Source: Rhodopseudomonas palustris HaA2 (lineage in GTDB: Bacteria; Pseudomonadota; Alphaproteobacteria; Rhizobiales; Xanthobacteraceae). From it: DNA of 64,000 nucleotides. Position numbers and translations under genes: made by a program. A model generated the notes under the pieces. The model worked only from the letters and a program-made list of their open reading frames with translations. It did no database searches and was not told where the DNA came from. Below, in pieces: positions 1 through 64,000 of the stretch; the first letter of the stretch is position 1, and each line of letters starts with the position of its first letter. The DNA lies in contig NC_007778.1 of NCBI RefSeq assembly GCF_000013365.1, forward strand, positions 744,001 to 808,000. Direction: 5' to 3'.

Positions 1-142
1 CGCTGCCGTCGCCGTTCGATAATTGCACCACGCACAATCGGTCGCGATGCGGATGCAGCCCCATCGTCTCGGTGTCGATCGCCACGGAATCATTGTAGCG
101 GGTGAGATCCGGCAGATCGCCGCGATGCAGGCGGATCGTCAT
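1..142 (-). CDS. rnd: Ribonuclease D, N-terminal fragment
   Basis: Only the first 47 codons lie in the window; the gene runs off the left edge. The reading starts MTIRLHRGDLPD and contains VAIDTETMGL, the DEDD exonuclease motif I with its two metal-binding acidic residues, followed by LCVVQLS. This matches the start of the short 3'-5' exonuclease (ribonuclease D-like) proteins of alphaproteobacteria, which trim the 3' ends of structured RNA precursors. The rest of the catalytic domain is not visible, so whether an HRDC domain follows cannot be judged. The ATG is the first in frame and begins directly at the conserved N-terminus. Confidence 0.8.
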   Translation of the reverse strand, partial: MTIRLHRGDLPDLTRYNDSVAIDTETMGLHPHRDRLCVVQLSNGDGS

Positions 143-307
143 GGTGGGGCAAATCCTCGGAATTGAAATCGGGCGTTGAAGGAGGGGCCGGAACCGGCCT
201 CGAATCGCCTGCTCAACCTATCGCCGCGACCGGCGTGAGGCGAGCGCGGCGCTGATCCTGCGGTGAGAATCATCGGGCTCGGCATTAGCTTCAGGGCATT
301 GGGCGAG

Positions 308-394
<87 letters not shown>

Positions 395-403
395 CCGGGC
401 GGG

Positions 404-432
404 TTGATAGGGACCCGATACGGAAATGTCAA
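404..432 (-). promoter_or_regulatory. Sigma-70-type promoter of tRNA-Leu
   Basis: On the minus strand a perfect -35 TTGACA (427-432) is followed by a 17-base spacer and the -10 hexamer TATCAA (404-409). The expected transcription start is about 7 bases on, at or just before the first base of the mature tRNA at 394. Position and spacing fit a strong housekeeping promoter for the tRNA gene. Confidence 0.65.
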
Positions 433-541
433 ATTGCTTCGCGGCTCCAATTCCGCTGTACAGCGAAAGGTTGATGCCGTAACGCGAAACCGCCAGAATG
501 CAGGCGTTCCGGCGCTTCGTTTCTCCACAGGATGACCCCGC

Positions 542-1507
542 ATGACTTCGAATATCGACACCCTCGTCACGGTTTTCGGCGGTTCGGGCTTCATCGGCCG
601 CCATGTGGTCAGCGCGCTGGCCCGTCGGGACTACCGAATCAGGGTGGCGGTGCGGCGGCCGGAGCTCGCCGGGCATCTGCAGCCGCTCGGGCGGGTCGGC
701 CAGATCCATGCGGTGCAGGCCAATCTGCGCTACCCGGCCTCGATCGAGGCGGCGATGCGCGGCGCCCATGTGGCGATCAATCTGGTCGGCATTCTGGCTG
801 AGGGTGGTGCGCAGAAATTCGATGCAGTTCAGGCCGAGGGCGCAGCTTCGATCGCCAAGGCCGCCGCGGCCGTCGGCGCGCGGATGGTGCATGTCTCGGC
901 GATCGGCGCAGATGCGGCTTCGCCGGCGCGCTACGCCCGCTCCAAGGCGGCCGGAGAGCAGGCGGTGCTGGCCGCGGTGCCGACCGCCACCATTCTGCGG
1001 CCATCGGTGGTGTTCGGCCCCGAGGATCAGTTCACCAATCGCTTCGCGTCGCTGGCGCGGATGTTGCCGGTGGTGCCGCTGGTCGGCGCAGAGACCAAGC
1101 TGCAGCCGGTCTATGTCGGCGATGTCGCGACCGCGGTCGCCGAGGCCGTCGACGGCAACACCAGGCCGGGCGCCACCTACGAGCTGGGCGGCCCGGAGCA
1201 ACTGACGATGCGCGAGATCATCGAGATCATCCTCGAAACGATCGATCGCCAGCGGCTGTTGCTGCCGCTGCCGTTCGGGCTCGCCAGTCTGCAGGCGATG
1301 CTGCTGCAATTCGCGCCGGGCGATCTCAAGCTGACGCCGGATCAGGTCGAGCTGCTGAAGGTCGACAACATCGTGTCGGAGGCCGCCAAGAGCGCCGGGC
1401 TGACGCTGCAGGGCCTCGGTATCACGCCGGATTCGATGCAGGCGATCGTGCCGTCCTATCTCTGGCGCTTCCGCAAGACCGGCCAGTTCGCGCGCAAGAA
1501 CGCGTGA
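542..1507 (+). CDS. Complex I NDUFA9-like NAD(P)-binding protein
   Basis: A 321-residue atypical short-chain dehydrogenase of the NDUFA9/39-kDa subfamily, related to the accessory subunit of respiratory complex I. The N-terminus carries the Rossmann motif VFGGSGFIGRHVV (about residues 10-22), a glycine-rich dinucleotide site. The AINLVGIL segment (about 79-86) and VHVSAIGAD (about 117-125) follow the family pattern, in which the SDR active-site YxxxK is replaced by a YARSKAAGE-like motif (about 132-140). In alphaproteobacteria the protein is encoded away from the nuo operon and may bind NADPH structurally. Its exact role in bacteria is not settled. The ATG at 542 is preceded by GGATGACCCCGC, and no better start exists. 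Length is normal for the family. Confidence 0.85.
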   Translation: MTSNIDTLVTVFGGSGFIGRHVVSALARRDYRIRVAVRRPELAGHLQPLGRVGQIHAVQANLRYPASIEAAMRGAHVAINLVGILAEGGAQKFDAVQAEGAASIAKAAAAVGARMVHVSAIGADAASPARYARSKAAGEQAVLAAVPTATILRPSVVFGPEDQFTNRFASLARMLPVVPLVGAETKLQPVYVGDVATAVAEAVDGNTRPGATYELGGPEQLTMREIIEIILETIDRQRLLLPLPFGLASLQAMLLQFAPGDLKLTPDQVELLKVDNIVSEAAKSAGLTLQGLGITPDSMQAIVPSYLWRFRKTGQFARKNA

Positions 1508-1557
1508 CGAGGCGCGCGTGACGACCCGCGCGTGACGATCGCGGCTTTGCGCCGCGA

Positions 1558-2364
1558 TCAGCGGCCCATCGCCAGCGCGATCAGGCCGAGCGTGCCGACG
1601 ACGACGCGCCACCACGCGAACAGCTGGAAGCCGTGACGGGTGACGTAGCCGAGGAAGGTCTTCACCACGATGATCGCGGTAATGAACGACACCACGAAGC
1701 CGACCGCCACGATGGTCATGTGGTCGGTCGTCAGATCGGCGCGGCTCTTGTAGAGGTCGTACACGAAGGCGCCGACCATGGTCGGGATCGCCAGAAAGAA
1801 CGAGAACTCGGCGGCGGCGCGCTTGTCGGCGCCGAACAGCATCGCCGCCACGATGCTGGCGCCGGAGCGTGACACGCCGGGGATCATCGCCACGCATTGC
1901 GCGCATCCGATGTAGAAATACATCAGCACCGGGAACGTCGTGGCATCATGGTGGCGCGGCTTCAGGTCGAGCTGATCGACCCACAGCAAGACGGCGCCGC
2001 CGACGATCAGCGAGAAGCACACCACCCAGGGGTTGAACAGAAACAGCTTGATGTAGGATCCCGCCGCAGCGCCGATCACCGCCGCCGGCAGGAACGCGAC
2101 CAGCACGCCGATGATGAAACGCTGCGCCGCCGGATCCGAGAACATCCCGAGCGCAATTCGCCACAATTTGGCGAAATAAAGCGCGAGGATCGCGAGGATC
2201 GCGCCGAGCTGGATCAGGACGTCGAAGGTCTTCCAGAAATCGCCCTCGCCGAGATTGAAGAATCGCCCCACCAGCAGCAGATGGCCGGTCGATGAGACCG
2301 GCAGGAACTCGGTGACACCCTCGACCACGCCGAGAATCACGGCTCTGATGATATCGGAAAGCAT
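1558..2364 (-). CDS. uppP: Undecaprenyl-diphosphatase UppP (BacA family)
   Basis: A 268-residue polytopic inner-membrane enzyme that dephosphorylates undecaprenyl diphosphate to recycle the lipid carrier for peptidoglycan and other envelope polymers; overexpression is classically linked to bacitracin resistance. The signature GVVEGVTEFLPVSSTGHL lies near residues 12-29 and contains the family's glutamate-rich active-site motif. The second motif PGVSRSGAS lies in the middle of the protein. Several hydrophobic helices cover most of the chain. An upstream in-frame ATG would add 11 residues, but MLSDIIRAVILG is the usual family start and is preferred. It is convergent with the NDUFA9-like gene and divergent from the GST gene. 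Confidence 0.95.
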   Translation of the reverse strand: MLSDIIRAVILGVVEGVTEFLPVSSTGHLLLVGRFFNLGEGDFWKTFDVLIQLGAILAILALYFAKLWRIALGMFSDPAAQRFIIGVLVAFLPAAVIGAAAGSYIKLFLFNPWVVCFSLIVGGAVLLWVDQLDLKPRHHDATTFPVLMYFYIGCAQCVAMIPGVSRSGASIVAAMLFGADKRAAAEFSFFLAIPTMVGAFVYDLYKSRADLTTDHMTIVAVGFVVSFITAIIVVKTFLGYVTRHGFQLFAWWRVVVGTLGLIALAMGR

Positions 2365-2387
2365 GAGATTGTCCGCCGGGAGGGTTC

Positions 2388-2408
2388 GGTCGCGCAAGAG
2401 GCGCGACC
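2388..2408. other. Perfect hairpin in the uppP leader
   Basis: An 8-base perfect inverted repeat, GGTCGCGC and GCGCGACC, encloses the 5-base loop AAGAG. It lies 24-44 bases upstream of the uppP start codon, so it would sit in the uppP 5' untranslated RNA just ahead of the ribosome-binding region. No T-run follows on the uppP strand, so it is unlikely to be an intrinsic terminator. Confidence 0.5.
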
Positions 2409-2562
2409 TTGTCGCCTATTCGATTGCATGCCGCAACGTCAAAATACGCCGAAAGCCGGCTCGCTACGCAGCCCTGCTGCACCGGCCGGGCGCTCCCGCA
2501 GGCAGGACCAATTCGGTGGTCCGGCCACCGTTTGTTAAGCCTGCGAAACTATCAAGGTCGCC

Positions 2563-3255
2563 ATGTACACCCTGTTCCACCATCCGTTCTGCCCGCAATC
2601 CCGGTTCGTCCGGCTCGCGCTCGGCGAACACGGTCTCGATCTGCGACTGGTGGAAGAACGCGCGTGGGAGCGGCGCACGGCGTTTCTGGCGCTCAATCCG
2701 GCGGGGACCACGCCGGTGCTGGTGGGCGAAGGCTACCCGCCGATCCCGGGCGCCGGCGTGATCGCCGAGTTCCTCGACGAGACGCATGGCGCGGGCTTGC
2801 GCGATCGCCGGCTGCTGCCGCAGTCGACCGCGGAGCGGATCGAAGTGCGCCGGTTGATGGCGTGGTTCAACGACAAGTTCTTCGAAGAAGCCAGCGCGCC
2901 GCTGGTGACGGAGCGGATCTACAAGCGCTTCATGAGCGAGGAAGACGGCGGCGGGCCGCCGGCGATGGATGTGATCCGCGCGGCGACGGCGAATGTGCGC
3001 TATCATCTGGCCTATATCGGCTGGCTGGCGCGGACCCGGAACTTCCTCGCCGGCGACCGCATGAGTTTCGCCGATCTGGCGGCCGCAGCGCATCTGTCGG
3101 CGATCGACTATCTGGGCGACGTGCCATGGATCGAGGACGAGGCGGCGAAGGCCTGGTACGCGCGAATCAAGTCGCGGCCGTCGTTCCGTCCGCTGCTGAG
3201 CGAGTGGTTGGCGGGGGTGCCGGCGTCGCGAACCTACGTGGATCTGGACTTCTGA
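2563..3255 (+). CDS. Glutathione S-transferase family protein
   Basis: A 230-residue protein with an N-terminal thioredoxin-like domain (about 1-78), which opens [20 protein letters not shown], and an all-helical C-terminal domain. The N-terminal FCPQSR is the position of the GSH-interacting motif; a serine follows the [11 protein letters not shown] is the cis-proline loop that contacts glutathione. The C-terminal half has the [24 protein letters not shown] segment typical of the GST N-capping box region (SFADL). Function is probably conjugation or reduction of electrophiles in the cytosol; the substrate is unknown. It sits upstream of queG in the same direction with only a short gap, but no functional link is evident. 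Confidence 0.88.
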
Positions 3256-3305
3256 ACGCCGCTCCGGAAGGCGATTCAAACCCCGCAGAATCTTGCGGCA
3301 AACTG

Positions 3306-4454
3306 GTGGCAAAGCTGAGGCGGCACGCGCAGGCGCTCGGCTTCGACGCGATCGGGGTCTGCGCCCCCGATGCCACCCCCCACGCGCTCGAACAGCTACT
3401 CGCTTACCTCGATGCCGGCTACCACGGGGAGATGGCCTGGCTCACCGACCGGCCCGAACGCCGCGCCGACCCGCGGGTGATGTGGAGCGAGGTGCGCTCG
3501 GTGATCATGCTCGGGGTCAACTACGGTCCCGATGCCGATCCGCGGTGGGGGCACGGCGCGACGGATCGCGGCGCGATCTCGGTCTATGCGCAGGGCGACG
3601 ACTATCACGACGTGATCAAGAGCCGGCTGAAGCAGCTCGCGCGCTGGCTGGTCGCCGAGGCCGGCGGCGACGTCAAGGTGTTCGTCGATACGGCTGCGGT
3701 GATGGAGAAGCCGCTGGCGCAGGCGACGGGCATCGGCTGGCAGGGCAAGCACAGCAATCTGGTGTCGCGCACATTCGGCTCGTGGCTGTTTCTCGGCGCG
3801 ATCTACACCACGCTCGAGCTGCCGCGCGACGAGCCCGAGCCGGATCGCTGCGGCTCGTGCCGCGCCTGTCTCGACGCCTGCCCGACCGCGGCGTTCCCGG
3901 CGCCGTACCAGCTCGATGCGCGGCGCTGCATCTCGTATCTGACGATCGAACTCAAGGGGCCGATCCCGCACGCATTTCGCCGGCCGATCGGCCAGCACAT
4001 CTATGGCTGCGACGATTGTCTGGCGGCGTGCCCGTGGAATAAATTCGCGCAGGCCGGGCGCGAGGCGAAGCTCGCGGCGCGCGAGGCGTTGCGCGCGCCG
4101 TCGCTGGCAGAGCTGGCGCGACTCGACGATGCGGCGTTCCGGGCGCTGTTCACCAAGTCGCCGGTGAAGCGCATCGGGCGCGCCCGATTCGTCCGTAACG
4201 TGCTGATCGCGATCGGCAATTCGGGCGAGGCGACGCTCGCCACCGAGGCCGAAAGGCTGCTCGGCGACGCCGATCCGGTGGTGCGGGGCGCCGCGGTGTG
4301 GGCGCTGCGGCAGTTAGTTGCGGAAGGTCGGCTCGCGGCGCTGCGCGAACGGTGGCTCGGCGCCGAGGCGGACGACAGCGTGCGGGCGGAGTGGGCCGAT
4401 GCCGATGCCGCGCCAGATGCCGCAACCTCTTCCGACACCGTCCCGCGCGCATGA
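3306..4454 (+). CDS. queG: Epoxyqueuosine reductase QueG
   Basis: Catalyses the last step of queuosine synthesis, reduction of epoxyqueuosine to queuosine in the wobble position of GUN-decoding tRNAs, using cobalamin and two [4Fe-4S] clusters. The N-terminal domain carries LGFDAIGVC and [18 protein letters not shown]. The ferredoxin part shows [16 protein letters not shown] and later [15 protein letters not shown], together supplying eight cluster cysteines. The C-terminus has a HEAT-like repeat ([15 protein letters not shown]). The GTG at 3306 gives 382 residues, close to the family length. The open frame extends upstream to overlap the GST gene, and a CTG at 3252 cannot be excluded as the start, so the first residues are uncertain. 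Confidence 0.93.
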
Positions 4455-4615
4455 AGGTGACGCAGGATCCCGAGCGTCGATTGTTCGGTCGGCAACTCTC
4501 CCGGCAGGCCGTCGTGCGTCACGATCAGCGTGGTGAGGACCGCAACGCCCGGTCAAGCCGGCGCCGACGGTCTCTGATGCCGGGCCTTGGTCGAATCTGC
4601 TACGACCCGGTATGA
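4451..4615 (+). CDS. Possible 54-residue ORF between queG and ampG
   Basis: This small frame begins with an ATGA that overlaps the queG stop and ends with a stop that overlaps the ATGA start of ampG. Such double overlap is what translational coupling would look like. The product is arginine-rich and resembles nothing I recognise, and arginine-rich composition is common in spurious frames of high-GC DNA. It is listed only because no other gene occupies this gap. Confidence 0.15.
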
Positions 4616-5982
4616 CCTCCAATCCCCCGACCTCCGCTTCCGCCGCACCGAACCACGAGCCCGCGCCGGGCTGGCGCGAGGCGATGACGGTGTATCTGCA
4701 GCCGCGGGTGCTGATCGTGCTGTTTCTCGGCTTCTCGTCCGGGCTGCCGCTGGCGCTGTCGGGCTCGACGCTGCTGGTGTGGATGCGCGAATCCGGCGTC
4801 GATCTCGGCACCATCGGGTTGTTCGCGCTGGTCGGCACGCCCTACACGCTGAAATTCATCTGGGCGCCGGTGGTCGATGCGTTGCACGTGCCGCTGCTGT
4901 CGCGATGGTTCGGCCGCCGCCGCGGTTGGCTGGTCGCGACGCAACTGCTGCTGATTGTCGCGATCCTGCTGCTGGCGCTGACCGACCCGGCGCATGCGCC
5001 GCTGTTCGTCGCGATCGGTGCATTGCTGGTCGCAGCCGCCTCGGCGACGCAGGACATCGTGGTCGATGCGTTCCGCGTCGAGAGTCTGCCGGAGAACGAG
5101 CAGGCGGCCGGCATGGCGTCCTATGTGGCGGCGTATCGCATCGGCATGCTGATCTCCACCGCAGGCGTGCTGTTCCTGGTCAGCGCCTATGAGGGCACCG
5201 GCCTCGCGCGCGCCGACGCCTGGATGTGGGGCTATGTGACGATGGCCGCCATGGTGCTGATCGGCACGGTCACGGCACTGCTCGCGACCGAGCCCGAACA
5301 GTCGCGCCGCGCCGAAGCCGCCACCAGCGGCGAAACCGCATTCACCCGGGTGACGCGGGCGGCTATCGGCGCATTCTCGGAATTTCTCGGCCGCACCGAT
5401 GCGCTGGCGGTGCTGGCTTTCGTGGTGCTGTTCAAATTCACCGACGCGTTCTCCGGCACCATGACGGCGCCGTTCGTGATCGATCTCGGCTTTTCGCGCA
5501 ATGACTACGCCGCGATTGTGAAAGGCGTCGGCCTCGCCGCCACGCTGATCGGCGGTTTCGCCGGCGGTTACGTGGCGCGGCGCTATTCGCTGGTGACGAG
5601 CCTGTGGATCGGCGCGGTGCTGCAGGCGCTGTCGAATCTGGCATTCGCCTGGCTGGCGACAGTCGGCGTCAACCAATGGGCGCTGGCGCTGGCGATTTCG
5701 GTCGAGAATTTCACCGGCGCGATCGGCACGGTGATCTTCGTCGCGTACCTGTCGGCGCTGTGCCAGAACCCGCTGCACACCGCCACGCAATATGCGCTGC
5801 TGACGGCGCTGTCGGCGGTGGGGCGGACGTACTTGTCGGCCGGCGCCGGCTATGTGGCGCAGGCGACCGGCTGGCCGGCGTTCTTCATCATCAGCGTCGC
5901 GGTGGCCGCGCCCAGCCTGGTGCTCCTGCTGTGGCTGCAACGCCGCGGTCATTTCGCGGCTCTGGGGCCGGTCAAGGTGTGA
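4612..5982 (+). CDS. ampG: AmpG-type muropeptide permease (MFS)
   Basis: A 456-residue, roughly 12-helix major-facilitator protein of the AmpG family, which imports GlcNAc-anhydro-muropeptides released during peptidoglycan turnover. The start of the membrane region reads VLIVLFLGFSSGLPLALSGSTL, close to the AmpG consensus first helix. Other family features are LKFIWAPVVDAL at the helix 2-3 loop, GRRRGWL, and SATQDIVVDAFRVE with its charged pair in helix 4. The soluble N-terminal 25 residues are proline-rich. Import supplies the cell-wall recycling route and can signal to beta-lactamase regulators in some bacteria; no ampR or ampC is nearby. It is convergent with the exported protein gene to the right. 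Confidence 0.93.
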   Translation: MTSNPPTSASAAPNHEPAPGWREAMTVYLQPRVLIVLFLGFSSGLPLALSGSTLLVWMRESGVDLGTIGLFALVGTPYTLKFIWAPVVDALHVPLLSRWFGRRRGWLVATQLLLIVAILLLALTDPAHAPLFVAIGALLVAAASATQDIVVDAFRVESLPENEQAAGMASYVAAYRIGMLISTAGVLFLVSAYEGTGLARADAWMWGYVTMAAMVLIGTVTALLATEPEQSRRAEAATSGETAFTRVTRAAIGAFSEFLGRTDALAVLAFVVLFKFTDAFSGTMTAPFVIDLGFSRNDYAAIVKGVGLAATLIGGFAGGYVARRYSLVTSLWIGAVLQALSNLAFAWLATVGVNQWALALAISVENFTGAIGTVIFVAYLSALCQNPLHTATQYALLTALSAVGRTYLSAGAGYVAQATGWPAFFIISVAVAAPSLVLLLWLQRRGHFAALGPVKV

Positions 5983-5997
5983 GGGGGATTTCGCAAA

Positions 5998-6064
5998 GCG
6001 TCATTGCGAGCCAACGGGTCGGCGCTTCGCGCCGCCCGATGACAGGCTCCGCGAAGCAATGCGG
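5998..6064. repeat. Half copy of palindromic repeat family B
   Basis: Begins GCGTCATTGCGAGCC and closes with GCGAAGCAATGCGG, matching the outer and inner motifs of one arm of the full family B element at 46000-46083. Only one arm is present, and a family A element begins 19 bases further on, so this is a composite repeat block in the gap between the convergent ampG and exported-protein genes. Confidence 0.65.
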
Positions 6065-6082
6065 CCTTCTCGAGTGCAGGAT

Positions 6083-6204
6083 CGTCATCCTGAGGTGCGC
6101 GCGTAGCGCGCCTCGAAGGATGCGGCCCCGAGGTCCCTGCGGCTCATCCTTCGAGGCCCGCCGCGCCGCGCACAGCGCGGCCCAGCGGGCACCTCAGGAT
6201 GACG
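6083..6204. repeat. Palindromic repeat family A, copy 1
   Basis: Outer inverted arms CGTCATCCTGAGGTGC and GCACCTCAGGATGACG, and inner arms GCCTCGAAGGATG and CATCCTTCGAGGC. Each arm carries its own small variable hairpin, so the element can fold as a nested cross-like structure. The centre contains CTGCGGCT, also seen in copies 2 and 3. It lies between convergent genes. No terminal direct repeat or transposase is visible. Confidence 0.92.
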
Positions 6205-6250
6205 GCGGCAACTGGATCGCGAGCGCTGATCCCATCAAAAGCAGAACTGC

Positions 6251-6685
6251 TTAGTTCACCAGGCTCCACTTCGTCACCACGGCCTCGCTGTACTGCCCGG
6301 CCTCCTCGGCGCAGGCGACGGATTCGACCTTCAGCGCCACGTTCTTGCCGAGATGCGATTTGAGCTGCGCCGCCTGGGCGTCGCTGGCCGGCACGATCTG
6401 GAAGGTTTCCGGCCCGTTCTCGAGATTGCACAGGCCGGACGGCGGCGGCAGCCGGCGCGGCTCGCTGACGAGCTGATACACCGGCACCTTCTTGCCCTTG
6501 GCCCTGGCGCGCGAGCGCATCGCGGTGAGTTCGCCGCTGAGCACGTCGCCCACCTTCATCGCCTTCGGCTTCGGCAGCGCCGCCTGACTTTCGGCGGCCT
6601 GCGCAAGCGCTGGCGGGACCGGGAGCACCATCAGCGCGGCGACAATCAGCGAGGATTTCAGCAGTCGTTCGATCATCAGGTCCAT
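6251..6685 (-). CDS. Small exported protein of unknown function
   Basis: A 144-residue protein with a clear Sec signal peptide: a charged start, the hydrophobic LIVAALMVLPVPPALA, and a probable cleavage site ALAQA near residues 27-31. The mature part is basic, contains KVGDVLSGELTAMRSRARAKGKKVPVYQLVSEPRRLPPPSGLC in its middle, and has two cysteines, one in GLCNL and one in VACAEE, that could form a disulfide in the periplasm. I do not recognise a domain. An internal ATG at codon 4 is an alternative start. It is followed downstream by repeat elements and preceded 10 bases away by recR, with which it may be co-transcribed. Confidence 0.7.
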   Translation of the reverse strand: MDLMIERLLKSSLIVAALMVLPVPPALAQAAESQAALPKPKAMKVGDVLSGELTAMRSRARAKGKKVPVYQLVSEPRRLPPPSGLCNLENGPETFQIVPASDAQAAQLKSHLGKNVALKVESVACAEEAGQYSEAVVTKWSLVN

Positions 6686-6695
6686 TTCCGGTGGT

Positions 6696-7301
6696 TCAGA
6701 ACAGGGTCCGCTGCCGCATCGCGGCCGACAGCGTGCCTTCGTCGAGATAGTCGAGTTCGCCGCCGACCGGGACGCCGTGGGCCAGCCGTGTCACCTTGAC
6801 GTTCGCGTCCTGCAGCAGGTCGGTGACGTAGTGCGCCGTGGTCTGGCCGTCGACCGTGGCGTTGAGCGCCAAAATGATCTCGCCGACCGCGGGATCATGG
6901 GCCCGCGCCACCAGCGCGTCGATGGTCAGATCGTCGGGGCCGACGCCGTCGAGCGGCGACAGCGTCGCGCCGAGCACGTGATAGCGGCCATTGGTGGCGG
7001 AAGCGCGTTCGAGCGCCCACAGATCGGCGACGTCGGCGACCACCACGATGATCGACGGATCGCGGCGCGGATCGGTGCACACCGTGCAGGGATTCTGCGT
7101 ATCGATGTTGCCGCAGGTCTTGCACACCTCGATCTTGTCGATCGCGACCTGCAGCGCCGAGGCGAGCGGCGTCATCAGCGCGTCGCGCTTCTTGATCAGA
7201 TGCAGCGCGGCGCGCCGCGCCGAGCGCGGGCCGAGCCCCGGCAGCCGCGCCAAAAGCTGGATCAGACGTTCGATCTCGGGGCCTGCGACCGCAATGGCCA
7301 T
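6696..7301 (-). CDS. recR: Recombination protein RecR
   Basis: A 201-residue DNA repair protein that acts with RecF and RecO to load RecA on single-stranded gaps. It shows the N-terminal helix-hairpin-helix region [20 protein letters not shown]. Next comes the C4 zinc finger, whose cysteines lie in [19 protein letters not shown]. The Toprim domain begins [15 protein letters not shown], has its [15 protein letters not shown] loop, and ends with [16 protein letters not shown]. Length is standard. It is the third gene of the conserved dnaX-ybaB-recR order, on the same strand, about 100 bases after ybaB. Confidence 0.97.
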
Positions 7302-7402
7302 CGGGACAGCTTATCCGTTTCGGTGAATCAGAGCGACGGCAGGCGTTGGGAGACGCCCGCCGGCCCGCCGGCGAGAAATTGCGAATCGGTATTTCTGGAA
7401 GA

Positions 7403-7723
7403 CTAGCCCAGCCCGAGGCCGGGCGGCAGGCCGAGCCCGCCGGTCAGCGCCTGCATCTTCTCCTGCATCGCCGCTTCCGCCTTGCGATGCGCGTCGGCGA
7501 GCGCCGCGACCAGCAGATCCTCCAGCACCTCGCCTTCGTCCGCCTTCAGCAGCGACGGGTCGATCGAAACGCCGCGCACTTCCATCTTGGCGCTCATCCG
7601 GATCTTGACCAGGCCGCCGCCGGACAGGCCTTCGACCTCGATCTGATCGAGCTCCGCCTGCATCGCCTTCATCTTCGACTGCAGCTGCGCCGCCTGTTTC
7701 ATCATGCCGAGGAAATCAGCCAT
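7403..7723 (-). CDS. YbaB/EbfC family nucleoid-associated protein
   Basis: A 106-residue small DNA-binding protein. It has an N-terminal coiled helix ([25 protein letters not shown]) and the family core [32 protein letters not shown]-terminal helix is followed by a glycine/proline/leucine tail. Family members form dimers that bind DNA in a tweezer-like manner and often sit between dnaX and recR, as here. The open frame extends 28 codons upstream, but ATG 7723 has a good AAGGAA Shine-Dalgarno and begins at the conserved N-terminus, so it was chosen. Confidence 0.95.
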
Positions 7724-7754
7724 GATCTGTTCCTTCTCGAAAGAGCCAGAATTC

Positions 7755-9638
7755 TCAAGAATCGTCGTCGTCGTCGACCGGATCGACGGCGCCTTCGATA
7801 CCAGCATCGGTCTGGGCCGGCTCGGTGGCGAGCCGCCGCACCTCGATCACCTTGGCGCCGGGAAACCGCGCCAGCACCTCCTGCACCCGCGGATCGCTCT
7901 CCGCGGCGCGCTCGCGCTCGTTCTTCTGCGCCTCGTTCTGTGAGCGCAGCGTCGGCTGGCCCGGCTCGTTCGACACGATCACGGTCCAGCGCCGCCCGGT
8001 CCATTGTTCGAGCTTGCGGCCGAGCTCGCCGATCAGGCTGCGCGACGCGGTGCGCTCCAGCGCCAGTTCGAGCCGGCCGTCCTCGATCCGCACCAGCCGA
8101 ACATCGGCTTCCAGCGCCATCCGGGTCATCACATCGCGCTTTTCCGACGCGAGCGCGACGAGCTGCGGGAAACTTGTGATCGTCAGCGCCGCGGGGGTCG
8201 GCTGCGGAGCCGCGGCGGGCTGCGGCCGCGCCATCGACGGCTGGCTCATCGTCGCGCCACCGCGCGGCGCCATTGCGGCCGGCGTAGCGTAATTTGGCGG
8301 AGCTGATGCCATTGCGGAGGGTGGAGCGGAGGGCGGAGCCGACGGCGCGTCACGCGGCGCACTGCCGCCGGACGGCAGCGAACCGCCGCCGCCGCCACCT
8401 TGCTCGATCATCCGGATCGCTTCATCCGGCGTCGGCAGATCGGCCGCGTACGCAATCCGCACCAGCACCATTTCGGCGGCTGCGGCGGGGCGCGTCGCGC
8501 CTTGCACTTCGGCGATGCCCTTGAGCAGCATCTGCCACATCCGCGACAGCACCCGCATCGACAGCCGGGTCGCAAATTCGCGCCCGCGCAGCCGCTCGGT
8601 CTCGCCGAACGCCACATTGTCGGCGGTCGCCGGCACGATCTTGACCCGCGTCACGAAGTTCACGAATTCGGCGAGATCGCTCAGCACCACCACCGGATCG
8701 GCGCCGGTGTCGTATTGATCGCGGAATTCCGCGAAGGCGGCGGCGATGTCGCCGCGCGCCAGCGCATCGAACAGCTCGATCACCCGGGTACGATCGGCGA
8801 GGCCGAGCATCTGCCGGACCTGATCGGCGCGCACCAGACCGGCCGCATGGGCGATCGCCTGATCGAACAGCGACAGCGAATCGCGCACCGAGCCTTCGGC
8901 GGCGCGGGCGATGATGCCGAGCGCTTCGGCCTCGACCTCGACGCCTTCTTTCTCGGCTATACCGCCGAGGTGCTTCATCAGCACGTCGGCCTCGACGCGG
9001 CGCAGATCGAAACGCTGGCAGCGCGACAGCACCGTCACCGGCACCTTGCGGATCTCGGTGGTGGCGAACACGAATTTGGCGTGCTCCGGCGGTTCCTCCA
9101 GCGTCTTCAGGAAAGCGTTGAACGCCGCCGTCGACAGCATGTGGACTTCGTCGATGATGTAGACCTTGTAGCGCGCGCTGGCCGGGGCGTAGCGCACGCT
9201 GTCGTTGATCTGGCGGACGTCGTCGACCCCGGTATGCGAGGCGGCGTCCATCTCCAGCACGTCCATGTGCCGGCTTTCCATGATCGCCTTGCAGTGCACG
9301 CCGTGCACCGGCATGTGGATGGTCGGCCCCTTCACCGAACCGTCCGGCAGCTCGTAATTCAGCGCCCGCGCCAGGATGCGCGCCGTGGTGGTCTTGCCGA
9401 CGCCGCGGACGCCGGTGAGGATCCAGGCCTGCGGAATCCGCCCGGTATCGAACGCGTTGGAGACGGTGCGCACCACCGCTTCCTGGCCGATCAGGTCTTC
9501 GAAGCTGTTGGGACGATACTTACGCGCCAGCACCCGATAGGCGCCGGCCGGAGCGCCACCCGAGGCGCCTGCAGTCGGCGCGAGGCCGGTCCGATCCGAA
9601 TCGTCCGAAGGGGTCGCGGGAGGGCCTGCGTCGGTCAT
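7755..9638 (-). CDS. dnaX: DNA polymerase III subunit gamma/tau
   Basis: The clamp-loader ATPase subunit that joins the replicative polymerases and loads the beta sliding clamp. The 627-residue product begins with a disordered Ala/Pro/Ser segment (1-33) and then has [17 protein letters not shown]. The Walker A is [14 protein letters not shown], and the Walker B region reads [10 protein letters not shown]. The sensor region [22 protein letters not shown] follows. After the collar region comes a long Pro/Ala/Ser/Gly linker and a tau-specific C-terminal domain. The frame opens more than 100 codons upstream through the SRP RNA region, but the ATG at 9638 is the first plausible start. No A-rich slippery heptamer is visible, so a frameshifted gamma form is not predicted. 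Confidence 0.96.
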
Positions 9639-9800
9639 CGGGCGTTCCGCAATGTGTTCTCTCTCGGGGCCGCATTGCGGAACGGGACGGAGGCTGTCCG
9701 GCGGGGACCCGGCCCGACACCCGTCCGACACCGGCACTGAAGGGTCGGCCGGATACGCCACCGTGGATCGACCGGCGCGCAACGGCCGGAAAAACGAGTA

Positions 9801-9898
9801 GGAGACTGACGAGCGACCCGATCCGGACCTCGTTAGGGCTGCTTCCTTCCGGACCTGACCCGGTTGGCGAGTGGCTCGTCCACCGCCAATCTCCCGGT
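9801..9898 (-). ncRNA. ffs: Signal recognition particle RNA (4.5S type)
   Basis: The minus strand contains the near-universal SRP RNA domain IV sequence GGTCAGGTCCGGAAGGAAGC with its GGAA tetraloop and the asymmetric loop that binds Ffh. The flanks GGGAGATTGG...GACGAGCC and GGGTCGCTCGTCAGTCTCC pair to form the long rod of a bacterial 4.5S-type RNA of about 98 nucleotides. It lies upstream of dnaX on the same strand. The ends are set by pairing and are accurate to a few bases. A short T-run (CGTTTTTCC) lies just after the 3' end. Confidence 0.93.
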
Positions 9899-9900
9899 CC

Positions 9901-9930
9901 CTATTTGGAGCCAAAACCGCCCGAATGCAA
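9901..9930 (-). promoter_or_regulatory. Probable promoter of SRP RNA
   Basis: On the minus strand a -35-like TTGCAT (9925-9930), an 18-base spacer and a -10-like AAATAG (9901-9906) precede the predicted 5' end of the SRP RNA by only a few bases. The -10 is a weak match, so the call rests mainly on position. Confidence 0.4.
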
Positions 9931-10109
9931 GCGGCCGCGCCGCGTCTTGGACCTTCGGACAGGGCGAGCCCCCAACGTTCCGGAGGCGGCGAGGAATTCA
10001 GCATCGCGCCGCCGCTTTCGTGCCATCGACCGAGTTGCTATGGAGAGGCGGGGCCCGTACCCGCAACCACGCAAGAGCCCGCTTTTGCCAACGGGCCGAT
10101 GGAACCGAC

Positions 10110-10526
10110 ATGCCCGCCGATTGGTCGCTCAGTCCTCAGCTCGAAAAAGACACCATCAACATCGGCGATCTGCCGCTCAGCCGCGTGCTGGTGATCAAGG
10201 ACGCGAATTATCCGTGGCTGCTGCTGGTGCCGCGCCGCGCCGGCGCAGTCGAGATCACCGACCTCGACGAGGTCGCGCAGGCGCAGTTGATGACGGAAAT
10301 CTCCCGGGTCGGCCGCGCGCTCAAGGACATCACCAAATGCGACAAGCTGAACATCGCCGCCCTCGGCAATGTGGTGCCGCAGCTGCATGTCCATGTGATC
10401 GCGCGACGCGCCAACGACGCCGCCTGGCCGCGCCCGGTGTGGGGCGTGGTGCCGGCGCTGCCGCACGACGCCGAGGAAGTGCAGCACTTCATCAGCGCGC
10501 TGCGGCGCAAGATCTGGCTGGGCTGA
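10110..10526 (+). CDS. HIT-family nucleotide hydrolase
   Basis: A 138-residue histidine-triad superfamily protein. Members hydrolyse or transfer nucleoside monophosphates from substrates such as dinucleoside polyphosphates or AMP conjugates. The triad region reads QLHVHVIAR (residues 91-99): compared with the usual HxHxHxx, the first histidine is Gln91, while His93 (nucleophile position) and His95 are kept. The neighbouring AAWPRPVWG segment is typical of the alphaproteobacterial subgroup. ATG 10110 starts MPADWSLSPQL; the open frame further upstream overlaps the SRP RNA promoter area and is not coding. Only four bases separate it from nudC, so the two are probably one operon. Confidence 0.9.
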   Translation: MPADWSLSPQLEKDTINIGDLPLSRVLVIKDANYPWLLLVPRRAGAVEITDLDEVAQAQLMTEISRVGRALKDITKCDKLNIAALGNVVPQLHVHVIARRANDAAWPRPVWGVVPALPHDAEEVQHFISALRRKIWLG

Positions 10527-10530
10527 GCCG

Positions 10531-11463
10531 ATGAGCAGCGCCTTTCCGCTCGGCCAGCCGGCCTTCGTCAGCAACATCCTCGACCGCGCCGCGCATCTGC
10601 GCCGCGACGATTCCAAGCTGATGGCAATGGAGGACAAAAGCGACACCCGCGCCTATGTGGTGCATCGCGATTCGCTGGTGGTGAAGCACGAGGACGGCGG
10701 CCCGCGCGCGCTGCTGTCGATCAAGGAGGCGCTGTCGCTCGGCGCCAATCCCGGCACGATCTTCCTCGGCCTGCGCGACGGCGCGGCGGTGTTCGGCATG
10801 GGCATCGGCGCTACGGCAGTCGAGACGCTGATGACGCGCAGCGACGCCGGCATCGCCGAGCTGCGCGGCATGGCGATGCAGGGCATCCTGCCGCCGGAAC
10901 AGCTGTCGGCGATCGCGATGGCGAAATCGATGGTCAGCTGGCACCAGCGCCACGGCTATTGCGCCAATTGCGGCACCCGCACGGCGATGACGCAGGGCGG
11001 CTGGAAGCGCGACTGCCCGAACTGCAAGGCCGAGCATTTTCCGCGCACCGACCCGGTGGTGATCATGCTGGTGACGTCCGGCGACAAATGCCTGCTCGGC
11101 CGGCAGAAGCCGTTTCCGGCCGGGATGTATTCGTGCCTCGCCGGCTTCGTCGAGGCGGCGGAGACGATCGAGGATGCGGTGCGTCGCGAGATTTTTGAGG
11201 AATCCGGCATCCGCTGTTCCGAGGTGCGCTACTACATGACGCAGCCGTGGCCGTACCCATCCTCGCTGATGATCGGTTGTACGGCGATCGCCACGACGGA
11301 AGACATCACCATCGATTTCACCGAACTCGAAGATGCGCGCTGGTTCTCGCGCGACGAGGCCGCCGCGATGCTCAATCGCCAGCATCCGGACGGCCTGGTC
11401 GGGCCGCACCCGTTCGCGATCGCGCATCATCTGGTCGGCCGCTGGCTGGAGCAGACATCATGA
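10531..11463 (+). CDS. nudC: NAD(H) pyrophosphatase NudC (Nudix)
   Basis: A 310-residue Nudix hydrolase that cleaves NADH to NMNH and AMP and, in characterised relatives, removes NAD caps from RNA. The domains are an N-terminal region (1-140), a zinc ribbon with cysteines in YCANCGTR and DCPNCKAEHFPRTDP, then the Nudix fold. The Nudix box reads GFVEAAETIEDAVRREIFEESGI, and the NudC-specific SQPWPFPxS motif appears as TQPWPYPSSLM. All family signatures are intact. It lies four bases after the HIT gene, and its stop codon overlaps the ATG of the sugar kinase gene, so the three genes are very likely co-translated. Confidence 0.95.
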   Translation: MSSAFPLGQPAFVSNILDRAAHLRRDDSKLMAMEDKSDTRAYVVHRDSLVVKHEDGGPRALLSIKEALSLGANPGTIFLGLRDGAAVFGMGIGATAVETLMTRSDAGIAELRGMAMQGILPPEQLSAIAMAKSMVSWHQRHGYCANCGTRTAMTQGGWKRDCPNCKAEHFPRTDPVVIMLVTSGDKCLLGRQKPFPAGMYSCLAGFVEAAETIEDAVRREIFEESGIRCSEVRYYMTQPWPYPSSLMIGCTAIATTEDITIDFTELEDARWFSRDEAAAMLNRQHPDGLVGPHPFAIAHHLVGRWLEQTS

Positions 11464-12389
11464 CGAACACCGCAAAGCCCAAGCCGCGGATTCTCTGCGT
11501 CGGCATTCCGGTCCGCGACCTCACCTTCCGGATCGAGGCGGTGCCGGGCCGCGGCAACAAGATCCCCGCCAGTGCTTATGAAGAGATCTGCGGCGGCAAT
11601 GCGCTCAATGCCGGGATAGGCATCGCGAGGCTCGGCGGCACCGCGACGATGTGCGGCCCGATGGGCGACGCGAGCGAAATCGCGGGGCGCTTCATCTTCG
11701 ACAAGCTCGGCGAGGAAGGCATCGCGACCACCGGCCTGATCCACATGCCGGGGCTGGTGACGCCGATTTCCGCCGTGATGGTCGATCCGACCGGCGAGCG
11801 CACCATCGTCACCTTCCGTGATCCGCGACTGTGGAACGTCGCGTTGCCGGACGCCGATGCGCTGCTCGAGAACTGCGACGCCATCATGATCGAGAGCCGC
11901 TGCGCCGGCTTCGCCACGCCGCTGTGCGCCGAGGCGACCAGGCGCGGGATTCCGGTGGTGGTCGATATCGACAGCGCGATGGCGATGAACGAGGGCCTGC
12001 TGACGGCGTCGTCGCATCTGATCTTTTCGGCCGAAGCGCTGCACGCCACCGCCGGCGTCGCCGACGACGAAGCCGCGCTGACCAAGGTGGCGAAGCTGAC
12101 GCATGCCTTCGTGGCCGTCACCCGCGGCCCGAAGGGGACGCTGTGGCTCGACGCCGACAAACAATTTCAGCAGACCCCGGCGTTCCCGGTGCACGTCGTC
12201 GACACGCTCGGCGCCGGCGACATCTTCCACGGCGGCTTCGCGGTGGCGTTCAGCGAGGGCCAGGACATTCCGAGCGCGCTGCGCTTCGCCTCCGCCGCGG
12301 CCGCGCTGAAATGCACCAGGCCCGGCGGCGCCTTCGCCTGCCCGGACCGCGCCGAGGTCGAGGCGTTTCTCGCCGACAAGCGGAAGTAA
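11460..12389 (+). CDS. PfkB-family carbohydrate kinase
   Basis: A 309-residue ribokinase-fold kinase. It begins with PRILCVGIPVRDLTFR, has the GGNALNAGIGIARLGG nucleoside/sugar-binding region (PfkB signature 1 area), and carries signature 2 as DTLGAGDIFHGGFAVAF near the C-terminus, with the catalytic Asp in GAGD. The substrate cannot be assigned from sequence; family members phosphorylate ribose, fructose derivatives, adenosine or similar. The ATG overlaps the nudC stop (ATGA), indicating translational coupling in a HIT-nudC-kinase operon, which suggests a link with nucleotide or ribose turnover. Confidence 0.9.
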   Translation: MTNTAKPKPRILCVGIPVRDLTFRIEAVPGRGNKIPASAYEEICGGNALNAGIGIARLGGTATMCGPMGDASEIAGRFIFDKLGEEGIATTGLIHMPGLVTPISAVMVDPTGERTIVTFRDPRLWNVALPDADALLENCDAIMIESRCAGFATPLCAEATRRGIPVVVDIDSAMAMNEGLLTASSHLIFSAEALHATAGVADDEAALTKVAKLTHAFVAVTRGPKGTLWLDADKQFQQTPAFPVHVVDTLGAGDIFHGGFAVAFSEGQDIPSALRFASAAAALKCTRPGGAFACPDRAEVEAFLADKRK

Positions 12390-12442
12390 TCAGCCGCGGC
12401 GCACGCGCGCGCAACGCCGCAGCCGTCTCGTGAGGCGCGGCT

Positions 12443-13672
12443 TCAGCCCGACGCGACCTCGTCGATTTTGAAGGCGCGCGAGGCGAACAGATCGCGGTCC
12501 GGCGCGAGCGGCGCCTCGTCGGCCGATGTCGGTGCCGGCGCCGCTGCGGCGGGCGCGGCGAAATCCAGTTCCTCGATCCGCGCGGCGCGGCGCTCGATCT
12601 TATCGGCCGAGACGAGAATCTGGCGGACGTCGTCGTTGACCTGGCCGAAATGCGTCTGCAGCTTGGTGACGCGCTCGCGCAGGCGCGCGAGATCGTCGCC
12701 GAGGCTCAGCACTTCGGTGCGGATCTGGTCGGCGGCATCGCGCATCCGCGCGTCTTTCAGGATCTGCTGCATCACTTGGATCGCCAGCATCAGCAGCGAC
12801 GGCGACACCAGCACGATTCGCGCCCGATAGGCCTTCTGGATGACGTCGTCGAAGCCGTCGTGGATCTCCGCATAGACCGATTCCGACGGCACGAACATCA
12901 GCGCGGTGTCCTGGGTCTCGCCGGGGATCAGGTATTTCTCGGCGATGTCGCCGACATGCCGCATCACGTCGATCCGCAGCCGCTGCGATGCGGCTTTCTT
13001 CTGCTCGTCGCTGCGGGCCTCGCGCAGCGCCGTCACCGCCTCGAGCGGAAACTTGGCGTCGATGCACAGTGGCCGCTGGTCGGGCAGCAGCACCACGCAG
13101 TCCGGCCGCTTGCCGGTCGACAGCGTGTATTGGAACGCGTAGCCGCCTTTCGGCAGGCCGTCCTGCACGATCGATTCCATCCGCGCCTGGCCGAAGGCGC
13201 CGCGCGCCTGCTTGTTGGCCAGCACGTCGCGCAGCGTCGTCACCTGGTCGGTCAGTTCGGTGAGATTCTCGTGCGCGCGGTCGATGATGCCGAGCCGCTC
13301 GTGCAGCGCCTGCAGGCTCTCCATGGTGTGCCGCGTCGACTGGGTCATCGACTGGCCGAAGCGGTGGGTCACCGTATCCAGCCGCTCGCTGACCGCGCGG
13401 GCCATCTCGGCCTGCCGCCCCGCCAGCGCCCGGCCCATCGCATCGACCCGGCCATTGGCCTCGCTCTGGAACCGGATCAGGTCCGACAGCCGCTGCTCGA
13501 GGTCGGCGGCGCGGCGGGCCTGCGCCAGCGCCGCGGCGTTGCCGCCCTGCAGCCCGCGCGCGATCACCAGCACGATAGCCAGCAGCAACAGCAGCGCCAG
13601 TGCACTGGCGCCGACCAGCGCCATGCCGACGCTGACCGGGGCGCCTCCCGGATCGAACAGAATCTCGTTCAT
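12443..13672 (-). CDS. rmuC: DNA recombination protein RmuC
   Basis: A 409-residue protein with one N-terminal transmembrane helix (about residues 15-40), a long coiled coil (about 50-150) and a nuclease-like RmuC domain. Family features are GRPDCVVLLPDQRPLCIDAKFPLEA-type sequence in the middle (acidic D and K of a restriction-endonuclease-like fold) and VSPSLLMLAIQVMQQI. RmuC limits recombination at inverted repeats, and in E. coli it is known as an SOS-induced gene. A LexA-like box lies 33-47 bases before this start codon. It is convergent with the sugar kinase gene and divergent from def. Confidence 0.94.
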   Translation of the reverse strand: MNEILFDPGGAPVSVGMALVGASALALLLLLAIVLVIARGLQGGNAAALAQARRAADLEQRLSDLIRFQSEANGRVDAMGRALAGRQAEMARAVSERLDTVTHRFGQSMTQSTRHTMESLQALHERLGIIDRAHENLTELTDQVTTLRDVLANKQARGAFGQARMESIVQDGLPKGGYAFQYTLSTGKRPDCVVLLPDQRPLCIDAKFPLEAVTALREARSDEQKKAASQRLRIDVMRHVGDIAEKYLIPGETQDTALMFVPSESVYAEIHDGFDDVIQKAYRARIVLVSPSLLMLAIQVMQQILKDARMRDAADQIRTEVLSLGDDLARLRERVTKLQTHFGQVNDDVRQILVSADKIERRAARIEELDFAAPAAAAPAPTSADEAPLAPDRDLFASRAFKIDEVASG

Positions 13673-13704
13673 GGCGCGACCGTAGCAGATCGTCCGGCGT
13701 TCGC

Positions 13705-13719
13705 GAACGAAGAGAGAAC
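13705..13719 (-). promoter_or_regulatory. LexA (SOS) box upstream of rmuC
   Basis: The minus strand reads GTTC, then seven bases, then GTTC, the direct-repeat LexA box of alphaproteobacteria (GTTC-N7-GTTC). It lies 33-47 bases before the rmuC ATG. A further GAAC copy follows on the plus strand at an N8 spacing. Both half-sites are perfect. Confidence 0.6.
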
Positions 13720-13820
13720 GTCACGCTGAACAGATCTTTAAGCGGGCCCGCGCCGAAAGTGGCAGATCCTCCGGTCGGTCCCGGATTGACCCGCAAGCGC
13801 GCGCGCCTTAAATCGCCGCC

Positions 13821-14348
13821 ATGGCCCTGCGCGAAATCATCATCCTGCCGGACAAGCGGCTGCGTGAAATCTCCAAGCCCGTCGCCGAGGTGACGCCGGA
13901 GATCCGCAAGCTCGCGGACGACATGTTCGAGAGCATGTACGAGGCGCCCGGCATCGGGCTGGCGGCGATTCAGATCGCCGAGCCGGTGCGGCTGATCACG
14001 ATGGACATCGTGCGCAAAGAGGGCAACGGCAAGAGCGATCCGCGGGCCTTCATCAATCCGGAGATCGTCGGCGCCTCGGCCGAGCTGAACGTCTACGAGG
14101 AAGGCTGCCTGTCGATCCCGGAATACTACGCCGAGGTCGAGCGGCCCAAGACGGTGCGGATTCGTTACACCGATCTCGACGGTCAGGTGAAGGAAGAGGA
14201 CGCCGACGGCCTGTTCGCGACCTGCATCCAGCACGAGATCGACCACCTCAACGGCGTGCTGTTCGTCGATCATATCTCGAAGCTGAAAAAGGCGATGGTC
14301 GTCCGCAAGTTCGAGAAGGCCGCCAAGCGCGGCATCAAATACGTCTGA
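13821..14348 (+). CDS. def: Peptide deformylase
   Basis: A 175-residue metallo-hydrolase that removes the formyl group from nascent N-terminal methionine. The three family motifs are intact: GIGLAAIQI (residues 44-52, Gln51), EGCLSIP (94-100, metal ligand Cys96) and QHEIDHLNG (137-145, ligands His138 and His142, catalytic Glu139). Length is standard. The next gene is fmt, which adds the formyl group to Met-tRNA, a conserved pairing; a gap of about 75 bases separates them and both are on the plus strand. Confidence 0.98.
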
Positions 14349-14422
14349 GCGTTCGCGCAGACGACCGGCCGACGCGTTGCGGCGCTCGGCCCTTCGTCGG
14401 CCCAGACCTGGGACCTCACGCC

Positions 14423-15361
14423 ATGCCTCTTCGCCTCGTTTTCATGGGCACGCCCGATTTCGCGGTGCCGACGCTGCTGGCGCTGTCGGCCTATGGGCAC
14501 GACATCGCGGCGGTCTATAGCCGCGAGCCGAAGCCGGCCGGGCGCGGCATGAAACTGCAGCACAGCCCGGTGGCGCAGGAGGCGCAGCGGCTCGGGATTC
14601 CCGTGCTGACGCCGAAGACGCTGAGAACCGACGAGGCGTTGGCCGAATTCCGCAGCCACGAGGCCGACGCGGCGGTGGTGGTCGCCTACGGCATGATCCT
14701 GCCGCAGGCGATCCTCGATGCACCAAAGCTCGGCTGCTACAATCTGCACGGCTCGCTGCTGCCGCGCTGGCGCGGCGCCGCGCCGCTCAACCGCGCCATC
14801 ATGGCGGGCGACGCCGAATCGGGCGTGATGGTGATGAAGATGGACGTCGGCCTCGACACCGGCGACGTCGCGATGGCCGAGCGGATCGCCATCACCGATG
14901 CGATGACCGTCACCGATCTGCACGACGCGCTGGCACGGCTCGGCGCCGACCTGATGGTGCGGGCGATGGCGGCGCTGGAGCGCGGCGGGCTGCAGCTCGC
15001 CCGGCAGAGCGAACACGGCGTCAGCTACGCGGCCAAGATCGACAAGGCGGAAGCGAAGATCGATTTCGCCCGGCCGGCGCAGGCGGTGCTGCGCCACATT
15101 CACGGGCTGTCGCCGTTTCCCGGCGCGTGGTGCGAACTGCCGATCGACGGCGAGGCGGTGCGGGTCAAGATCCTGCGCTGCGCGCTCGCCGATGGTCGCG
15201 GCGCTCCGGGCGAGATGCTGGGCGACGATCTCACCATCGCCTGCGCCGACGGCGCGATCCGCGTGCTGCAATTGCAGCGCGCCGGCAAGCAGCCGATGAG
15301 CGCCGACGAGTTCCTGCGCGGCACGCCGATCGCGAAGGGCGTGCGGGTGAGTTCAAGCTGA
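14423..15361 (+). CDS. fmt: Methionyl-tRNA formyltransferase
   Basis: Formylates initiator Met-tRNA using 10-formyltetrahydrofolate. The 312-residue product has the N-terminal formyltransferase fold starting [16 protein letters not shown]. The catalytic residues equivalent to E. coli Asn108, His110 and Asp146 are Asn107 and His109 in [16 protein letters not shown] and Asp145 in DVGLDTGD. The C-terminal OB-like domain includes [12 protein letters not shown] and ends with the TPIAKGVRV segment. It follows def and precedes truA across a repeat element. No oddities. Confidence 0.97.
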
Positions 15362-15386
15362 GGCGGGGCGCCGCCCCACCCACAGC

Positions 15387-15489
15387 CGTCACCACCCGCG
15401 CATGCGGGTGGCCCAGTATCCCAGAGCGTTCATGATTGATAACCAGCGCTCTGCAATACTGGGTCGCCCGGTCGAGCCGGGCGATGACG
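15387..15489. repeat. Palindromic repeat family D
   Basis: A palindromic element between fmt and truA. Its left arm contains CGTCAC, a small hairpin (CACCCGCGCATGCGGGTG) and GCCCAGTATCCCAGAGCG. Its right arm contains CGCTCTGCAATACTGGGT, a small hairpin (CGCCCGGTCGAGCCGGGCG) and ATGACG. The arms are imperfect inverted copies of each other. Nothing in it codes for protein. Confidence 0.85.
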
Positions 15490-15550
15490 TGGTGGTGATG
15501 GGCTTCGCTCCCGCTCCAGCACCGCGCGCGGTCGCAGAAACAAGAGAAGC

Positions 15551-16288
15551 ATGCCCCGCTACAAACTCACCATCGAATATGACGGCGCGCCGTTTTGCGG
15601 CTGGCAGTTGCAGCCGACGTTGCCGTCGGTGCAGGGCGCGCTGGAGGCGGCGGCGCTGGCGACCTGCGGCGAAGCGGTGCGGGTGCACGGCGCCGGCCGC
15701 ACCGATGCGGGCGTGCACGCGCTGGGGCAGGTGGCGCATGTCGACATTCCGAAGCCGTTCCGCGCCGACAAGCTGCGCGACGCGCTCAACGCCCATGTGC
15801 GGCCGCATCCGATCGCGGTCCTGTCCGCCGAACTCGTGGCGGATGATTTCGAGGCGCGGTTCTCGGCGATCCGGCGGCACTACCGCTATCGCATCGTCAA
15901 CCGCCGCTCCAATCTCGCGCTCGAGCTCGGCAAAGTGTGGCGGGTGCCGAAGCCACTCGACACCGACGCGATGCACCGCGCAGCGCAAGTGCTGATCGGC
16001 AAGCACGACTTCACGACGTTCCGCGACACCGAGTGCCAGGCCGCCTCGCCGGCCAAGACGCTGGACGTGCTCGACGTCGTGCGGAACGGCGACGCCGTCG
16101 ATATCATCACCAATGCGCGTTCCTATCTGCACAGCCAGGTGCGCTCGATGGTCGGCTCCCTGGTGTGGGTCGGCGAAGGCCGCTGGACGGCGGATGATCT
16201 CGCCGCCGCGCTCGCCGCCCGCCGCCGCTCCGCCTGCGGCCCGGTGGCGCCGCCGGATGGGTTGTATCTGGTGCAGGTGGATTACTGA
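15551..16288 (+). CDS. truA: tRNA pseudouridine(38-40) synthase TruA
   Basis: Converts uridines 38-40 in the anticodon stem of many tRNAs to pseudouridine. The 245-residue protein starts [19 protein letters not shown], the typical TruA opening. It carries the catalytic motif [11 protein letters not shown] with Asp52, and later has [14 protein letters not shown] and [20 protein letters not shown]. Length is normal. It is the last gene of the def-fmt-truA set, and is convergent with dapE across two repeat elements. Confidence 0.97.
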
Positions 16289-16344
16289 GTACTAGAGCTG
16301 TTCATCGCTTGATTGAAGCGGCGCGGCATTCTCGAATGCGGAGT

Positions 16345-16465
16345 CGTCATCCTGAGGTGCGAGCGCAGCGAGCCTCGAAGGATGCGGCGGCCAAGGCGCT
16401 TGCGGCTCATCCTTCGAGGCCCGCTGGCCGCGCATGGCGCGGCCAGCGGGCACCTCAGGATGACG
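16345..16465. repeat. Palindromic repeat family A, copy 2
   Basis: Same outer arms (CGTCATCCTGAGGTGC and GCACCTCAGGATGACG) and inner arms (GCCTCGAAGGATG and CATCCTTCGAGGC) as copy 1, with different hairpin tips (GAGCGCAGCGA; CGCTGGCCGCGCATGGCGCG). It lies between the convergent truA and dapE genes, immediately before a family C element. Confidence 0.92.
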
Positions 16466-16514
16466 GCGGTGATTCCATCAAAAGCAGAGCTGCTCTAAGG
16501 GTCACAAACATCTC

Positions 16515-16625
16515 GTTCGTCATTCCGGGATGGGCCGCGCAGCGGCACAGGCCCGGAATCCATAACCCCTGACAGTGAGTATGGATTCCGGGCTCGCGCT
16601 ACGCGCGCCCCGGAATGACGAAAGA
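16515..16625. repeat. Palindromic repeat family C
   Basis: Outer arms TCGTCATTCCGGGATG and GCCCCGGAATGACGAAAG, inner arms GCCCGGAATCCATA and TATGGATTCCGGGC, with a short AT-containing centre. It occupies the rest of the truA-dapE gap after the family A copy. It is non-coding and ends less than 10 bases from the dapE stop codon. Confidence 0.9.
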
Positions 16626-16633
16626 GAGGTCGT

Positions 16634-17803
16634 TTACCTGAAGTATCTCTCCAGCACGCCGCGATAGATCGCGGTGAGCTTGTCGAGATCGCTCACGGGC
16701 GTGCGTTCGTCGATCTGGTGCATGGTCTGGCCGACCAGGCCGAACTCGACCACCGGACAGTATTTGGCGATGAAGCGCGCATCCGAGGTGCCGCCGCCGG
16801 TGTTGAGGTCGGGGCTGCGGCCGGTGATGTCGGCGATCGCGGCCGACACCAGATCGGTGAAGCCGCCGGGCTTCGTCACGAACACATCGGCGTTCGACGG
16901 CAGCCATTCGATTCGGGCGCGGATGCGGTTGCCGCAGGCGGCGGCGAGCCGCTGCTCGACCAGCGCGCGCAGCGTCTCCTGGGTGTGGTGATCGTTGAAG
17001 CGGATGTTGAACTTGGCGCGGGCCTGCGCCGGGATCACATTGGTGGCCGGATTGCCGACGTCGACCGAGGTGAATTCGAGGTTCGACGGCTGGAATTGCG
17101 CCGAGCCTTGATCCAGCGGCTCGTCGTTCAGCGCGGTGATCAACGTTGCGATATCGGGGATCGGATTCGATGCGCGGTGCGGATAGGCGACATGGCCCTG
17201 CCGGCCGTCGACGATCAGCACGCCGGACTGCGAGCCGCGCCGACCGATCTTGATGGTGTCGCCGATCGCCTCGACATTGCTCGGCTCGCCGACGATGCAG
17301 TGATCGAAGCGCTCGCCGCGTTCGGCGGCCCATTGCAGCAGCTTGACGGTGCCGTTGACGGCGACGTCTTCCTCGTCGCCGGTGATCAGGAACGAGATCG
17401 AGCCTTTGCCGGATTGTTGCGGCTGGCCGCCATTCGCGGCCAGATAATCCAGCGTCGCCGCCACCGCGCAGGCGATGCCGCCCTTCATGTCGACCGCGCC
17501 GCGGCCGTACAGCAGGCCGCCTTCGACATCGCCTGCGAACGCGCCATGGCTCCATGCGGTTTCTTCGCCGGGCGGCACCACGTCGGTGTGGCCGGCGAAG
17601 CAGAGATGCGGCGCACCGTCACCGATCCGCGCGTAGAGATTGTCGATGTCGGCGGTGCCGGGCTCGCTGAAAGTCACCCGATGCGTCGCGAAGCCCGCGT
17701 CCTGCAGCAGCGCCTCCAGCACGCCGAGCGCGCCGGCATCGGCCGGCGTCACCGACGGACAGCGCAGCAGCGCCTGCGCGATCTCGAGCGCGGTCGCGGT
17801 CAC
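16634..17803 (-). CDS. dapE: Succinyl-diaminopimelate desuccinylase
   Basis: An M20-family di-zinc hydrolase of lysine and meso-diaminopimelate synthesis that removes succinate from N-succinyl-LL-diaminopimelate. Metal-site motifs are [18 protein letters not shown] and [30 protein letters not shown] contains the catalytic glutamate, and [22 protein letters not shown], late in the chain, carries another ligand region. The start is GTG at 17803 (389 residues). It lies seven bases after dapD on the same strand, so both steps of the succinylase branch are co-transcribed. Confidence 0.97.
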
Positions 17804-17810
17804 GGCGCGA

Positions 17811-18656
17811 TCAGTCCCGCAGCAATTCGTTGATGCTGGTCTTGGAGCGGGTGCGCTCGTCGACGCGCTTGACGATCACCGCGCAGGCGGTGGCCGGGCC
17901 CGGATTGCCGTTCTTCAGCGGCTTGCCCGGCAGCGTGCCGGGCACCAGCACGGCGTATTCGGGCACTTCGCCGATGAAGGTCTCGCCGGTCTCGCGGTCG
18001 ACGATCTTGGTCGAGGCGCCGAGGAACACGCCCATCGCCAGCACCGCGCCACGGCGGACGATCACGCCCTCGGCGACTTCGGAGCGCGCGCCGATGAAGC
18101 AGTCGTCCTCGATGATCACCGGACCCGCCTGCAGCGGCTCCAGCACGCCGCCGATGCCGACGCCGCCGGAGATGTGCACGCGCTTGCCGATCTGCGCGCA
18201 GGAGCCGACCGTCGACCAGGTGTCGACCATGGTGGCTTCATCGACATAGGCGCCGAGATTGACGAAGGACGGCATCAGCACCGCGTTCTTGGCGATGAAG
18301 GCGGAGCGGCGCACGATCGCGCCCGGCACCGCGCGGAAGCCGGCCTCGCGGAAACGGTTCTCGCCCCAGCCCTCGAATTTCGACGGCACCTTGTCCCACC
18401 AGTTCGCGCCGCCGGGGCCGCCGGGAATCGTGCTCATGTCGTTGAGGCGGAACGACAGCAGCACCGCCTTCTTGAGCCACTGGTTGACGGTCCACGTGCC
18501 CGACGCCTCGCGCTCGGCAACGCGCGCCTCGCCCTTGTCGAGCAGATCGAGCGCGTGATCGACGGCATCCCGAATCTCGCCCTTGGTCGCGGCGCTGACC
18601 GTGTCGCGCGCGTCGAAAGCGGTATTGATGGTGGATTCGAGAGCGGCGTACGACAT
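17811..18656 (-). CDS. dapD: Tetrahydrodipicolinate N-succinyltransferase
   Basis: Transfers succinyl from succinyl-CoA to tetrahydrodipicolinate, the step before DapC and DapE in lysine and diaminopimelate synthesis. The 281-residue protein has an N-terminal helical domain and a left-handed parallel beta-helix with hexapeptide repeats ([21 protein letters not shown] region). It also has the substrate-binding [23 protein letters not shown] segment. ATG 18656 begins [11 protein letters not shown]; 29 further upstream codons in the same frame lack a good start context. dapE follows directly. Confidence 0.97.
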
Positions 18657-18720
18657 CGGGAGGTCCTTGGGGCGCAAGATGATTTTCGGGGGATGGTTGT
18701 CCGGATTCGGCCGGGGAGAG

Positions 18721-19431
18721 TCAAGCCAAGCGATCGCGGGCATTCAGCCCCGCCAGAAACCCCGTCAGATCCTCCGTCACGTAGTCGACGTGCACGGCGT
18801 CGCGGCCTTCGAGCTCCCAGTCTTCGCGCACCACCTCCTGGCTGCCGTCGGGGACGACCAGCACGGTGGTCATGCCGAGCTGGTGCGGCACTGCGAGGTT
18901 GCGGGCGAGGTCTTCGAACATCGCGGCCTTGGCCGGGTTCACGCCGTGCAGGGTCAGGAAGCGCTGATAGGTCTGCGCCGCCGGCTTCGGCTCGAGCTCG
19001 GCGGCGACGATGTCGAACACGGCTTCGAAATGGTGATGGATGCCGAGCCGCTCCAGCACCTTGCCGGCGTGGGCGACCGAACCGTTGGTCAGGATCAGCT
19101 TGCGGCCGGGCAGTTGGGCGATCGCGGCGCCCATCGCCGGGTTCGCCTCCAGCGGCGAATGGTCGATCGCGTGCACATAGGCCAGGTAATCGTCGGCGCT
19201 GACGCCGTGCTCGGTCATCATCCCGCGCATCGTGGTGCCGTAGCGCTTGTAGTAGTCCTTCTGGATACGGAACGCCTCCTCGGGCGTCACTTTCAGCCAG
19301 GCGGCGACGAAATCGCGGATCCGTCCGTCGACCTGCTGCCACAGATTGAGATGATGCGGATACAGCGTGTTGTCGAGGTCGAACACCCAGGTGTCGACAT
19401 GGCCGAAGCCGCGGAGCGAGGGCTGTTTCAT
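18721..19431 (-). CDS. HAD-family pyrimidine 5'-nucleotidase-like phosphatase
   Basis: A 236-residue haloacid-dehalogenase hydrolase. Motif I is [11 protein letters not shown] (nucleophile Asp18 and Asp20), motif II is LILTNGS, the motif III lysine is in [11 protein letters not shown], and motif IV is [11 protein letters not shown]. The DLDNTLYP motif and cap-domain layout match the SDT1/pyrimidine 5'-nucleotidase group. The natural substrate is not known. Its ATG overlaps the stop of the upstream DUF1036 gene (ATGA), so translation is coupled. dapD follows about 65 bases downstream. Confidence 0.9.
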
Positions 19432-20402
19432 GGTGTGGTGAACCGCAATGTTCGGCTGCCGCCGGAGAGGTCGGCCGGTGCGAAGCCGGTGGCGTTCAGC
19501 CCGCGTGCCGAGCAGTCGCCCTGTTCGCTGATTTCGAATTTGCTGTCGCGCGTGCACAGCAGCGTCGCGCCGCCCCAGTTCAGCGGCTTGCCCTTCAGGA
19601 GGATCGGGCGGGCGTTGTCGTCGACCGCTTCGGCGAAACTGAACACCCGCTTCGGCTGCGCGCCGAGGTCGGGCCGCAGGCACTTGCCGGGCTCGATCCG
19701 GTACCAGCCGCGGCTGCTGATGGTCTTGCCGTCGTCTTCGCCGACCGCAGCCATGATCTTGGCCTTGGTGTCGTTGCACCAGGTCAGGCCGGTCCCCGAC
19801 GGCGCCTCGACCGCCTTGATCATCGTATCGAAGAAGTCCGGCGCGTCGACGGCGTCCGGCTTCAGGCCGCTGCGCTTCAGAAACGCGGCGAGAGCGGCCT
19901 GCGTCTTCGGGCCGTCGACACCGTCGATCGGCGCGGCGTCGTAGCCGGCGATCACCAGCAGCCGCTGGATCGCGGCGAGCTTGGCCTGCTCGTCGTCATA
20001 GCCGCTGTCCTCGGCGAGATAGGAGACCATGACGCCGTCCTCGGTCTGGGCCGGCCTGATCTCGGTGAATGCCGCCAGCGTCTGGCCGCTGCGGCACTGT
20101 CGCGCGGCGGCGATGACGAAATTGTCCTGCGCGACGCACAGCGGGTCGGTGCCGTTCTGCGGCACCGGCGAGGCGCCGTAGACCGCGAGCGAACGCGCAT
20201 GCAGCATCACCCGGTCGGCGGTCAGCGCCCCCTGCAGCACGACGCGGCATCGCGCCGGATCGATCCGGAACCAGCCGCGCGTCGCCGTGGTGGCCTTGTC
20301 GTCGATTCCGATCGCGGCCTCGATCACGTAGCTCATGCGGTTGCAGATCTTGAGATCGGCGTGGGCCGTGGTCGGCAGCGCCATCAACGACAACACCGTC
20401 AT
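19428..20402 (-). CDS. Exported DUF1036 protein, two domains
   Basis: A 324-residue protein with a short signal peptide (MTVLSLMALPTTAHA) followed by two DUF1036-like domains. The first is LKICNRMSYVIEAAIG...RGWFRIDPARCRVVL; the second begins LTWCNDTKAKIMAAVG...RGWYRIEPGKCLRPDL. Between them, about residues 135-180, lies a peptidoglycan-binding-like segment (YDAAPIDGVDGPKTQAALAAFLKRSG). The function of DUF1036 is unknown, but export plus the central segment suggest an envelope role. The likely ATG lies inside a degenerate family A palindromic element; the signal peptide is unusually short and lacks a basic N-region, so an upstream non-ATG start (frame open through EPARCARLLT) is possible. Confidence 0.8.
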   Translation of the reverse strand: MTVLSLMALPTTAHADLKICNRMSYVIEAAIGIDDKATTATRGWFRIDPARCRVVLQGALTADRVMLHARSLAVYGASPVPQNGTDPLCVAQDNFVIAAARQCRSGQTLAAFTEIRPAQTEDGVMVSYLAEDSGYDDEQAKLAAIQRLLVIAGYDAAPIDGVDGPKTQAALAAFLKRSGLKPDAVDAPDFFDTMIKAVEAPSGTGLTWCNDTKAKIMAAVGEDDGKTISSRGWYRIEPGKCLRPDLGAQPKRVFSFAEAVDDNARPILLKGKPLNWGGATLLCTRDSKFEISEQGDCSARGLNATGFAPADLSGGSRTLRFTTP

Positions 20403-20510
20403 GGTGAGGAGGCGCGCGCAGCGCGCCGGTTCGAACCATGGCGACCTGCGGCCATCCTTCGAGACGCCCGGCGCCGCCCTGCGGGCGACGTCGGGCTCCT
20501 CAGGATGACG
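20398..20510. repeat. Palindromic repeat family A, degenerate copy overlapping a gene start
   Basis: The right part CATCCTTCGAGACGC...CTCCTCAGGATGACG (20453-20510) is a clear family A arm. The left part, CGTCATGGTGAGGAGGCGCGCGCAGCGCGCC followed by TCGAACCATGG, aligns with the left arm of copy 1 with a few substitutions. On the minus strand the terminal ATGACG of the element is the ATG-ACG start of the DUF1036 gene. Confidence 0.75.
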
Positions 20511-20599
20511 GCCGAGCGGGTGGATGGCTTGATGACTTGGCTTCAGGGGCGCCGCGCCGATCACCTTCGTCATGCCCGGGCTACTGGGCGCCGCGCTCA

Positions 20600-21496
20600 T
20601 CACTTGTGGATCAGCGTGCCGGTGCCCTGGTTGGTGAACAGTTCGAGCAGCACCGCGTGCGGGACCTTGCCGTCGAGGATGACGACGCCCTCGACGCCCT
20701 GTTCGAGCGCGTAGATGCAGGTCTCGACCTTGGGGATCATGCCGCCCGAGATGGTGCCGTCGGCGATCAGCTTGCGGGCGTCCTTGATCGACAGTTCGGG
20801 GATCAGTTTCTTGGTCTGATCGAGCACGCCCGGCACGTCGGTCAAGAGCAGCAGGCGCTTGGCCTTCAGCGCGCCGGCGACGGCACCCGCAAAAGTGTCG
20901 GCATTGACGTTGAAGGTCTGGCCGCTCGACGAGGTCGCCAGCGGCGCCAGCACCGGGATCAGCTCGTGGCCGATCAGCTGGTTCAGCAGCGTGAGATCGA
21001 CCTTCTCGGGCTCGCCGACGAAGCCGAGATCGACCACTTCCTCGATCCGCGAATCCGGATCGACCATGGTGCGCGTCGCCTTGGAGGCGGTGACCATGTT
21101 GCCGTCCTTGCCGCACAGGCCGACCGCCTTGCCGCCGGCCTCGTTGATGTAGCCGACCAGTTGCTTGTTGATCGAGCCGGCCAGCACCATCTCGACGATC
21201 TCGATGGTGGCGCCGTCGGTGATGCGCAGGCCCGCCGCGAACTCGGACTTGATGCCGAGCCGCTTCAGCATGGTGGCGATCTGCGGGCCGCCGCCATGCA
21301 CCACCACCGGGTTCACCGCGGTCTGCTCGAGCAGCACGATATCGCGGGCGAACGCCTTGGCGTCGTCCTCGGCGCCCATGGCGTGGCCGCCATATTTGAT
21401 GACGATGGTTTCCTCGTCGTAGCGCTGCATATGCGGCAGCGCCTCGGACAGGATCCGGGCCTGATCGAGCGGGCTGATGATTGGCGCGTCGGTCAT
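20600..21496 (-). CDS. argB: Acetylglutamate kinase
   Basis: Phosphorylates N-acetylglutamate in arginine synthesis. The 298-residue amino acid kinase fold shows [12 protein letters not shown], whose lysine contacts phosphate, and [19 protein letters not shown]. It also has the substrate-binding [29 protein letters not shown]-type region (here starting NVNADTF) and [14 protein letters not shown] near the C-terminus. Length and motifs are standard. It lies on the minus strand, separated from engB/DUF423 by about 160 bases. Confidence 0.97.
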
Positions 21497-21657
21497 GAAG
21501 CGGGTCTTTCGCTGGGTTTGGCCATGGGACTTGCGATGCGTCGTGCGATTCTTGGTGCGATGGGCGGTACGATTCTTGGGGCAGGCTTGGCGGGGAGAAT
21601 CGCTAGCATTTCGGCGCGGCCGATCAAAGGGGCCGAATCCGCAGCCCGTGTCTGTCG

Positions 21658-22026
21658 CTAGCGCCGCGCCAGCAGCGCCGCGACCGCCAGCAGCAGCCAG
21701 CTTCCGATCAGCAGCATGCCGCCGGTCGGCGCCGCCATCGGAAACAGCGACTGGCCGGCAAACTGCCGCAGCGACAGGTCGCCGGCGAACAGCGCGGTGC
21801 CGAGCACGAAGCCGAAGCTGGCGGCGAGGCCGGGGATGCGGTGGACGAGGCCGCGGTCGGCCAGCAGGGCGGCCGCGAGGATCGCGCTGGCGTGAAACAG
21901 CAGCATCGACGAGGCCGGGCCGAGCCGCGCGGCATCGGGGACATGGGCGGCGGCGGCCGCCAGCGCGACGCCGGCGGCGCCATACAGGCCGGCGATCACG
22001 ATCGCGAGGCGGACAAAGACAGCCAT
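21658..22026 (-). CDS. DUF423 small membrane protein
   Basis: A 122-residue inner-membrane protein with four hydrophobic helices. The DUF423 features are [16 protein letters not shown] near the N-terminus, [15 protein letters not shown], and [15 protein letters not shown]...[20 protein letters not shown]. The family's function is unknown. Its ATG shares one base with the engB stop (TGATG), so it is probably translated after engB from the same mRNA. Confidence 0.9.
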
Positions 22027-22676
22027 CAGCGGCGCTCGTCGAGCAGGCGGATCATCGCGGCGCGCAGCTCGGGCATTCCGGCGCCGGTGCGCGACGACGT
22101 CGTCAGCAATTCGGGGAAAGCGGCGGGATGCTTCGCCAGCGCGGTTCTGGTCGCGTCGACGCGCTCGGCAAGCTCGGCGGCTTTGACCTGGTCGGCCTTG
22201 GTCAGCACGATCTGATAGCTGACGGCGGCCTTGTCGAGCGTCTTGAGAATGTCGAGATCGACGTCCTTGAGGCCGTGGCGGCCGTCGATCAGCACATAGA
22301 CCCGCGCCAGCGTCGCCCGGCCCTGCAGGAATTTGTGGATCAGCGAGGTCCAGGACGCGACTTTGGCCTTGGACGCGGCGGCGTAGCCGTAGCCCGGCAT
22401 GTCGACCAGACGCAGGCCGGCGCCCGGCGGGCCGTCGAAGAAGATCAGTTCCTGGGTGCGGCCGGGCGTGTGCGAGGTCCGCGCCAGCGCGTTGCGCCCG
22501 GTCAGCGCGTTGATCAGGCTGGATTTGCCGACATTGGAGCGGCCCGCGAAGGCGACTTCGAGGCCGTCCATCGGCGGCAGCGTCTCGATCGAGGGCGACG
22601 CCCAGATGAAATGCCAGTCGCCGGCGAAGGTCTTGCGGCCGCGTTCGATCAGGTCCGGGTCGATGGTCTCGGTCAT
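22026..22676 (-). CDS. engB: EngB (YsxC/YihA) ribosome-assembly GTPase
   Basis: A 216-residue essential TRAFAC GTPase that helps large-subunit ribosome assembly. G1 is [18 protein letters not shown]2 a Thr in [10 protein letters not shown]3 [11 protein letters not shown]4 LTKADQVK, and G5 TSSRTG. ATG 22676 is the first start in frame. It lies between yidC and DUF423 on the minus strand, and its stop overlaps the DUF423 start. Confidence 0.97.
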
Positions 22677-22725
22677 GTGGCGCCGCTCTGATGTCGTCGG
22701 ATCATCCTACGCCCCAAAACGTGGA

Positions 22726-22746
22726 TGGCCGGGACGAGCCCGGCCA
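22726..22746. repeat. Short hairpin between yidC and engB
   Basis: An 8-base stem, TGGCCGGG and CCCGGCCA, with a 5-base loop, flanked by CGTGGA and TGACG. It resembles a single arm of the larger intergenic palindromes. No T-run follows on the minus strand, so it is not a clear terminator. Confidence 0.6.
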
Positions 22747-22781
22747 TGACGTGGTGTTGCTGCGGTGTCGGGCAGCGGACT

Positions 22782-24671
22782 CTATGCCGCTTTCTTCTTC
22801 TTCGTGAAGGCCGCTCTCAGATTGTCGAACAGCTCCACCTTCACGCCGTTGCGGCGCATGATGTAGGCCTGCTGGATCACCGACAGCAGGTTGTTCCAGG
22901 CCCAGTAGATCACCAGACCGGCCGGGAAGTGCGCCAGCATGAAGGTGAAGATCACCGGCATCCAGGCGAAGATCATCTGCTGCGTCGGATCCGGCGGCTG
23001 CGGATTGAGCTTCATCTGGAACCACATCGTGAAGCCCATCACCAGCGGCCAGACGCCGAGCACCAAATAGTGGCCGAGCACCGGGATCGCGGTCGGATCG
23101 AACGGCAGCAGTCCGAACAGATTGAACAGATTGGTCGGGTCCGCCGCCGACAGATCGTGGATCCAGCCGAAGAACGGCGCGTGGCGCATTTCGATGGTGA
23201 CGAACAGCACCTTGTACAGCGAGAAGAACACCGGGATCTGCAGCAGCACCGGCAGACAGCCGGCGACCGGATTGATCTTCTCCTTGCGGTAGATCTCCAT
23301 CATCTCCTGCTGCTGCTTCGCCTTGTCGTCCGGATGACGCTCCTTCAGCGCGAGCAGCTGCGGCTGGATCGCCTTCATCTTGGCCATCGAGGCGTAGGAT
23401 TTGTTCGCCAGCGGCAGGAACAGCACCTTGATCAGCACCGTCACCAGCAGGATGGCGACGCCGAAATTCCCGACCAGATGGAAGAAGAAGTCGAGCGCCA
23501 GGAACATCGGCTTGGTGATGAAGTAGAACCAGCCCCAGTCGATCAGCAGGTCGAAATGGTTCAGCCCGAGCTGCTGATTGTAGCCGCCGAGGCCCGCGAA
23601 CGGGAAGTTGATGCCGACGACGCGCGCTTCCTTGGCGCCGGCGAACAGCCGGGCGTTGGCCGTCACGGTGCCGCCGATCGGCACCGTCTTGGCGTCTTCG
23701 AGATAGTCGGTCTGATAGGTGCGGGTGGCGCCGACCTGATTCGACGAGAACCGCGCCTGGAGCTGCGCATTGGTGTCCGGCAGCAGCGCCGAGGCCCAGT
23801 ATTTGTCGGTGATGCCCATCCAGGCATTGGTCGCCTTGAAGCCCACCGTCTTGGCTTCGTCGATCTTGGCGTAACCGTATTCCTGCAGGCCGTGCTCGCC
23901 GAGATAGCCGATCAGGCCTTCATGCAGAATGTAGTAGCCCTCGACATGCGGCGTGCCATGGCGCGAGATCAGCGCGTAGGGGTACAGCGTCACCGGGCTG
24001 CTGCCGACATTGGTGACGTCGTCCTTCACGGTGAACAGATAGCGGTCGTCGACCGCGATCTGGCGGCGGAAGGTGAGACCTTCGCCGTTGTCCCATGTCA
24101 GCGTGATCGGGCTGCTCGGCGTCAGCGCGCCGGAGCCTTGCTGCTGCCACATCGTGTTCTGGTCGGGCAGCTTGACGTTGGAGCCCGCCGCGCCGACCCA
24201 GCCGAATTCGGCATAATAGGGATTGGCGCCGCCGGACGGCGAGAACAGATGGATCGGCGGCGATTTCGGGTCGACCGTCTCGCGCAACTGGGTCAGCGAC
24301 AGATCGTCGATCCGCGCGCCCTTCAGCGAAATCGTGCCGTCGAGGCGCGGGGTTTCGACCTTGATCCGCGGCGACGCCGCGATCGCCGCCTCGCGGCTGA
24401 CCACCGGCGCATTGCCGGACTGCCGGGCTGCCGGCGCGCCTGGGGCTCCGGGAGCACCGGGCGCTGCCGACGCCGCCGGAGCGTTCGGCGCACCCGGCGT
24501 GGTCGCGGCCGGGGCCTGCTGGGTCGGCTGCTTGGCCGCGTCCTGCTGCTGTTGCGCCTGCTGGGCGGCGCGCTGCTTCTCCATCTGCGGGATGTTGAAG
24601 AAGTACTGCCAGCCGAGCAGCACGAGGCCCGACAGAATCACGGCGAGGATGGTGTTGCGATTGTCGCTCAT
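22782..24671 (-). CDS. yidC: Membrane protein insertase YidC
   Basis: A 629-residue Oxa1-family insertase that inserts and folds inner-membrane proteins with or without SecYEG. The N-terminal helix reads NTILAVILSGLVLLGWQYFF. It is followed by a Gln-rich stretch and an Ala/Pro/Gly-rich linker (about residues 30-90), then the periplasmic P1 beta-sandwich domain (about 95-370). The conserved five-helix core contains FGVAILLVTVLIKVLFLPL and KEKINPVAGCLPVLLQIPVFFSLYKVL. The C-terminus ends with a basic AFTKKKKAA. ATG 24671 begins MSDNRNTI; 29 open codons upstream overlap rnpA. It follows rnpA and rpmH on the same strand, a widely conserved order. Confidence 0.97.
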   Translation of the reverse strand: MSDNRNTILAVILSGLVLLGWQYFFNIPQMEKQRAAQQAQQQQDAAKQPTQQAPAATTPGAPNAPAASAAPGAPGAPGAPAARQSGNAPVVSREAAIAASPRIKVETPRLDGTISLKGARIDDLSLTQLRETVDPKSPPIHLFSPSGGANPYYAEFGWVGAAGSNVKLPDQNTMWQQQGSGALTPSSPITLTWDNGEGLTFRRQIAVDDRYLFTVKDDVTNVGSSPVTLYPYALISRHGTPHVEGYYILHEGLIGYLGEHGLQEYGYAKIDEAKTVGFKATNAWMGITDKYWASALLPDTNAQLQARFSSNQVGATRTYQTDYLEDAKTVPIGGTVTANARLFAGAKEARVVGINFPFAGLGGYNQQLGLNHFDLLIDWGWFYFITKPMFLALDFFFHLVGNFGVAILLVTVLIKVLFLPLANKSYASMAKMKAIQPQLLALKERHPDDKAKQQQEMMEIYRKEKINPVAGCLPVLLQIPVFFSLYKVLFVTIEMRHAPFFGWIHDLSAADPTNLFNLFGLLPFDPTAIPVLGHYLVLGVWPLVMGFTMWFQMKLNPQPPDPTQQMIFAWMPVIFTFMLAHFPAGLVIYWAWNNLLSVIQQAYIMRRNGVKVELFDNLRAAFTKKKKAA

Positions 24672-24687
24672 CGGGTCAGGTCTCGCT

Positions 24688-25029
24688 TCAATCCGGTTTC
24701 GACGACCGCCGCGCAATGCGGTCGAGCGCGGAGCGCAGATCGCCGAGCATGACAGCAAAGTCGCGGCTCAGCGCCGCACGGCGGCCGACCAGCACATAGT
24801 CGCTGTTGGGCAGCATCAGACCGCGGTCCGCGCGCTTCACCAACTCGCGCAGCCTGCGGCGAATTCGATTGCGTTCGGTCGCGGTGCCGATTTTCTTGGT
24901 CACGGTAAAGCCGACCCGGACCGGACCTGGATCGTCGCGGCGTCGGCCTTGCAGCACGAAAGCAGGCCCACTGATCCGCCGCCCGTTGGCAACGGCGAGG
25001 AAGTCCGCCCGCTGCCGTAATCGGTCCAT
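24688..25029 (-). CDS. rnpA: Ribonuclease P protein component
   Basis: The protein subunit of RNase P, which matures the 5' ends of tRNAs together with the catalytic RNA. The 113-residue basic protein begins MDRLRQRADFLAVANGRRI and contains the family RNR motif region ERNRIRRRLRELVKRAD, the RNA-binding core. VRVGFTVTKKIGTATERN precedes it. ATG 25029 is preferred because it starts at the conserved helix; the open frame runs much further upstream through rpmH. It lies 23 bases after rpmH and 16 bases before yidC. Confidence 0.95.
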   Translation of the reverse strand: MDRLRQRADFLAVANGRRISGPAFVLQGRRRDDPGPVRVGFTVTKKIGTATERNRIRRRLRELVKRADRGLMLPNSDYVLVGRRAALSRDFAVMLGDLRSALDRIARRSSKPD

Positions 25030-25052
25030 GCTTTGATCCCGGGAGGACCCGC

Positions 25053-25187
25053 TCAGGCGCTCAGACGCTTGCGTCCGCGGGCGCGGCGCGCCGCGAGCAC
25101 CTTGCGACCACCGGCGGTGGCGAGACGGGCGCGAAAGCCGTGACGGCGCTTGCGCACCAGTTTGCTTGGTTGATAAGTCCGCTTCAC
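25053..25187 (-). CDS. rpmH: 50S ribosomal protein L34
   Basis: A 44-residue ribosomal protein. The minus-strand frame reads [20 protein letters not shown] followed by [20 protein letters not shown], nearly identical to the L34 consensus (KRTxQPSxxxRxRxHGFRxRM), and ends LSA. The start is a GTG at 25187, consistent with the conserved N-terminus; no ATG is in frame. It heads the rpmH-rnpA-yidC operon downstream of a strong promoter. Confidence 0.97.
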
Positions 25188-25324
25188 GGGTCGTTCTCCG
25201 CTGACCGGGTAAGTGCTTCAGAATGTTGAGATAAGCCCGATGATGAGGCTCACGAATGAGCCGAAAGCAGCCCAAAAAATGAACCGCCCCGGTCGAGCCG
25301 GGCCATCGCGGACAGTAGGCGCGG

Positions 25325-25353
25325 CTTATACGGGAGCGACTTGCCCTCGTCAA
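25325..25353 (-). promoter_or_regulatory. Strong promoter of rpmH-rnpA-yidC
   Basis: On the minus strand the -35 is TTGACG (25348-25353), the spacer 17 bases and the -10 TATAAG (25325-25330). Transcription would start near 25318, leaving a leader of about 130 bases before the rpmH GTG. The leader includes a CCCGG/CCGGG hairpin (25288-25302) followed, after seven bases, by a run of T residues; this could act as an attenuator but the T-run is not adjacent to the stem. The remaining gap up to the plus-strand kinase gene holds no recognisable gene. Confidence 0.65.
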
Positions 25354-25549
25354 TTGCGCGGGCTGCTGCTTTTGCCGCACCGCGACCGAATCTGCCAAGC
25401 CGGCGTTAGGCATAGCCGCTGATCCACCGCCGCGCGGCGCAAACCGTAAATGATCGAACGGTAATTTGACCTGGCGGTGTTCAGGGCGCATTTTGAGACA
25501 TATATTCTTTGCGCCGAATCCGGAGGGATCGGAAGTCAGGGCAAATCGG

Positions 25550-27037
25550 GTGCAGGCAGCGGATCAACAGCCTGAAACGCGGGCATGGCGGCGAGGCCTG
25601 GAGCCGAAGATCGGCTTGTCCGGGAAGCTGCTGCTGTTGACGATTCCGCTGATCCTGATCGCCGAAATCCTGATCTACGTGCCGTCAATCGCCAATTTCC
25701 GCCTGAACCGGCTCAACGACCGGCTTGCGGCTGCCAATACGGCCGCGCTGGTCCTGGACGCCTCGCCCTCCGGCATGGTGCCGGATACGCTGGCGCGCCA
25801 GGTGCTGGACAGCATCGACGCCCGCGCGGTGGCGATCAAAATGGGCCAGCAGCGTCGCCTGCTGGCAACCTCGAACCTGCCCAGCACGATCGACCAGGTC
25901 GTCGATATGCGCCACGTCACGCCGTGGGGCGCGATCATCGATGCCTTTGCGGTGATGCTGGAGAGCGGCAACCAGACCGTCCGGGTGATCGGCCCGGCGG
26001 AGGGCAACGCGCAGTTCATCGAAGTCGTGATCGACGAAGCGCCGCTGCGGATCGCCATGTACCGCTTCTCCAGCAATCTGCTGCTGGTGTCGTTGACCAT
26101 CACCAGCCTGACCACCGCGCTGATCTATCTGGCGCTGCATTTCCTGTTCGTGCGGCCGATGCGGCGGCTGACCGCCAACATGGTCAATTTCCGCCGCGAT
26201 CCGGAAAGCCCGGCTTCGATCGTGATCCCGGGCCCGCGCGGCGACGAAATCGGCCTCGCCGAGCGCGAATTGTCCGACATGCAGCGCGATCTGGTGTCGA
26301 TGCTGCATCAGAAGAGCCGGCTCGCCGCGCTCGGCCTCGCGGTGTCGAAGATCAATCACGATCTGCGCAATTTGCTGGCGTCGTCGCAGCTGCTGTCCGA
26401 CCAGCTCTCCAGCGTGCCCGACCCGCGGGTGCAGCGCTTCGCGCCGAAGCTGGTGCGCTCGCTGGAGCGGGCGATCGCGTTCTGCCAGTCGACGCTGTCC
26501 TATGGCCGCGCCCAGGAGGCCGCACCGGACCGCCGGATGATCCTGATCGAACCGGTGGTCAACGAGGTCCGCGAGACCGCCGGGCTCGCCTCCGACACGG
26601 CCGTCAGCTCGGTCACCTGGGTCTCGGCGATCGAGCGCGGGCTGACCATGGACGCCGACCCTGATCAATTGTTCCGGGTGCTGCTGAACCTGGTGCGCAA
26701 CGCCGCGCAGGCGCTGGAAAGCCAGCCGCGCAGCGACGCCGCCTTGCAGCAGATCCGGATCACCGGCCGTCGCGAGGGGTCGGTGACGATTCTGGAAGTG
26801 TCCGACACCGGCCCCGGCGTGCCGCAAAAGGCCCGCGACCATCTGTTCGAGGCGTTCCACGGCTCGGTCCGGGCCGGCGGCTCGGGTCTCGGGCTGGCGA
26901 TCGCCGCCGAGCTGGTCCGCGCCCATGGCGGCGACATCAAGCTGGTCGAGGGAACGCTGGGCGCGACCTTCCGGATCTCGATTCCGGACCGGCCGGTCGA
27001 CCTGCACAGCCTGCGCAACGAACGCGCCAGGGCCTGA
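25550..27037 (+). CDS. Membrane sensor histidine kinase
   Basis: A two-component sensor kinase without an adjacent response regulator. Two transmembrane helices, near residues 24-46 and 176-200, flank a periplasmic sensing domain of about 130 residues. A HAMP-like linker (VRPMRRLTANMVNFRRDPE) is followed by the dimerisation/phosphorylation domain with LAVSKINHDLRNLL (His270). The ATPase domain shows the N box LLNLVRNAAQAL, G1 DTGPGVP and G2 GGSGLGLAIAAEL. The GTG at 25550 gives 495 residues; a TTG at 25466 would add 28. GTG was preferred because it sits just ahead of the first basic residues and helix, but the start is not certain. The ligand is unknown. Confidence 0.88.
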   Translation: MQAADQQPETRAWRRGLEPKIGLSGKLLLLTIPLILIAEILIYVPSIANFRLNRLNDRLAAANTAALVLDASPSGMVPDTLARQVLDSIDARAVAIKMGQQRRLLATSNLPSTIDQVVDMRHVTPWGAIIDAFAVMLESGNQTVRVIGPAEGNAQFIEVVIDEAPLRIAMYRFSSNLLLVSLTITSLTTALIYLALHFLFVRPMRRLTANMVNFRRDPESPASIVIPGPRGDEIGLAERELSDMQRDLVSMLHQKSRLAALGLAVSKINHDLRNLLASSQLLSDQLSSVPDPRVQRFAPKLVRSLERAIAFCQSTLSYGRAQEAAPDRRMILIEPVVNEVRETAGLASDTAVSSVTWVSAIERGLTMDADPDQLFRVLLNLVRNAAQALESQPRSDAALQQIRITGRREGSVTILEVSDTGPGVPQKARDHLFEAFHGSVRAGGSGLGLAIAAELVRAHGGDIKLVEGTLGATFRISIPDRPVDLHSLRNERARA

Positions 27038-27164
27038 TCCCGGCTTTGGGTCTGATTCCGCCTTGCGCCTGATCCAGCCTGGGGCTCGATCGAGCCCGAT
27101 CGAGCTTTCGTTAGGTCTGGCCCCGCCTTGTCCCGATGCCGGTGAGAAAGCTGGTCGGCGGCGC

Positions 27165-27193
27165 TTGCCAAGCCCGATCTGAGCCGCTAGCTA
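27165..27193 (+). promoter_or_regulatory. Probable promoter of tRNA-Arg
   Basis: TTGCCA (27165-27170), a 17-base spacer and TAGCTA (27188-27193) lie about 73 bases before the tRNA. Both hexamers are moderate matches to the sigma-70 consensus with ideal spacing. The rest of the 27038-27266 gap shows nothing else recognisable. Confidence 0.4.
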
Positions 27194-27266
27194 TGGCGGC
27201 CTTCGCAGCGCCTGCCGCTGCGGAACGCCGGCGGCTCCGGATCGATTCGGAGAACCCGCGGCAGAC

Positions 27267-27343
27267 GCGCCCGTAGCTCAGCTGGATAGAGCACCAGACT
27301 ACGAATCTGGGGGTCAGAGGTTCGAATCCTTTCGGGCGCGCCA
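27267..27343 (+). tRNA. tRNA-Arg, anticodon ACG
   Basis: The acceptor stem GCGCCCG pairs with CGGGCGC; discriminator G and an encoded CCA follow. The D-arm is AGCTCAGCTGGATAGAGC, the anticodon stem CCAGA/TCTGG with loop CTACGAA gives anticodon ACG (read as ICG, decoding CGU, CGC and CGA), and the T-arm contains GGTTCGAATCC. An accessory hipBA pair begins shortly after its 3' end. Confidence 0.97.
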
Positions 27344-27460
27344 TTTGCTTCGCAGCGAGACTGCGACATCATCCAGCATCTTTGATGTGAAACCACGAGC
27401 TTCATCCGTTGCCTGCTCTCGAGATCGTCGCGGGGGACTGCGGTTCACGACGTGCCCGGC

Positions 27461-28702
27461 TCAGGGGTCGAGCAGCGGCACCATTTCATCGATGTGGGCA
27501 TCGATCCGCGCGCGGACCTGCGCAGGCACAACGTCGCGTTCCGGAAGAACGAGCCACTTGTCACGCACGGCGGCCGCAGTCTCGGCGACAGCGGTTAACA
27601 CGGCGCCCTCCGGAAGACGGCTTCGGTTTGCGAAGTTGCGCCAGCGCTCCGGCGTGAGCGCCTGGAGCGACTTTTCGCCGGCGAGGCTGAGGGCGAGCCC
27701 ATCCTTAGGGAGGTAAGGAATCGTCGAGAGCATGTCGTAGACCGGCGCCAGCATCGGCGTCCGGCCGTCGCCGGGATAGAGCAGCGACCAGTTCTTCAGA
27801 TGCATGTCGCCATTGCCGGTGATCGCGGCGAGCGCGAGGCGCCGAGCAAACTCGATGGCCGAATCGAACGAGACCCCGCTGGTGAGCGCCGCGCCGATAT
27901 TGTGATACGCGCCGCCATTGTACTTCTCGGACGGGTAGCGGCCGAACACCTGCGCGAAGTCTTCGATATGCACGCGCGTGTCGCCATCGCCGCGGTCGAA
28001 GCGGCGGACGAGCAGCACCTTGCCGGTGGACTGGGTGGTGAACTCGTCGGGGATGCCGGTGAACTCGGTCTTGTCGACGAGCTCGCGCGCGGGCACCTCC
28101 ATGCCCAGCGCTTCCGCCAGGGCCATCAGGGCGAACTCGTTCTCCGAGAGTCCGATATGCGTGAGCGAGGGAAATTTGGCGATGTACTGGCCTTGCCCGT
28201 CGCCGACCGCGAGCGTGATGCCGCCTTGTTTGCCGGTGTTCTTCATCACCGACAGTTTCATTTGCACACCGGCGAGAGAGAACCGCGTGTTGCGGCCTTG
28301 GGCTTCCGGGCCGGCCACGACGGGGCTGCCGTCACTCGGTAGGGCGCGGACCGCTCCCGGCAGATCGCCGCCCAGCGCGGCCAGAAGATCGAAGTCGTTG
28401 CCCGGCCTGACGGACGCGGCGTGGTGCTTTTCCATCGCTTCGCGCAGTTTCTCTTCGGGCAGCAGGTTCGCAAAGAACGGAGGCAGTGCTCTGCGTATGG
28501 GCTTGGGATCTCGCCGGAGGCCGCCATCCGCTGAGCGAAGCGACAGGCTGAAGACCGGCGGATTGTTCATGGCCCGGTAAGCGGGCAAGAGGTTGAACGC
28601 GTTGTAGTCACCCGGCGTCCGGACGAGGGTGCCGACGGGAAGGTCGTTCAATGAGATATCGAGTGACTGGATTCGCTCGGCCGCGAGGACAGCCTGAGTC
28701 AT
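27461..28702 (-). CDS. hipA: HipA-family toxin kinase
   Basis: A 413-residue serine/threonine kinase-fold toxin of a type II toxin-antitoxin system. Characterised HipA proteins phosphorylate glutamyl-tRNA synthetase and cause growth arrest or persistence. The N-terminal HipA_N region (1-95) includes LRRDPKPIRRALPPFFANLLPEE. The kinase part has the P-loop-like FSLAGVQMKLSV, the ATP-binding lysine in YIAKFPS, and the catalytic loop ITGNGDMHLKNWSLL (Asp and Asn). The DFG-like motif appears as APVYDMLST. All key residues seem present. The start overlaps the hipB stop (ATGA). It lies next to tRNA-Arg and uses more A/T-rich codons than its neighbours. Confidence 0.93.
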   Translation of the reverse strand: MTQAVLAAERIQSLDISLNDLPVGTLVRTPGDYNAFNLLPAYRAMNNPPVFSLSLRSADGGLRRDPKPIRRALPPFFANLLPEEKLREAMEKHHAASVRPGNDFDLLAALGGDLPGAVRALPSDGSPVVAGPEAQGRNTRFSLAGVQMKLSVMKNTGKQGGITLAVGDGQGQYIAKFPSLTHIGLSENEFALMALAEALGMEVPARELVDKTEFTGIPDEFTTQSTGKVLLVRRFDRGDGDTRVHIEDFAQVFGRYPSEKYNGGAYHNIGAALTSGVSFDSAIEFARRLALAAITGNGDMHLKNWSLLYPGDGRTPMLAPVYDMLSTIPYLPKDGLALSLAGEKSLQALTPERWRNFANRSRLPEGAVLTAVAETAAAVRDKWLVLPERDVVPAQVRARIDAHIDEMVPLLDP

Positions 28703-29013
28703 GGCCGTTCTTCCTCTTCGGCATCCGACGTGAACGCCGGGCGATCATCATCATCGGCCGCGGGCTGCAGCATCGACTGGATGGCGGGCACCATCGCCTG
28801 CGGGATCAACATCATTTCCAAGCCGAGGGCGCGGGCGATGTTGATGAGGGTCGTTGCGCGAGCAGCCGCGGCGCCGGTTTCAATATCGCGATAGCGGGGT
28901 CTGCTAATGTTTGCTCGAAGAGCGATTTCCTCCTGGGACAAGCCGGCGGCCAGCCGCGCTGTCCGGAAGCTCAGGCCAAGCTCTTTGAGCAGGGGATCTG
29001 GATGGAGTGACAT
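28699..29013 (-). CDS. hipB: HipB-like antitoxin (Xre HTH)
   Basis: A small DNA-binding antitoxin that would neutralise HipA and repress the operon. The helix-turn-helix is RTARLAAGLSQEEIALRANISRPRYRDIETG (about residues 18-48), followed by a second helix pair and an acidic tail (ADDDDRPAFTSDAEEEERP). The chosen ATG gives 104 residues. In-frame ATG 29031 and GTG 29049 are alternatives; they would start almost at the predicted transcription start, so 29013 is preferred. The stop overlaps the hipA start. Confidence 0.88.
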   Translation of the reverse strand: MSLHPDPLLKELGLSFRTARLAAGLSQEEIALRANISRPRYRDIETGAAAARATTLINIARALGLEMMLIPQAMVPAIQSMLQPAADDDDRPAFTSDAEEEERP

Positions 29014-29046
29014 GATATGTTTTCGGATCATTTTTGATCGAAATGA

Positions 29047-29075
29047 CACCTAGGCGGATCATATCGCTTTGTCAA
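29047..29075 (-). promoter_or_regulatory. Promoter and possible HipB sites for hipBA
   Basis: On the minus strand a perfect -35 TTGACA (29070-29075), a 17-base spacer and TAGGTG (29047-29052) would start transcription near 29040. The octamer ATGATCCG occurs twice, in the spacer and just after the start point, which is where autoregulatory HipB operators would be expected. The -10 is weak, as often seen for regulated promoters. Confidence 0.45.
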
Positions 29076-29084
29076 TTGATGCGT

Positions 29085-29116
29085 TTACAGATCTTTCTTA
29101 TAGAAATGATCTGTAA
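29085..29116. repeat. Perfect 9-bp dyad upstream of hipBA
   Basis: TTACAGATC (29085-29093) and GATCTGTAA (29108-29116) form a perfect inverted repeat with a 14-base AT-rich centre. It lies just upstream of the hipBA -35 and just after the stop of the YgiQ gene, so it could be an operator, a transcription terminator hairpin for ygiQ, or both. There is no T-run after it. Confidence 0.7.
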
Positions 29117-29127
29117 TCAGATCTTGA

Positions 29128-31143
<2,016 letters not shown>

Positions 31144-31481
31144 GGCGTCGACGCATAAGCTCCCGCCGCCGCGAGTTCAACCGCCCCGTCGGCTCGGCTC
31201 GCGCCGCAGCCGATCCACGCGTGAAGCACGGTGCGCGTCATGGAGCGGCCGACCGGTCATCGACCGGCTCGATTCGACGATTCAGCAGCCGGAGGACCCG
31301 AGAGGTCGAGCAGCAGGGCATCGGGAAAGATCACCAAGACCACGTGACGTTCGACCGGCCCGTCCGCCGCATCTCTGTTCGGCCGGGCGTGGTCTTGCGC
31401 TGCTTCGTCGCGCTTTGGTTCGTCGATGCACAGCAGCCGACCTTTGCGGCGTTGATCAGCGCAGGTCCGGTGCGAGCCGAG
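31144..31481. other. 338-base gap with no recognisable gene
   Basis: Lies between the YgiQ start and the LysR stop. Several open frames cross it on both strands, but none has family features or a convincing start. It must hold the ygiQ promoter and is the left border of the 31.5-40.8 kb catabolic cluster. I saw no direct repeats, tRNA fragment or integrase remnant. Confidence 0.5.
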
Positions 31482-32396
31482 CTAACCGTCTTCCTTGAGG
31501 ATCTTCGCAGCCGTTTCGCACATCCATTTGATGCCCATGTCGCTGGCGAAGCGCGAGTGGCTGTGCACTTTCACCTCGATCAGGGGCAGGTCGAACGGCA
31601 GATCGAGCAGACGAAAGTCCTTCGCTCGGTGAAGGCGGAGCGCCAGGGATTCGGGAAAAATCGCCGCCAAGTCGGAGTGGCGCACGATCTCCGGCGCGAC
31701 CATGAAATGCCCGCGGACGGCGATTTGAGGTCCGGCGCCTCTGTCCGAGAACCACTGCTCGATCGGTTGATGATGAACCGGAGAAGTTATTCTCGCATAG
31801 AAGAAGCGCAGCCCGGCGCAATTCGACTTCCTGAGTCCGGTTCGGCCGATCGGGTGACCGGCGCGAACGATGCAGACGAAGCGATCGTTGAAGATGTCGA
31901 TGCTGCTGCAGTCCTCCTCGCCGTTCTTGACGTAGCCGATGGCCAGATCGACTTCTCCCGAGCGCATCGCGCCGACGACCGCGTCGGGTGCAAGCGGGAC
32001 GACGTCGATCCGCGCCAACGGGGCGATACGTGTCAGTTTCGTCATCAGTTGAGGCAATGAGTAGACCTCGGCGATATCGGACATCGCGATCCGGAAGGTC
32101 CTCTGGGTCACCTGGGGATCGAACGCGACGCGCTCTTTGAGCGCGCGATTGATGATCGCGAATGCCTGATCGAGCGGCTCATGCAGACGAACGGCCGCGT
32201 CGGTGGGTAGCATGCGGTTCGCCGCGCGCACGAAGAGCGGATCGTTGAAGCGATCGCGCAGGCGCCGCAACGCATGACTGATCGCGGGCTGCGTCAGGCC
32301 GAGACGGTCCCCGGCTGCCGTGAGACTGCGCAAGTCCCAGATCGCGAGAAAGACCCGCAAGAGATTGAGGTCGAGGCTCTCATTCGTTTCGTTCAT
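31482..32396 (-). CDS. LysR-type transcriptional regulator
   Basis: A 304-residue regulator. The N-terminal winged helix-turn-helix (about residues 9-68) reads LDLNLLRVFLAIWDLRSLTAAGDRLGLTQPAISHALRRLR, close to the NodD/NahR-like branch of LysR proteins. The remainder is the periplasmic-binding-like effector domain (about 93-300) that senses a small molecule. It is transcribed divergently from the amidase-transporter-monooxygenase genes across a 92-base gap holding a T-N11-A site, the standard arrangement for a LysR regulator that activates its neighbours. The effector is probably the pathway substrate or product. Confidence 0.93.
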   Translation of the reverse strand: MNETNESLDLNLLRVFLAIWDLRSLTAAGDRLGLTQPAISHALRRLRDRFNDPLFVRAANRMLPTDAAVRLHEPLDQAFAIINRALKERVAFDPQVTQRTFRIAMSDIAEVYSLPQLMTKLTRIAPLARIDVVPLAPDAVVGAMRSGEVDLAIGYVKNGEEDCSSIDIFNDRFVCIVRAGHPIGRTGLRKSNCAGLRFFYARITSPVHHQPIEQWFSDRGAGPQIAVRGHFMVAPEIVRHSDLAAIFPESLALRLHRAKDFRLLDLPFDLPLIEVKVHSHSRFASDMGIKWMCETAAKILKEDG

Positions 32397-32404
32397 GATG
32401 CAGA

Positions 32405-32417
32405 TTATAACTATGAA
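32405..32417. promoter_or_regulatory. Candidate LysR-binding T-N11-A site
   Basis: TTATAACTATGAA has the T-N11-A spacing of LysR sites with partial dyad symmetry (TT...AA ends). It lies directly before the -35 of the predicted amidase promoter and 9 bases before the lysR start codon, a position suited to activation of one gene and autoregulation of the other. Confidence 0.4.
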
Positions 32418-32418
32418 T

Positions 32419-32447
32419 TTGACTTACATCAATGCGCCATCAAAAAT
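32419..32447 (+). promoter_or_regulatory. Predicted promoter of the catabolic operon
   Basis: TTGACT (32419-32424), a 17-base spacer and AAAAAT (32442-32447). The -35 is good, the -10 weak, as expected of an activator-dependent promoter. The start would fall near 32454, about 35 bases before the amidase GTG. Confidence 0.45.
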
Positions 32448-32488
32448 CGCTCATGATCCGATGATGGATCGAGCCGTCGAGAGAGCGC

Positions 32489-34048
32489 GTGGGAATCCAC
32501 TTCAACTCAGCTTCTGATCTGCTCGCATTGATGAATGCGAGAGAGATTTCCAGCGTCGAACTCCTCCGGCACTTCATCCAACAAATCGAAAGCTTCGACG
32601 GGCGGATCAACGCCGTCGTCAGCCGTGACTTCGAGCGTGCGCTCGACCGCGCAAAGGCGGCGGACGGGACGCGCGCTCGATCGGCCGTCGGAGAATTGGG
32701 CCGCCTTCACGGTCTGCCCATGACCGTCAAGGAGTCATTCGACGTCTCCGGGCTTCCCACCAGTTGGGGCACGGTCTCGTATGCGGGCAACGTCGCCAAA
32801 CGCGATGCCGACGCCGTCGCGCGCCTCGTCGGTGCCGGCGCTGTCGTGTTCGGCAAGACCAACGTGCCGGAAGGGCTTGCCGACGTGCAAACGTCGAATC
32901 CGCTGCACGGCAGGACCAGCAATCCGTGGGACCATGCGCGGACTTGCGGGGGCTCGTCCGGCGGTTCGGCGGCGGCGCTGGCGGCCGGCTTCACGGCGGT
33001 GGAGCTCGGCAGCGATCTTGCGGGATCGCTGCGGGTGCCCGCGCATTTCTGCGGTGTCTTCAGCCACAAGCCGTCCTACGGGCTAGTGCCCCAGAACGGA
33101 CACTCGATCGATGCCGACGAGTCCCAAACGGATATGACCGTCCTTGGACCGATGGCGCGGTCGGCGTCGGATCTGCGCCTGTTGCTCGAGATTCTGGCCG
33201 GACCGGGCGGCTTCGATGCGGGCGGCTGGGTGCTGCAGCTGCCCAAGGCGCGCGGCAACAGATTGAGCGATTTCCGGGTGGCAGTGCTGCCGAACCACGG
33301 AGCTTGCGAGGTCGATCAGGGCATTCAAGCGTCGATCGAAAATCTCGCCCGCGCCCTCCAGCGCAGCGGAGCCGAGGTCGATTTCGACGTGGAGTGGCCC
33401 GTCGACCTGGAACTGTGCTTTCAGGACTTCATGATGATGACGCGCGCGGTCGGCTCCAGGCGTGCATCGCCGGACCTTCTGAAGCGGATGTCGGACGAGG
33501 CGATGACGTTGCGGAGCGACGACCGCAGCTATCGCGCCGCGATCCGGCGTGCGGCGGGGATGAGCCATCACGCCTGGTTGTCGCTGCACAGCCGCCGGAG
33601 CGAATATCGTGCGGCCTGGCAACGCTTCTTCCGGTCCTACGACGTCGTGCTTTGCCCGGTTCATGCCTCGCTTGCTTTTGTGCACGATACCGCAGGCCCG
33701 CGGGAGAACCGGCTGCTCGACATCAACGGTCGGCAGCAGGACTACAGTCAATCCCTGTTCTGGATGGCGATCGCTGGGCTCAGCTACCTGCCGTCCACCG
33801 TTCGGCCGGTGTCGCTCGTCGGCGGACTTCCGACCGGCGTCCAGATCATCGGGCCGTATCTGGAAGACATGACCACGCTTCGCTTTGCGGAGCTTCTGGA
33901 CGAACTCTGTCCTCACCTGACCTATCCGTTCCAGGCGGCCGGTTCCCGGTCGAGCGTCGACGGACAGGGCTCGACAGGTCGGCAAGCGCAGACGGACGGA
34001 TCGGGTATTCAGCCCGGCATTTTGAGAACCGAAGGAGAAAAAGCGTGA
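32489..34048 (+). CDS. Amidase-signature hydrolase
   Basis: A 519-residue amidase-signature enzyme that should hydrolyse a carboxamide to acid plus ammonia or amine. The Ser-cisSer-Lys triad can be placed: Lys81 in TVKESFD, Ser156 in GGSSGGSAAALAAG, and nucleophile Ser180 in GSDLAGSLRVPAHFCG; the 24-residue spacing between the two serines is the family norm. The usual TGGS before the nucleophile is LAGS here. The start is GTG 32489, preceded by GAGAGAGC-like purines. The product has no signal peptide, so it is cytosolic and would act after uptake. Its stop overlaps the binding-protein ATG (TGATG). The natural substrate is unknown; indole-3-acetamide or another aryl amide is only a guess. Confidence 0.92.
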   Translation: MGIHFNSASDLLALMNAREISSVELLRHFIQQIESFDGRINAVVSRDFERALDRAKAADGTRARSAVGELGRLHGLPMTVKESFDVSGLPTSWGTVSYAGNVAKRDADAVARLVGAGAVVFGKTNVPEGLADVQTSNPLHGRTSNPWDHARTCGGSSGGSAAALAAGFTAVELGSDLAGSLRVPAHFCGVFSHKPSYGLVPQNGHSIDADESQTDMTVLGPMARSASDLRLLLEILAGPGGFDAGGWVLQLPKARGNRLSDFRVAVLPNHGACEVDQGIQASIENLARALQRSGAEVDFDVEWPVDLELCFQDFMMMTRAVGSRRASPDLLKRMSDEAMTLRSDDRSYRAAIRRAAGMSHHAWLSLHSRRSEYRAAWQRFFRSYDVVLCPVHASLAFVHDTAGPRENRLLDINGRQQDYSQSLFWMAIAGLSYLPSTVRPVSLVGGLPTGVQIIGPYLEDMTTLRFAELLDELCPHLTYPFQAAGSRSSVDGQGSTGRQAQTDGSGIQPGILRTEGEKA

Positions 34049-35187
34049 TGGTGAAGTATGCGATTCTCGTTGCGGCTTGTCTGGTCATCGGTGGTGGCGG
34101 TCAGTCGAGCGCCCAGGAGATCAAGGTCGGTCTCACCGCCGATTTCACCGGCGCGACGGCGGCAGTCGGCGCCCCGTTCAAGCTCGCCGCCGAAATTTTC
34201 CCCGATCATCTGGGCGGACTGCCGGTCAAATGGATCGTGCTCGATGACGCGGGCAATACCTCGACGACGGTGAAGAATGCCCGCAAATTCGTCGACGAGG
34301 ACAAGGTCGACATCATCCTCGGCTCCAACACGATCCCGTCGACCGTCGCGATGTTCGGCATCGCGGCTCAGAGCGCAACGCCGCAAATCGCACTCGTTCC
34401 CGTCGACATCCCGACCGAGCAGCGGGCCTGGCTTTTCAATCTTCCGCAGTCGGCGCGGATCATGGTCGGCGCCATCGTCGACGATATGAAATCGCGTAAC
34501 TTCAAGCGGGTCGCGTTCATCGGCTACAATGACGGCTGGGGCGAACTCAACTGGAAGAATTTCGAGCAGTTGGCGAATGCCGGCGGCCTGCAGATCGTCG
34601 CCAAGGAACTCTACAGCCGCAATGATACGTCAGTCACCGCGCAAGTGCTCAAGCTGCTCGAAGCCAAGCCCGACGCGGTGTTCGTCGGAGCCTCCGCTAC
34701 GCCGGCGACACTTCCGCATCTGACGCTGAAGGACCAGGGCTTCAAGGGACAGATCTACCACACGCATGGCGCGGTTTCGAAACCGTTCCTGAACGCCGGC
34801 GGCAAGGAACTCGAGGGCGCTATTCTGCCGACCGGGCCGATCGTCGTTGCCGCCAGTCTTCCCGACAGCAATCCGATCAAGAAGGTCGGACTCGATTTCT
34901 CCGCGAAATACGCGGCCAAGTATGGTCCGGGCGCGCCCAATCCGTTCGCTGGATACGCATGGGATGCGATGCTCCTCCTCGAGGCGGCCGTCCCCGATGC
35001 GGCGGCGAAGGCGAAGCCGGGTACTCCCGAATTCCGATCGGCCCTGCGAGACTCGCTGGCGTCCGGCCGCGAAGTGGTCGGCACCCACGCGGTCTACAAA
35101 TTCACGGACCAGGATCGCTACGGCGTCGACGATCGATCGCGCGTGCTGGTGATCGTCAAGAACGGCGCTTTCGCTCTGTACAAATAG
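34048..35187 (+). CDS. Branched-chain-type ABC transporter binding protein
   Basis: A 379-residue periplasmic binding protein of the Liv (type I fold) family. The signal peptide is MVKYAILVAACLVIGGGGQSSAQ, cleaved after SAQ, and the mature part begins EIKVGLTADFTGATAAVG. KWIVLDDAGNTSTTVKNARKFVDEDKVDIILG is the conserved first-lobe segment. Liv-type proteins in soil alphaproteobacteria bind amino acids but also aromatic acids, amides and urea, so the ligand here is open. AAGGAG stands 9 bases before the ATG. It is the first transport gene after the amidase. Confidence 0.93.
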   Translation: MVKYAILVAACLVIGGGGQSSAQEIKVGLTADFTGATAAVGAPFKLAAEIFPDHLGGLPVKWIVLDDAGNTSTTVKNARKFVDEDKVDIILGSNTIPSTVAMFGIAAQSATPQIALVPVDIPTEQRAWLFNLPQSARIMVGAIVDDMKSRNFKRVAFIGYNDGWGELNWKNFEQLANAGGLQIVAKELYSRNDTSVTAQVLKLLEAKPDAVFVGASATPATLPHLTLKDQGFKGQIYHTHGAVSKPFLNAGGKELEGAILPTGPIVVAASLPDSNPIKKVGLDFSAKYAAKYGPGAPNPFAGYAWDAMLLLEAAVPDAAAKAKPGTPEFRSALRDSLASGREVVGTHAVYKFTDQDRYGVDDRSRVLVIVKNGAFALYK

Positions 35188-35248
35188 TCGGTGCCGCAGA
35201 CGCCACCGACAGACCGAATGCCGAACAGCAGACCATAGGTCGAGAACG

Positions 35249-36298
35249 ATGAATGGCACGATGGCGCTGATTTTGGCGCAGGACGGACTCACGACCGGCA
35301 TCATCTACGCCTTGCTGTCGTTGTCCATCCTGCTCGTGTTTCTCGTCACGCGCATCCTATGGGTGCCCGCCGGGGAGTTCGTCACCATGGGTGCGCTGAC
35401 GATGGGGATCTTGCAGAAGAACGAAGCGCCCGCGACGGTGTGGCTGCTCGCAGCCCTGGGCGCGGTCACGCTGCTGCGTGAGGCGATTCGCTCGTTCAGA
35501 ACGGGTCAGTGGAGCGGCTGGTGGCCCACCGTCGCGTTTTGCGCCGGGATTCCGGCCGTGGTCGTCGTCGCGACGCTGAAGCTGGCGCCGATGGGGCTGC
35601 CGATCTTTGCCCAGGTGCTCCTCACTCTGGCGATCACGGTGCCGATGGCGCCGATGATCTATCGAAGCGCGTTCATGGATCTCGCCGGCTCATCGGTGCT
35701 CGTCCTGCTCTTCGTCGCCGTCGCCGTGCACTATCTGTTGACGGGCCTCGGCCTCGTCTTCTTCGGACCCGACGGAATGCGCACCGCGCCGTTCATTCCG
35801 GGCCGGCTGGATATCGGCTTCACGCGTATTTCCTGGCACCTGCTGCTGGTCGTCGCGGTCGCCCTGTCGCTCACAGCGATCCTGTTCGCATTCTTCGAGC
35901 GGACGTTCTGGGGGAAATCCATGCGGGCGGTGGCCGTCAACCGGAAGGGCGCCCGGCTGGTCGGGATCAAGCCGGAAACGGCGGGAACGATCGCGTTCAG
36001 CATCGCCGGCCTGATTGGATGCCTGTCGGGAATCCTGATCGCGCCGGTCACCGGGATTTACTACGACAGCGGGTTCCTGATCGGACTGAGAGGCTTCGTC
36101 GGCGCGGTGCTGGGTGGGCTCGCGAGTTTTCCGACCGCGATCGTAGGCTCGATATTCGTCGGCCTGTTCGAGAGCTACGCATCCTTCTTCGCATCGGCTT
36201 ACAAGGAAGCCATCGTATTTTCTCTTCTGGTTCCGATCCTGATCTGGCGTTCCGTCGTCGAACGGCGCCGGAGCGGATTGTCGGACGACGCGGAGTGA
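35249..36298 (+). CDS. Liv-type ABC transporter permease (LivH)
   Basis: A 349-residue inner-membrane permease with about eight to nine helices. The N-terminal GIIYALLSLSILLVFLVTRILWVPAGEFVTMGA is the LivH opening. Near the C-terminus, SMRAVAVNRKGARLVGIKPETAGTIAFSIAGLIGCLSGIL carries the EAA-like coupling loop. An extra loop of about 40 residues (about 70-110) makes it longer than typical LivH proteins. It lies 61 bases after the binding protein and two bases before the fused LivM-LivG gene. Confidence 0.92.
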   Translation: MNGTMALILAQDGLTTGIIYALLSLSILLVFLVTRILWVPAGEFVTMGALTMGILQKNEAPATVWLLAALGAVTLLREAIRSFRTGQWSGWWPTVAFCAGIPAVVVVATLKLAPMGLPIFAQVLLTLAITVPMAPMIYRSAFMDLAGSSVLVLLFVAVAVHYLLTGLGLVFFGPDGMRTAPFIPGRLDIGFTRISWHLLLVVAVALSLTAILFAFFERTFWGKSMRAVAVNRKGARLVGIKPETAGTIAFSIAGLIGCLSGILIAPVTGIYYDSGFLIGLRGFVGAVLGGLASFPTAIVGSIFVGLFESYASFFASAYKEAIVFSLLVPILIWRSVVERRRSGLSDDAE

Positions 36299-36300
36299 CC

Positions 36301-38052
36301 ATGCGCTGGCTCTCGATCGCCGTCATCGGTCTGCTCTGCATCGTTCCGATCGCGTTTCCGACGTCGTATCTCACGCCGTTGAACTACGTCGGTCTGAATG
36401 CGATCATCTGCGTCGGTCTCGTTCTGCTCGCCGGGGTCGTCGGATTGGCCTCGTTCGGCCAGGCCGCCTTCGTCGGCACGAGCGCCTACACGGCGGCTCT
36501 TCTCAGCACCAAGCTCGGGTGGTCGGCCTGGGAAACGCTTCCCGCAGCGTTATTGGTGACCGCCACGTCCGCTCTGGGTCTGAGCTGGCTCACGATCAGG
36601 CTTTCCGGCCACTATCTCGTGCTCGGCACCCTCGCATGGGGAACCGCGCTCTATTATTTGTTCGGCAATGTCGCGTTCTTGGGAGGTTATAACGGGATAT
36701 CCGGAATCCATCCGGTCACCCTGTTCGGAATCTCGTTCGGCGATACGCGCGCTGTCTATTGGCTGATATGGGCCTGCGTCGCGATCGCCATGATGTTGAC
36801 GGCCAATCTGCTCGACAGCCGCACCGGAAGAGCGCTGCGGGTCGTCCGACACACCATCATGGCTGCGAGCTTCGGGATCGATGTCTCGAAGCTGAAGACC
36901 AAAGCCTTCGTGCTCGCCGCGGTTTTTGCCGGCGTGACTGGATGGTTGACCGCCCATTATCTCGGGGTCGTCAACCCGGGTCCTTTCAATGCGAACAGCT
37001 CGATCGACTACATGTTCATGGTCGTCGTCGGTGGCTCGTCGCACCTTGCCGGCGCGCTGGTCGGGCCGGCGGTCGTCGAGTTCCTTCGAAACTGGCTTCG
37101 TGAAACCCTGCCGAACCTGATCGGCGGCTCGAGCAGTTTCGAGCTGAGTGTCTTCGGACTCATGATGGTGCTGCTGCTGCAAGGCGCCGGCGGCGGCATT
37201 ATGACGTATGTTTCGCGCTACCTGCCGATGCGGTCGAAGCGCAAGGTGTCGCCGGAAGGCGAACGCCCGCCGCGCCGCTCGCGACTCGCGCCGGGTGAAG
37301 CGCTGCTGAAGGTGCAGCGCGCAAGCAAGAATTTCGGCGGACTCGTCGCCGTCAACGAAGTGACCTTCGAGGTCGCGGCCGGTGAGATCGTTGCGCTGAT
37401 CGGACCAAACGGGGCCGGCAAGAGCACGTTGTTCAACCTGATCACGGGCGTCCTGCCCCTGACGCGCGGTGAAGTGTGGTTTCGCGGTGATCGCATCGAT
37501 GCGCTGCCGACCCACGGACTTGTCGAGCGCGGCATCGCGCGGACGTTTCAGCACGTCATTCTCCAGCCCGACATGTCGGTGTTGGAGAACGTCGCCGTCG
37601 GTGCGTACCATCGGACGACTGCCGGTGCGTTGGCGTCGATGTTCCGACTCGATCGGCGCCAGGAAGAGCGTCTGCTCCGTGAAGCGCAGTACCAATTGGA
37701 ACAAGTCGACCTGGCTGCGGAAGCCGACGTCGCGGCCGGCAATCTGCCTCTTGGCAAGCAGCGCGTTCTGGAAATCGCCCGTGCGTTGGCCGCCGATCCA
37801 CTGATCCTGCTGCTCGACGAACCGGCAGCCGGCTTGCGTTTCCAGGAGAAGCAGGCGCTTGCCGACGTGCTGCGATCGCTCCGGGCCGAGGGCATCTCGG
37901 TGCTGATCGTCGAGCACGATATGGACTTTGTGATGAATCTCGTCGACCGGCTCGTCGTGCTCGACCACGGCGAGCGGATCGCGGCGGGAACGCCGCTCGA
38001 GATTCAGAACGATCCGACAGTGATCGAAGCCTATCTGGGAGGGGTCGATTGA
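36301..38052 (+). CDS. Fused Liv-type permease (LivM) and ATPase (LivG)
   Basis: A 583-residue fusion of two transporter parts. Residues 1-305 form a LivM permease with GLVLLAGVVGLASFGQAAFVG and a coupling region GRALRVVRHTIMAASFGIDVSKLKTKAFV. After a short basic linker (about 308-332) comes a LivG ATPase: Walker A GPNGAGKST (368-376), a FQHVILQPDMSVLENV Q-loop region, a degenerate signature LPLGKQRVLEIARAL, and Walker B ILLLDEPAAGL. The H-loop reads IVEHDMDFV. The C-terminus has the LivG-type NDPTVIEAYLGG. Fusion of this kind is known in some Liv systems, but here LivH and LivF remain separate. Its stop overlaps the livF ATG. Confidence 0.93.
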   Translation: MRWLSIAVIGLLCIVPIAFPTSYLTPLNYVGLNAIICVGLVLLAGVVGLASFGQAAFVGTSAYTAALLSTKLGWSAWETLPAALLVTATSALGLSWLTIRLSGHYLVLGTLAWGTALYYLFGNVAFLGGYNGISGIHPVTLFGISFGDTRAVYWLIWACVAIAMMLTANLLDSRTGRALRVVRHTIMAASFGIDVSKLKTKAFVLAAVFAGVTGWLTAHYLGVVNPGPFNANSSIDYMFMVVVGGSSHLAGALVGPAVVEFLRNWLRETLPNLIGGSSSFELSVFGLMMVLLLQGAGGGIMTYVSRYLPMRSKRKVSPEGERPPRRSRLAPGEALLKVQRASKNFGGLVAVNEVTFEVAAGEIVALIGPNGAGKSTLFNLITGVLPLTRGEVWFRGDRIDALPTHGLVERGIARTFQHVILQPDMSVLENVAVGAYHRTTAGALASMFRLDRRQEERLLREAQYQLEQVDLAAEADVAAGNLPLGKQRVLEIARALAADPLILLLDEPAAGLRFQEKQALADVLRSLRAEGISVLIVEHDMDFVMNLVDRLVVLDHGERIAAGTPLEIQNDPTVIEAYLGGVD

Positions 38053-38810
38053 TGACCGATATCCTGCTGGATGCCCGCGACATCTCCGTCACCTACGGCA
38101 AGGTCGAAGCCGTCAGAGGCGTCGCAGTTCAGGTGACGCGTGGCCAGATCGTAACCGTCATCGGACCGAACGGCGCGGGCAAGAGCAGCCTGCTGAATGC
38201 GCTCATGGGCGTCGTGCCGTGTTCCGGCCGGATCGTTTTCGGGGATGCGGAAATTGCGCGCCTCGCGGTGGAAGACCGTGTGGCGCAAGGCGTTTGCCTC
38301 GTTCCGGAAAGCCGGGAGTTGTTCGCCGACATGACGGTGCTGGATAATCTCGTCCTGGGCACCTATTCGCGGTTTCGCAAAGGCGAACGGAATTTCAAGG
38401 CCGACATCGAAACCGTCTATGAGCTGTTTCCCCGGCTCGGCGAGCGGCGGGCGCAGCGTGCAGGGACGCTGTCGGGCGGCGAACGCCAGATGCTCGCGAT
38501 CGGGCGGGCGCTGATGGCGCGTCCGAACCTGCTGATGCTGGACGAGCCGTCCTTGGGGTTGGCGCCACTGATCGTCCGCGAGATCCTTCGGGTCGTCGTC
38601 TCGCTTCGCGAGCGCGGCGTCGCGCTCCTCGTCGTCGAGCAGAATGCAAAGGCCGCCCTTCAGATCGCCGACTATGGCTACGTGATCGAAGGCGGCCGGG
38701 TGGTCATGGAAGGCGCCGCGGCTGAATTGCAGGGCAATGCACGCGTCGTCGCCACCTATCTCGGTGCCGCCAGCGGCAAGGCGCCGAGCGCCGCGGAAGG
38801 ATCAGCATGA
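38052..38810 (+). CDS. Liv-type ABC transporter ATPase (LivF)
   Basis: A 252-residue ABC ATPase. It begins LLDARDISVTYGKVEAVRGV and has Walker A GPNGAGKSS and the LivF-specific VPESRELFADMTVLDNLVLG. The signature is LSGGERQMLAIGRALMARP and Walker B LLMLDEPSLGLAP. The H-loop is in VVEQNAKAALQIAD. The ATG shares one base with the stop of the fused gene. With LivH and LivM-LivG this completes a full importer. Confidence 0.94.
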   Translation: MTDILLDARDISVTYGKVEAVRGVAVQVTRGQIVTVIGPNGAGKSSLLNALMGVVPCSGRIVFGDAEIARLAVEDRVAQGVCLVPESRELFADMTVLDNLVLGTYSRFRKGERNFKADIETVYELFPRLGERRAQRAGTLSGGERQMLAIGRALMARPNLLMLDEPSLGLAPLIVREILRVVVSLRERGVALLVVEQNAKAALQIADYGYVIEGGRVVMEGAAAELQGNARVVATYLGAASGKAPSAAEGSA

Positions 38811-38926
38811 ATGTCGGTCCATCGACTGACCGGGCTCGGAGGGCGTGGCGACGGCTGCGCTTGAAGATCGCAAAAGCAGTCGGGCGACACGACGACGGCG
38901 ACCGAATTTGTCTCGAAAGATCATAG
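38807..38926 (+). CDS. Possible 39-residue ORF after livF
   Basis: Starts with an ATGA overlapping the livF stop and ends 12 bases before the monooxygenase ATG, filling most of the gap. The product is basic (MNVGPSTDRARRAWRRLRLK at its start) with no recognisable feature. It could be a coupled small protein or chance; the gap may simply be leader for the monooxygenase. Confidence 0.2.
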   Translation: MNVGPSTDRARRAWRRLRLKIAKAVGRHDDGDRICLERS

Positions 38927-38938
38927 AGGAGTACTCGA

Positions 38939-40159
38939 ATGAACCACATGAATGTGTCCAAGGGCGAATCCTGGAGCGGGTCGCGCGCGTCCGACTTCGA
39001 CTACAGGGCCGCGGCTCGCGCGATCCTGCCACGCCTGGCCGCGACGTCGGACAGCAGCGAGCGCCTGCGCAGGCTGGACGACGATGCCGCCGCGGCACTC
39101 CGCGGATCGGGCCTGGCCCGCGTTCTGACGCCGAAGAAATTCGGCGGCTTCGAGCTCTCCCCAAGCGCCCACATCTGGACCTGTGCGGAACTCGCCCAGG
39201 GCTGTTCGGCCGCAAGCTGGGTGTTGATGGTTTGTGTGGCCCACGACTACATCGTCGGACGGTTCTCGGAAGAGTGCCAGAAGGAAGTCTATGACGGCGA
39301 CGCCGACAACCTGCTCGCCGGCGCCCTGGCTCCGCAGGGCACGATCGAACGCACCGCCGGCGGTTGGCGTCTCAATGGGCGTTGGCAATTCGGCAGCGGC
39401 TGCGACCATTCTCCCTGGTTCATTCTCGGCACCAAGGTGGTCAATCCGGACTCGGGCGGCTATCTCAACTACCATGTGATGGTGCCGCGGGCGGACATCG
39501 AGATCGACGATACGTGGTACACGCTCGGCATGCGCGGAACAGGATCGAAAGATCTCGTCGCACGCGATGTGCTCGTGCCCGACTATCGGGCGATGCCGAC
39601 CTATCCGACCTTCATGGGGTCGACCCCGCATACGAACAGTCCCGTCTATCGCTTGCCCGTCTATGCCGGTCTTTCGTCGATGCTGTCGGGCACCGTGCTC
39701 GGGATGGCGGAGCGCGGCTTGAAGCACTTCATCGAGCGGACCTCCGCCCGCAGGACCGCCCATGGCGTATCGAAGGCGGAGAACGCCAACATGCAACAAC
39801 GAGTGGCGGAGTCGACGGCCGAAGTCGCCGCCGCCCGGCGGCTGCTGGAAAACATCTGCGAGCGCTTCGATCAGGCGATGGTTGCCGACCAGGGGCCGAT
39901 GTCCGCCAGCGACCGCGTCCAGTTCCGGTGGGACGCGGCCTATGTCGTCGAACTGAGCCGACGGGCGATCGATCGGGTGTTCGCCGCTTCCGGCGCACAC
40001 GGAGTCTACGAGGGCAGCCCGGTGTATCGCGCCTACCGCGATATCAACACGGCCTGCCATCACGCGGTGATCGACTTCGACACGGTCTCTGGATTACGCG
40101 GGCAGATCGCCCTGCTCGGCGACATCGGCGAGAACCCCCGTTCGGTGCCTCTCGCCTAG
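38939..40159 (+). CDS. Flavin-dependent monooxygenase, acyl-CoA dehydrogenase fold
   Basis: A 406-residue group D flavoprotein monooxygenase of the HsaA / p-hydroxyphenylacetate hydroxylase C2 type, which uses reduced flavin supplied by a partner to hydroxylate an aromatic ring. The fold is that of acyl-CoA dehydrogenases: N-terminal helices (1-120), a beta domain with GRWQFGSGCDHSPWFILG, and a C-terminal helical domain that retains R-rich flavin contacts rather than acyl-CoA-binding features. The acyl-CoA dehydrogenase catalytic glutamate context is absent. AGAGGAG lies nine bases before the ATG. A flavin reductase gene 133 bases downstream is the expected partner. The substrate is unknown; phenolic or indolic acids are plausible. 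Confidence 0.85.
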   Translation: MNHMNVSKGESWSGSRASDFDYRAAARAILPRLAATSDSSERLRRLDDDAAAALRGSGLARVLTPKKFGGFELSPSAHIWTCAELAQGCSAASWVLMVCVAHDYIVGRFSEECQKEVYDGDADNLLAGALAPQGTIERTAGGWRLNGRWQFGSGCDHSPWFILGTKVVNPDSGGYLNYHVMVPRADIEIDDTWYTLGMRGTGSKDLVARDVLVPDYRAMPTYPTFMGSTPHTNSPVYRLPVYAGLSSMLSGTVLGMAERGLKHFIERTSARRTAHGVSKAENANMQQRVAESTAEVAAARRLLENICERFDQAMVADQGPMSASDRVQFRWDAAYVVELSRRAIDRVFAASGAHGVYEGSPVYRAYRDINTACHHAVIDFDTVSGLRGQIALLGDIGENPRSVPLA

Positions 40160-40292
40160 CGGCTTCCAAGCCGCCCTGGTCCGGATGGAGCATGGCACGA
40201 CGGCGGGGAAACGCGGCCCCGCGCGGACTTGCTCTATCCGGCCTCTCGCAGATCGGATCCCAGAACATCAATCATCTTCGAGGCAGTTCGAC

Positions 40293-40817
40293 ATGGCGAC
40301 GACTGAAGTGGCAACGGACGGAGAGATGCCGATCTCGTCGGCTGTCTTCAAGCAGAGCATGCGCCTTCTGGCCGGCGGCGTCTGCATTGTCGCGAGTGCC
40401 AAGGATGGCGAGCGGCTAGGACTCACCATGACGGCGGTCTGTTCGTTGACGCTCGACCCGCCTACGCTGATAGCTTGCGTCAACCGCGACGCAGGCGCCC
40501 ACGCCTTGATGCGTTCGACCAGACGCATCAGCGTGAATCTGCTAGGCGCGGACCACGCCGAACTCGCCGAACGGTTCGCGTCGTCGAGCATCAAGGGGGC
40601 CGCGCGGTTCGACCTCGCGACATGGGTCGACATGGAAAGCGGTGTCCCGGCATTGGCGGACGCGTTGGCCGTGCTGGACTGCGAGATTTTCGAAGAAACC
40701 TCGGTCGGCCAGCATTCGGTGTTCTTCTGCGAGGTGAAAGCCGCCCGTGTTCAGCCGGCGAAGGAACCGCTGGTGCATTTCAATCGCGAGTTCCGCGGAT
40801 TGATACCGGTCGGCTGA
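40293..40817 (+). CDS. Flavin reductase of a two-component monooxygenase
   Basis: A 174-residue flavin reductase (FMN-binding split-barrel, HpaC/DIM6-NTAB family) that reduces FMN or FAD with NAD(P)H for the monooxygenase. Family features are FKQSMRLLAGGVCIVASAKDG near the N-terminus, GLTMTAVCSLTLDPPTLIACVN in the flavin-binding loop, and ISVNLLGADHAELAERF. ATG 40293 starts MATTEVATDGEMP; the longer open frame upstream lacks a good start. It is the last gene of the cluster and is convergent with ku two bases later. Confidence 0.92.
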   Translation: MATTEVATDGEMPISSAVFKQSMRLLAGGVCIVASAKDGERLGLTMTAVCSLTLDPPTLIACVNRDAGAHALMRSTRRISVNLLGADHAELAERFASSSIKGAARFDLATWVDMESGVPALADALAVLDCEIFEETSVGQHSVFFCEVKAARVQPAKEPLVHFNREFRGLIPVG

Positions 40818-40819
40818 CC

Positions 40820-41818
40820 TCACCCCGCCTTGCGGGCCTTGCCGCCGGCGGTGCTGCGTGCGGGCTTCTTTGCCTTGCCGGCCTCCTCTTTCGAGCCGGC
40901 GGTCTTGGCGCCGCTGATCGGCAGCAGCATTTCCTTCTGGCCGGGCGCGGTCTTGCGCTTCTTCGGCTTGGCGGATGTCGCGACAGGCTTCTCCGCGGCG
41001 GCAGCCTTCGCGGCCGGCGCAGCCTTCGCGGCCGGCGGCGCCTTGGCGTCGCCGAGGCTCCGGCGTAGCGCGTCCATCAGGTCGACGACGTTGTCGCCGC
41101 GCGGGCGCGCCTTGGCGGCGAGCGGCTGGCCGCTGACCTTCTTGTTGATCAGCTCCGTCAGCGCGCTCTCGTAGTGATCCTCGAACAGCTCGGGCTGGAA
41201 ATGGCCGGACTTCTGCTCGACGATATGCCGGGCGAGATCGAGCATGTCCTTGGTGATCTTGACGTCCTGAATGTCGTCGAAATAATCCGCGGCGTCGCGG
41301 ACTTCGTACGGATAGCGCAGCAGCATCCCCATCAGGCCGTTGTCGCGCGCCTCCAGCGCGATGACGTGCTCGCGATTGGTCAGCACCACGCGGGCCAGCG
41401 CCACGCGGTCCATCGATCGGATGGTCTCGCGGATCACCGCATAGGCGTCATGGCCGACCTTGCCGTCGGGCACGATGTAGTACGGCCGCACCAGATACAG
41501 ATCGTCGATCTCGGATTTCGGCACGAACTGATCGATGTCGATCGTGCGGGTCGATTCCAGCGCGATGGCGTCGAGTTCGTCCTTGGTGATTTCGATATAA
41601 TTGTCGGTATCGACCTTGTAGCCCTTCATGATGTCGTCGGAGGCGACCTCCTCGCCGGTGTCGGCGTCGACTTTCAGGTATTTGATGCGATGGCCGGTGT
41701 TGCGGTTGATCTGGTTGAAGCTGATCTTCTCGGCGTCCGACGTGGCCGGAAACAGCGCCACCGGGCATGTCACCAGCGACAGCCGCAAAAAGCCTTTCCA
41801 GTTGGCACGGGGGGCCAT
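40820..41818 (-). CDS. ku: Ku protein of non-homologous end joining
   Basis: A 332-residue bacterial Ku homodimer subunit that binds DNA ends and recruits ligase D. It begins MAPRANWKGFLRLSLVTCPV, the usual opening. The core includes FNQINRNTGHRIKYLKVDADTGEEV and PYYIVPDGKVGHDAYAVIRETI. The C-terminus is a lysine/alanine/proline-rich tail (about 255-332), longer than in minimal Ku proteins, that may bind DNA or ligase. An upstream GTG would add five residues, but the ATG is preferred. No ligD is next to it in this window. It is convergent with the flavin reductase gene. Confidence 0.95.
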   Translation of the reverse strand: MAPRANWKGFLRLSLVTCPVALFPATSDAEKISFNQINRNTGHRIKYLKVDADTGEEVASDDIMKGYKVDTDNYIEITKDELDAIALESTRTIDIDQFVPKSEIDDLYLVRPYYIVPDGKVGHDAYAVIRETIRSMDRVALARVVLTNREHVIALEARDNGLMGMLLRYPYEVRDAADYFDDIQDVKITKDMLDLARHIVEQKSGHFQPELFEDHYESALTELINKKVSGQPLAAKARPRGDNVVDLMDALRRSLGDAKAPPAAKAAPAAKAAAAEKPVATSAKPKKRKTAPGQKEMLLPISGAKTAGSKEEAGKAKKPARSTAGGKARKAG

Positions 41819-41942
41819 TGACGCATACTCCACTGACGCAGGACACTACGCGGAACCGAACAAGCCGGACTCAAGCGCAGAGACTCGGATTCGTTCCCTG
41901 CTACTCCTATATTGCCGGTAGTAGCGTAGCGGAGTTTGAAGG

Positions 41943-42185
41943 ATGGTCAATCGCCAGCACGACCGGCCCCGCGATCTGGCGGAGCGGATGGCGCGGCGCA
42001 GCAAGCCGGCGGACGGCTTCCTGCGCGAGACTTTTGTCCTGCCGCGGCCCGCCGCCCGCGCCCGGGCGCGGGAGTTTCTCGAGACCTGGCCGAAGGCGGC
42101 CTATATGAGCGGCGTCGAGAGCTGGCGCGAACTGCCGGGCGACACCATCGAATTCACCATGCGGCGGCTGCCGACGGCGGACTGA
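41943..42185 (+). CDS. Conserved small hypothetical protein, 80 aa
   Basis: An 80-residue basic protein with an N-terminal charged segment ([27 protein letters not shown]) and a C-terminal half [34 protein letters not shown]. The acidic-aromatic C-terminus ([15 protein letters not shown]) and lack of hydrophobic segments suggest a soluble protein. I recognise no domain; similar short proteins occur beside radC or ku in related genomes only by recollection, which I cannot check. It lies between ku and radC on the plus strand. Confidence 0.55.
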
Positions 42186-42247
42186 GCGCGACCTCCGGAG
42201 TTTGGGACAGCCGCCAATTCACGGTTGCAAAAGGCGTGGCGCGCGGC

Positions 42248-43000
42248 ATGGTTGATCCGATCAGCAACGCGGCGCCACCTATGCCAGCAGACAGCAGCGA
42301 GCGACTGGACCCGCCGGGATTCGCCGAGGCGCCGCATTATCACGGCCATCGCGAACGGCTGCGCGAGCGGTTTCGCGAGGCCGGCGCCGCCGCGCTCAGC
42401 GACTACGAATTGCTGGAACTCGTGCTGTTTCGCGCGCTGCCGCGCCGCGACGTCAAGCCGCTGGCGAAGGCGCTGATCGCGCGGTTCGGCTCGTTCGCCG
42501 AGACCATGCAGGCGCCCGAGCCACGGCTGCGCGAGGTCTCAGGGCTGGGCGAGGCCGCGATCACCGAGATCAAGCTGGTCGCGGCGGCGGCGGCGCGGGT
42601 CACCAAGGGGCAGGTCAAGAGCCGCACCGTGCTGTCGTCATGGTCGGCGGTGATCGATTACTGCCGGACCACGATGGCGTTCGCCGACAGGGAGCAGTTC
42701 CGCATCCTGTTTCTCGACAAGCGCAACCAGCTGATCGCCGACGAACTGCAGCAGGTCGGCACCGTCGACCACACCCCGGTCTATCCGCGCGAGATCGTCA
42801 AGCGCGCGCTCGAACTGTCGGCGACCGCGGTGATCATGGTGCACAACCATCCTTCGGGCGACCCGACGCCGTCGCAGGCCGACATCCAGATGACCAAGAC
42901 CATCGTGGCGATCGCCGAACCGCTCGGCGTCGCCGTGCACGATCACATCATCGTCGGCAAGAACGGCCATGCCAGTCTGAAGGGGCTGAAGCTGTTTTGA
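42248..43000 (+). CDS. radC: RadC-family JAB-domain protein
   Basis: A 250-residue protein. The N-terminal helix-hairpin-helix region is [46 protein letters not shown]. The JAB1/MPN metalloprotease-like domain follows with [18 protein letters not shown]. Its metal motif is [19 protein letters not shown] (His-x-His and Asp). RadC was named for DNA repair but its true function is unclear. ATG 42248 starts [12 protein letters not shown]; a longer frame upstream overlaps the 80-aa gene and is not preferred. Confidence 0.93.
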
Positions 43001-43061
43001 GGTCGCCGATTTGATTCCGGTCGCAGCTGCTCCGTAGACTGCGTTGCTACACGGATTGAAT

Positions 43062-43173
43062 CGTCATCCTGAGGCGCACGCCCGTTTGGGCGTGCCTCGA
43101 AGGATGCGGCGTCAAGCGCGGTGCCTGCGGCTCATCCTTCGAGGCGCGCAAGAGCGCGCACCTCAGGATGACG
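43062..43173. repeat. Palindromic repeat family A, copy 3
   Basis: Outer arms CGTCATCCTGAGGCGC and GCGCACCTCAGGATGACG, inner arms GCCTCGAAGGATG and CATCCTTCGAGGC, hairpin tips ACGCCCGTTTGGGCGT and GCGCGCAAGAGCGCGC. It sits between the convergent radC and crotonase genes. Confidence 0.92.
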
Positions 43174-43210
43174 GGTAAGCGCGGCGAGTTGGCTTCGCTG
43201 CTCCGCCCGC

Positions 43211-43996
43211 TCAGAACTTGCCGTGCCGGCCTTCACCCTGGGTGAAGCGTTCGGCGCCTTCGAGCGTTTCGCCAGTGGCGATGACTTTCAGGCCGCCGCG
43301 CATCTCGTTCATGATCGCGTCGTCTTCCGGCATGTCCCATTGCTGCAGCGCCGACAGCCGGTCGGCGCGCAGACAGGTCTGCGGGAAGTGCGCGATCTCC
43401 TTGGCGAGCGTGATCGCGTGCAGCGCGGCTTCGCCGCGGTGGACCAGGCGGTTGGCGAGGCCCATCCGCTGCGCCTCGATGCCGGAGACCGGGCGGCCGG
43501 TGAGGATCATGTCCATCGCCTGCGAATGGCCGATCAGCCGCGGCAGCCTGATGGTGCCGCCGTCGATCAGCGGCACGCCGAAGCGGCGGCAGAACACGCC
43601 GAAGGTGGCGTCCTCGGCGGCGACCCGCATGTCCGCCCACAGCGCCAGTTCGAGGCCGCCGGCGACCGCATGGCCTTCGACCGCGGCGATCACCGGCTTG
43701 CCCAGCCGCAGCCGGGTCGGGCCCATCGGCGCCAGCGTGTCGTGGCCGGCGATGTCCCGCGATCGCTCGCTGTCGCCCGCCGCCACCGCCTTGAGGTCGG
43801 CGCCGGCGCAGAACGTGCCGCCCGCGCCGGTGAACACCGCGACGGACGAGGTGTCGTCGGCATCGAACGCCAGGAAGGCGTCGTAGAGCTTCTTCGCGGT
43901 GGCGCCGTCGACCGCGTTGCGGCGCGCGGGGCGGTTGATCGACACGATCGTCACCGGGCCGTCGCGCTCGATCAGCACCGTGTTCTGGGTCGGCAT
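43211..43996 (-). CDS. Enoyl-CoA hydratase/isomerase (crotonase) family protein
   Basis: A 261-residue crotonase-fold enzyme. Features are INRPARRNAVDGATAKKLYDAF, the oxyanion-hole region GAGGTFCAGADLKAVA, and GHAVAGGLELALWADMRVAAEDATFGVFCRRFGVPLIDGGTIRLPRLIG. The first catalytic glutamate of true enoyl-CoA hydratases is not obvious; the context of GLELAL and of GVPLID suggests either hydratase or isomerase activity. ATG 43996 begins MPTQNTVLIERDGP; the frame extends 16 codons upstream without good context. Substrate unknown; no beta-oxidation genes are adjacent. Confidence 0.9.
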   Translation of the reverse strand: MPTQNTVLIERDGPVTIVSINRPARRNAVDGATAKKLYDAFLAFDADDTSSVAVFTGAGGTFCAGADLKAVAAGDSERSRDIAGHDTLAPMGPTRLRLGKPVIAAVEGHAVAGGLELALWADMRVAAEDATFGVFCRRFGVPLIDGGTIRLPRLIGHSQAMDMILTGRPVSGIEAQRMGLANRLVHRGEAALHAITLAKEIAHFPQTCLRADRLSALQQWDMPEDDAIMNEMRGGLKVIATGETLEGAERFTQGEGRHGKF

Positions 43997-44070
43997 GGGT
44001 CTTCTCCAGAGGCAGTCATCTCGGGCGATCAATGCCCGCCGCACCCGGCGCCGCCTTGCGCTACGTCATG

Positions 44071-44988
44071 TCAGGAGATCGCGAGATCGGCGCCCGTCAG
44101 CCGGCGATAGGCGTCGAGATAGCGCGCGCTGGTTGCAGCGACCACCACGTCGGGCAGTTTCGGCGGCGGCGCTTCGCCGTTCCAGCGGCCGGCGCGGCGC
44201 TCGGCGTCGAGATGGTCGCGCAGCGGCTGCTTGTCGAAAGACGGCTGCGGCCGGCCCGGCTGGTAGGCGTCGGCGGCCCAGAACCGCGACGAATCCGGCG
44301 TCATCACCTCGTCGATCAGAATGATCCGGCCGTCGGCGTCGCGGCCGAATTCGAATTTGGTGTCGGCGATGATGATGCCCTGCTCGCGGGCGATCGCCTC
44401 GCCTTGGGTGTAGACCGCGCGCGTCATGCTCTCCAGCGTATAGGCGTCTTCGTCGCCGACGATGGCGCGCATTCGGGCGATGGTGATGTTCTCGTCATGG
44501 CCGGTCTCGGCCTTGGTCGCCGGCGAGAAGATCGGCGCGGGAAGATGCTCGCTTTCCTGCAGGCCCTCGGGCAGCGGCTCGCCGGCCAGCGTGCCGGTCG
44601 CGGCGTATTCCTTCCAGGCCGAACCGGTGATGTAGCCGCGGATGACGCATTCGACCGGAAACACGGTGGTGCGCCGGCACAGCATGGTCCGGCCGGCGAG
44701 GGTCGCGCGATGATCCTGCAGCGCCGGCACGGCGTCGACGATCTCGGCGGTGTCGGCGCTGATCATGTGGTGCGGCACCACGCCGCCGAGCTGGTCGAAC
44801 CACCAGGCGCTGATCTGCGTCAGCACCGCGCCCTTCATCGGGATGGTCTCGGCCATCACCACGTCGAAGGCGCTGATCCGGTCGGTGGTCACCAGCAGCA
44901 GCCGGTCGGCGTCGACGGCATAGATGTCGCGCACCTTGCCGCGGCCGATCTTCGGCAGCGGCAGGTCGCTCGAGAGCATCGTGGTCAT
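44071..44988 (-). CDS. purC: SAICAR synthetase PurC
   Basis: Phosphoribosylaminoimidazole-succinocarboxamide synthase of purine synthesis. The 305-residue product has [31 protein letters not shown], the ATP-binding start, then [19 protein letters not shown], and [31 protein letters not shown], the signature with catalytic acidic residues. Length is typical of the larger PurC form found in alphaproteobacteria. An in-frame ATG at codon 4 is an alternative start. It is between crotonase and pirin genes on the minus strand. Confidence 0.97.
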
Positions 44989-45057
44989 GGGCGGTCTTTC
45001 AGGCGACAGGCGTCGCCGGCAGGCCGGCGGCGCGGAACGATGGGAGCGGAGAGTGTA

Positions 45058-45975
45058 TCATTCCGGCAGCGGAATGAACTCGCTCTCGTCTGGAACGGCG
45101 GCGAAACGGCCGGTTTTCCAGTCCTGTTTGGCCTGTTCGATGCGCTCGCGGCTCGACGAGACGAAATTCCACCAGATGTGGCGCGGCCCCTCCAGCGCGT
45201 CGCCGCCGAGGAACATCATCCGCGTGTCGGTCACGGCCCGGACGGTGATGCGGTCGCCGGGGCGGAAGATCAGGAGCCGCGGACCAACATGGCGGTCGCC
45301 GGCGATCTCGATCTCGCCCTCGACCAGATAGATCGCGCGCTCCTCGTGGTCGGGATCGAGCGGCACGGCGGTGCCGGCCGTCGCGTTGACCTCGGCGTAG
45401 AACCATGGCGACACCATCGTCACCGGCGAACTCTTGCCGAACGCCGAGCCGGCGATCACCCGCGCGGTGAAGCCGGTGTCGGTCACGGTCGGCAGCGTCG
45501 CCGCGGCGAAGTGCTGAAACGACGGGGCGATTTCCTCGGATCCTTTGGGAAGGGCGATCCAGCTCTGCAGGCCGAGCATCGCCTGGCCGTCACGACGCTC
45601 GACGTCCGGGGTGCGCTCGGAATGCGCGATGCCGCGGCCGGCGGTCATCAGGTTCATCGCGCCGGGCGCGATCTCCTGGATGTTGCCCTCGCTGTCGCGA
45701 TGCATGATCCTGCCGTCGAACAGATAGGTGACGGTGGCAAGCCCGATATGCGGATGCGGCCGCACGTCCATGCCGCGGCCGGCGATGAACTGCACCGGTC
45801 CGAAATGATCGAAGAAGATGAACGGCCCGACCATCTGCCGCTTGCCGTGCGGCAGCGCGCGGCGCACCGCGAAGCCGTCGCCGAGATCGCGGGTGCGCGG
45901 CACGATGATCAGCTCGAGCGCGTCGCAGGTCTGCGGATCGCCGAGCTCCGGATCGATCGATGGCATCCAGCTCAT
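45058..45975 (-). CDS. Pirin family protein
   Basis: A 305-residue bicupin. The N-terminal cupin has the metal-binding pattern in DHFGPVQFIAGRGMDVRPHPHIGLATVTYLFDGRIMHRDSEG (His pair and Glu region), then AHSERTPDVERRDG. Its second cupin contains DPDHEERAIYLVEGEIEIAGDRHVGPRLLIF. Pirins vary from quercetinase activity to regulators; the function here is not known. ATG 45975 begins MSWMPSIDPEL. An in-frame ATG at 46005 lies inside palindromic element B and is not preferred. Confidence 0.92.
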   Translation of the reverse strand: MSWMPSIDPELGDPQTCDALELIIVPRTRDLGDGFAVRRALPHGKRQMVGPFIFFDHFGPVQFIAGRGMDVRPHPHIGLATVTYLFDGRIMHRDSEGNIQEIAPGAMNLMTAGRGIAHSERTPDVERRDGQAMLGLQSWIALPKGSEEIAPSFQHFAAATLPTVTDTGFTARVIAGSAFGKSSPVTMVSPWFYAEVNATAGTAVPLDPDHEERAIYLVEGEIEIAGDRHVGPRLLIFRPGDRITVRAVTDTRMMFLGGDALEGPRHIWWNFVSSSRERIEQAKQDWKTGRFAAVPDESEFIPLPE

Positions 45976-45999
45976 GGTGTTTTCCTCGAAAGTACGATC

Positions 46000-46083
46000 C
46001 GTCATTGCGAGGAGCGTAGCGACGAAGCAATCCAGAAGCTCGGTGCACGGTGTCTGGATTGCTTCGCTCCGCTCGCAATGACG
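46000..46083. repeat. Palindromic repeat family B
   Basis: Arms CGTCATTGCGAGGAGCGTAGC followed by GAAGCAATCCAGA, and TCTGGATTGCTTCGCTCCGC followed by TCGCAATGACG; the central loop is AGCTCGGTGCACGGTG. It occupies most of the space between the malonyl-CoA decarboxylase stop and the pirin start. A half copy lies at 5998-6064. Confidence 0.92.
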
Positions 46084-46114
46084 GGGTTAGGGCATTGCTC
46101 GAGCCGAGGGTGCG

Positions 46115-47536
46115 TCACGCCGGCGGTGCGATCGCCAGCGGGGCGGAGGTCTTGCCGTTGGTCTTGCGCGGCTCGCTGCTCAGCGGCTTGGACGGCAGTT
46201 GCTTACGGACCGCGGAGGCGGCCGCGATCTGGGCGCGTTCGGCGAAGGCCTCGTGGTTGGCCTCGATCTCGCCGAGCGCATACAGATAGTTCACCATCAG
46301 TCCGTGCGATTGCCGCATCCCGTTGGGCGAGCGGTCGCCGAGGAAATTGAGGCTCTCCAGCCGCGCGCCGTTGCCGAGATGGAAGCGCGCTACCGGGTCG
46401 AGCGGCAGGCCGCGGGCATTCTTGGCCTGCAGGAAGTACGCGGCCGCCAGCGGCAGCAGCAAAGGCTTGATGTGATCGGCGCGTTCGGGATCGTCCTGCC
46501 AATCCGGCGCGTCCAGCACCGCGAGTTCGGCACGGGCGGAGTCGTCGAGCAACGCCGACGCCTCGTCGGCGCGCTCCTGCTTCAGCCATTTCGCGAAGCC
46601 CGGCACCGGCGACAGCGTGACGAAGCTCTGCACGTTGGGCAGCTCGCGCTTGATCTCCTCGACCACCTGCTTGATCAGGAAATTGCCGAACGAGATGCCG
46701 GCGAGGCCCTTCTGGGTATTGGAGATCGAGTAGAACACCGCCGTGGTCGCATCCTTGGGCGAGATCGGCGCCCGCTCCAGATCGAGCAGCGGCGCGATCG
46801 CACCCGGGCGATCCAGCGTCAGCGCCACCTCGACGAAAATCAGCGGCTCGTCGACGAGCTGCGGATGGAAGAAGCCGTAGCAGCGCCGGTCCGCCGGCGC
46901 GAGTCGTGCGCGCAGATCGTCCCAATTGCGGATGGCGTGGACCTGCTCGTAGCGAATGATCTTCTCGAGAATGTTGGCCGGCGTAGTCCAGTCGATTCGT
47001 TGCAGCACCAGAAAGCCCCGATTGAACCAGGAGGTGAACAGATGCACGAAATCGTCGTCGACGTTCCTGAGTTGCGGGTGGTCGCGCAGATGCGTCAGCA
47101 CCGCCTCGCGCATCCGCACCAGCGACGCGGTGCCGCCCGGCGCGAGGTTGAGCCGGCGGATCAGCTCCTGCCGGCGCGGCTCGGCGGCCTTGAGGAGTTG
47201 CGAGGCGGCGTCCGGCGATGCGCCGCTGACATGGAAGTTTTCGACGGCCGCCGTGAGTTCGGCGAGATCGGGGCCGAATTGTTCGGCCAGCGCGTCGAGG
47301 AAGCCGAGCTGATCGTCCTCGGCGGCGCCGTCATAGCCGGACAACAATTGATGCGCCATCGCCACGCCGGTGGCCTCGCCGCGGCGTGACAGCAGCGCCT
47401 CGCCGAGCGCGATCAGTTCGTCCTTGCTCTTCGGCTGGTCGCTGCTCGACTTGAACAGGCTGCGGCCACGTTCGGTGAGGCTCGTGAACAGGCCGCCGAG
47501 AAACTCCGACGCGCGATCGACGGTCGCTTGCGGCAT
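46115..47536 (-). CDS. Malonyl-CoA decarboxylase
   Basis: A 473-residue enzyme that decarboxylates malonyl-CoA to acetyl-CoA. The N-terminal helical domain (about 1-160) includes FTSWFNRGFLVLQRIDW. The C-terminal catalytic domain is acetyltransferase-like: FYSISNTQKGLAGISFGNFLIKQV contains the serine region and FHLGNGARLESLNFLGDRS the catalytic-histidine region, matching human MCD Ser329 and His423 areas by alignment recalled from the solved family structures. ATG 47536 begins MPQATVDRASEF. No malonyl-CoA synthetase (matB) or malonate carrier is adjacent in the window, so its malonyl-CoA source is elsewhere. An MmgE/PrpD gene lies upstream on the same strand. Confidence 0.94.
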   Translation of the reverse strand: MPQATVDRASEFLGGLFTSLTERGRSLFKSSSDQPKSKDELIALGEALLSRRGEATGVAMAHQLLSGYDGAAEDDQLGFLDALAEQFGPDLAELTAAVENFHVSGASPDAASQLLKAAEPRRQELIRRLNLAPGGTASLVRMREAVLTHLRDHPQLRNVDDDFVHLFTSWFNRGFLVLQRIDWTTPANILEKIIRYEQVHAIRNWDDLRARLAPADRRCYGFFHPQLVDEPLIFVEVALTLDRPGAIAPLLDLERAPISPKDATTAVFYSISNTQKGLAGISFGNFLIKQVVEEIKRELPNVQSFVTLSPVPGFAKWLKQERADEASALLDDSARAELAVLDAPDWQDDPERADHIKPLLLPLAAAYFLQAKNARGLPLDPVARFHLGNGARLESLNFLGDRSPNGMRQSHGLMVNYLYALGEIEANHEAFAERAQIAAASAVRKQLPSKPLSSEPRKTNGKTSAPLAIAPPA

Positions 47537-47715
47537 GCCGTTTCTCCCCTGGCTTCGATTGGACGTGTCGCGAACAAGACGCAGTCTCACCCGAAATCAT
47601 AGAGATTCCAGCCGACGGCTTCTAGACGCTTCACGCCGCCGATCGTTTCGCCACGGCTTCGTGATCGACCGGTCGCGCGCTGAATCGCACCCGCGCGTGC
47701 AGCGACGTCAAACTG

Positions 47716-49092
47716 TCATGCGGCGGATCGACGCGCGAAGCCGGTGGCTTCGTCGATCCGCGCGCATTGCTCCAGGCTCATGATCGCGTCGGCGAACGAC
47801 TGCGCGCCGCCGTCGAGCACCGGGCGGGCAAGCTGCAGGAATTTCTGCGCCATCGCCTGATCGCTCGGAAACGAATTCGGTTCGCCGGACGGATCGGCGT
47901 AGATCCGCTCGTGCACGCCGTCGTCCGTCGTGATGGAGACTCGCGCGCCAAAGGGGTGGGTTTTGCCTTCGAGGCGAGAGTCCTGAACCACGTCGAATTT
48001 GTCGGCGAGCGCATCGATCGCCGGATCGCCGAGCCGGGTGTAGTCGTCCCAGCCGAAGCTGCCCTGTTCGAGCGCCAGCGCGCCGGTGAAGAACATCGAG
48101 AACTGGCCGCCGACGATCGACGACGGATGCCGCTTGGTGGCGGCGTCGCCGGTCAGCGTGATGCCGTTGCGGTGCAGCCCGATCTCGACCTTCTTGACCT
48201 GCTCGGGGGTGAGATTGTGCTCGCGCCGCATCGCGATCAGCGCGTCGATCGCCGCGTGGGTGTAGCGGCAGCTCGGATACGGCTTCACGCCGATCTTCAT
48301 GGTCTCGTAGACCCGGCCGAGATCGGCGACGGCTTTGTCATGATGCGGCGTGTCGGTGTAGCCGACCAACAGGCCGTGGATGCCTTCGACCGATTCGGTG
48401 GCGCCGATGAAGCCGTTCTTCGCCAGCGTCGCGGCGATCACGCCGTTCATTGCGGCGGCCCCGACCTGATAGCGCTTGTTCCAGGCGCCGTTGACGAGGA
48501 ATTGCAGCGAGCCCGCGGCCTGGCTGCCGGAGACGCCGAACGCCGACACGATCTGCGCGGCGGACAGGCCGAACAGTTTCGCCGCAGCCGCGGCGGCGCC
48601 GTAGGTGCCGGCGGTGGCGGTCGGGTGAAAGCCGCGGGCGTAATGCGAGGTCGGGTCGAGCGCATTGCCGAGCCGGCAGCACACTTCATAGCCGGCGACG
48701 ATCGCGGTGAGCACGTCGCGCCCCGAAGCGCCGACCAGTTCGCCGACCGCGAAGGCAGCGGGCACCACCGGCGCCGACGGGTGCAGCGAGGAATCGGCGT
48801 GGGTGTCGTCGAAATCCAGCGAATGGCCGAGCGCGCCGTTGAGCAGCGCCGCCACCGCCGGGGTCCAGCGCTTGGCGTCGCCGAACACGGTCGCGGCGCC
48901 GTCGGCGTCCAGCGACAACGCCTGCACCATCGCCAGCAGCGCCGGCGTCGATTCGGCCTCGCGGCGGGCGCGGATCGCGCTGCCGAGGAAATCGAGGGTC
49001 AGCACCTTGGCCCGCGCCCGCACGTCCTGAGGAATGTCGTCGAAGCGCAGCGCGGCGACATAGCCGGCGAGCGTGGCGGTTTCGTTGGCCAT
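47716..49092 (-). CDS. MmgE/PrpD family protein
   Basis: A 458-residue protein of the 2-methylcitrate dehydratase (PrpD)/MmgE family, also including iminodisuccinate epimerase and cis-aconitate decarboxylase relatives. Motifs are LALDFLGSA-like LTLDFLGSAI near residue 30, GHSLDFDDTHADSSLHPSAPVVPAAFA, and the later HGLLVGYTD and KPYPSCRYTHAAIDAL. It lacks an adjacent prpC/prpB, so it is unlikely to be the methylcitrate-cycle enzyme; the substrate is unknown. ATG 49092 is the clear start. It is divergent from the FUSC gene. Confidence 0.9.
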   Translation of the reverse strand: MANETATLAGYVAALRFDDIPQDVRARAKVLTLDFLGSAIRARREAESTPALLAMVQALSLDADGAATVFGDAKRWTPAVAALLNGALGHSLDFDDTHADSSLHPSAPVVPAAFAVGELVGASGRDVLTAIVAGYEVCCRLGNALDPTSHYARGFHPTATAGTYGAAAAAAKLFGLSAAQIVSAFGVSGSQAAGSLQFLVNGAWNKRYQVGAAAMNGVIAATLAKNGFIGATESVEGIHGLLVGYTDTPHHDKAVADLGRVYETMKIGVKPYPSCRYTHAAIDALIAMRREHNLTPEQVKKVEIGLHRNGITLTGDAATKRHPSSIVGGQFSMFFTGALALEQGSFGWDDYTRLGDPAIDALADKFDVVQDSRLEGKTHPFGARVSITTDDGVHERIYADPSGEPNSFPSDQAMAQKFLQLARPVLDGGAQSFADAIMSLEQCARIDEATGFARRSAA

Positions 49093-49259
49093 GAGGGCTC
49101 CTGTTGTTGTTTTGCGGCACGTTAGGCGGGCGGCCCGCGGCGTTCAACCCATCCGGTTGCAGACCGGCATGCGAGCGAACATGAAGGCGGCCGCTGCGGA
49201 TTGCGCAGCAGCGGGGGCTATGCTCTGACAGGCGACCACGCAACAAGGCATCGTCGCCG

Positions 49260-50381
49260 ATGAAGCCGTTCTGGTCTCGATATCCTGCATATCTGCGCCC
49301 GCGCCGGCCGCAATGGGGGCTGGCGCTGCGCGTCACGATCGGTGCGCTGCTGGCGCTGGCGGCCGCGCAGGCGCTGCATCTGCGGCTGCCGCTGTGGGCG
49401 GTGCTGACCGCGATCATCGTCACCCAGCTCAGCGTCGGCCGCTCGGTCAAGATCGCGTTCGACTATCTGGTCGGCACCATCGGCGGCGCGATCTATGGCG
49501 GCGCCATCACCATTCTGGTGCCGCATCACAGCGAACTGGCGTTGCTCGGGGTGCTGGCGCTGGCGGTGGCGCCGCTGGCCCTGCTGGCGGCGGTCAAGCC
49601 GAGCCTCAACGTCGCCACCGTCACGGCGATCATCGTGCTGCTGGTGCCGACCATGACGCCGGTGGCGCCGTTGGATTCGGCGATCGACCGGGTGCTGGAA
49701 GTCGCGGTCGGATCGCTGTCCGGGCTGCTGGTGTCGTTCTTCGTGCTGCCGTCTCGGGCGCAGGCGCTGGCGCTCGCCGCAGCGGCACGGGCGCTCGATC
49801 TGATGGCGGTGGCGCTCGGCGAATTGCTCGCCGGCCTCACCCGCGGCCTCGACAACGATGCGCTGCACCGGTTGCAGGACGGCATCGGCGCCTCGCTGGT
49901 GACGCTCAACGAGATCGGCGACGAGGCCGAGCACGAGCGCGCCACCGGGCTGTCGCGCGGGCCGGATATCGGGCCGCTGATCCGCACGCTGCTCAGGTTG
50001 CGGCACGATCTGGTGATGGTCGGCCGCGCCGTCGCGGCGCCGCTGCCGCGGGCCTTGCAGGACCGCCTCGGCCCGTCGCTGGAGTCGTTTCGTGCCGCCG
50101 CGACCCTGCATCTGGCCGCGAGCGCCGCGGCGTTGCGCGATCGCGGCCCGCCGCCGCCGCTGCGCGCGGTGATTGCGGCGCTCGACGCCTATGCGGCCGA
50201 AATCGCAAAGGTGCGCGGCGACGGGCTGACGCGCGAATTCTCCGGCGAGCAGGCCGAGCGGTTCTTCGCGCTCGGCTTCGCACTGGAACAGCTCAGCCAG
50301 AATTTCCGTGATCTCGAAATGCGGGTCACCGAATGGGCCCGGCCCGGCGCGGCCGTCGCCGACACCCCGCCGGTCTCCTGA
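49260..50381 (+). CDS. FUSC-family membrane transporter (aromatic acid exporter-like)
   Basis: A 373-residue inner-membrane protein. The N-terminal half has five to six hydrophobic helices (ALRVTIGALLALAAAQALHLRLPLWAVLTAIIVTQ, then others up to about residue 165). The C-terminal half is a soluble helical domain (about 165-373). The pattern, with GRSVKIAFDYLVGTIGGAIYGG, matches the FUSC/AaeB-like exporters for aromatic carboxylic acids. This half-sized form may dimerise. It is alone on the plus strand; the hypothetical gene to the right is convergent. Confidence 0.87.
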   Translation: MKPFWSRYPAYLRPRRPQWGLALRVTIGALLALAAAQALHLRLPLWAVLTAIIVTQLSVGRSVKIAFDYLVGTIGGAIYGGAITILVPHHSELALLGVLALAVAPLALLAAVKPSLNVATVTAIIVLLVPTMTPVAPLDSAIDRVLEVAVGSLSGLLVSFFVLPSRAQALALAAAARALDLMAVALGELLAGLTRGLDNDALHRLQDGIGASLVTLNEIGDEAEHERATGLSRGPDIGPLIRTLLRLRHDLVMVGRAVAAPLPRALQDRLGPSLESFRAAATLHLAASAAALRDRGPPPPLRAVIAALDAYAAEIAKVRGDGLTREFSGEQAERFFALGFALEQLSQNFRDLEMRVTEWARPGAAVADTPPVS

Positions 50382-50387
50382 ACCCGA

Positions 50388-50909
50388 TCAGCGATTGCGC
50401 AACGCTTCCAGCGCGTTGCTGCTGAGGCGCTCCGGGTCCTGTTCGCCGCGCGACGCTTGTTCGAGAATGTTGGCGGACAGAAACTGCAGCGCGCTCGACG
50501 GCGCCTGCAGCGGCAGCGTATCGACGCATTGCTCGAGCGCGGCCGACATCGCGGCGACCGTCTGCGGGCTGAAGGCCTGCGCATGGGGGGCCTGCGACCC
50601 GCCGCCGATGGCGCCGGGACCGCCATTGGCGGAAGATTCAGGCGACTGATTGCCGAGCCGCGACGCTTCGGCCAGCACGCAGAGATGAATCAGCGCGGAT
50701 TGCGCCAGCGTGGCCTCGTCGGTCTCGCCGGCGCGCGACAAGGCTACGATCCGGGCCGCGAGTTGCTTGCGGTTGGTGTCGGTATCGGCCCGCGAGCCCT
50801 CGATCCCGATGAACCGCTCCCACGCGCTGTCGAAGGCGCGCGCGAGCGCGGCCGTTTTCTCGTCGGGGGCGGAGGGCCCGCCGGTCTGATTGATTTCGCC
50901 GTCCACCAT
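50388..50909 (-). CDS. Hypothetical protein, 173 aa
   Basis: A soluble, alanine- and glutamine-rich protein. The N-terminal region (ALARAFDSAWERFIGIEG) and RIVALSRAGETDEATLAQSALIHLCVLAEA form two helical blocks, then a Gly/Pro/Gln-rich linker (about residues 97-118), and a C-terminal helical block with LQFLSANILEQASRGEQDPERLSSNALEAL. I do not recognise a family. ATG 50909 begins MVDGEINQTGG; the frame is open 41 codons further up without a good start. It may be translated with the upstream DUF2867 gene. Confidence 0.65.
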   Translation of the reverse strand: MVDGEINQTGGPSAPDEKTAALARAFDSAWERFIGIEGSRADTDTNRKQLAARIVALSRAGETDEATLAQSALIHLCVLAEASRLGNQSPESSANGGPGAIGGGSQAPHAQAFSPQTVAAMSAALEQCVDTLPLQAPSSALQFLSANILEQASRGEQDPERLSSNALEALRNR

Positions 50910-50947
50910 CGCCAACTCTTGCCGTCTCCCGAAGTTCCGTTCCGGTC

Positions 50948-51421
50948 TCAGCGCGCGAGCTGCTGCAGCATCGCGCGCACCACCAGGCGGTGGAACGGCA
51001 TGATGGTCGCCAGATAGGTTCGGCCGAGCCAATTGTGGGTCAGAACCAATGTCGTGGCGACGACACGGCGTTCGGCCGGGCCGTCCTCCACGTCGATCAC
51101 GACGCGGAAGTCGAGATGGTGATCGTCGAAGCCGGCGACGATCCGGTGAGGCGCCTCGTCAAGCACCGGAAACACGCCGATGCGGTCGCCCGCGGCCGAT
51201 CCGCCGGGCGCTGGTGTCTTCAGCCCGAACGGCGTCACGACGAGATTGCGCAGCCGCATCAGCGCGTCGATCCAGCCCGGACCATGCTCGATCATTCGGG
51301 TCGCGGCCTGGCGGGCGTCGAGCGCCCTGCTGCCGATCGGAACGCAATAGGCATCGATGAACTGGGCGCCGGGCAGCAGCGCCTCGCGATCGACGGACGG
51401 CGCGATCTCTGTAACGGACAT
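50948..51421 (-). CDS. DUF2867 family protein
   Basis: A 157-residue protein with the DUF2867 pattern: LLPGAQFIDAYCVPIGSRALDARQAATRMIEHGPGWIDALMRLRNLVVTPFGLKT near the N-terminus and HHLDFRVVIDVEDGPAERRVVATTLVLTHNWLGRTYLATIMPFHRLVVRAML at the C-terminus. The fold is probably related to START/SRPBCC-like lipid-binding or NAD(P)-protein tails, but function is unknown. It follows a DUF2269 gene on the same strand, with a gap of about 50 bases. Confidence 0.82.
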   Translation of the reverse strand: MSVTEIAPSVDREALLPGAQFIDAYCVPIGSRALDARQAATRMIEHGPGWIDALMRLRNLVVTPFGLKTPAPGGSAAGDRIGVFPVLDEAPHRIVAGFDDHHLDFRVVIDVEDGPAERRVVATTLVLTHNWLGRTYLATIMPFHRLVVRAMLQQLAR

Positions 51422-51471
51422 CAGCGGCTTTCCCGATCGCTACGACGGACGGCCGAATGCCCGGCCGCGGG

Positions 51472-51933
51472 TCAGAACTTCACCACCATGACGAAGATCG
51501 CCGCCACCAGCGGCACGGTGGCGATGATGCCCCAGACCAGCCAGGTTCGGGCATCGCGCCAATATTGCTCCGGAATGTCATTGCTCTGCGCAAAGCTGCG
51601 GGCGAGCCGCGCCTGCCGGATCTGGATCGGAATCAGGATGCCGAGCCACATCATTCCGGAGATCGCGAACAGGATCTGGCCCGAGACCAGCCAGAACGAG
51701 GAGAACAGCGGAATATCCTTGACGATCGCGGCGCCGTAGCCGCCGACCATCACCAGCACGATGCCGATCACGGTGAAGATGAAATCCGACACCGTGACGC
51801 CGCGCTGCGCGTGGGCGACGATCTTCGGATCGCGCGTGAGATCGGAGAACGCCTTCCAGAACGCGGTGATGGTGACGTTGCCGACCAGCACGACCACGCC
51901 GACGACGTGGAGGAACTTGAAGACGTCGTACAT
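51472..51933 (-). CDS. DUF2269 family integral membrane protein
   Basis: A 153-residue membrane protein with four hydrophobic helices. MYDVFKFLHVVGVVVLVGNVTITAFWKAFSDLTRD is the DUF2269 opening with a His in the first helix. VSDFIFTVIGIVLVMVGGYGAA, FSSFWLVSGQILFAISGMMWLGILIPIQIRQARLA and TWLVWGIIATVPLVAAIFVMVVKF follow. The family resembles cytochrome-b-like four-helix proteins, but function is unknown. The longer open frame upstream is rich in Arg and lacks hydrophobic pattern, so ATG 51933 was chosen. Confidence 0.85.
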   Translation of the reverse strand: MYDVFKFLHVVGVVVLVGNVTITAFWKAFSDLTRDPKIVAHAQRGVTVSDFIFTVIGIVLVMVGGYGAAIVKDIPLFSSFWLVSGQILFAISGMMWLGILIPIQIRQARLARSFAQSNDIPEQYWRDARTWLVWGIIATVPLVAAIFVMVVKF

Positions 51934-52173
51934 CTGGTCTGACAACTGCCACTCCGGTCCGGACTTCCGGTCGGCGAACCGCGCAACCGGGCGCCGCCAT
52001 TCGCGGCGGGCGAGGTTCTGCTCGGGGTTTTCCGGGCGATTGTCAAATCGACCTTCGTTGCGCGAGACTGCGCCACGTGTCGGATACTTGTTCCTGATCA
52101 AGGATCGTTCGTCGCGCCCGTCGGAGCCTGCCTGCGGCCGCGCGGGTGTCGCCAACGGAGGAGGATAGCGACC

Positions 52174-52494
52174 ATGGGATCAGTTGGAACCATACCTTGC
52201 CGGGCCGGCTTCGCCCGCTGGCCCCGTCTGATCGCGGGCGCCTGCCTGCTGATCGCCGGCGCCGGGATCACCGCCTCATCCGCCAACGCCCAGCAGAGCT
52301 GCCAGGCGCTGTGGGTGGAGCGCAACAGCTACTTCAAGGACGCCGGCTACTGCTTCAAGACGCGGCGCGCGATCGGCTATTTCGGCAATCGCGGTTGTTC
52401 CTATGACGACGAGGGCGATGTGCCGCTGTCGGCCAATGTCCGGGCGCGGATCGCCGAGATCAAGGCGCTGGAGCGGCGGTTCGGCTGCGATTGA
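52174..52494 (+). CDS. Small exported YARHG-like protein
   Basis: A 106-residue protein with a signal peptide (hydrophobic LIAGACLLIAGAGITASSANA, cleaved after ANA near residue 39). The mature part, QSCQALWVERNSYFKDAGYCFKTRRAIGYFGNRGC and onward, follows the YARHG-type pattern (LWxxRNxxxxxxGYCFxTxxAxxxFGNxGC) with four cysteines likely paired in the periplasm. GGAGGA lies 14 bases before the ATG. The frame ends FGCD. It is a stand-alone gene; function unknown, presumably envelope. Confidence 0.8.
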   Translation: MGSVGTIPCRAGFARWPRLIAGACLLIAGAGITASSANAQQSCQALWVERNSYFKDAGYCFKTRRAIGYFGNRGCSYDDEGDVPLSANVRARIAEIKALERRFGCD

Positions 52495-52643
52495 CGGCCG
52501 CCGCGGCGGGTTCTGCCCACGCCGAGGTCGAAAATACGTGCAAAAACATACGGCCGTCACCTTGCGGAGATCGGCGGGAACGCAGGCTGCGGGTTTTTGC
52601 AATTCGATCGCAGGAACGGAATTCAGGGTTGCCTATTATCTTG

Positions 52644-52663
52644 CTGCAGCGCAGCATTATATT
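52644..52663 (+). promoter_or_regulatory. PhaR-type operator and -10 region before the esterase gene
   Basis: CTGC-AGC-GCAG (52644-52654) is a perfect CTGC-N3-GCAG site, the binding pattern described for the polyhydroxybutyrate-responsive repressor PhaR in alphaproteobacteria. A -10-like TATATT follows at 52658-52663, so the operator lies in the promoter spacer. It stands 44 bases before the PHB-depolymerase-type gene. Confidence 0.5.
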
Positions 52664-52697
52664 CTGGTCAGCTGGCTGAGGATCAGGAGTTGCTGCC

Positions 52698-53876
52698 GTG
52701 TCTCACAGAAATCCCATCGACTTCCTCGCCCATTTGCGAAAGTTCAACGGTCTCAGTGGCTTGCACCCTGCCTCTGGGGCGGCCGAGGCTGCCAGCCCGC
52801 TGATCGAGACGGCGGATTTCGGCGACAACCCCGGCAACCTCCGGATGCTGTCGTTCATCCCTGAAGGGCTGACGAAGCGCATCCCGCTGGTGGTCGTGCT
52901 GCATGGCTGCACCCAGAATGCGGCCGGTTACGATGTCGGCGCAGGATGGTCGACGCTAGCGCAGCGCTACGGCTTCGCCCTGCTGATGCCGGAGCAGAAG
53001 CGGGACAATAACCCCAATCTTTGCTTCAACTGGTTCGTGCCGGACGACATCAAGCGCGGCCACGGCGAAGTCGCGTCGATCTGGCAGATGGTCGAGCGAA
53101 TGTCGGCTGCCTATCACATCGATCGGGCGCGAATTTTCGTGACCGGACTATCCGCCGGCGGCGCGATGACCACGGTGATGCTGGCGACCTATCCGGATGT
53201 GTTCGCCGGCGGTGCGGTGATCGCCGGGCTGCCCTATGGAGTCGCCGGCACCGTACGGCAGGCGCTGAAGGAGATGCGGCATCCATCGCCGCGTTCCGCG
53301 CACGAGCTCGGCGATCTGGTGCGCAAGGCGTCGCCGCACAAGGGGCCATGGCCGAAGCTGTCGGTCTGGCACGGCAGCGCCGATCGCACCGTGAACGCCG
53401 CCAATGCCGATGCGCTGGTGAAGCAGTGGCTCGATCTGCACGGTCTGCCGGAAACGCCGATGTCCCAGCGGAGTGTCGTCGGCTTTCCTCACCAGGTCTG
53501 GTGGAACTCCAGCGGCGAGGCGACCGTGGAATCCTACACCATCACCGACATGGCGCACGGCACGCCGATCGGCCGCGCCAATGACGAGCGCTACGGCGTC
53601 GCCGGCGCCTACCTGCTCGAAGCGGGAATTTCGTCATCGTTCCACATCGCCGAATTCTTCGGGCTCACCGGCCGTATTCACCGGCACAAGGCGGTCGCGC
53701 GACCGAGCGCCGAAGCGGACCACGCCGCGGCCGCGGACGGCGCGCGAGCGGGAACCTTCAGGCCGCGTGCGGCCGCCGGCGCGCGGGCGGCCCACGAGCC
53801 GCCCCGTGACCGCCGCGGCTTCGATGTCGGCGCGGTGATCACCCGGGCGCTGACTGCGGCCGGCCTGATGAAGTAG
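52698..53876 (+). CDS. PHB-depolymerase-type esterase
   Basis: A 392-residue alpha/beta hydrolase of the PHB depolymerase (esterase, PF10503-like) family. The oxyanion region is VVVLHGCTQNAAGYD, the nucleophile elbow is VTGLSAGGAMT with Ser152, and GSADRTVNAANAD carries an acid-residue candidate; His is in TDMAHGTPIG. No signal peptide is visible, so it is probably intracellular, unlike classic secreted depolymerases. The last 80 residues form a basic, Ala/Arg-rich tail. The start is GTG 52698 after GGATCAGGAGT, which is a good ribosome site. Substrate may be PHB, short-chain esters or aryl esters. Confidence 0.87.
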   Translation: MSHRNPIDFLAHLRKFNGLSGLHPASGAAEAASPLIETADFGDNPGNLRMLSFIPEGLTKRIPLVVVLHGCTQNAAGYDVGAGWSTLAQRYGFALLMPEQKRDNNPNLCFNWFVPDDIKRGHGEVASIWQMVERMSAAYHIDRARIFVTGLSAGGAMTTVMLATYPDVFAGGAVIAGLPYGVAGTVRQALKEMRHPSPRSAHELGDLVRKASPHKGPWPKLSVWHGSADRTVNAANADALVKQWLDLHGLPETPMSQRSVVGFPHQVWWNSSGEATVESYTITDMAHGTPIGRANDERYGVAGAYLLEAGISSSFHIAEFFGLTGRIHRHKAVARPSAEADHAAAADGARAGTFRPRAAAGARAAHEPPRDRRGFDVGAVITRALTAAGLMK

Positions 53877-54004
53877 GCGTTCGCTGCTGTCGCTGGTGCT
53901 GCAGGCGCAACGCCGGCCTGCCCGGCGCCGACATTTGCGCCTGTCGCGGCGGATGTTAGGTTGAGCGTTCGCCGCAGATCGTCTTAGCCCATCACGCGGG
54001 TTGA

Positions 54005-56488
54005 ATGCTGGACCTGAAGAGATCGATGACGCCGGATTTCCTCGCCCGCGGCGGCGAGATGGGCGCTCTGATGCGCGCCCATGACTGGGCGGATTCGACG
54101 CTCGGGCCGGCGGAGACATGGCCGCAGAGCCTGCGCACCGCGCTGCGGATTCTGCTCAACAGCAACCATCCGATGTTCATCTGGTGGGGCCCCGATCTGA
54201 TCCAGTTCTACAACGACGCCTACCGGCAGACGATGGGACCGGAGCGCCATCCCGGCGCACTCGGCCAGCGCGGGCGCGACTGCTGGGCGGAGATCTGGGA
54301 CATCATCGGCCCGCAGATCGAGCAGGTGATGAGCGGCGGCGGATCGACCTGGCACGAAAATCATCTGGTGCCGGTGACGCGCAACGGCCGCCGCGAGGAC
54401 GTCTACTGGACCTACGGCTTCAGCCCGATCGATCAGGACGATTCGGTCGGCGGCGTGCTGGTGGTGTGTCGCGACGTGACGCGAGACGTATCGGCATCGA
54501 TGGCGCTGCGCGAACGCGAGGCCGAGCTGGCGCGCGTGCAGCAAATCGGACGGATCGGCGGGCTCGAGGTCGATCTGCGGTCCGGCTTCCGCAACCGGCG
54601 TTCGCCGGAATATCTCCTGGTCCACGGTCTGCCGCCCGAGGCCGCGACGGAAACCCACGAAGACTGGGTTCGACGCATTCATCCCGAGGATCGCGAGGCG
54701 ACCGAACGGCAATTCGTCGAGGCGGTGAACGGCGACGCCCGCGACTACGTCGCCCGCTATCGGATCATCCGTCCGAGCGACGGCGAAACGCGTTGGATCT
54801 CGGTGCGTGCGGTGATCGAGCGCGACGACAGCGGCACGCCGCTCCGGCTCGTCGGCGCGCATATCGACGTCACCGAACAGGTCGAGGCCGAGCAGAAGGC
54901 GCAGGCGAGCGAGGAAGCGGCGCGCAAACTCGCCGCACAGCTCGCGCAACTGAACACAACGCTCGCGCAACACGTCGAGGAAAAAACCCGCGAGCGCGAC
55001 CGGATCTGGAATGTGTCGCAGGACCTGCTGCTGGTTGCCGACCGCCGCGGCGTCTGGCGCACGGTGAATCCGGCCTGGACCAATACGCTGGGCTGGAGCG
55101 AGGCCGAGCTGTTGAACAACACCTCGGAATGGATCGAGCACCCGGCCGATGGCGGCATTACACGGGCGCAGTTGGCCGAGCTGTGCGCGGGCGCCGGCAC
55201 GGTGCGCTTCGAGAGCCGGATCCGCGCCAAGGACGGATCGTATCGCTGGTTGTCCTGGACCGGCGTCTCCGACGCCGACGCCTGCTACGCGGTCGCGCGC
55301 GACATCACCGCCGACAAGGCGGCGGCGGAGCGCCTCAAGGTCACCGAGGAGGCGCTCCGTCAATCGCAGAAGATGGAGGCGGTCGGGCAACTCACCGGGG
55401 GTATCGCCCACGATTTCAACAATCTGCTGACCGGCATCGTCGGTTCGCTCGAGCTGATGCGGACCCGGCTCGAGCAGGGCCGCACCGACAATATCGCACG
55501 CTATATCGACGCCGCGATGATCTCGGCGAATCGTGCGGCCGCGCTCACCCACCGGTTGCTCGCCTTCGCCAGGCGTCAGCCGTTGGTACCGAAGCCGGTC
55601 GACGCCAATCACCTCGTGGTCTCGCTCGAGGATCTGCTGCGCCGGACGATCGGCGAAGCGATCGAGTTCGAGATCGCTGCGGCGCCGGATCTGTGGCTCA
55701 CGCTGTGCGATCCCAACCAGCTCGAAAGCGCGCTGCTCAATCTGGCGATCAACGCCCGCGACGCGATGCCGGATGGCGGCCGGCTCACGATCACCACGCG
55801 CAATGCGACCTTCGACGGCGGCGAGATGCCCGCGCTGCTGCCCGGCGACTATGTCTGCCTGACCGTCTCCGACACCGGCGTCGGCATGAACGACGATGTC
55901 GCCGCGCGGGCATTCGAACCGTTCTTCACGACCAAGCCGCTCGGCCGGGGCACCGGCCTCGGACTGTCGATGATCTATGGTTTCGCGCAGCAATCGCGCG
56001 GACATGCGAGCATCGCCAGCGCGCGGTCCGAAGGCACCTCGGTCACGCTGTATCTGCCGCGCGAACACGGCGACGCAGGCGAGCGGCAGGAGCCGGCGAA
56101 GCCGCCACGCGCGGATGCTGCCCGCGGCGAGACCGTGCTGGTGGTCGAGGACGAGGCGGTGGTGCGCGCGGTGATCGTCGAGATGCTGCGTGACCAGGGT
56201 TATCGCGTGCTCGAGGCCGTGGATGGGCCATCCGGACTGGCGATGCTGCAGGGCGACGAGCCGATCGACCTGCTGCTGTCGGATATCGGGCTGCCCGGCC
56301 TCAATGGACGCCAGCTCGCCGACTATGCGCGCCTCCACCGACCGGACATCGGCGTGTTGCTGATGACCGGCTACGCCGAAAGCGCGGCGATGACCGACGG
56401 CATTCGCGAGGCCGGCATCGAACTGATCACCAAGCCGTTCGACCACGGCGATCTGATGACACGCGTGCGCGCGATGGTTGCCGATTAG
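54005..56488 (+). CDS. PAS-domain hybrid sensor histidine kinase
   Basis: An 827-residue soluble hybrid kinase without transmembrane segments. Three PAS-like domains can be placed: residues about 25-160, 175-300 (MGG-like start GGLEVDLRSGF) and 335-445 (DRIWNVSQDLLLVADRRGVW). The HisKA domain has VGQLTGGIAHDFNNLLTGIVG with the phospho-His, then the ATPase domain (LLNLAINARDAMP, VSDTGVGM, GLGLSMIYGFA). A C-terminal receiver domain begins VLVVEDEAVVRAVIVEML with its phospho-Asp in LLLSDIGLPGLNG. It probably senses a cytosolic signal such as redox, light or ligand. A second ATG at codon 9 (MTPDFLARGGE) is an alternative start. No separate partner regulator is adjacent. Confidence 0.92.
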   Translation: MLDLKRSMTPDFLARGGEMGALMRAHDWADSTLGPAETWPQSLRTALRILLNSNHPMFIWWGPDLIQFYNDAYRQTMGPERHPGALGQRGRDCWAEIWDIIGPQIEQVMSGGGSTWHENHLVPVTRNGRREDVYWTYGFSPIDQDDSVGGVLVVCRDVTRDVSASMALREREAELARVQQIGRIGGLEVDLRSGFRNRRSPEYLLVHGLPPEAATETHEDWVRRIHPEDREATERQFVEAVNGDARDYVARYRIIRPSDGETRWISVRAVIERDDSGTPLRLVGAHIDVTEQVEAEQKAQASEEAARKLAAQLAQLNTTLAQHVEEKTRERDRIWNVSQDLLLVADRRGVWRTVNPAWTNTLGWSEAELLNNTSEWIEHPADGGITRAQLAELCAGAGTVRFESRIRAKDGSYRWLSWTGVSDADACYAVARDITADKAAAERLKVTEEALRQSQKMEAVGQLTGGIAHDFNNLLTGIVGSLELMRTRLEQGRTDNIARYIDAAMISANRAAALTHRLLAFARRQPLVPKPVDANHLVVSLEDLLRRTIGEAIEFEIAAAPDLWLTLCDPNQLESALLNLAINARDAMPDGGRLTITTRNATFDGGEMPALLPGDYVCLTVSDTGVGMNDDVAARAFEPFFTTKPLGRGTGLGLSMIYGFAQQSRGHASIASARSEGTSVTLYLPREHGDAGERQEPAKPPRADAARGETVLVVEDEAVVRAVIVEMLRDQGYRVLEAVDGPSGLAMLQGDEPIDLLLSDIGLPGLNGRQLADYARLHRPDIGVLLMTGYAESAAMTDGIREAGIELITKPFDHGDLMTRVRAMVAD

Positions 56489-56616
56489 TTCCAGTCTGAC
56501 GATTCGTTCATCGACTCCGCGCTGATGGAAGCGGCCGACGTGGCCTCGATGAGTTGCGCGGAACTGTTTCATGCGCGGCGACTTGTCAAGCACCTTCCCA
56601 GAATCGGAGCTTCACT

Positions 56617-57036
56617 ATGATCAATCGCTTTGTCGGAACCGCCGTTGTCATCCTGGCGCTTGCCGCGCCGGCCGTCGCCAATGCCCAGGGTGTGCCGGGC
56701 GGCATCGAGCGCGGTGCGCGTGACGGCGAGCGTGCCGCCGGCCCGGTCGGCGCAGTTGTCGGGGGCACCATCGGCGGTGTCGTCGGCGGCGTCGCCGGCA
56801 TCCTCGGCGTCGACGATCGCCCGCGCTTTCGCAGCTACGTGGTCGAGCAGCGCCGTCCGTCCTACACCTATCGCGACGAGGTTCGCGTCGGCGCCGTACT
56901 GCCCGACGACGGCGTGACCTATTACGAGGTCCCGGACCGGTTCAATTCGGCGCGCGAGTATCGCTACACGGTGGTGAACGGCCGCACTGTTCTGGTCGAG
57001 CCGGGCACCCGCCGCATCGTCGAGATCATCGACTAA
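56617..57036 (+). CDS. Exported DUF1236 protein
   Basis: A 139-residue protein with a signal peptide (INRFVGTAVVILALAAPAVANA, cleaved after ANA). A glycine-rich segment follows (GPVGAVVGGTIGGVVGGVAGILG), resembling a glycine-zipper that may associate with membrane. The C-terminal part VRVGAVLPDDGVTYYEVPDRF and EYRYTVVNGRTVLVEPGTRRIVEII is the DUF1236 core. The family is common in Bradyrhizobium-type bacteria and is often stress-related by context only. CGGAGC stands before the ATG. Confidence 0.87.
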   Translation: MINRFVGTAVVILALAAPAVANAQGVPGGIERGARDGERAAGPVGAVVGGTIGGVVGGVAGILGVDDRPRFRSYVVEQRRPSYTYRDEVRVGAVLPDDGVTYYEVPDRFNSAREYRYTVVNGRTVLVEPGTRRIVEIID

Positions 57037-57109
57037 GCCAACGACGTCGGCGGGCCGCCTCTCGACGAGGCGGCCCGCGCCGCGCGTGGGTTGCGGCGGC
57101 GCGCGGCGC

Positions 57110-58090
57110 CTATCTGCTCGATCGGACCAGCGTTTCCGACGGCCGTTCGCCGAACGCAGTCCGATAGTCCTTGGCGAAGTGGCCGAGATTGGAGAAGCCG
57201 CAGGCGAAGGCGGCGGCCGTGACCGAGGTCAGCGCGCGTCCCTGCTGCAGCATGGTGCGTGCCTGCCGAAGCCGGACCTGCTTGGCGAACGCCATCGGCG
57301 AGTAGCCGCGGCTGCGCTGGAAGGCCTTGAAGATGCCGCGCGCGCTGATTCCCGTCAGGTCCGTCAGCGTTTCGATGGTGATCGGTTCGGCCCAGTTGGC
57401 CTCGATGTATTCCTCGATCCTGCGCACGTGCCCGGGCGCCGCACTGCGCGAGTCGGCTTCCAGAAATTTGGTGAAGTTGTGCGGATAGGCGGTCAGGAAC
57501 AGCAGGGTGATGGCTTCCTGCAACTCCGCCATCACCAGCTCGGGTAGCGGGGCACTCGCCGAATTGATCTGACTGTTCACGAACCCGATCAGGCGGCGAA
57601 GATTGGCCGCCTGCAGCAGGTCGTTGCTCGCGGCGGGCTCGAACTCGATCGCGCGCTTCGGCTTGGTGCCGAGCAGCGCCGTGAGCTTGCGGTCGATCGC
57701 GCTGCTTTGCACGCGAAGCAGCAAATGCTCGTAGAACGGGCCGAACTCGGTGTGAGCGGTGCGTCCGGGCGACGAGACGCAGGCCTGCCGCGGATCGATC
57801 GCCGTCGTGACGCCGGCGCTGCGGGTACTCGATTGCCCGGTCAGCGCGATCTGTAGTCGCGCAAAGTCGGCCTCGGGGAAGTCCACGCTCAGCGGCGCGC
57901 GACCGCAGGTGAAGCCGAGCGCGATATCCTGCAATTGCACGAAATTGCCCCGCACGCGGAACGTGCCGGCCGAACCGCACTGAAAGTTGCGGGCGCCGTA
58001 GACGGTGGAGAGCGCGTGCGCGAGTTCGTCCGGATCGGACGTGTCCATCGCACGGAAACGGCTGAGTGGCTCGCTGAGGAGTTCGGTCAT
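57110..58090 (-). CDS. AraC-family transcriptional regulator
   Basis: A 326-residue regulator. The N-terminal domain (about 1-200) has the AraC-binding-2 type pattern (DFARLQIALTG, RQACVSSPGRTAHTEFG). The C-terminal double helix-turn-helix (about 225-322) reads VRRIEEYIEANWAEPITIETLTDLTGISARGIFKAFQRSRGYSPMAFAKQVRLRQAR and CGFSNLGHFAKDYRTAFGERPSETL. ATG 58090 is chosen; the frame is open far upstream but reads as an arginine-rich shadow. The adjacent 58091-58425 region is its likely promoter. Confidence 0.92.
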   Translation of the reverse strand: MTELLSEPLSRFRAMDTSDPDELAHALSTVYGARNFQCGSAGTFRVRGNFVQLQDIALGFTCGRAPLSVDFPEADFARLQIALTGQSSTRSAGVTTAIDPRQACVSSPGRTAHTEFGPFYEHLLLRVQSSAIDRKLTALLGTKPKRAIEFEPAASNDLLQAANLRRLIGFVNSQINSASAPLPELVMAELQEAITLLFLTAYPHNFTKFLEADSRSAAPGHVRRIEEYIEANWAEPITIETLTDLTGISARGIFKAFQRSRGYSPMAFAKQVRLRQARTMLQQGRALTSVTAAAFACGFSNLGHFAKDYRTAFGERPSETLVRSSR

Positions 58091-58425
58091 AATGAAAGCG
58101 CTCCCGCGGTCTTGCTGTCGAGCATCGTCGTGCCGTGGATCGGTTCGATACCGTCTTGGGCGTTGATGCCGGCTGGAACGATGCAAAGGGGCCGATGATC
58201 TGCCGACCGAAAATCGCGAGAGCGCAACGGGTCGATTGTCATGTCCGTCGGTTGCAGCGTTCCATCCGAGGATCCGACGATGCCGCAGACCCGAGGTCGC
58301 TCGATACTTCGTAGAACTACCAGGCAATGGCAGGCGTCGCGGCGATCGCACGCGGATGCACTCCGCCGCTGCGCGCGGGGCGGTGGTCGGAATCGAATGT
58401 GAACAATGCCTGCGGGAGACCGACG
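58091..58425. other. 335-base gap with no recognisable gene
   Basis: Lies between the AraC start and the metallo-hydrolase stop, both on the minus strand. GGGAGC is the likely AraC ribosome site at its left end. I saw no palindromic element, tRNA or conserved ORF. Confidence 0.5.
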
Positions 58426-59094
58426 CTACATCGCGCCGGTCAGGAACGGATTGGTCATGCGCTCCTGGCCGATGCTCGAGCCGGGCCCATGGCCGCAGAT
58501 GAAGCCGACATCGTCGCCGAGCGGCAGCAGCTTGTCGGTGATCGATCGGATCAGCGTGGCGTGGCTGCCGCCGGGCAGGTCGGTGCGCCCGACCGAGCCG
58601 GCGAACAGCACGTCACCGACCAGCGCGAACCGCATCGCCTCGTTGAAGAACACCACGCTACCCGGCGAATGTCCGGGACAATGCAGGATCTGGAACGTCA
58701 ACTCGCCGACGCTGACGCTGTCGCCCTGGTCCAGCCAGCGATCCGTGGTGACGTCGCGGACGCCGGCGATGCCGAAGCTGCGGCCGCTAGCGACGACGTT
58801 GTCGAGCAGGAACTGGTCGTCGCGATGCGGGCCTTCGATCGGCACCTTCAGCGCGTCGCGCAATTCGGCCGCGCCGCCGACGTGGTCGATGTGGCCGTGC
58901 GTCAGCCAGATCTTCTCGACGCTGACGCCGGTCTTCTCGATCGCGGCCAGAATTTCGGGGACGTCGCCGCCGGGATCCACGACCACCGCCTTGCGGGTGG
59001 CCTCGCACCACAACAGCGTGCAGTTCTGCTGGAATGGCGTGACCGGGATGATGGCGGCGCCAGCTTTGGCTTTGGTGTCGGATGCAGTGCTCAT
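58426..59094 (-). CDS. MBL-fold metallo-hydrolase (glyoxalase II-like)
   Basis: A 222-residue metallo-beta-lactamase-fold hydrolase. Metal motifs are THGHIDHVGG (HxHxDH), HCPGHSPGSVVFF and ALVGDVLFAGSVGRTDLPGG, and the C-terminal histidine in FICGHGPGSSIGQE. The FQQNCTLLWCE start and small size match the GloB-type or persulfide-dioxygenase-like subgroup. The substrate is unknown; glutathione thioesters such as S-lactoylglutathione are likely. ATG 59094 begins MSTASDTKAKAGAA. Confidence 0.9.
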   Translation of the reverse strand: MSTASDTKAKAGAAIIPVTPFQQNCTLLWCEATRKAVVVDPGGDVPEILAAIEKTGVSVEKIWLTHGHIDHVGGAAELRDALKVPIEGPHRDDQFLLDNVVASGRSFGIAGVRDVTTDRWLDQGDSVSVGELTFQILHCPGHSPGSVVFFNEAMRFALVGDVLFAGSVGRTDLPGGSHATLIRSITDKLLPLGDDVGFICGHGPGSSIGQERMTNPFLTGAM

Positions 59095-59208
59095 CGCCGC
59101 ACTTTGCCGCCTCCGCCGCGGCAAGTCAAAGTGGGGGCAGGGCTGGATTGTCGTCATTGCAAGCGCGTGAATCCTCTCCCACGGGGGGAAGAAGGCAGCA
59201 CCCAAAGT

Positions 59209-59335
59209 CGTCATCCTGAGGCGCTCGCCCTGTTGGGCGAGCCTCGAAGGATGCGGCGACAGGTGCCCGCGACTCATCCTTCGAGGCGCGATCCGTCACG
59301 CTCACGCGTGGCGGATCGCGCACCTCAGGATGACG
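59209..59335. repeat. Palindromic repeat family A, copy 4
   Basis: Outer arms CGTCATCCTGAGGCGC and GCGCACCTCAGGATGACG, inner arms GCCTCGAAGGATG and CATCCTTCGAGGC, hairpin tips TCGCCCTGTTGGGCGA and GATCCGTCACGCTCACGCGT. It lies upstream of the metallo-hydrolase start and downstream of the vWA-gene stop, both on the minus strand. Confidence 0.92.
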
Positions 59336-59374
59336 GCGGAATTCCTCTTGAGAGCCCCACAACCACCAAAGGAT

Positions 59375-60493
59375 CTACCGTTTCAATTGCGCCTTCAGCG
59401 TCGCTTCGACTTCGCGATCGAACGACGAGGCCGGCTTGGGTTGCTTGTCGCGCTGCGCCGCCAGATAGGCGTCGCGCTGCTTGACCAGCGTGGCGAGTTG
59501 TTCGTTCAGCGTCTTTCGCGCGGCCATTTCGGATTCCACTTTGGCGGCGCGCTGCTCGGCCGGCAGGCTGCGCAGGGCGTCGGGCAGGTCCTCGTCCTTG
59601 ACGGCGTCGAGCTTCTGCCGTCCGGCGATGACGTCGCTGACCAGATCGCCGCCGCCGGTGACGGCTTCGGACGAGGTGCGCGCCCGCTTGTTGATGTAGC
59701 TCGCCATGTCGGAGGCGGAAGCGGGCGCCGATGCGGCGACTTTCGACAATTGTCGGGTCTGATCTTCGGTGCGTTTCTGGATCGGCGCGGGACCGTAGGG
59801 GATCACGGTGCCGTTGATCCGGTTCTGCAGGATGATGATGTCCTGGTCGTAGGGCGTCTCGATCACCACGATCTGGCCGCCATCCTGCGGGATCGGAATG
59901 TAGCGGCCGCGCCCGCTTTCGGCGATCTCGTGCCACACCCGCTCGGTATCGCGTGCGTGGCCGGCCTGCACGGCGTTGACGATGATGTCCTTCTGCCGCG
60001 CCACCGCCAGCGTGGTCGGATATTTGGTGTCCTGGGCGTAGTCCATATGCGGCGGCGCATCGCCGACCAGGAACACGATCCGGCAGATGTCGCCCTCCTT
60101 TGTCCAGTGCAGCTTGTTGACCGCGACGTCGAGCGCCTCGTTGACGCTTTCCGGCCAGTCGCCGCCGCCGCGCGCCTGCAGCTCCAGCAGCCGCGCATAG
60201 AGGTCCTGAATGTCGGAGGTCAACTCGACGCGGCGGGTGACGTAGTCGTCGCCGATGTCGCGATACATCACCAGCCCCATCCGGATGTCGGCGTCGGGAT
60301 TGCTGTCGAGGATCGCAGTGGCGATCGACCAGATCTTGCGCTTAGCGCCCTCGATCAGGCCGCTCATCGATCCGGTGGTGTCGAGCACGAAGGCGACTTC
60401 GACCGTCGGCCGCGCGCTTGCGGTGGAGGGAAGCGCCAGCGGCGCGAGCAGCGCGGTGAAGGCCAGCGCTTTCATGAGTGTGATGCGTGTCAT
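59375..60493 (-). CDS. Exported von Willebrand factor A domain protein
   Basis: A 372-residue protein with a signal peptide (MKALAFTALLAPLALPSTASA) and a vWA domain (about residues 28-230). The MIDAS metal site is intact: VAFVLDTTGSMSGLIEGAK (DxSxS-type DTTGS), with YRDIGDDY and FLVGDAPPHMDY supplying the other positions. The C-terminal part is a charged, coiled-coil-prone segment ending KAQLKR. It is probably a periplasmic or surface adaptor; partners are unknown. An in-frame internal ATG (codon 7) is an alternative start. It lies away from the MoxR/CoxE pair. Confidence 0.87.
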   Translation of the reverse strand: MTRITLMKALAFTALLAPLALPSTASARPTVEVAFVLDTTGSMSGLIEGAKRKIWSIATAILDSNPDADIRMGLVMYRDIGDDYVTRRVELTSDIQDLYARLLELQARGGGDWPESVNEALDVAVNKLHWTKEGDICRIVFLVGDAPPHMDYAQDTKYPTTLAVARQKDIIVNAVQAGHARDTERVWHEIAESGRGRYIPIPQDGGQIVVIETPYDQDIIILQNRINGTVIPYGPAPIQKRTEDQTRQLSKVAASAPASASDMASYINKRARTSSEAVTGGGDLVSDVIAGRQKLDAVKDEDLPDALRSLPAEQRAAKVESEMAARKTLNEQLATLVKQRDAYLAAQRDKQPKPASSFDREVEATLKAQLKR

Positions 60494-60647
60494 CCGATCG
60501 TCTCCAACTGCCCCGCCAGAGCCCGCGTTTCACCGCATCGCCGCACCGACCCGCGATCGCGGCGCTGCGGCGATGTTTCTGCGGCCGAAATCGGACCGCG
60601 AAGCGCCGCTTGGGCACCCGCACCGAAATCGGCTAGACTTGGTCGCG

Positions 60648-61127
60648 ATGGAATCGAATGCCGTTCACATGATTTTGCCGCCGGACCTGCGGCAGTCGGA
60701 CACCGCGCTCAAAATCGCGCGCGGCACCACGCGCCTGCTGCGCTCGCTGGGCTTCGCCTGCGTCAGCGAATTGCCGCTGCCGTCGGGACGGCGCGCCGAT
60801 CTGGTGGCGCTGAACGAGCGCGGCGAGATCTGGATCGTGGAGATCAAATCCTCGCTGGCCGATCTGCGCGCCGACACCAAATGGCCGGACTATCGGGCGC
60901 ATTGCGACCGTCTGTTCTTCGCCTTCACGCAGGATCTGCCGTGCGAGATATTTCCCGGCGACACCGGCCTGATCGTCGCCGACGGCTACGGCGCGCATCT
61001 GCAGTGCGAGGCGCCCGAGCACAAATTGGCGGCGCCGACCCGCAAGCTGATGATGCTGCGCTTCGCGCTCGCCGCCGCACAGCGGCTCAACCGGCTGAGC
61101 GATCCGCAGGGATTCGCCGAAAGTTGA
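60648..61127 (+). CDS. mmcB: MmcB-family DNA repair protein
   Basis: A 159-residue protein of the MmcB family, first described in Caulobacter as an SOS-induced factor that protects against mitomycin-type damage. The fold is endonuclease-like: the core shows LPSGRRADLVALNERGEIWIVEIKSSLADLRADTKWPDYRAHCDRLFFAF with Asp and Glu-x-Lys positions of PD-(D/E)xK nucleases, then PGDTGLIVADGYGA. ATG 60648 is the first start; a second ATG at codon 8 is possible. No GTTC-N7-GTTC box is visible upstream. It is divergent from the exported vWA gene and convergent with the CoxE-like gene. Confidence 0.9.
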   Translation: MESNAVHMILPPDLRQSDTALKIARGTTRLLRSLGFACVSELPLPSGRRADLVALNERGEIWIVEIKSSLADLRADTKWPDYRAHCDRLFFAFTQDLPCEIFPGDTGLIVADGYGAHLQCEAPEHKLAAPTRKLMMLRFALAAAQRLNRLSDPQGFAES

Positions 61128-61143
61128 CGTAGCGTCGCGGCCG

Positions 61144-62526
61144 CTACTGATAAGCGGCGACGATGTCCGACACCGCGCGTTCGAGCTGCTTGGCCGTGGC
61201 ACATTGCCGGACGGTGTTGCAGAACGGCGCGTAGCGGAACATCTCGGAATCGCCCCAGCCCCAGCCCATCCGGCCTTCGGGATTGAGCCAGACCACGCGC
61301 TTGGCGCGCTCGGAGATGGTGCGCAGGATGTCGGTGCGCGGATCGAGCTTGTTGGTGCGGGCGTCGCCGAGCACGATCACCGTGGTCTTCGGCGTCACCG
61401 CGCGCAGCCAGCGCTTTTCGAAATCCGCCAGCGAATTGCCGTAGTCGGACGAGCCGAACCCGACCTTGGCCATGATCTCGCGCATCGCCGCTTCCGGCTC
61501 CTGCTTGTCGAGGATGTCGCTGACTTCGATCAGGTGACCGGAGAACGCGAACGAGCGGACGTCGTCGACCACTTCGTGCAGGCTGTGGATCAGCAGCAGG
61601 AAGAAATCGGAGACCTGCGCCACCGAACCGGAGACGTCGCACAGCGCCACGATCTTCGGCCGGTCGCGGTGGCGGCGTTTCCAGGCGGTGAGAAACGGGA
61701 TGCCACCCCAGGCGGCGTTGCGGCGCATGGTGCGGCGGACGTCGAGGTGGCCGCGGCGCTGCCGCTTGCGCGGCTTCGAATAGCGCTCGCGCAGCCGCCG
61801 CGCGATGGCGCGGATCAGTGCCTTCATCTGCGCGACCTGGCGCCGCTCCAGCCGCGCCAGCGGCGCGTTGCGCAGGATCTCGTGGCGCAGATTTTCGGTT
61901 TCCTCGCGGCCGTACAGCAGCAGCGCCTGCGAGACGCGCTCGCGCACCGCGTCGCGCAGGCCGTCGAGCGCGGCGGCGAGGCGTTCGGCCTCCGTCGGGT
62001 TGGCGCTCTTCAGCGCGTCGAGATCGTCGCGCAGCCGCCCGACGCCGAGCGCGTCCATCATCCGGGTCTGGAACAGGCCGCGCTGGGTGAAGTAGCGGAT
62101 GTTGGAGAGCTCTGCCGCATTGGCCGCGCCGGCCAGCGCCGCAGCGACCGCGCTGCGATCCTGCGACAGCAGCATCTGCGCGAGGTTGCCGAGTTCGGGC
62201 GGTGCGCTGCCGCCGTCCTGCGGCGCGCCGGCGCCGGACGGCGACGCCGCATTGTCGGCCGCAGAGCCGCTGCTATCAGTCTCGGACTCGTCCTCCGCCG
62301 CCGGCGGCGGCTCGGGGTGACTGAAGAACAGGTCGAAGCAGTCGCCGAGCGCCTGCTTCTCCTCCTGGCTCTTGGCCAGTGTCAGCAGCAGCGTGTCGCG
62401 CAGCGTGGTGCGATCGGAGAAGCCGACATCCGCGACCGCGCGCATCGCGTCGATGCTTTCGGCCGGCGACACGCGCACGCCGGCGCCGCGGGCCGCCCGG
62501 AAGAAGCGGTGCAGCTCCTCGCGCAT
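61144..62526 (-). CDS. CoxE-like VWA domain protein
   Basis: A 460-residue cytosolic protein of the CoxE/VWA group that partners MoxR AAA ATPases. The N-terminal region is helical and acidic (PPPAAEDESETDSSGSAADNAASP near 75-95). The C-terminal vWA domain begins KIVALCDVSGSVAQVSDFFLLLIHSL with DxSxS in DVSGS. The last part reads KTTVIVLGDARTNKLDPRTDIL and NPEGRMGWGWGDSEMFRYAP, close to CoxE. Its ATG shares a base with the moxR stop, so the two are co-translated. The metal or substrate target is unknown; CO dehydrogenase maturation is only one precedent. Confidence 0.9.
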   Translation of the reverse strand: MREELHRFFRAARGAGVRVSPAESIDAMRAVADVGFSDRTTLRDTLLLTLAKSQEEKQALGDCFDLFFSHPEPPPAAEDESETDSSGSAADNAASPSGAGAPQDGGSAPPELGNLAQMLLSQDRSAVAAALAGAANAAELSNIRYFTQRGLFQTRMMDALGVGRLRDDLDALKSANPTEAERLAAALDGLRDAVRERVSQALLLYGREETENLRHEILRNAPLARLERRQVAQMKALIRAIARRLRERYSKPRKRQRRGHLDVRRTMRRNAAWGGIPFLTAWKRRHRDRPKIVALCDVSGSVAQVSDFFLLLIHSLHEVVDDVRSFAFSGHLIEVSDILDKQEPEAAMREIMAKVGFGSSDYGNSLADFEKRWLRAVTPKTTVIVLGDARTNKLDPRTDILRTISERAKRVVWLNPEGRMGWGWGDSEMFRYAPFCNTVRQCATAKQLERAVSDIVAAYQ

Positions 62527-63473
62527 CAGCCGAACGTGCCGGCGCGCCCGGCCTTGGCGACGAAGCCCGCGACCTGCGGCGTAGCGGTTTCGATATCGGC
62601 TTCGTATTTCAGCAGCACGTTGAGCGTGTCCTTCACGGTCTCGTGGTCGAGTTCGGTCGATTGCAGCAGCACCAGCACCCGCGCCCAGTCGATGGTCTCG
62701 CTCACCGACGGCAGCTTCTTCAGGTCGAGCGCGCGGACCTGGTTGATGAAGCCGACGAGCTGCCTGCGCAGCGTCTCGGACGCGCCCGGCACCCGGCTCT
62801 CGACGATGCGCTCTTCGAGCTTCTGCTCCGGAAAGCCGATATGCAGATGCAGGCAGCGCCGCTTCAGCGCGTCGGACAGGTCGCGCTCGCCGTTCGAGGT
62901 CAAGAGTACCAGCGGCTTCACCACCGCGCGGATGGTGCCGAGTTCGGGAATCGAGACCTGGTAGTCGGACAGGATTTCCAGCAGCAGCGATTCGAATTCG
63001 GCATCCGACTTGTCGATCTCGTCGACCAGCAGCACGCAGCCATTGGGTTGCTCCAGCGCCTGCAGCAACGGGCGCGGCTCGACGAATTCCTTGGAGAAGA
63101 ACACGTCGCCGAAATCATGCAGCCGGTCGAGCGCGCCCGCCAGCGTCTCGGCGCCGCCGAGCACTTCGCCGAGCTTGTCCTTGAGAATCTGGGTGTAGAG
63201 CAACTGCTTGGCGTATTTCCACTCGTACAGCGCCTTGGCCTCGTCGAGGCCTTCGTAGCACTGCATCCGGATCATCCGCAGCCCGCGCCAGGCCGCCAGC
63301 GCCTTGGCGAGTTCGGTCTTACCGACGCCGGCCGGGCCTTCGACCAGGATCGGCTTCTCGATCTTCTCGGCGAGATACACCGCGGTCGCAATCTGCCGGC
63401 TGGCGATGTAGCCGACCGATGCGAGGCCCGCGGTGACGGCGTCGATGGAGGAGGTCGGCAGATGTGTGGTCAT
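62526..63473 (-). CDS. MoxR-family AAA ATPase
   Basis: A 315-residue AAA+ ATPase of the MoxR group. Walker A is ILVEGPAGVGKTELAKALA, Walker B CVLLVDEIDKSDAEFESLLLEIL, sensor I VVKPLVLLTSNGERDLSDALKRRC with an arginine-finger-like RRC. MoxR proteins act as chaperones for insertion of metal centres together with VWA partners. ATG 63473 begins MTTHLPTSSIDAV; its start overlaps the stop of the upstream acyl-CoA dehydrogenase gene by ATGA. The stop overlaps the coxE-like start. Confidence 0.94.
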   Translation of the reverse strand: MTTHLPTSSIDAVTAGLASVGYIASRQIATAVYLAEKIEKPILVEGPAGVGKTELAKALAAWRGLRMIRMQCYEGLDEAKALYEWKYAKQLLYTQILKDKLGEVLGGAETLAGALDRLHDFGDVFFSKEFVEPRPLLQALEQPNGCVLLVDEIDKSDAEFESLLLEILSDYQVSIPELGTIRAVVKPLVLLTSNGERDLSDALKRRCLHLHIGFPEQKLEERIVESRVPGASETLRRQLVGFINQVRALDLKKLPSVSETIDWARVLVLLQSTELDHETVKDTLNVLLKYEADIETATPQVAGFVAKAGRAGTFG

Positions 63474-64000
63474 TCGCGTCGTGCGCTCCAGAGAGATTGG
63501 CCGAGAGTGATCTGCCGCTGCTTGCGCGGCTCGCGCGCGACATTGGCGAGGACGTCGAAACCAGCCAGCGCGCGGCTGATGCGGTCGTCGGTCCGCGCCA
63601 CGGCGAAATGCGCGCGAACGTCGTCGACGATGCTGCCGGCCAGCGCGCGGATGCCGATCAGGCGCGCCGGCACCGGCGGCGTACCGTCGTCGAGCGACAG
63701 CACGGCGGCGCGGCTCGCGGTCTCGATCAGCGCGACTTGCCCTTTGAGACGCCCGAGCCGCAGCGCGTGGTCCTCGCTCGGCTCGATTTGCGCGGCGATC
63801 GCCCGCAGCAGCCACGCCAGAAAGCCGGCGGTGGTCGCGGTGCCGACGGTGTCCTCGATGTCGCGAAACGGCAGCGCCATCGCCGGATAGGCGTCGCGCG
63901 CGCCGCCGATCCGCGCCGAGGCCGGCACGACGCAATTGTCCAGCGTGAGCTCGCAATGCGACGCCGGCGCCAGCACGTCGAGCGACGGCATCGGCGTGAT
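63470..64000 (-). CDS. Acyl-CoA dehydrogenase, C-terminal part
   Basis: Partial; the N-terminus lies beyond the right edge. The 176 visible codons cover the end of the middle beta-domain (DVLAPASHCELTLDNCVVPASARIG) and the C-terminal four-helix domain (FRDIEDTVGTATTAGFLAWLLRAIAA and beyond) of an acyl-CoA dehydrogenase. No catalytic residue is in view. It ends LWSARRE with its stop overlapping the moxR start, implying a joint operon. Whether its substrate is an acyl-CoA cannot be told from this part. Confidence 0.82.
   Translation of the reverse strand: MTPMPSLDVLAPASHCELTLDNCVVPASARIGGARDAYPAMALPFRDIEDTVGTATTAGFLAWLLRAIAAQIEPSEDHALRLGRLKGQVALIETASRAAVLSLDDGTPPVPARLIGIRALAGSIVDDVRAHFAVARTDDRISRALAGFDVLANVAREPRKQRQITLGQSLWSARRE

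Follow-up and report, generated by a model that had tools for sequence, protein, structure and literature searches.

Do the genes for a putative amidase, importer, flavin monooxygenase (FMO) and flavin reductase that lie opposite a LysR gene in Rhodopseudomonas palustris HaA2 form one unit, and what would such a unit do? The window, to which all positions refer, is a stretch of 64,000 nucleotides (NC_007778.1, positions 744,001 to 808,000). Comparison of the locus with its relatives points, at slightly better than even odds (roughly 0.52), to an acquired, substrate-inducible island for uptake of and attack on a compound.

Gene content and layout of the block

Each of the eight genes lies on the strand given by the first-pass annotation: a LysR-type regulator (31482..32396) on the minus strand and, on the plus strand, an amidase-signature hydrolase with a GTG start (32489..34048), a substrate-binding protein (SBP, LivK; 34048..35187), a LivH-type permease (35249..36298), a LivM-LivG fusion (36301..38052), a LivF-type ATPase (38052..38810), a group D FMO with an acyl-CoA dehydrogenase fold (38939..40159) and a flavin reductase, its presumed partner (40293..40817). 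The divergent lysR and amidase genes are 92 bp apart. Amidase and livK share one base, as do livMG and livF; gaps of 61 bp and 2 bp separate livK from livH and livH from livMG. The FMO gene lies 128 bp behind livF and 133 bp ahead of the reductase, and both gaps count against the island reading; the reductase is 2 bp from Ku. By these sizes, the overlap-type coupling claimed earlier holds for amidase-livK and livMG-livF, and nearly for livH-livMG, but not for the FMO and reductase. Between livF and FMO the plus strand shows no terminator-like site, in a scan whose yield of such sites was no higher than in shuffled sequence.

The hydrolase belongs to the amidase-signature family, passing PF01425 (314 bits, cut-off 27) and the NCBIfam amidase model NF004816 (729 bits, cut-off 503), with the Lys-Ser-Ser catalytic positions, placed by what we take to be the spacing of the triad, filled by K81, S156 and S180. 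It scores 182 bits against the 532 required by the indoleacetamide hydrolase model NF005688. The closest PDB entries are the urethanases 9sk0 and 8s7z, neither of which is closely related, and membership of the family does not settle which substrates an amidase uses.

The Liv-type importer is complete, as had been predicted, but LivM and LivG are not separate genes. They are fused in one protein of 583 aa with a permease (PF02653, residues 27-293) and an ATPase part (PF00005, residues 352-509), so that four genes make up the full importer. LivH matches PF02653 and LivF PF00005 (scored on 38049-38810); LivG, LivF and LivH fall below the classic NCBIfam models (248, 249 and 50 against cut-offs of 362, 441 and 379). 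The best PDB matches of the SBP are 7ylt (E 7e-100) and 3tx6, 4f8j and 4fb4 (E 4e-99), and residue mapping places Y160, W164, R191, F300 and Y303 in its pocket (PMC10374108). Four of the five key pocket residues of IadK2 are kept, in favour of the island reading, with Trp172, Arg199 and Phe308 all having counterparts; Tyr replaces Phe168, which has been called conserved in B-III SBPs (PMC10374108), and Ile and Pro stand at Ser104 and Asn126. The closest solved relatives are aromatic-acid SBPs and Arg199 and Phe308 are retained, which places the SBP in class B-III. Assignment of the importer to the aromatic-acid (B-III) class is thus supported by solved relatives (PMC10374108, PMC3223731).

The FMO falls in the HsaA/HpaH-C2 superfamily, and its fold, related to proven oxygenases, and the adjoining flavin reductase gene (PF01613) place it among the two-component group D FMOs. 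It scores below the HsaA and HpaH C2 equivalog models of NCBIfam (253 against 450 and 231 against 650). H102, G128 and S153 lie at C2 His120, Ser146 and Ser171; retention of the His120 and Ser171 counterparts favours the island reading. Gly128 was considered as a mark against phenol substrates and rejected, as GraA-like, IacA-like and other proteins also have Gly there, and the residue is therefore no guide to the substrate. For the reductase gene, the ATG at 40293 behind GAGGCAG is the most likely start, rather than 40185; the best NCBIfam model of the protein is RutF, at 128 against a cut-off of 255.

The nearest solved relatives of the LysR protein are 1utb and 1uth, which we take to be DntR. 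Adjoining the lysR start is a conserved 29-bp block (32404..32432) that carries, on the minus strand, a lysR promoter-like TTGATG-N17-TATAAT detected by promoter scan and, on the plus strand, a dyad TTGA-N6-TCAA (32419-32432), a candidate LysR operator. All 11 loci examined carry the block and have lysR running divergently from amidase or FMO, which favours the island reading; between the window and any one of the other 10 loci, 23-28 of the 29 bases are identical, whereas identity at four-fold degenerate lysR sites is 41-48%. Further LysR sites were sought across the 5.33-Mb genome with a pattern of 23 positions, and at up to 3 mismatches the scan gave no second copy.

The whole block (31191..40809) has no counterpart in the YgiQ-Ku junction of a congener (G231, locus L106). 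The blastn match to this genome ends at 31190 and restarts at 40810, points between which the congener has about 140 bp, and YgiQ and Ku flank the block exactly, in favour of the island reading. GC3 looks foreign, at 0.777-0.840 in the eight genes against a mean of 0.877 (sd 0.026) in the 48 other window genes of at least 100 aa (Mann-Whitney p 1.3e-5). With the junction uninterrupted in one congener and this composition shared across the block, it was probably picked up as one unit, in agreement with the earlier view of a single unit. That no second clean empty site turned up counts against the island reading. Carriage by a phage or plasmid was considered and set aside: no near-identity phage match was found, nor any plasmid record covering 80% of 32380-40200. 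Boundaries at a tRNA or repeats were likewise rejected, the single tRNA-Arg being 3.8 kb away and the sole repeat a weak match of 47 nt (79%) that pairs 31361-31407 with the 3' portion of Ku.

Conserved core and exchanged partners

Relatives of lysR, FMO and (usually) reductase occur together in other genomes and form the conserved core across loci. Given this recurrence, the grouping is, by sequence comparison, more than chance. In relatives of the Bradyrhizobium/Rhodopseudomonas type, the core is accompanied by cassette A, a TRZ/ATZ-type amidohydrolase with a NitT/TauT-type importer. Amidohydrolase and three ABC genes are complete in eight of the nine such loci, in favour of the island reading; the ninth (L052) is cut by a contig end, and the gene kinds were checked by Pfam on the copies in L019. 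The window reductase is 71-72% identical to two cassette-A reductases. However, the cassette-A hydrolase is of a different class, so that the common chemistry reduces to C-N hydrolysis, which counts against the island reading. A search of the same genome, run with no positive control, gave no match to the cassette-A amidohydrolase at 1e-10.

One locus, L013 of an Acetobacteraceae MAG, combines lysR (76% identity to the window), amidase (70%) and FMO (80%) with no Liv gene; its amidase and FMO genes overlap (ATGA), in favour of the island reading. The FMO genes of L009, L012 and L013 have no detected reductase neighbour and that of L012 no lysR neighbour, which counts against the island reading; by the L012 FMO lie hydantoinase A/B, RidA-family (PF01042) and amidohydrolase genes. 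Two hydantoinase-like genes lie near the FMO of a distant relative, L017. On the Aminobacter plasmid pAA04 (L127), the same fused Liv importer occurs together with an amidase, a flavin reductase, RidA and an FMO of the LLM class. Counting against the island reading, six more distant FMO relatives (45-55%) have no core partners, and amidase, Liv importer and window-type FMO were together in none of the other loci read. Of the gene order sought in other genomes, lysR-FMO(-reductase) recurs and L013 adds the amidase, but the full set was not found among the loci read. No SBP more than 50% identical was found in 197 other genomes of the family at E 1e-110, and no FMO of the window type at the six loci of SBP relatives that were read.

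Proposed pathway and its alternatives

Under the island reading, LysR would sense the compound or a product and drive the divergent amidase gene and the genes behind it. The B-III SBP with LivH, LivMG and LivF would import an aromatic or N-heteroaromatic compound, probably acid-bearing, and in the cytosol an amide (or carbamate) bond would fall to the amidase. The reductase would supply reduced flavin with which the FMO oxygenates the ring, and the product would enter a pathway encoded elsewhere. Comparison of the loci speaks for C-N bond hydrolysis being coupled to flavin oxygenation; it supports neither the order in which the two occur nor a substrate, and the hydrolysis before hydroxylation proposed by the first-pass annotation gains no support, since the FMO could act first.

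Such an inverse order, in which the FMO attacks an N-heteroaromatic and the oxidised product is then opened or trimmed by the amidase (by the amidohydrolase in cassette A), by analogy with the Rut pathway, appears rather unlikely. It would agree with the fixed FMO and swapped hydrolases across loci, the hydantoinase-type neighbours in L012 and L017, the gene combination on pAA04 and RutF as the best, if sub-threshold, model of the reductase; however, the amidase gene adjoins the regulator ahead of the FMO gene both in L013 and in the window, although the order of genes says little about that of reactions. Less probable still are two separate functions, with an unrelated uptake set that happens to sit between the parts of a LysR-FMO-reductase module. 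The scarcity of SBP relatives, the lack of window-type FMOs beside them, the absence of Liv genes from L013 and the gaps flanking the FMO fit this arrangement, but L013, with its overlapping amidase and FMO genes and an amidase 70% identical to that of the window, links at any rate the amidase with the FMO, the block is single with shared composition, and the livF-FMO gap has no detected terminator-like site, in a scan no richer than shuffles.

Two substrate-specific pathways seem very improbable. Indole-3-acetamide or an indole-acetate conjugate might be imported, cut to indole-3-acetate and hydroxylated as in iac catabolism. The 7ylt match fits the auxin-binding IadK2, Trp172 is kept, and LivF (56%), LivMG (49%), LivK (42%) and reductase (41%) resemble proteins of the genome's own iac-type cluster. 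However, the FMO and amidase are only 26% and 24% identical to those of an iac-ordered plasmid (L117, labelled iac from gene order), Ser104 and Asn126 are replaced, the eight genes include no iacC/D/E/F/I-type gene and no MarR, and the genome's separate iac-type auxin cluster has its own importer and oxygenase. Together with the failed indoleacetamide hydrolase model, these points disfavour the earlier guess of indole-3-acetamide, and iac membership was rejected. Breakdown of a xenobiotic carbamate or anilide, with a urethanase or aryl acylamidase and an FMO acting on the released phenol or aminophenol, is suggested by urethanases as the closest solved amidases and by phenol hydroxylases within the FMO superfamily; the distance of those urethanases and the loose tie between amidase kinship and substrate speak against it.

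For the island reading, hydrolase and importer would be exchangeable modules on the LysR-FMO(-reductase) core. More tentatively, and at somewhat less than even odds, this core may serve as the plug-in oxygenase unit in an undescribed route for breaking down an N-containing aromatic. Regulator, site and oxygenase would stay constant, and lineages would exchange the C-N hydrolase (amidase, TRZ/ATZ-type amidohydrolase, hydantoinase/RidA set) and the importer (Liv, NitT/TauT, TctC, TRAP), feeding different N-linked precursors to one oxygenase. If the island reading is right, a small, probably recent acquisition brings together the sensor, importer, hydrolase and oxygenase for a single class of compound, and a ligand screen of one SBP and a reporter for the 92-bp promoter region could reveal the substrate. 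Cassettes A and B would also be a natural experiment, with two hydrolases expected to make, or to consume, one and the same partner of the FMO.

Comparison with known systems

Searches of the open-access literature gave no published account of the cassette-A clusters or the window gene set. Cassette-A clusters have regulator, FMO, reductase and 29-bp block homologous to those of the window, but differ in both hydrolase and importer class. The p-coumarate importer of R. palustris (RPA1789, RPA1791-1793) shares the B-III SBP class and, according to its description (PMC3223731), the same kind of fused permease-ATPase, which favours the island reading. Variovorax IadK2 also shares the SBP class; the window pocket differs from both in its mix of residues. 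A LysR-opposed set in Rhodopseudomonas infernalis comprises genes for a catechol dioxygenase, an ester cyclase, a flavin reductase and a 4-hydroxyphenylacetate-3-monooxygenase (PMC9611603), and is set apart, by its description, in having no amidase and no importer.

The phenol hydroxylases HsaAB and HpaH C1/C2 share fold, superfamily and the His120 and Ser171 counterparts with the window FMO. However, the latter is 33-34% identical to annotated plasmid examples, groups in a separate supported clade, has Gly at the Ser146 position, scores below both NCBIfam cut-offs and adjoins no ring-cleavage gene. The tree excluded L016 and L017, whose gene calls are cut at the N-terminus, and of the distant (33-38%) family loci included L030, L031, L032 and L034. 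The resorcinol hydroxylase-type FMO of L120, labelled GraA-like from gene context, is likewise two-component with Gly at the Ser146 position, but is 33% identical, belongs to a different supported clade and adjoins MarR, gamma-resorcylate decarboxylase, ring-cleavage dioxygenase and maleylacetate reductase genes.

As in the window, iac clusters combine an amidase (IacH), a group D FMO (IacA) and a flavin reductase (IacG) with, in Marinomonas, a Liv importer (PMC11373566), and the amidase-FMO overlap of L013 recurs in L117. They differ in having MarR instead of LysR, and the Rieske, SDR and SnoaL-type genes are missing from the eight block genes, such genes occurring elsewhere in the genome. 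At 26% identity the window FMO does not qualify as an orthologue of the IacA-like protein of L117, to whose reductase that of the window is 24% identical, and in the tree the IacA-like FMO and the genome's own iac-type FMO lie on a far starred branch. Thus, the statement that the combination is not a named system stands for the descent of amidase and FMO but not for the kinds of genes, and iac clusters are, by these comparisons, the nearest named system in composition.

Gene content and organisation of the block

All eight genes claimed by the first-pass annotation are found in the window (C1:744001-808000 of a 5.33-Mb genome), and its observation stands with two corrections, one being that LivM and LivG form a single fused protein. 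LysR is on the minus strand (31482-32396). The plus strand carries amidase (32489-34048), substrate-binding protein (SBP, LivK; 34048-35187), LivH (35249-36298), fused LivM-LivG (36301-38052), LivF (38052-38810), group D flavin monooxygenase (FMO; 38939-40159) and flavin reductase (40293-40817). Intergenic gaps from lysR to the reductase are, in order, 92, -1, 61, 2, -1, 128 and 133 bp, and 2 bp separate the reductase from Ku. From this spacing, amidase to livF are likely co-transcribed; FMO and reductase, behind gaps of 128 and 133 bp, may or may not share that transcript. A promoter scan placed a promoter-like site for lysR (TTGATG-17-TATAAT) at 32432-32404, and a weaker one facing the amidase. 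Plus-strand terminator-like sites, which are no commoner than in shuffled sequence, fall within livH and livM-livG, with none from livF to the reductase.

FMO relatives and the site beside lysR

In the family sample, an FMO match was found in 34 of 391 genomes at 1e-60, nine of them, host included, at 1e-130 or better. Five of the 15 other genus members have one (68-69% identity) and ten do not. In the class and phylum samples (samples overlap), 3/385 genomes match at 1e-90 (the host and two at 43%) and 1/398 at 1e-130 (the host alone).

Eighteen loci were tabulated, counting a partner at >=40% identity over >=60% of its length; L051 and L053 duplicate the contigs of L011 and L019 and were omitted. 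LysR is divergent from FMO in nine loci (L009, L010, L011, L019, L052, L054-L057). Eight of these carry, beyond lysR, a complete cassette A, comprising an amidohydrolase gene plus three of an ABC system (permease, ATPase and NMT1-type SBP, from Pfam on the L019 copies); in L052, which ends at a contig edge, the cassette A SBP is visible. The amidohydrolase is closest to atrazine chlorohydrolase, MTA/SAH deaminase and 8-oxoguanine deaminase types. The reductase lies behind FMO in eight of the nine, L009 being the locus where none was detected. In L058, which is truncated within FMO, both FMO and reductase are present. The Acetobacteraceae MAG locus L013 has lysR, amidase and FMO, the last two overlapping by ATGA, then a TctC-type SBP; reductase and Liv genes were not detected there. 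L012, from a MAG doubtfully filed under Bordetella parapertussis, has no lysR or reductase adjoining FMO, and hydantoinase A/B, TctC, RidA-family, TRAP DctP and amidohydrolase genes are nearby. L014-L018 and L020 (FMO 45-55%) have no core or cassette partner at the 40%/60% cut-off; two hydantoinase-like genes lie close to the L017 FMO. Thus what stays constant is the regulator with the oxygenase, and what varies is the C-N hydrolase and the importer.

A 29-bp block (32404-32432), starting eight bases upstream of lysR, is near-identical in all 11 loci where lysR is divergent from amidase or FMO. Each of the ten others shares 23-28 of 29 bases with the window, compared with 41-48% matching at lysR four-fold degenerate sites and 8-20 of the next 56 bases, ungapped. 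Its position is constant whether the divergent gene is amidase (window, L013) or FMO (cassette A). Within it lie the promoter-like hexamers of lysR and a TTGA-N6-TCAA dyad, an arrangement common in divergent promoters that LysR-type regulators use for autoregulation. No second copy of its 23-position core was found in the genome at <=3 mismatches. The block is read as a putative LysR site tying the amidase and cassette A arrangements to one inducer. The nearest solved relatives of LysR are 1utb/1uth, presumably DntR, which controls nitroaromatic and salicylate genes.

The most interesting point, absent from the first-pass annotation, is this core of regulator, site and oxygenase, on which hydrolase and importer are exchangeable.

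Probable acquisition at the Ku junction

Ku was found in all 16 genus genomes examined, host included. Its surroundings were inspected as 12-kb stretches in six of the 15 others, and none of the eight block genes is in any of these. In the congener G231, Ku and the radical-SAM gene that flanks the block in the window (which we take to be YgiQ; a PF08497 match was found) adjoin with 198 bp between, and homology to the window ends at 31190 and restarts at 40810. On the block side of Ku, the five other stretches have different genes, which leaves G231 as the one clean empty site demonstrated. The block could instead have been lost from G231. However, its eight genes have GC3 values of 0.777-0.840, whereas the 48 other window genes of >=100 aa from a simple gene caller average 0.877 (sd 0.026; Mann-Whitney p 1.3e-5), and this foreign-looking composition favours gain as a unit over loss.

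Neither gene flanking the block is a mobility gene. A 47-nt stretch left of lysR (31361-31407) is 79% like 40919-40965 in the 3' part of Ku, in direct orientation, and is possibly a decayed trace of the block's entry. In G199, which has the most similar Ku, a different gene, sensor-kinase-like by sequence look, occupies the block's place (L105, 8309-9223), and that 12-kb stretch lacks the radical-SAM gene; insertions may therefore have occurred at this junction more than once.

Substrate and comparison with known systems

Scores below cut-off for the LivG, LivF and LivH models speak against a plain amino-acid importer. Among solved structures, the SBP is most like 7ylt and the R. palustris group 3tx6/4f8j/4fb4. 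The paper on Variovorax IadK2 gives caffeate-bound 4FB4 as the fold nearest to it and lists eight residues of the pocket (PMC10374108). Seven of these map onto 7ylt at a single offset of 27 (the Thr125 position is Ala), and no other offset from 0 to 59 reaches three; it is this fit, and no label, from which we infer that 7ylt is IadK2. At IadK2 F168, W172, R199, F308 and Y311 the window SBP carries Y, W, R, F and Y, whereas Ser104 and Asn126 are replaced by Ile and Pro. A fused permease-ATPase is also described for an R. palustris p-coumarate importer (PMC3223731). Together, SBP relatives, pocket residues and the fused subunit point to an aromatic, probably acidic, ligand. The nearest SBPs in the family (47-50%; 7/198 genomes, host included, at 1e-110) are in six loci with the same fused Liv set and no FMO of the window type. 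Most of these six (L068-L073) are surrounded by recurring genes that by sequence look are Mo-hydroxylase-trio-, CoA-transferase-, mutase- and hydantoinase-like.

The amidase scores above the cut-off of a generic amidase model, and its nearest solved relatives are urethanases; identity is 70% to L013 and 44% to a same-genome paralogue. The nearest solved relatives of FMO are HsaA and HpaH C2, and it is 33-34% identical to annotated HsaA/HpaH proteins and 33% to a GraA-like FMO. In a 30-row tree, FMO falls in a starred 12-row clade nested within a starred clade of 18 rows, and the HsaA/HpaH and GraA-like proteins form clades elsewhere; its pairing with L013 (94/91) is not starred. In C2, His120 is reported to stabilise the phenolate and a Ser146 Ala mutant to be slow (PMC10696468). 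FMO keeps the His120 counterpart, whereas Gly replaces Ser146 in 18/18 clade rows; because GraA-like and IacA-like proteins also have Gly, this position cannot settle the substrate. As the genome has three LigB-type ring-cleavage dioxygenase genes, there may be a candidate downstream route for the product.

The block is best read as an acquired unit that would import, hydrolyse and oxygenate an aromatic or N-heteroaromatic compound. This partly supports the originally proposed import, hydrolysis and oxygenation unit, but not the order of its two enzyme steps or its substrate.

The Marinomonas indole-3-acetate (iac) cluster has the same kinds of parts as the block, including a Liv importer (PMC11373566). 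The window amidase and FMO were compared with proteins of the L117 plasmid (amidase-IacA-...-IacG; iac labels assigned from gene order) and are not orthologues, the amidase being 24% identical to the IacH-like protein. The host has its own, separate iac-type set (C1:4441732-4455041; L131, 1233-14542) with Liv importer, MarR, IacA-like (48% to L117), IacC (67%), IacD (55%), IacE (50%), flavin reductase and IacI-like (34%) genes. That cluster also encodes a class II aldolase, a ketopantoate-reductase-like protein and a 954-aa protein that fuses LivH, LivM and LivG, with no amidase among its called genes. Thus there is no need to assign the window block an auxin role, and it is unlikely to have one. 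Window LivF is 56% like its counterpart in the host set, LivMG 49%, LivK 42% and the reductase 41%; the importers are related, which blurs a clean separation, and the block could possibly feed an indole-acetate amide into the host iac-type pathway.

Aminobacter plasmid pAA04 (L127, 4288-16322) carries RidA, LLM-class FMO, AMP ligase, fused Liv importer, amidase and flavin reductase genes. The plan resembles that of the block, with the same Liv architecture, an amidase (26%) and a flavin reductase, but the LLM-class oxygenase of pAA04 is unrelated to the window FMO. The pAA04 set looks like another uncharacterised cluster for a nitrogen-containing compound.
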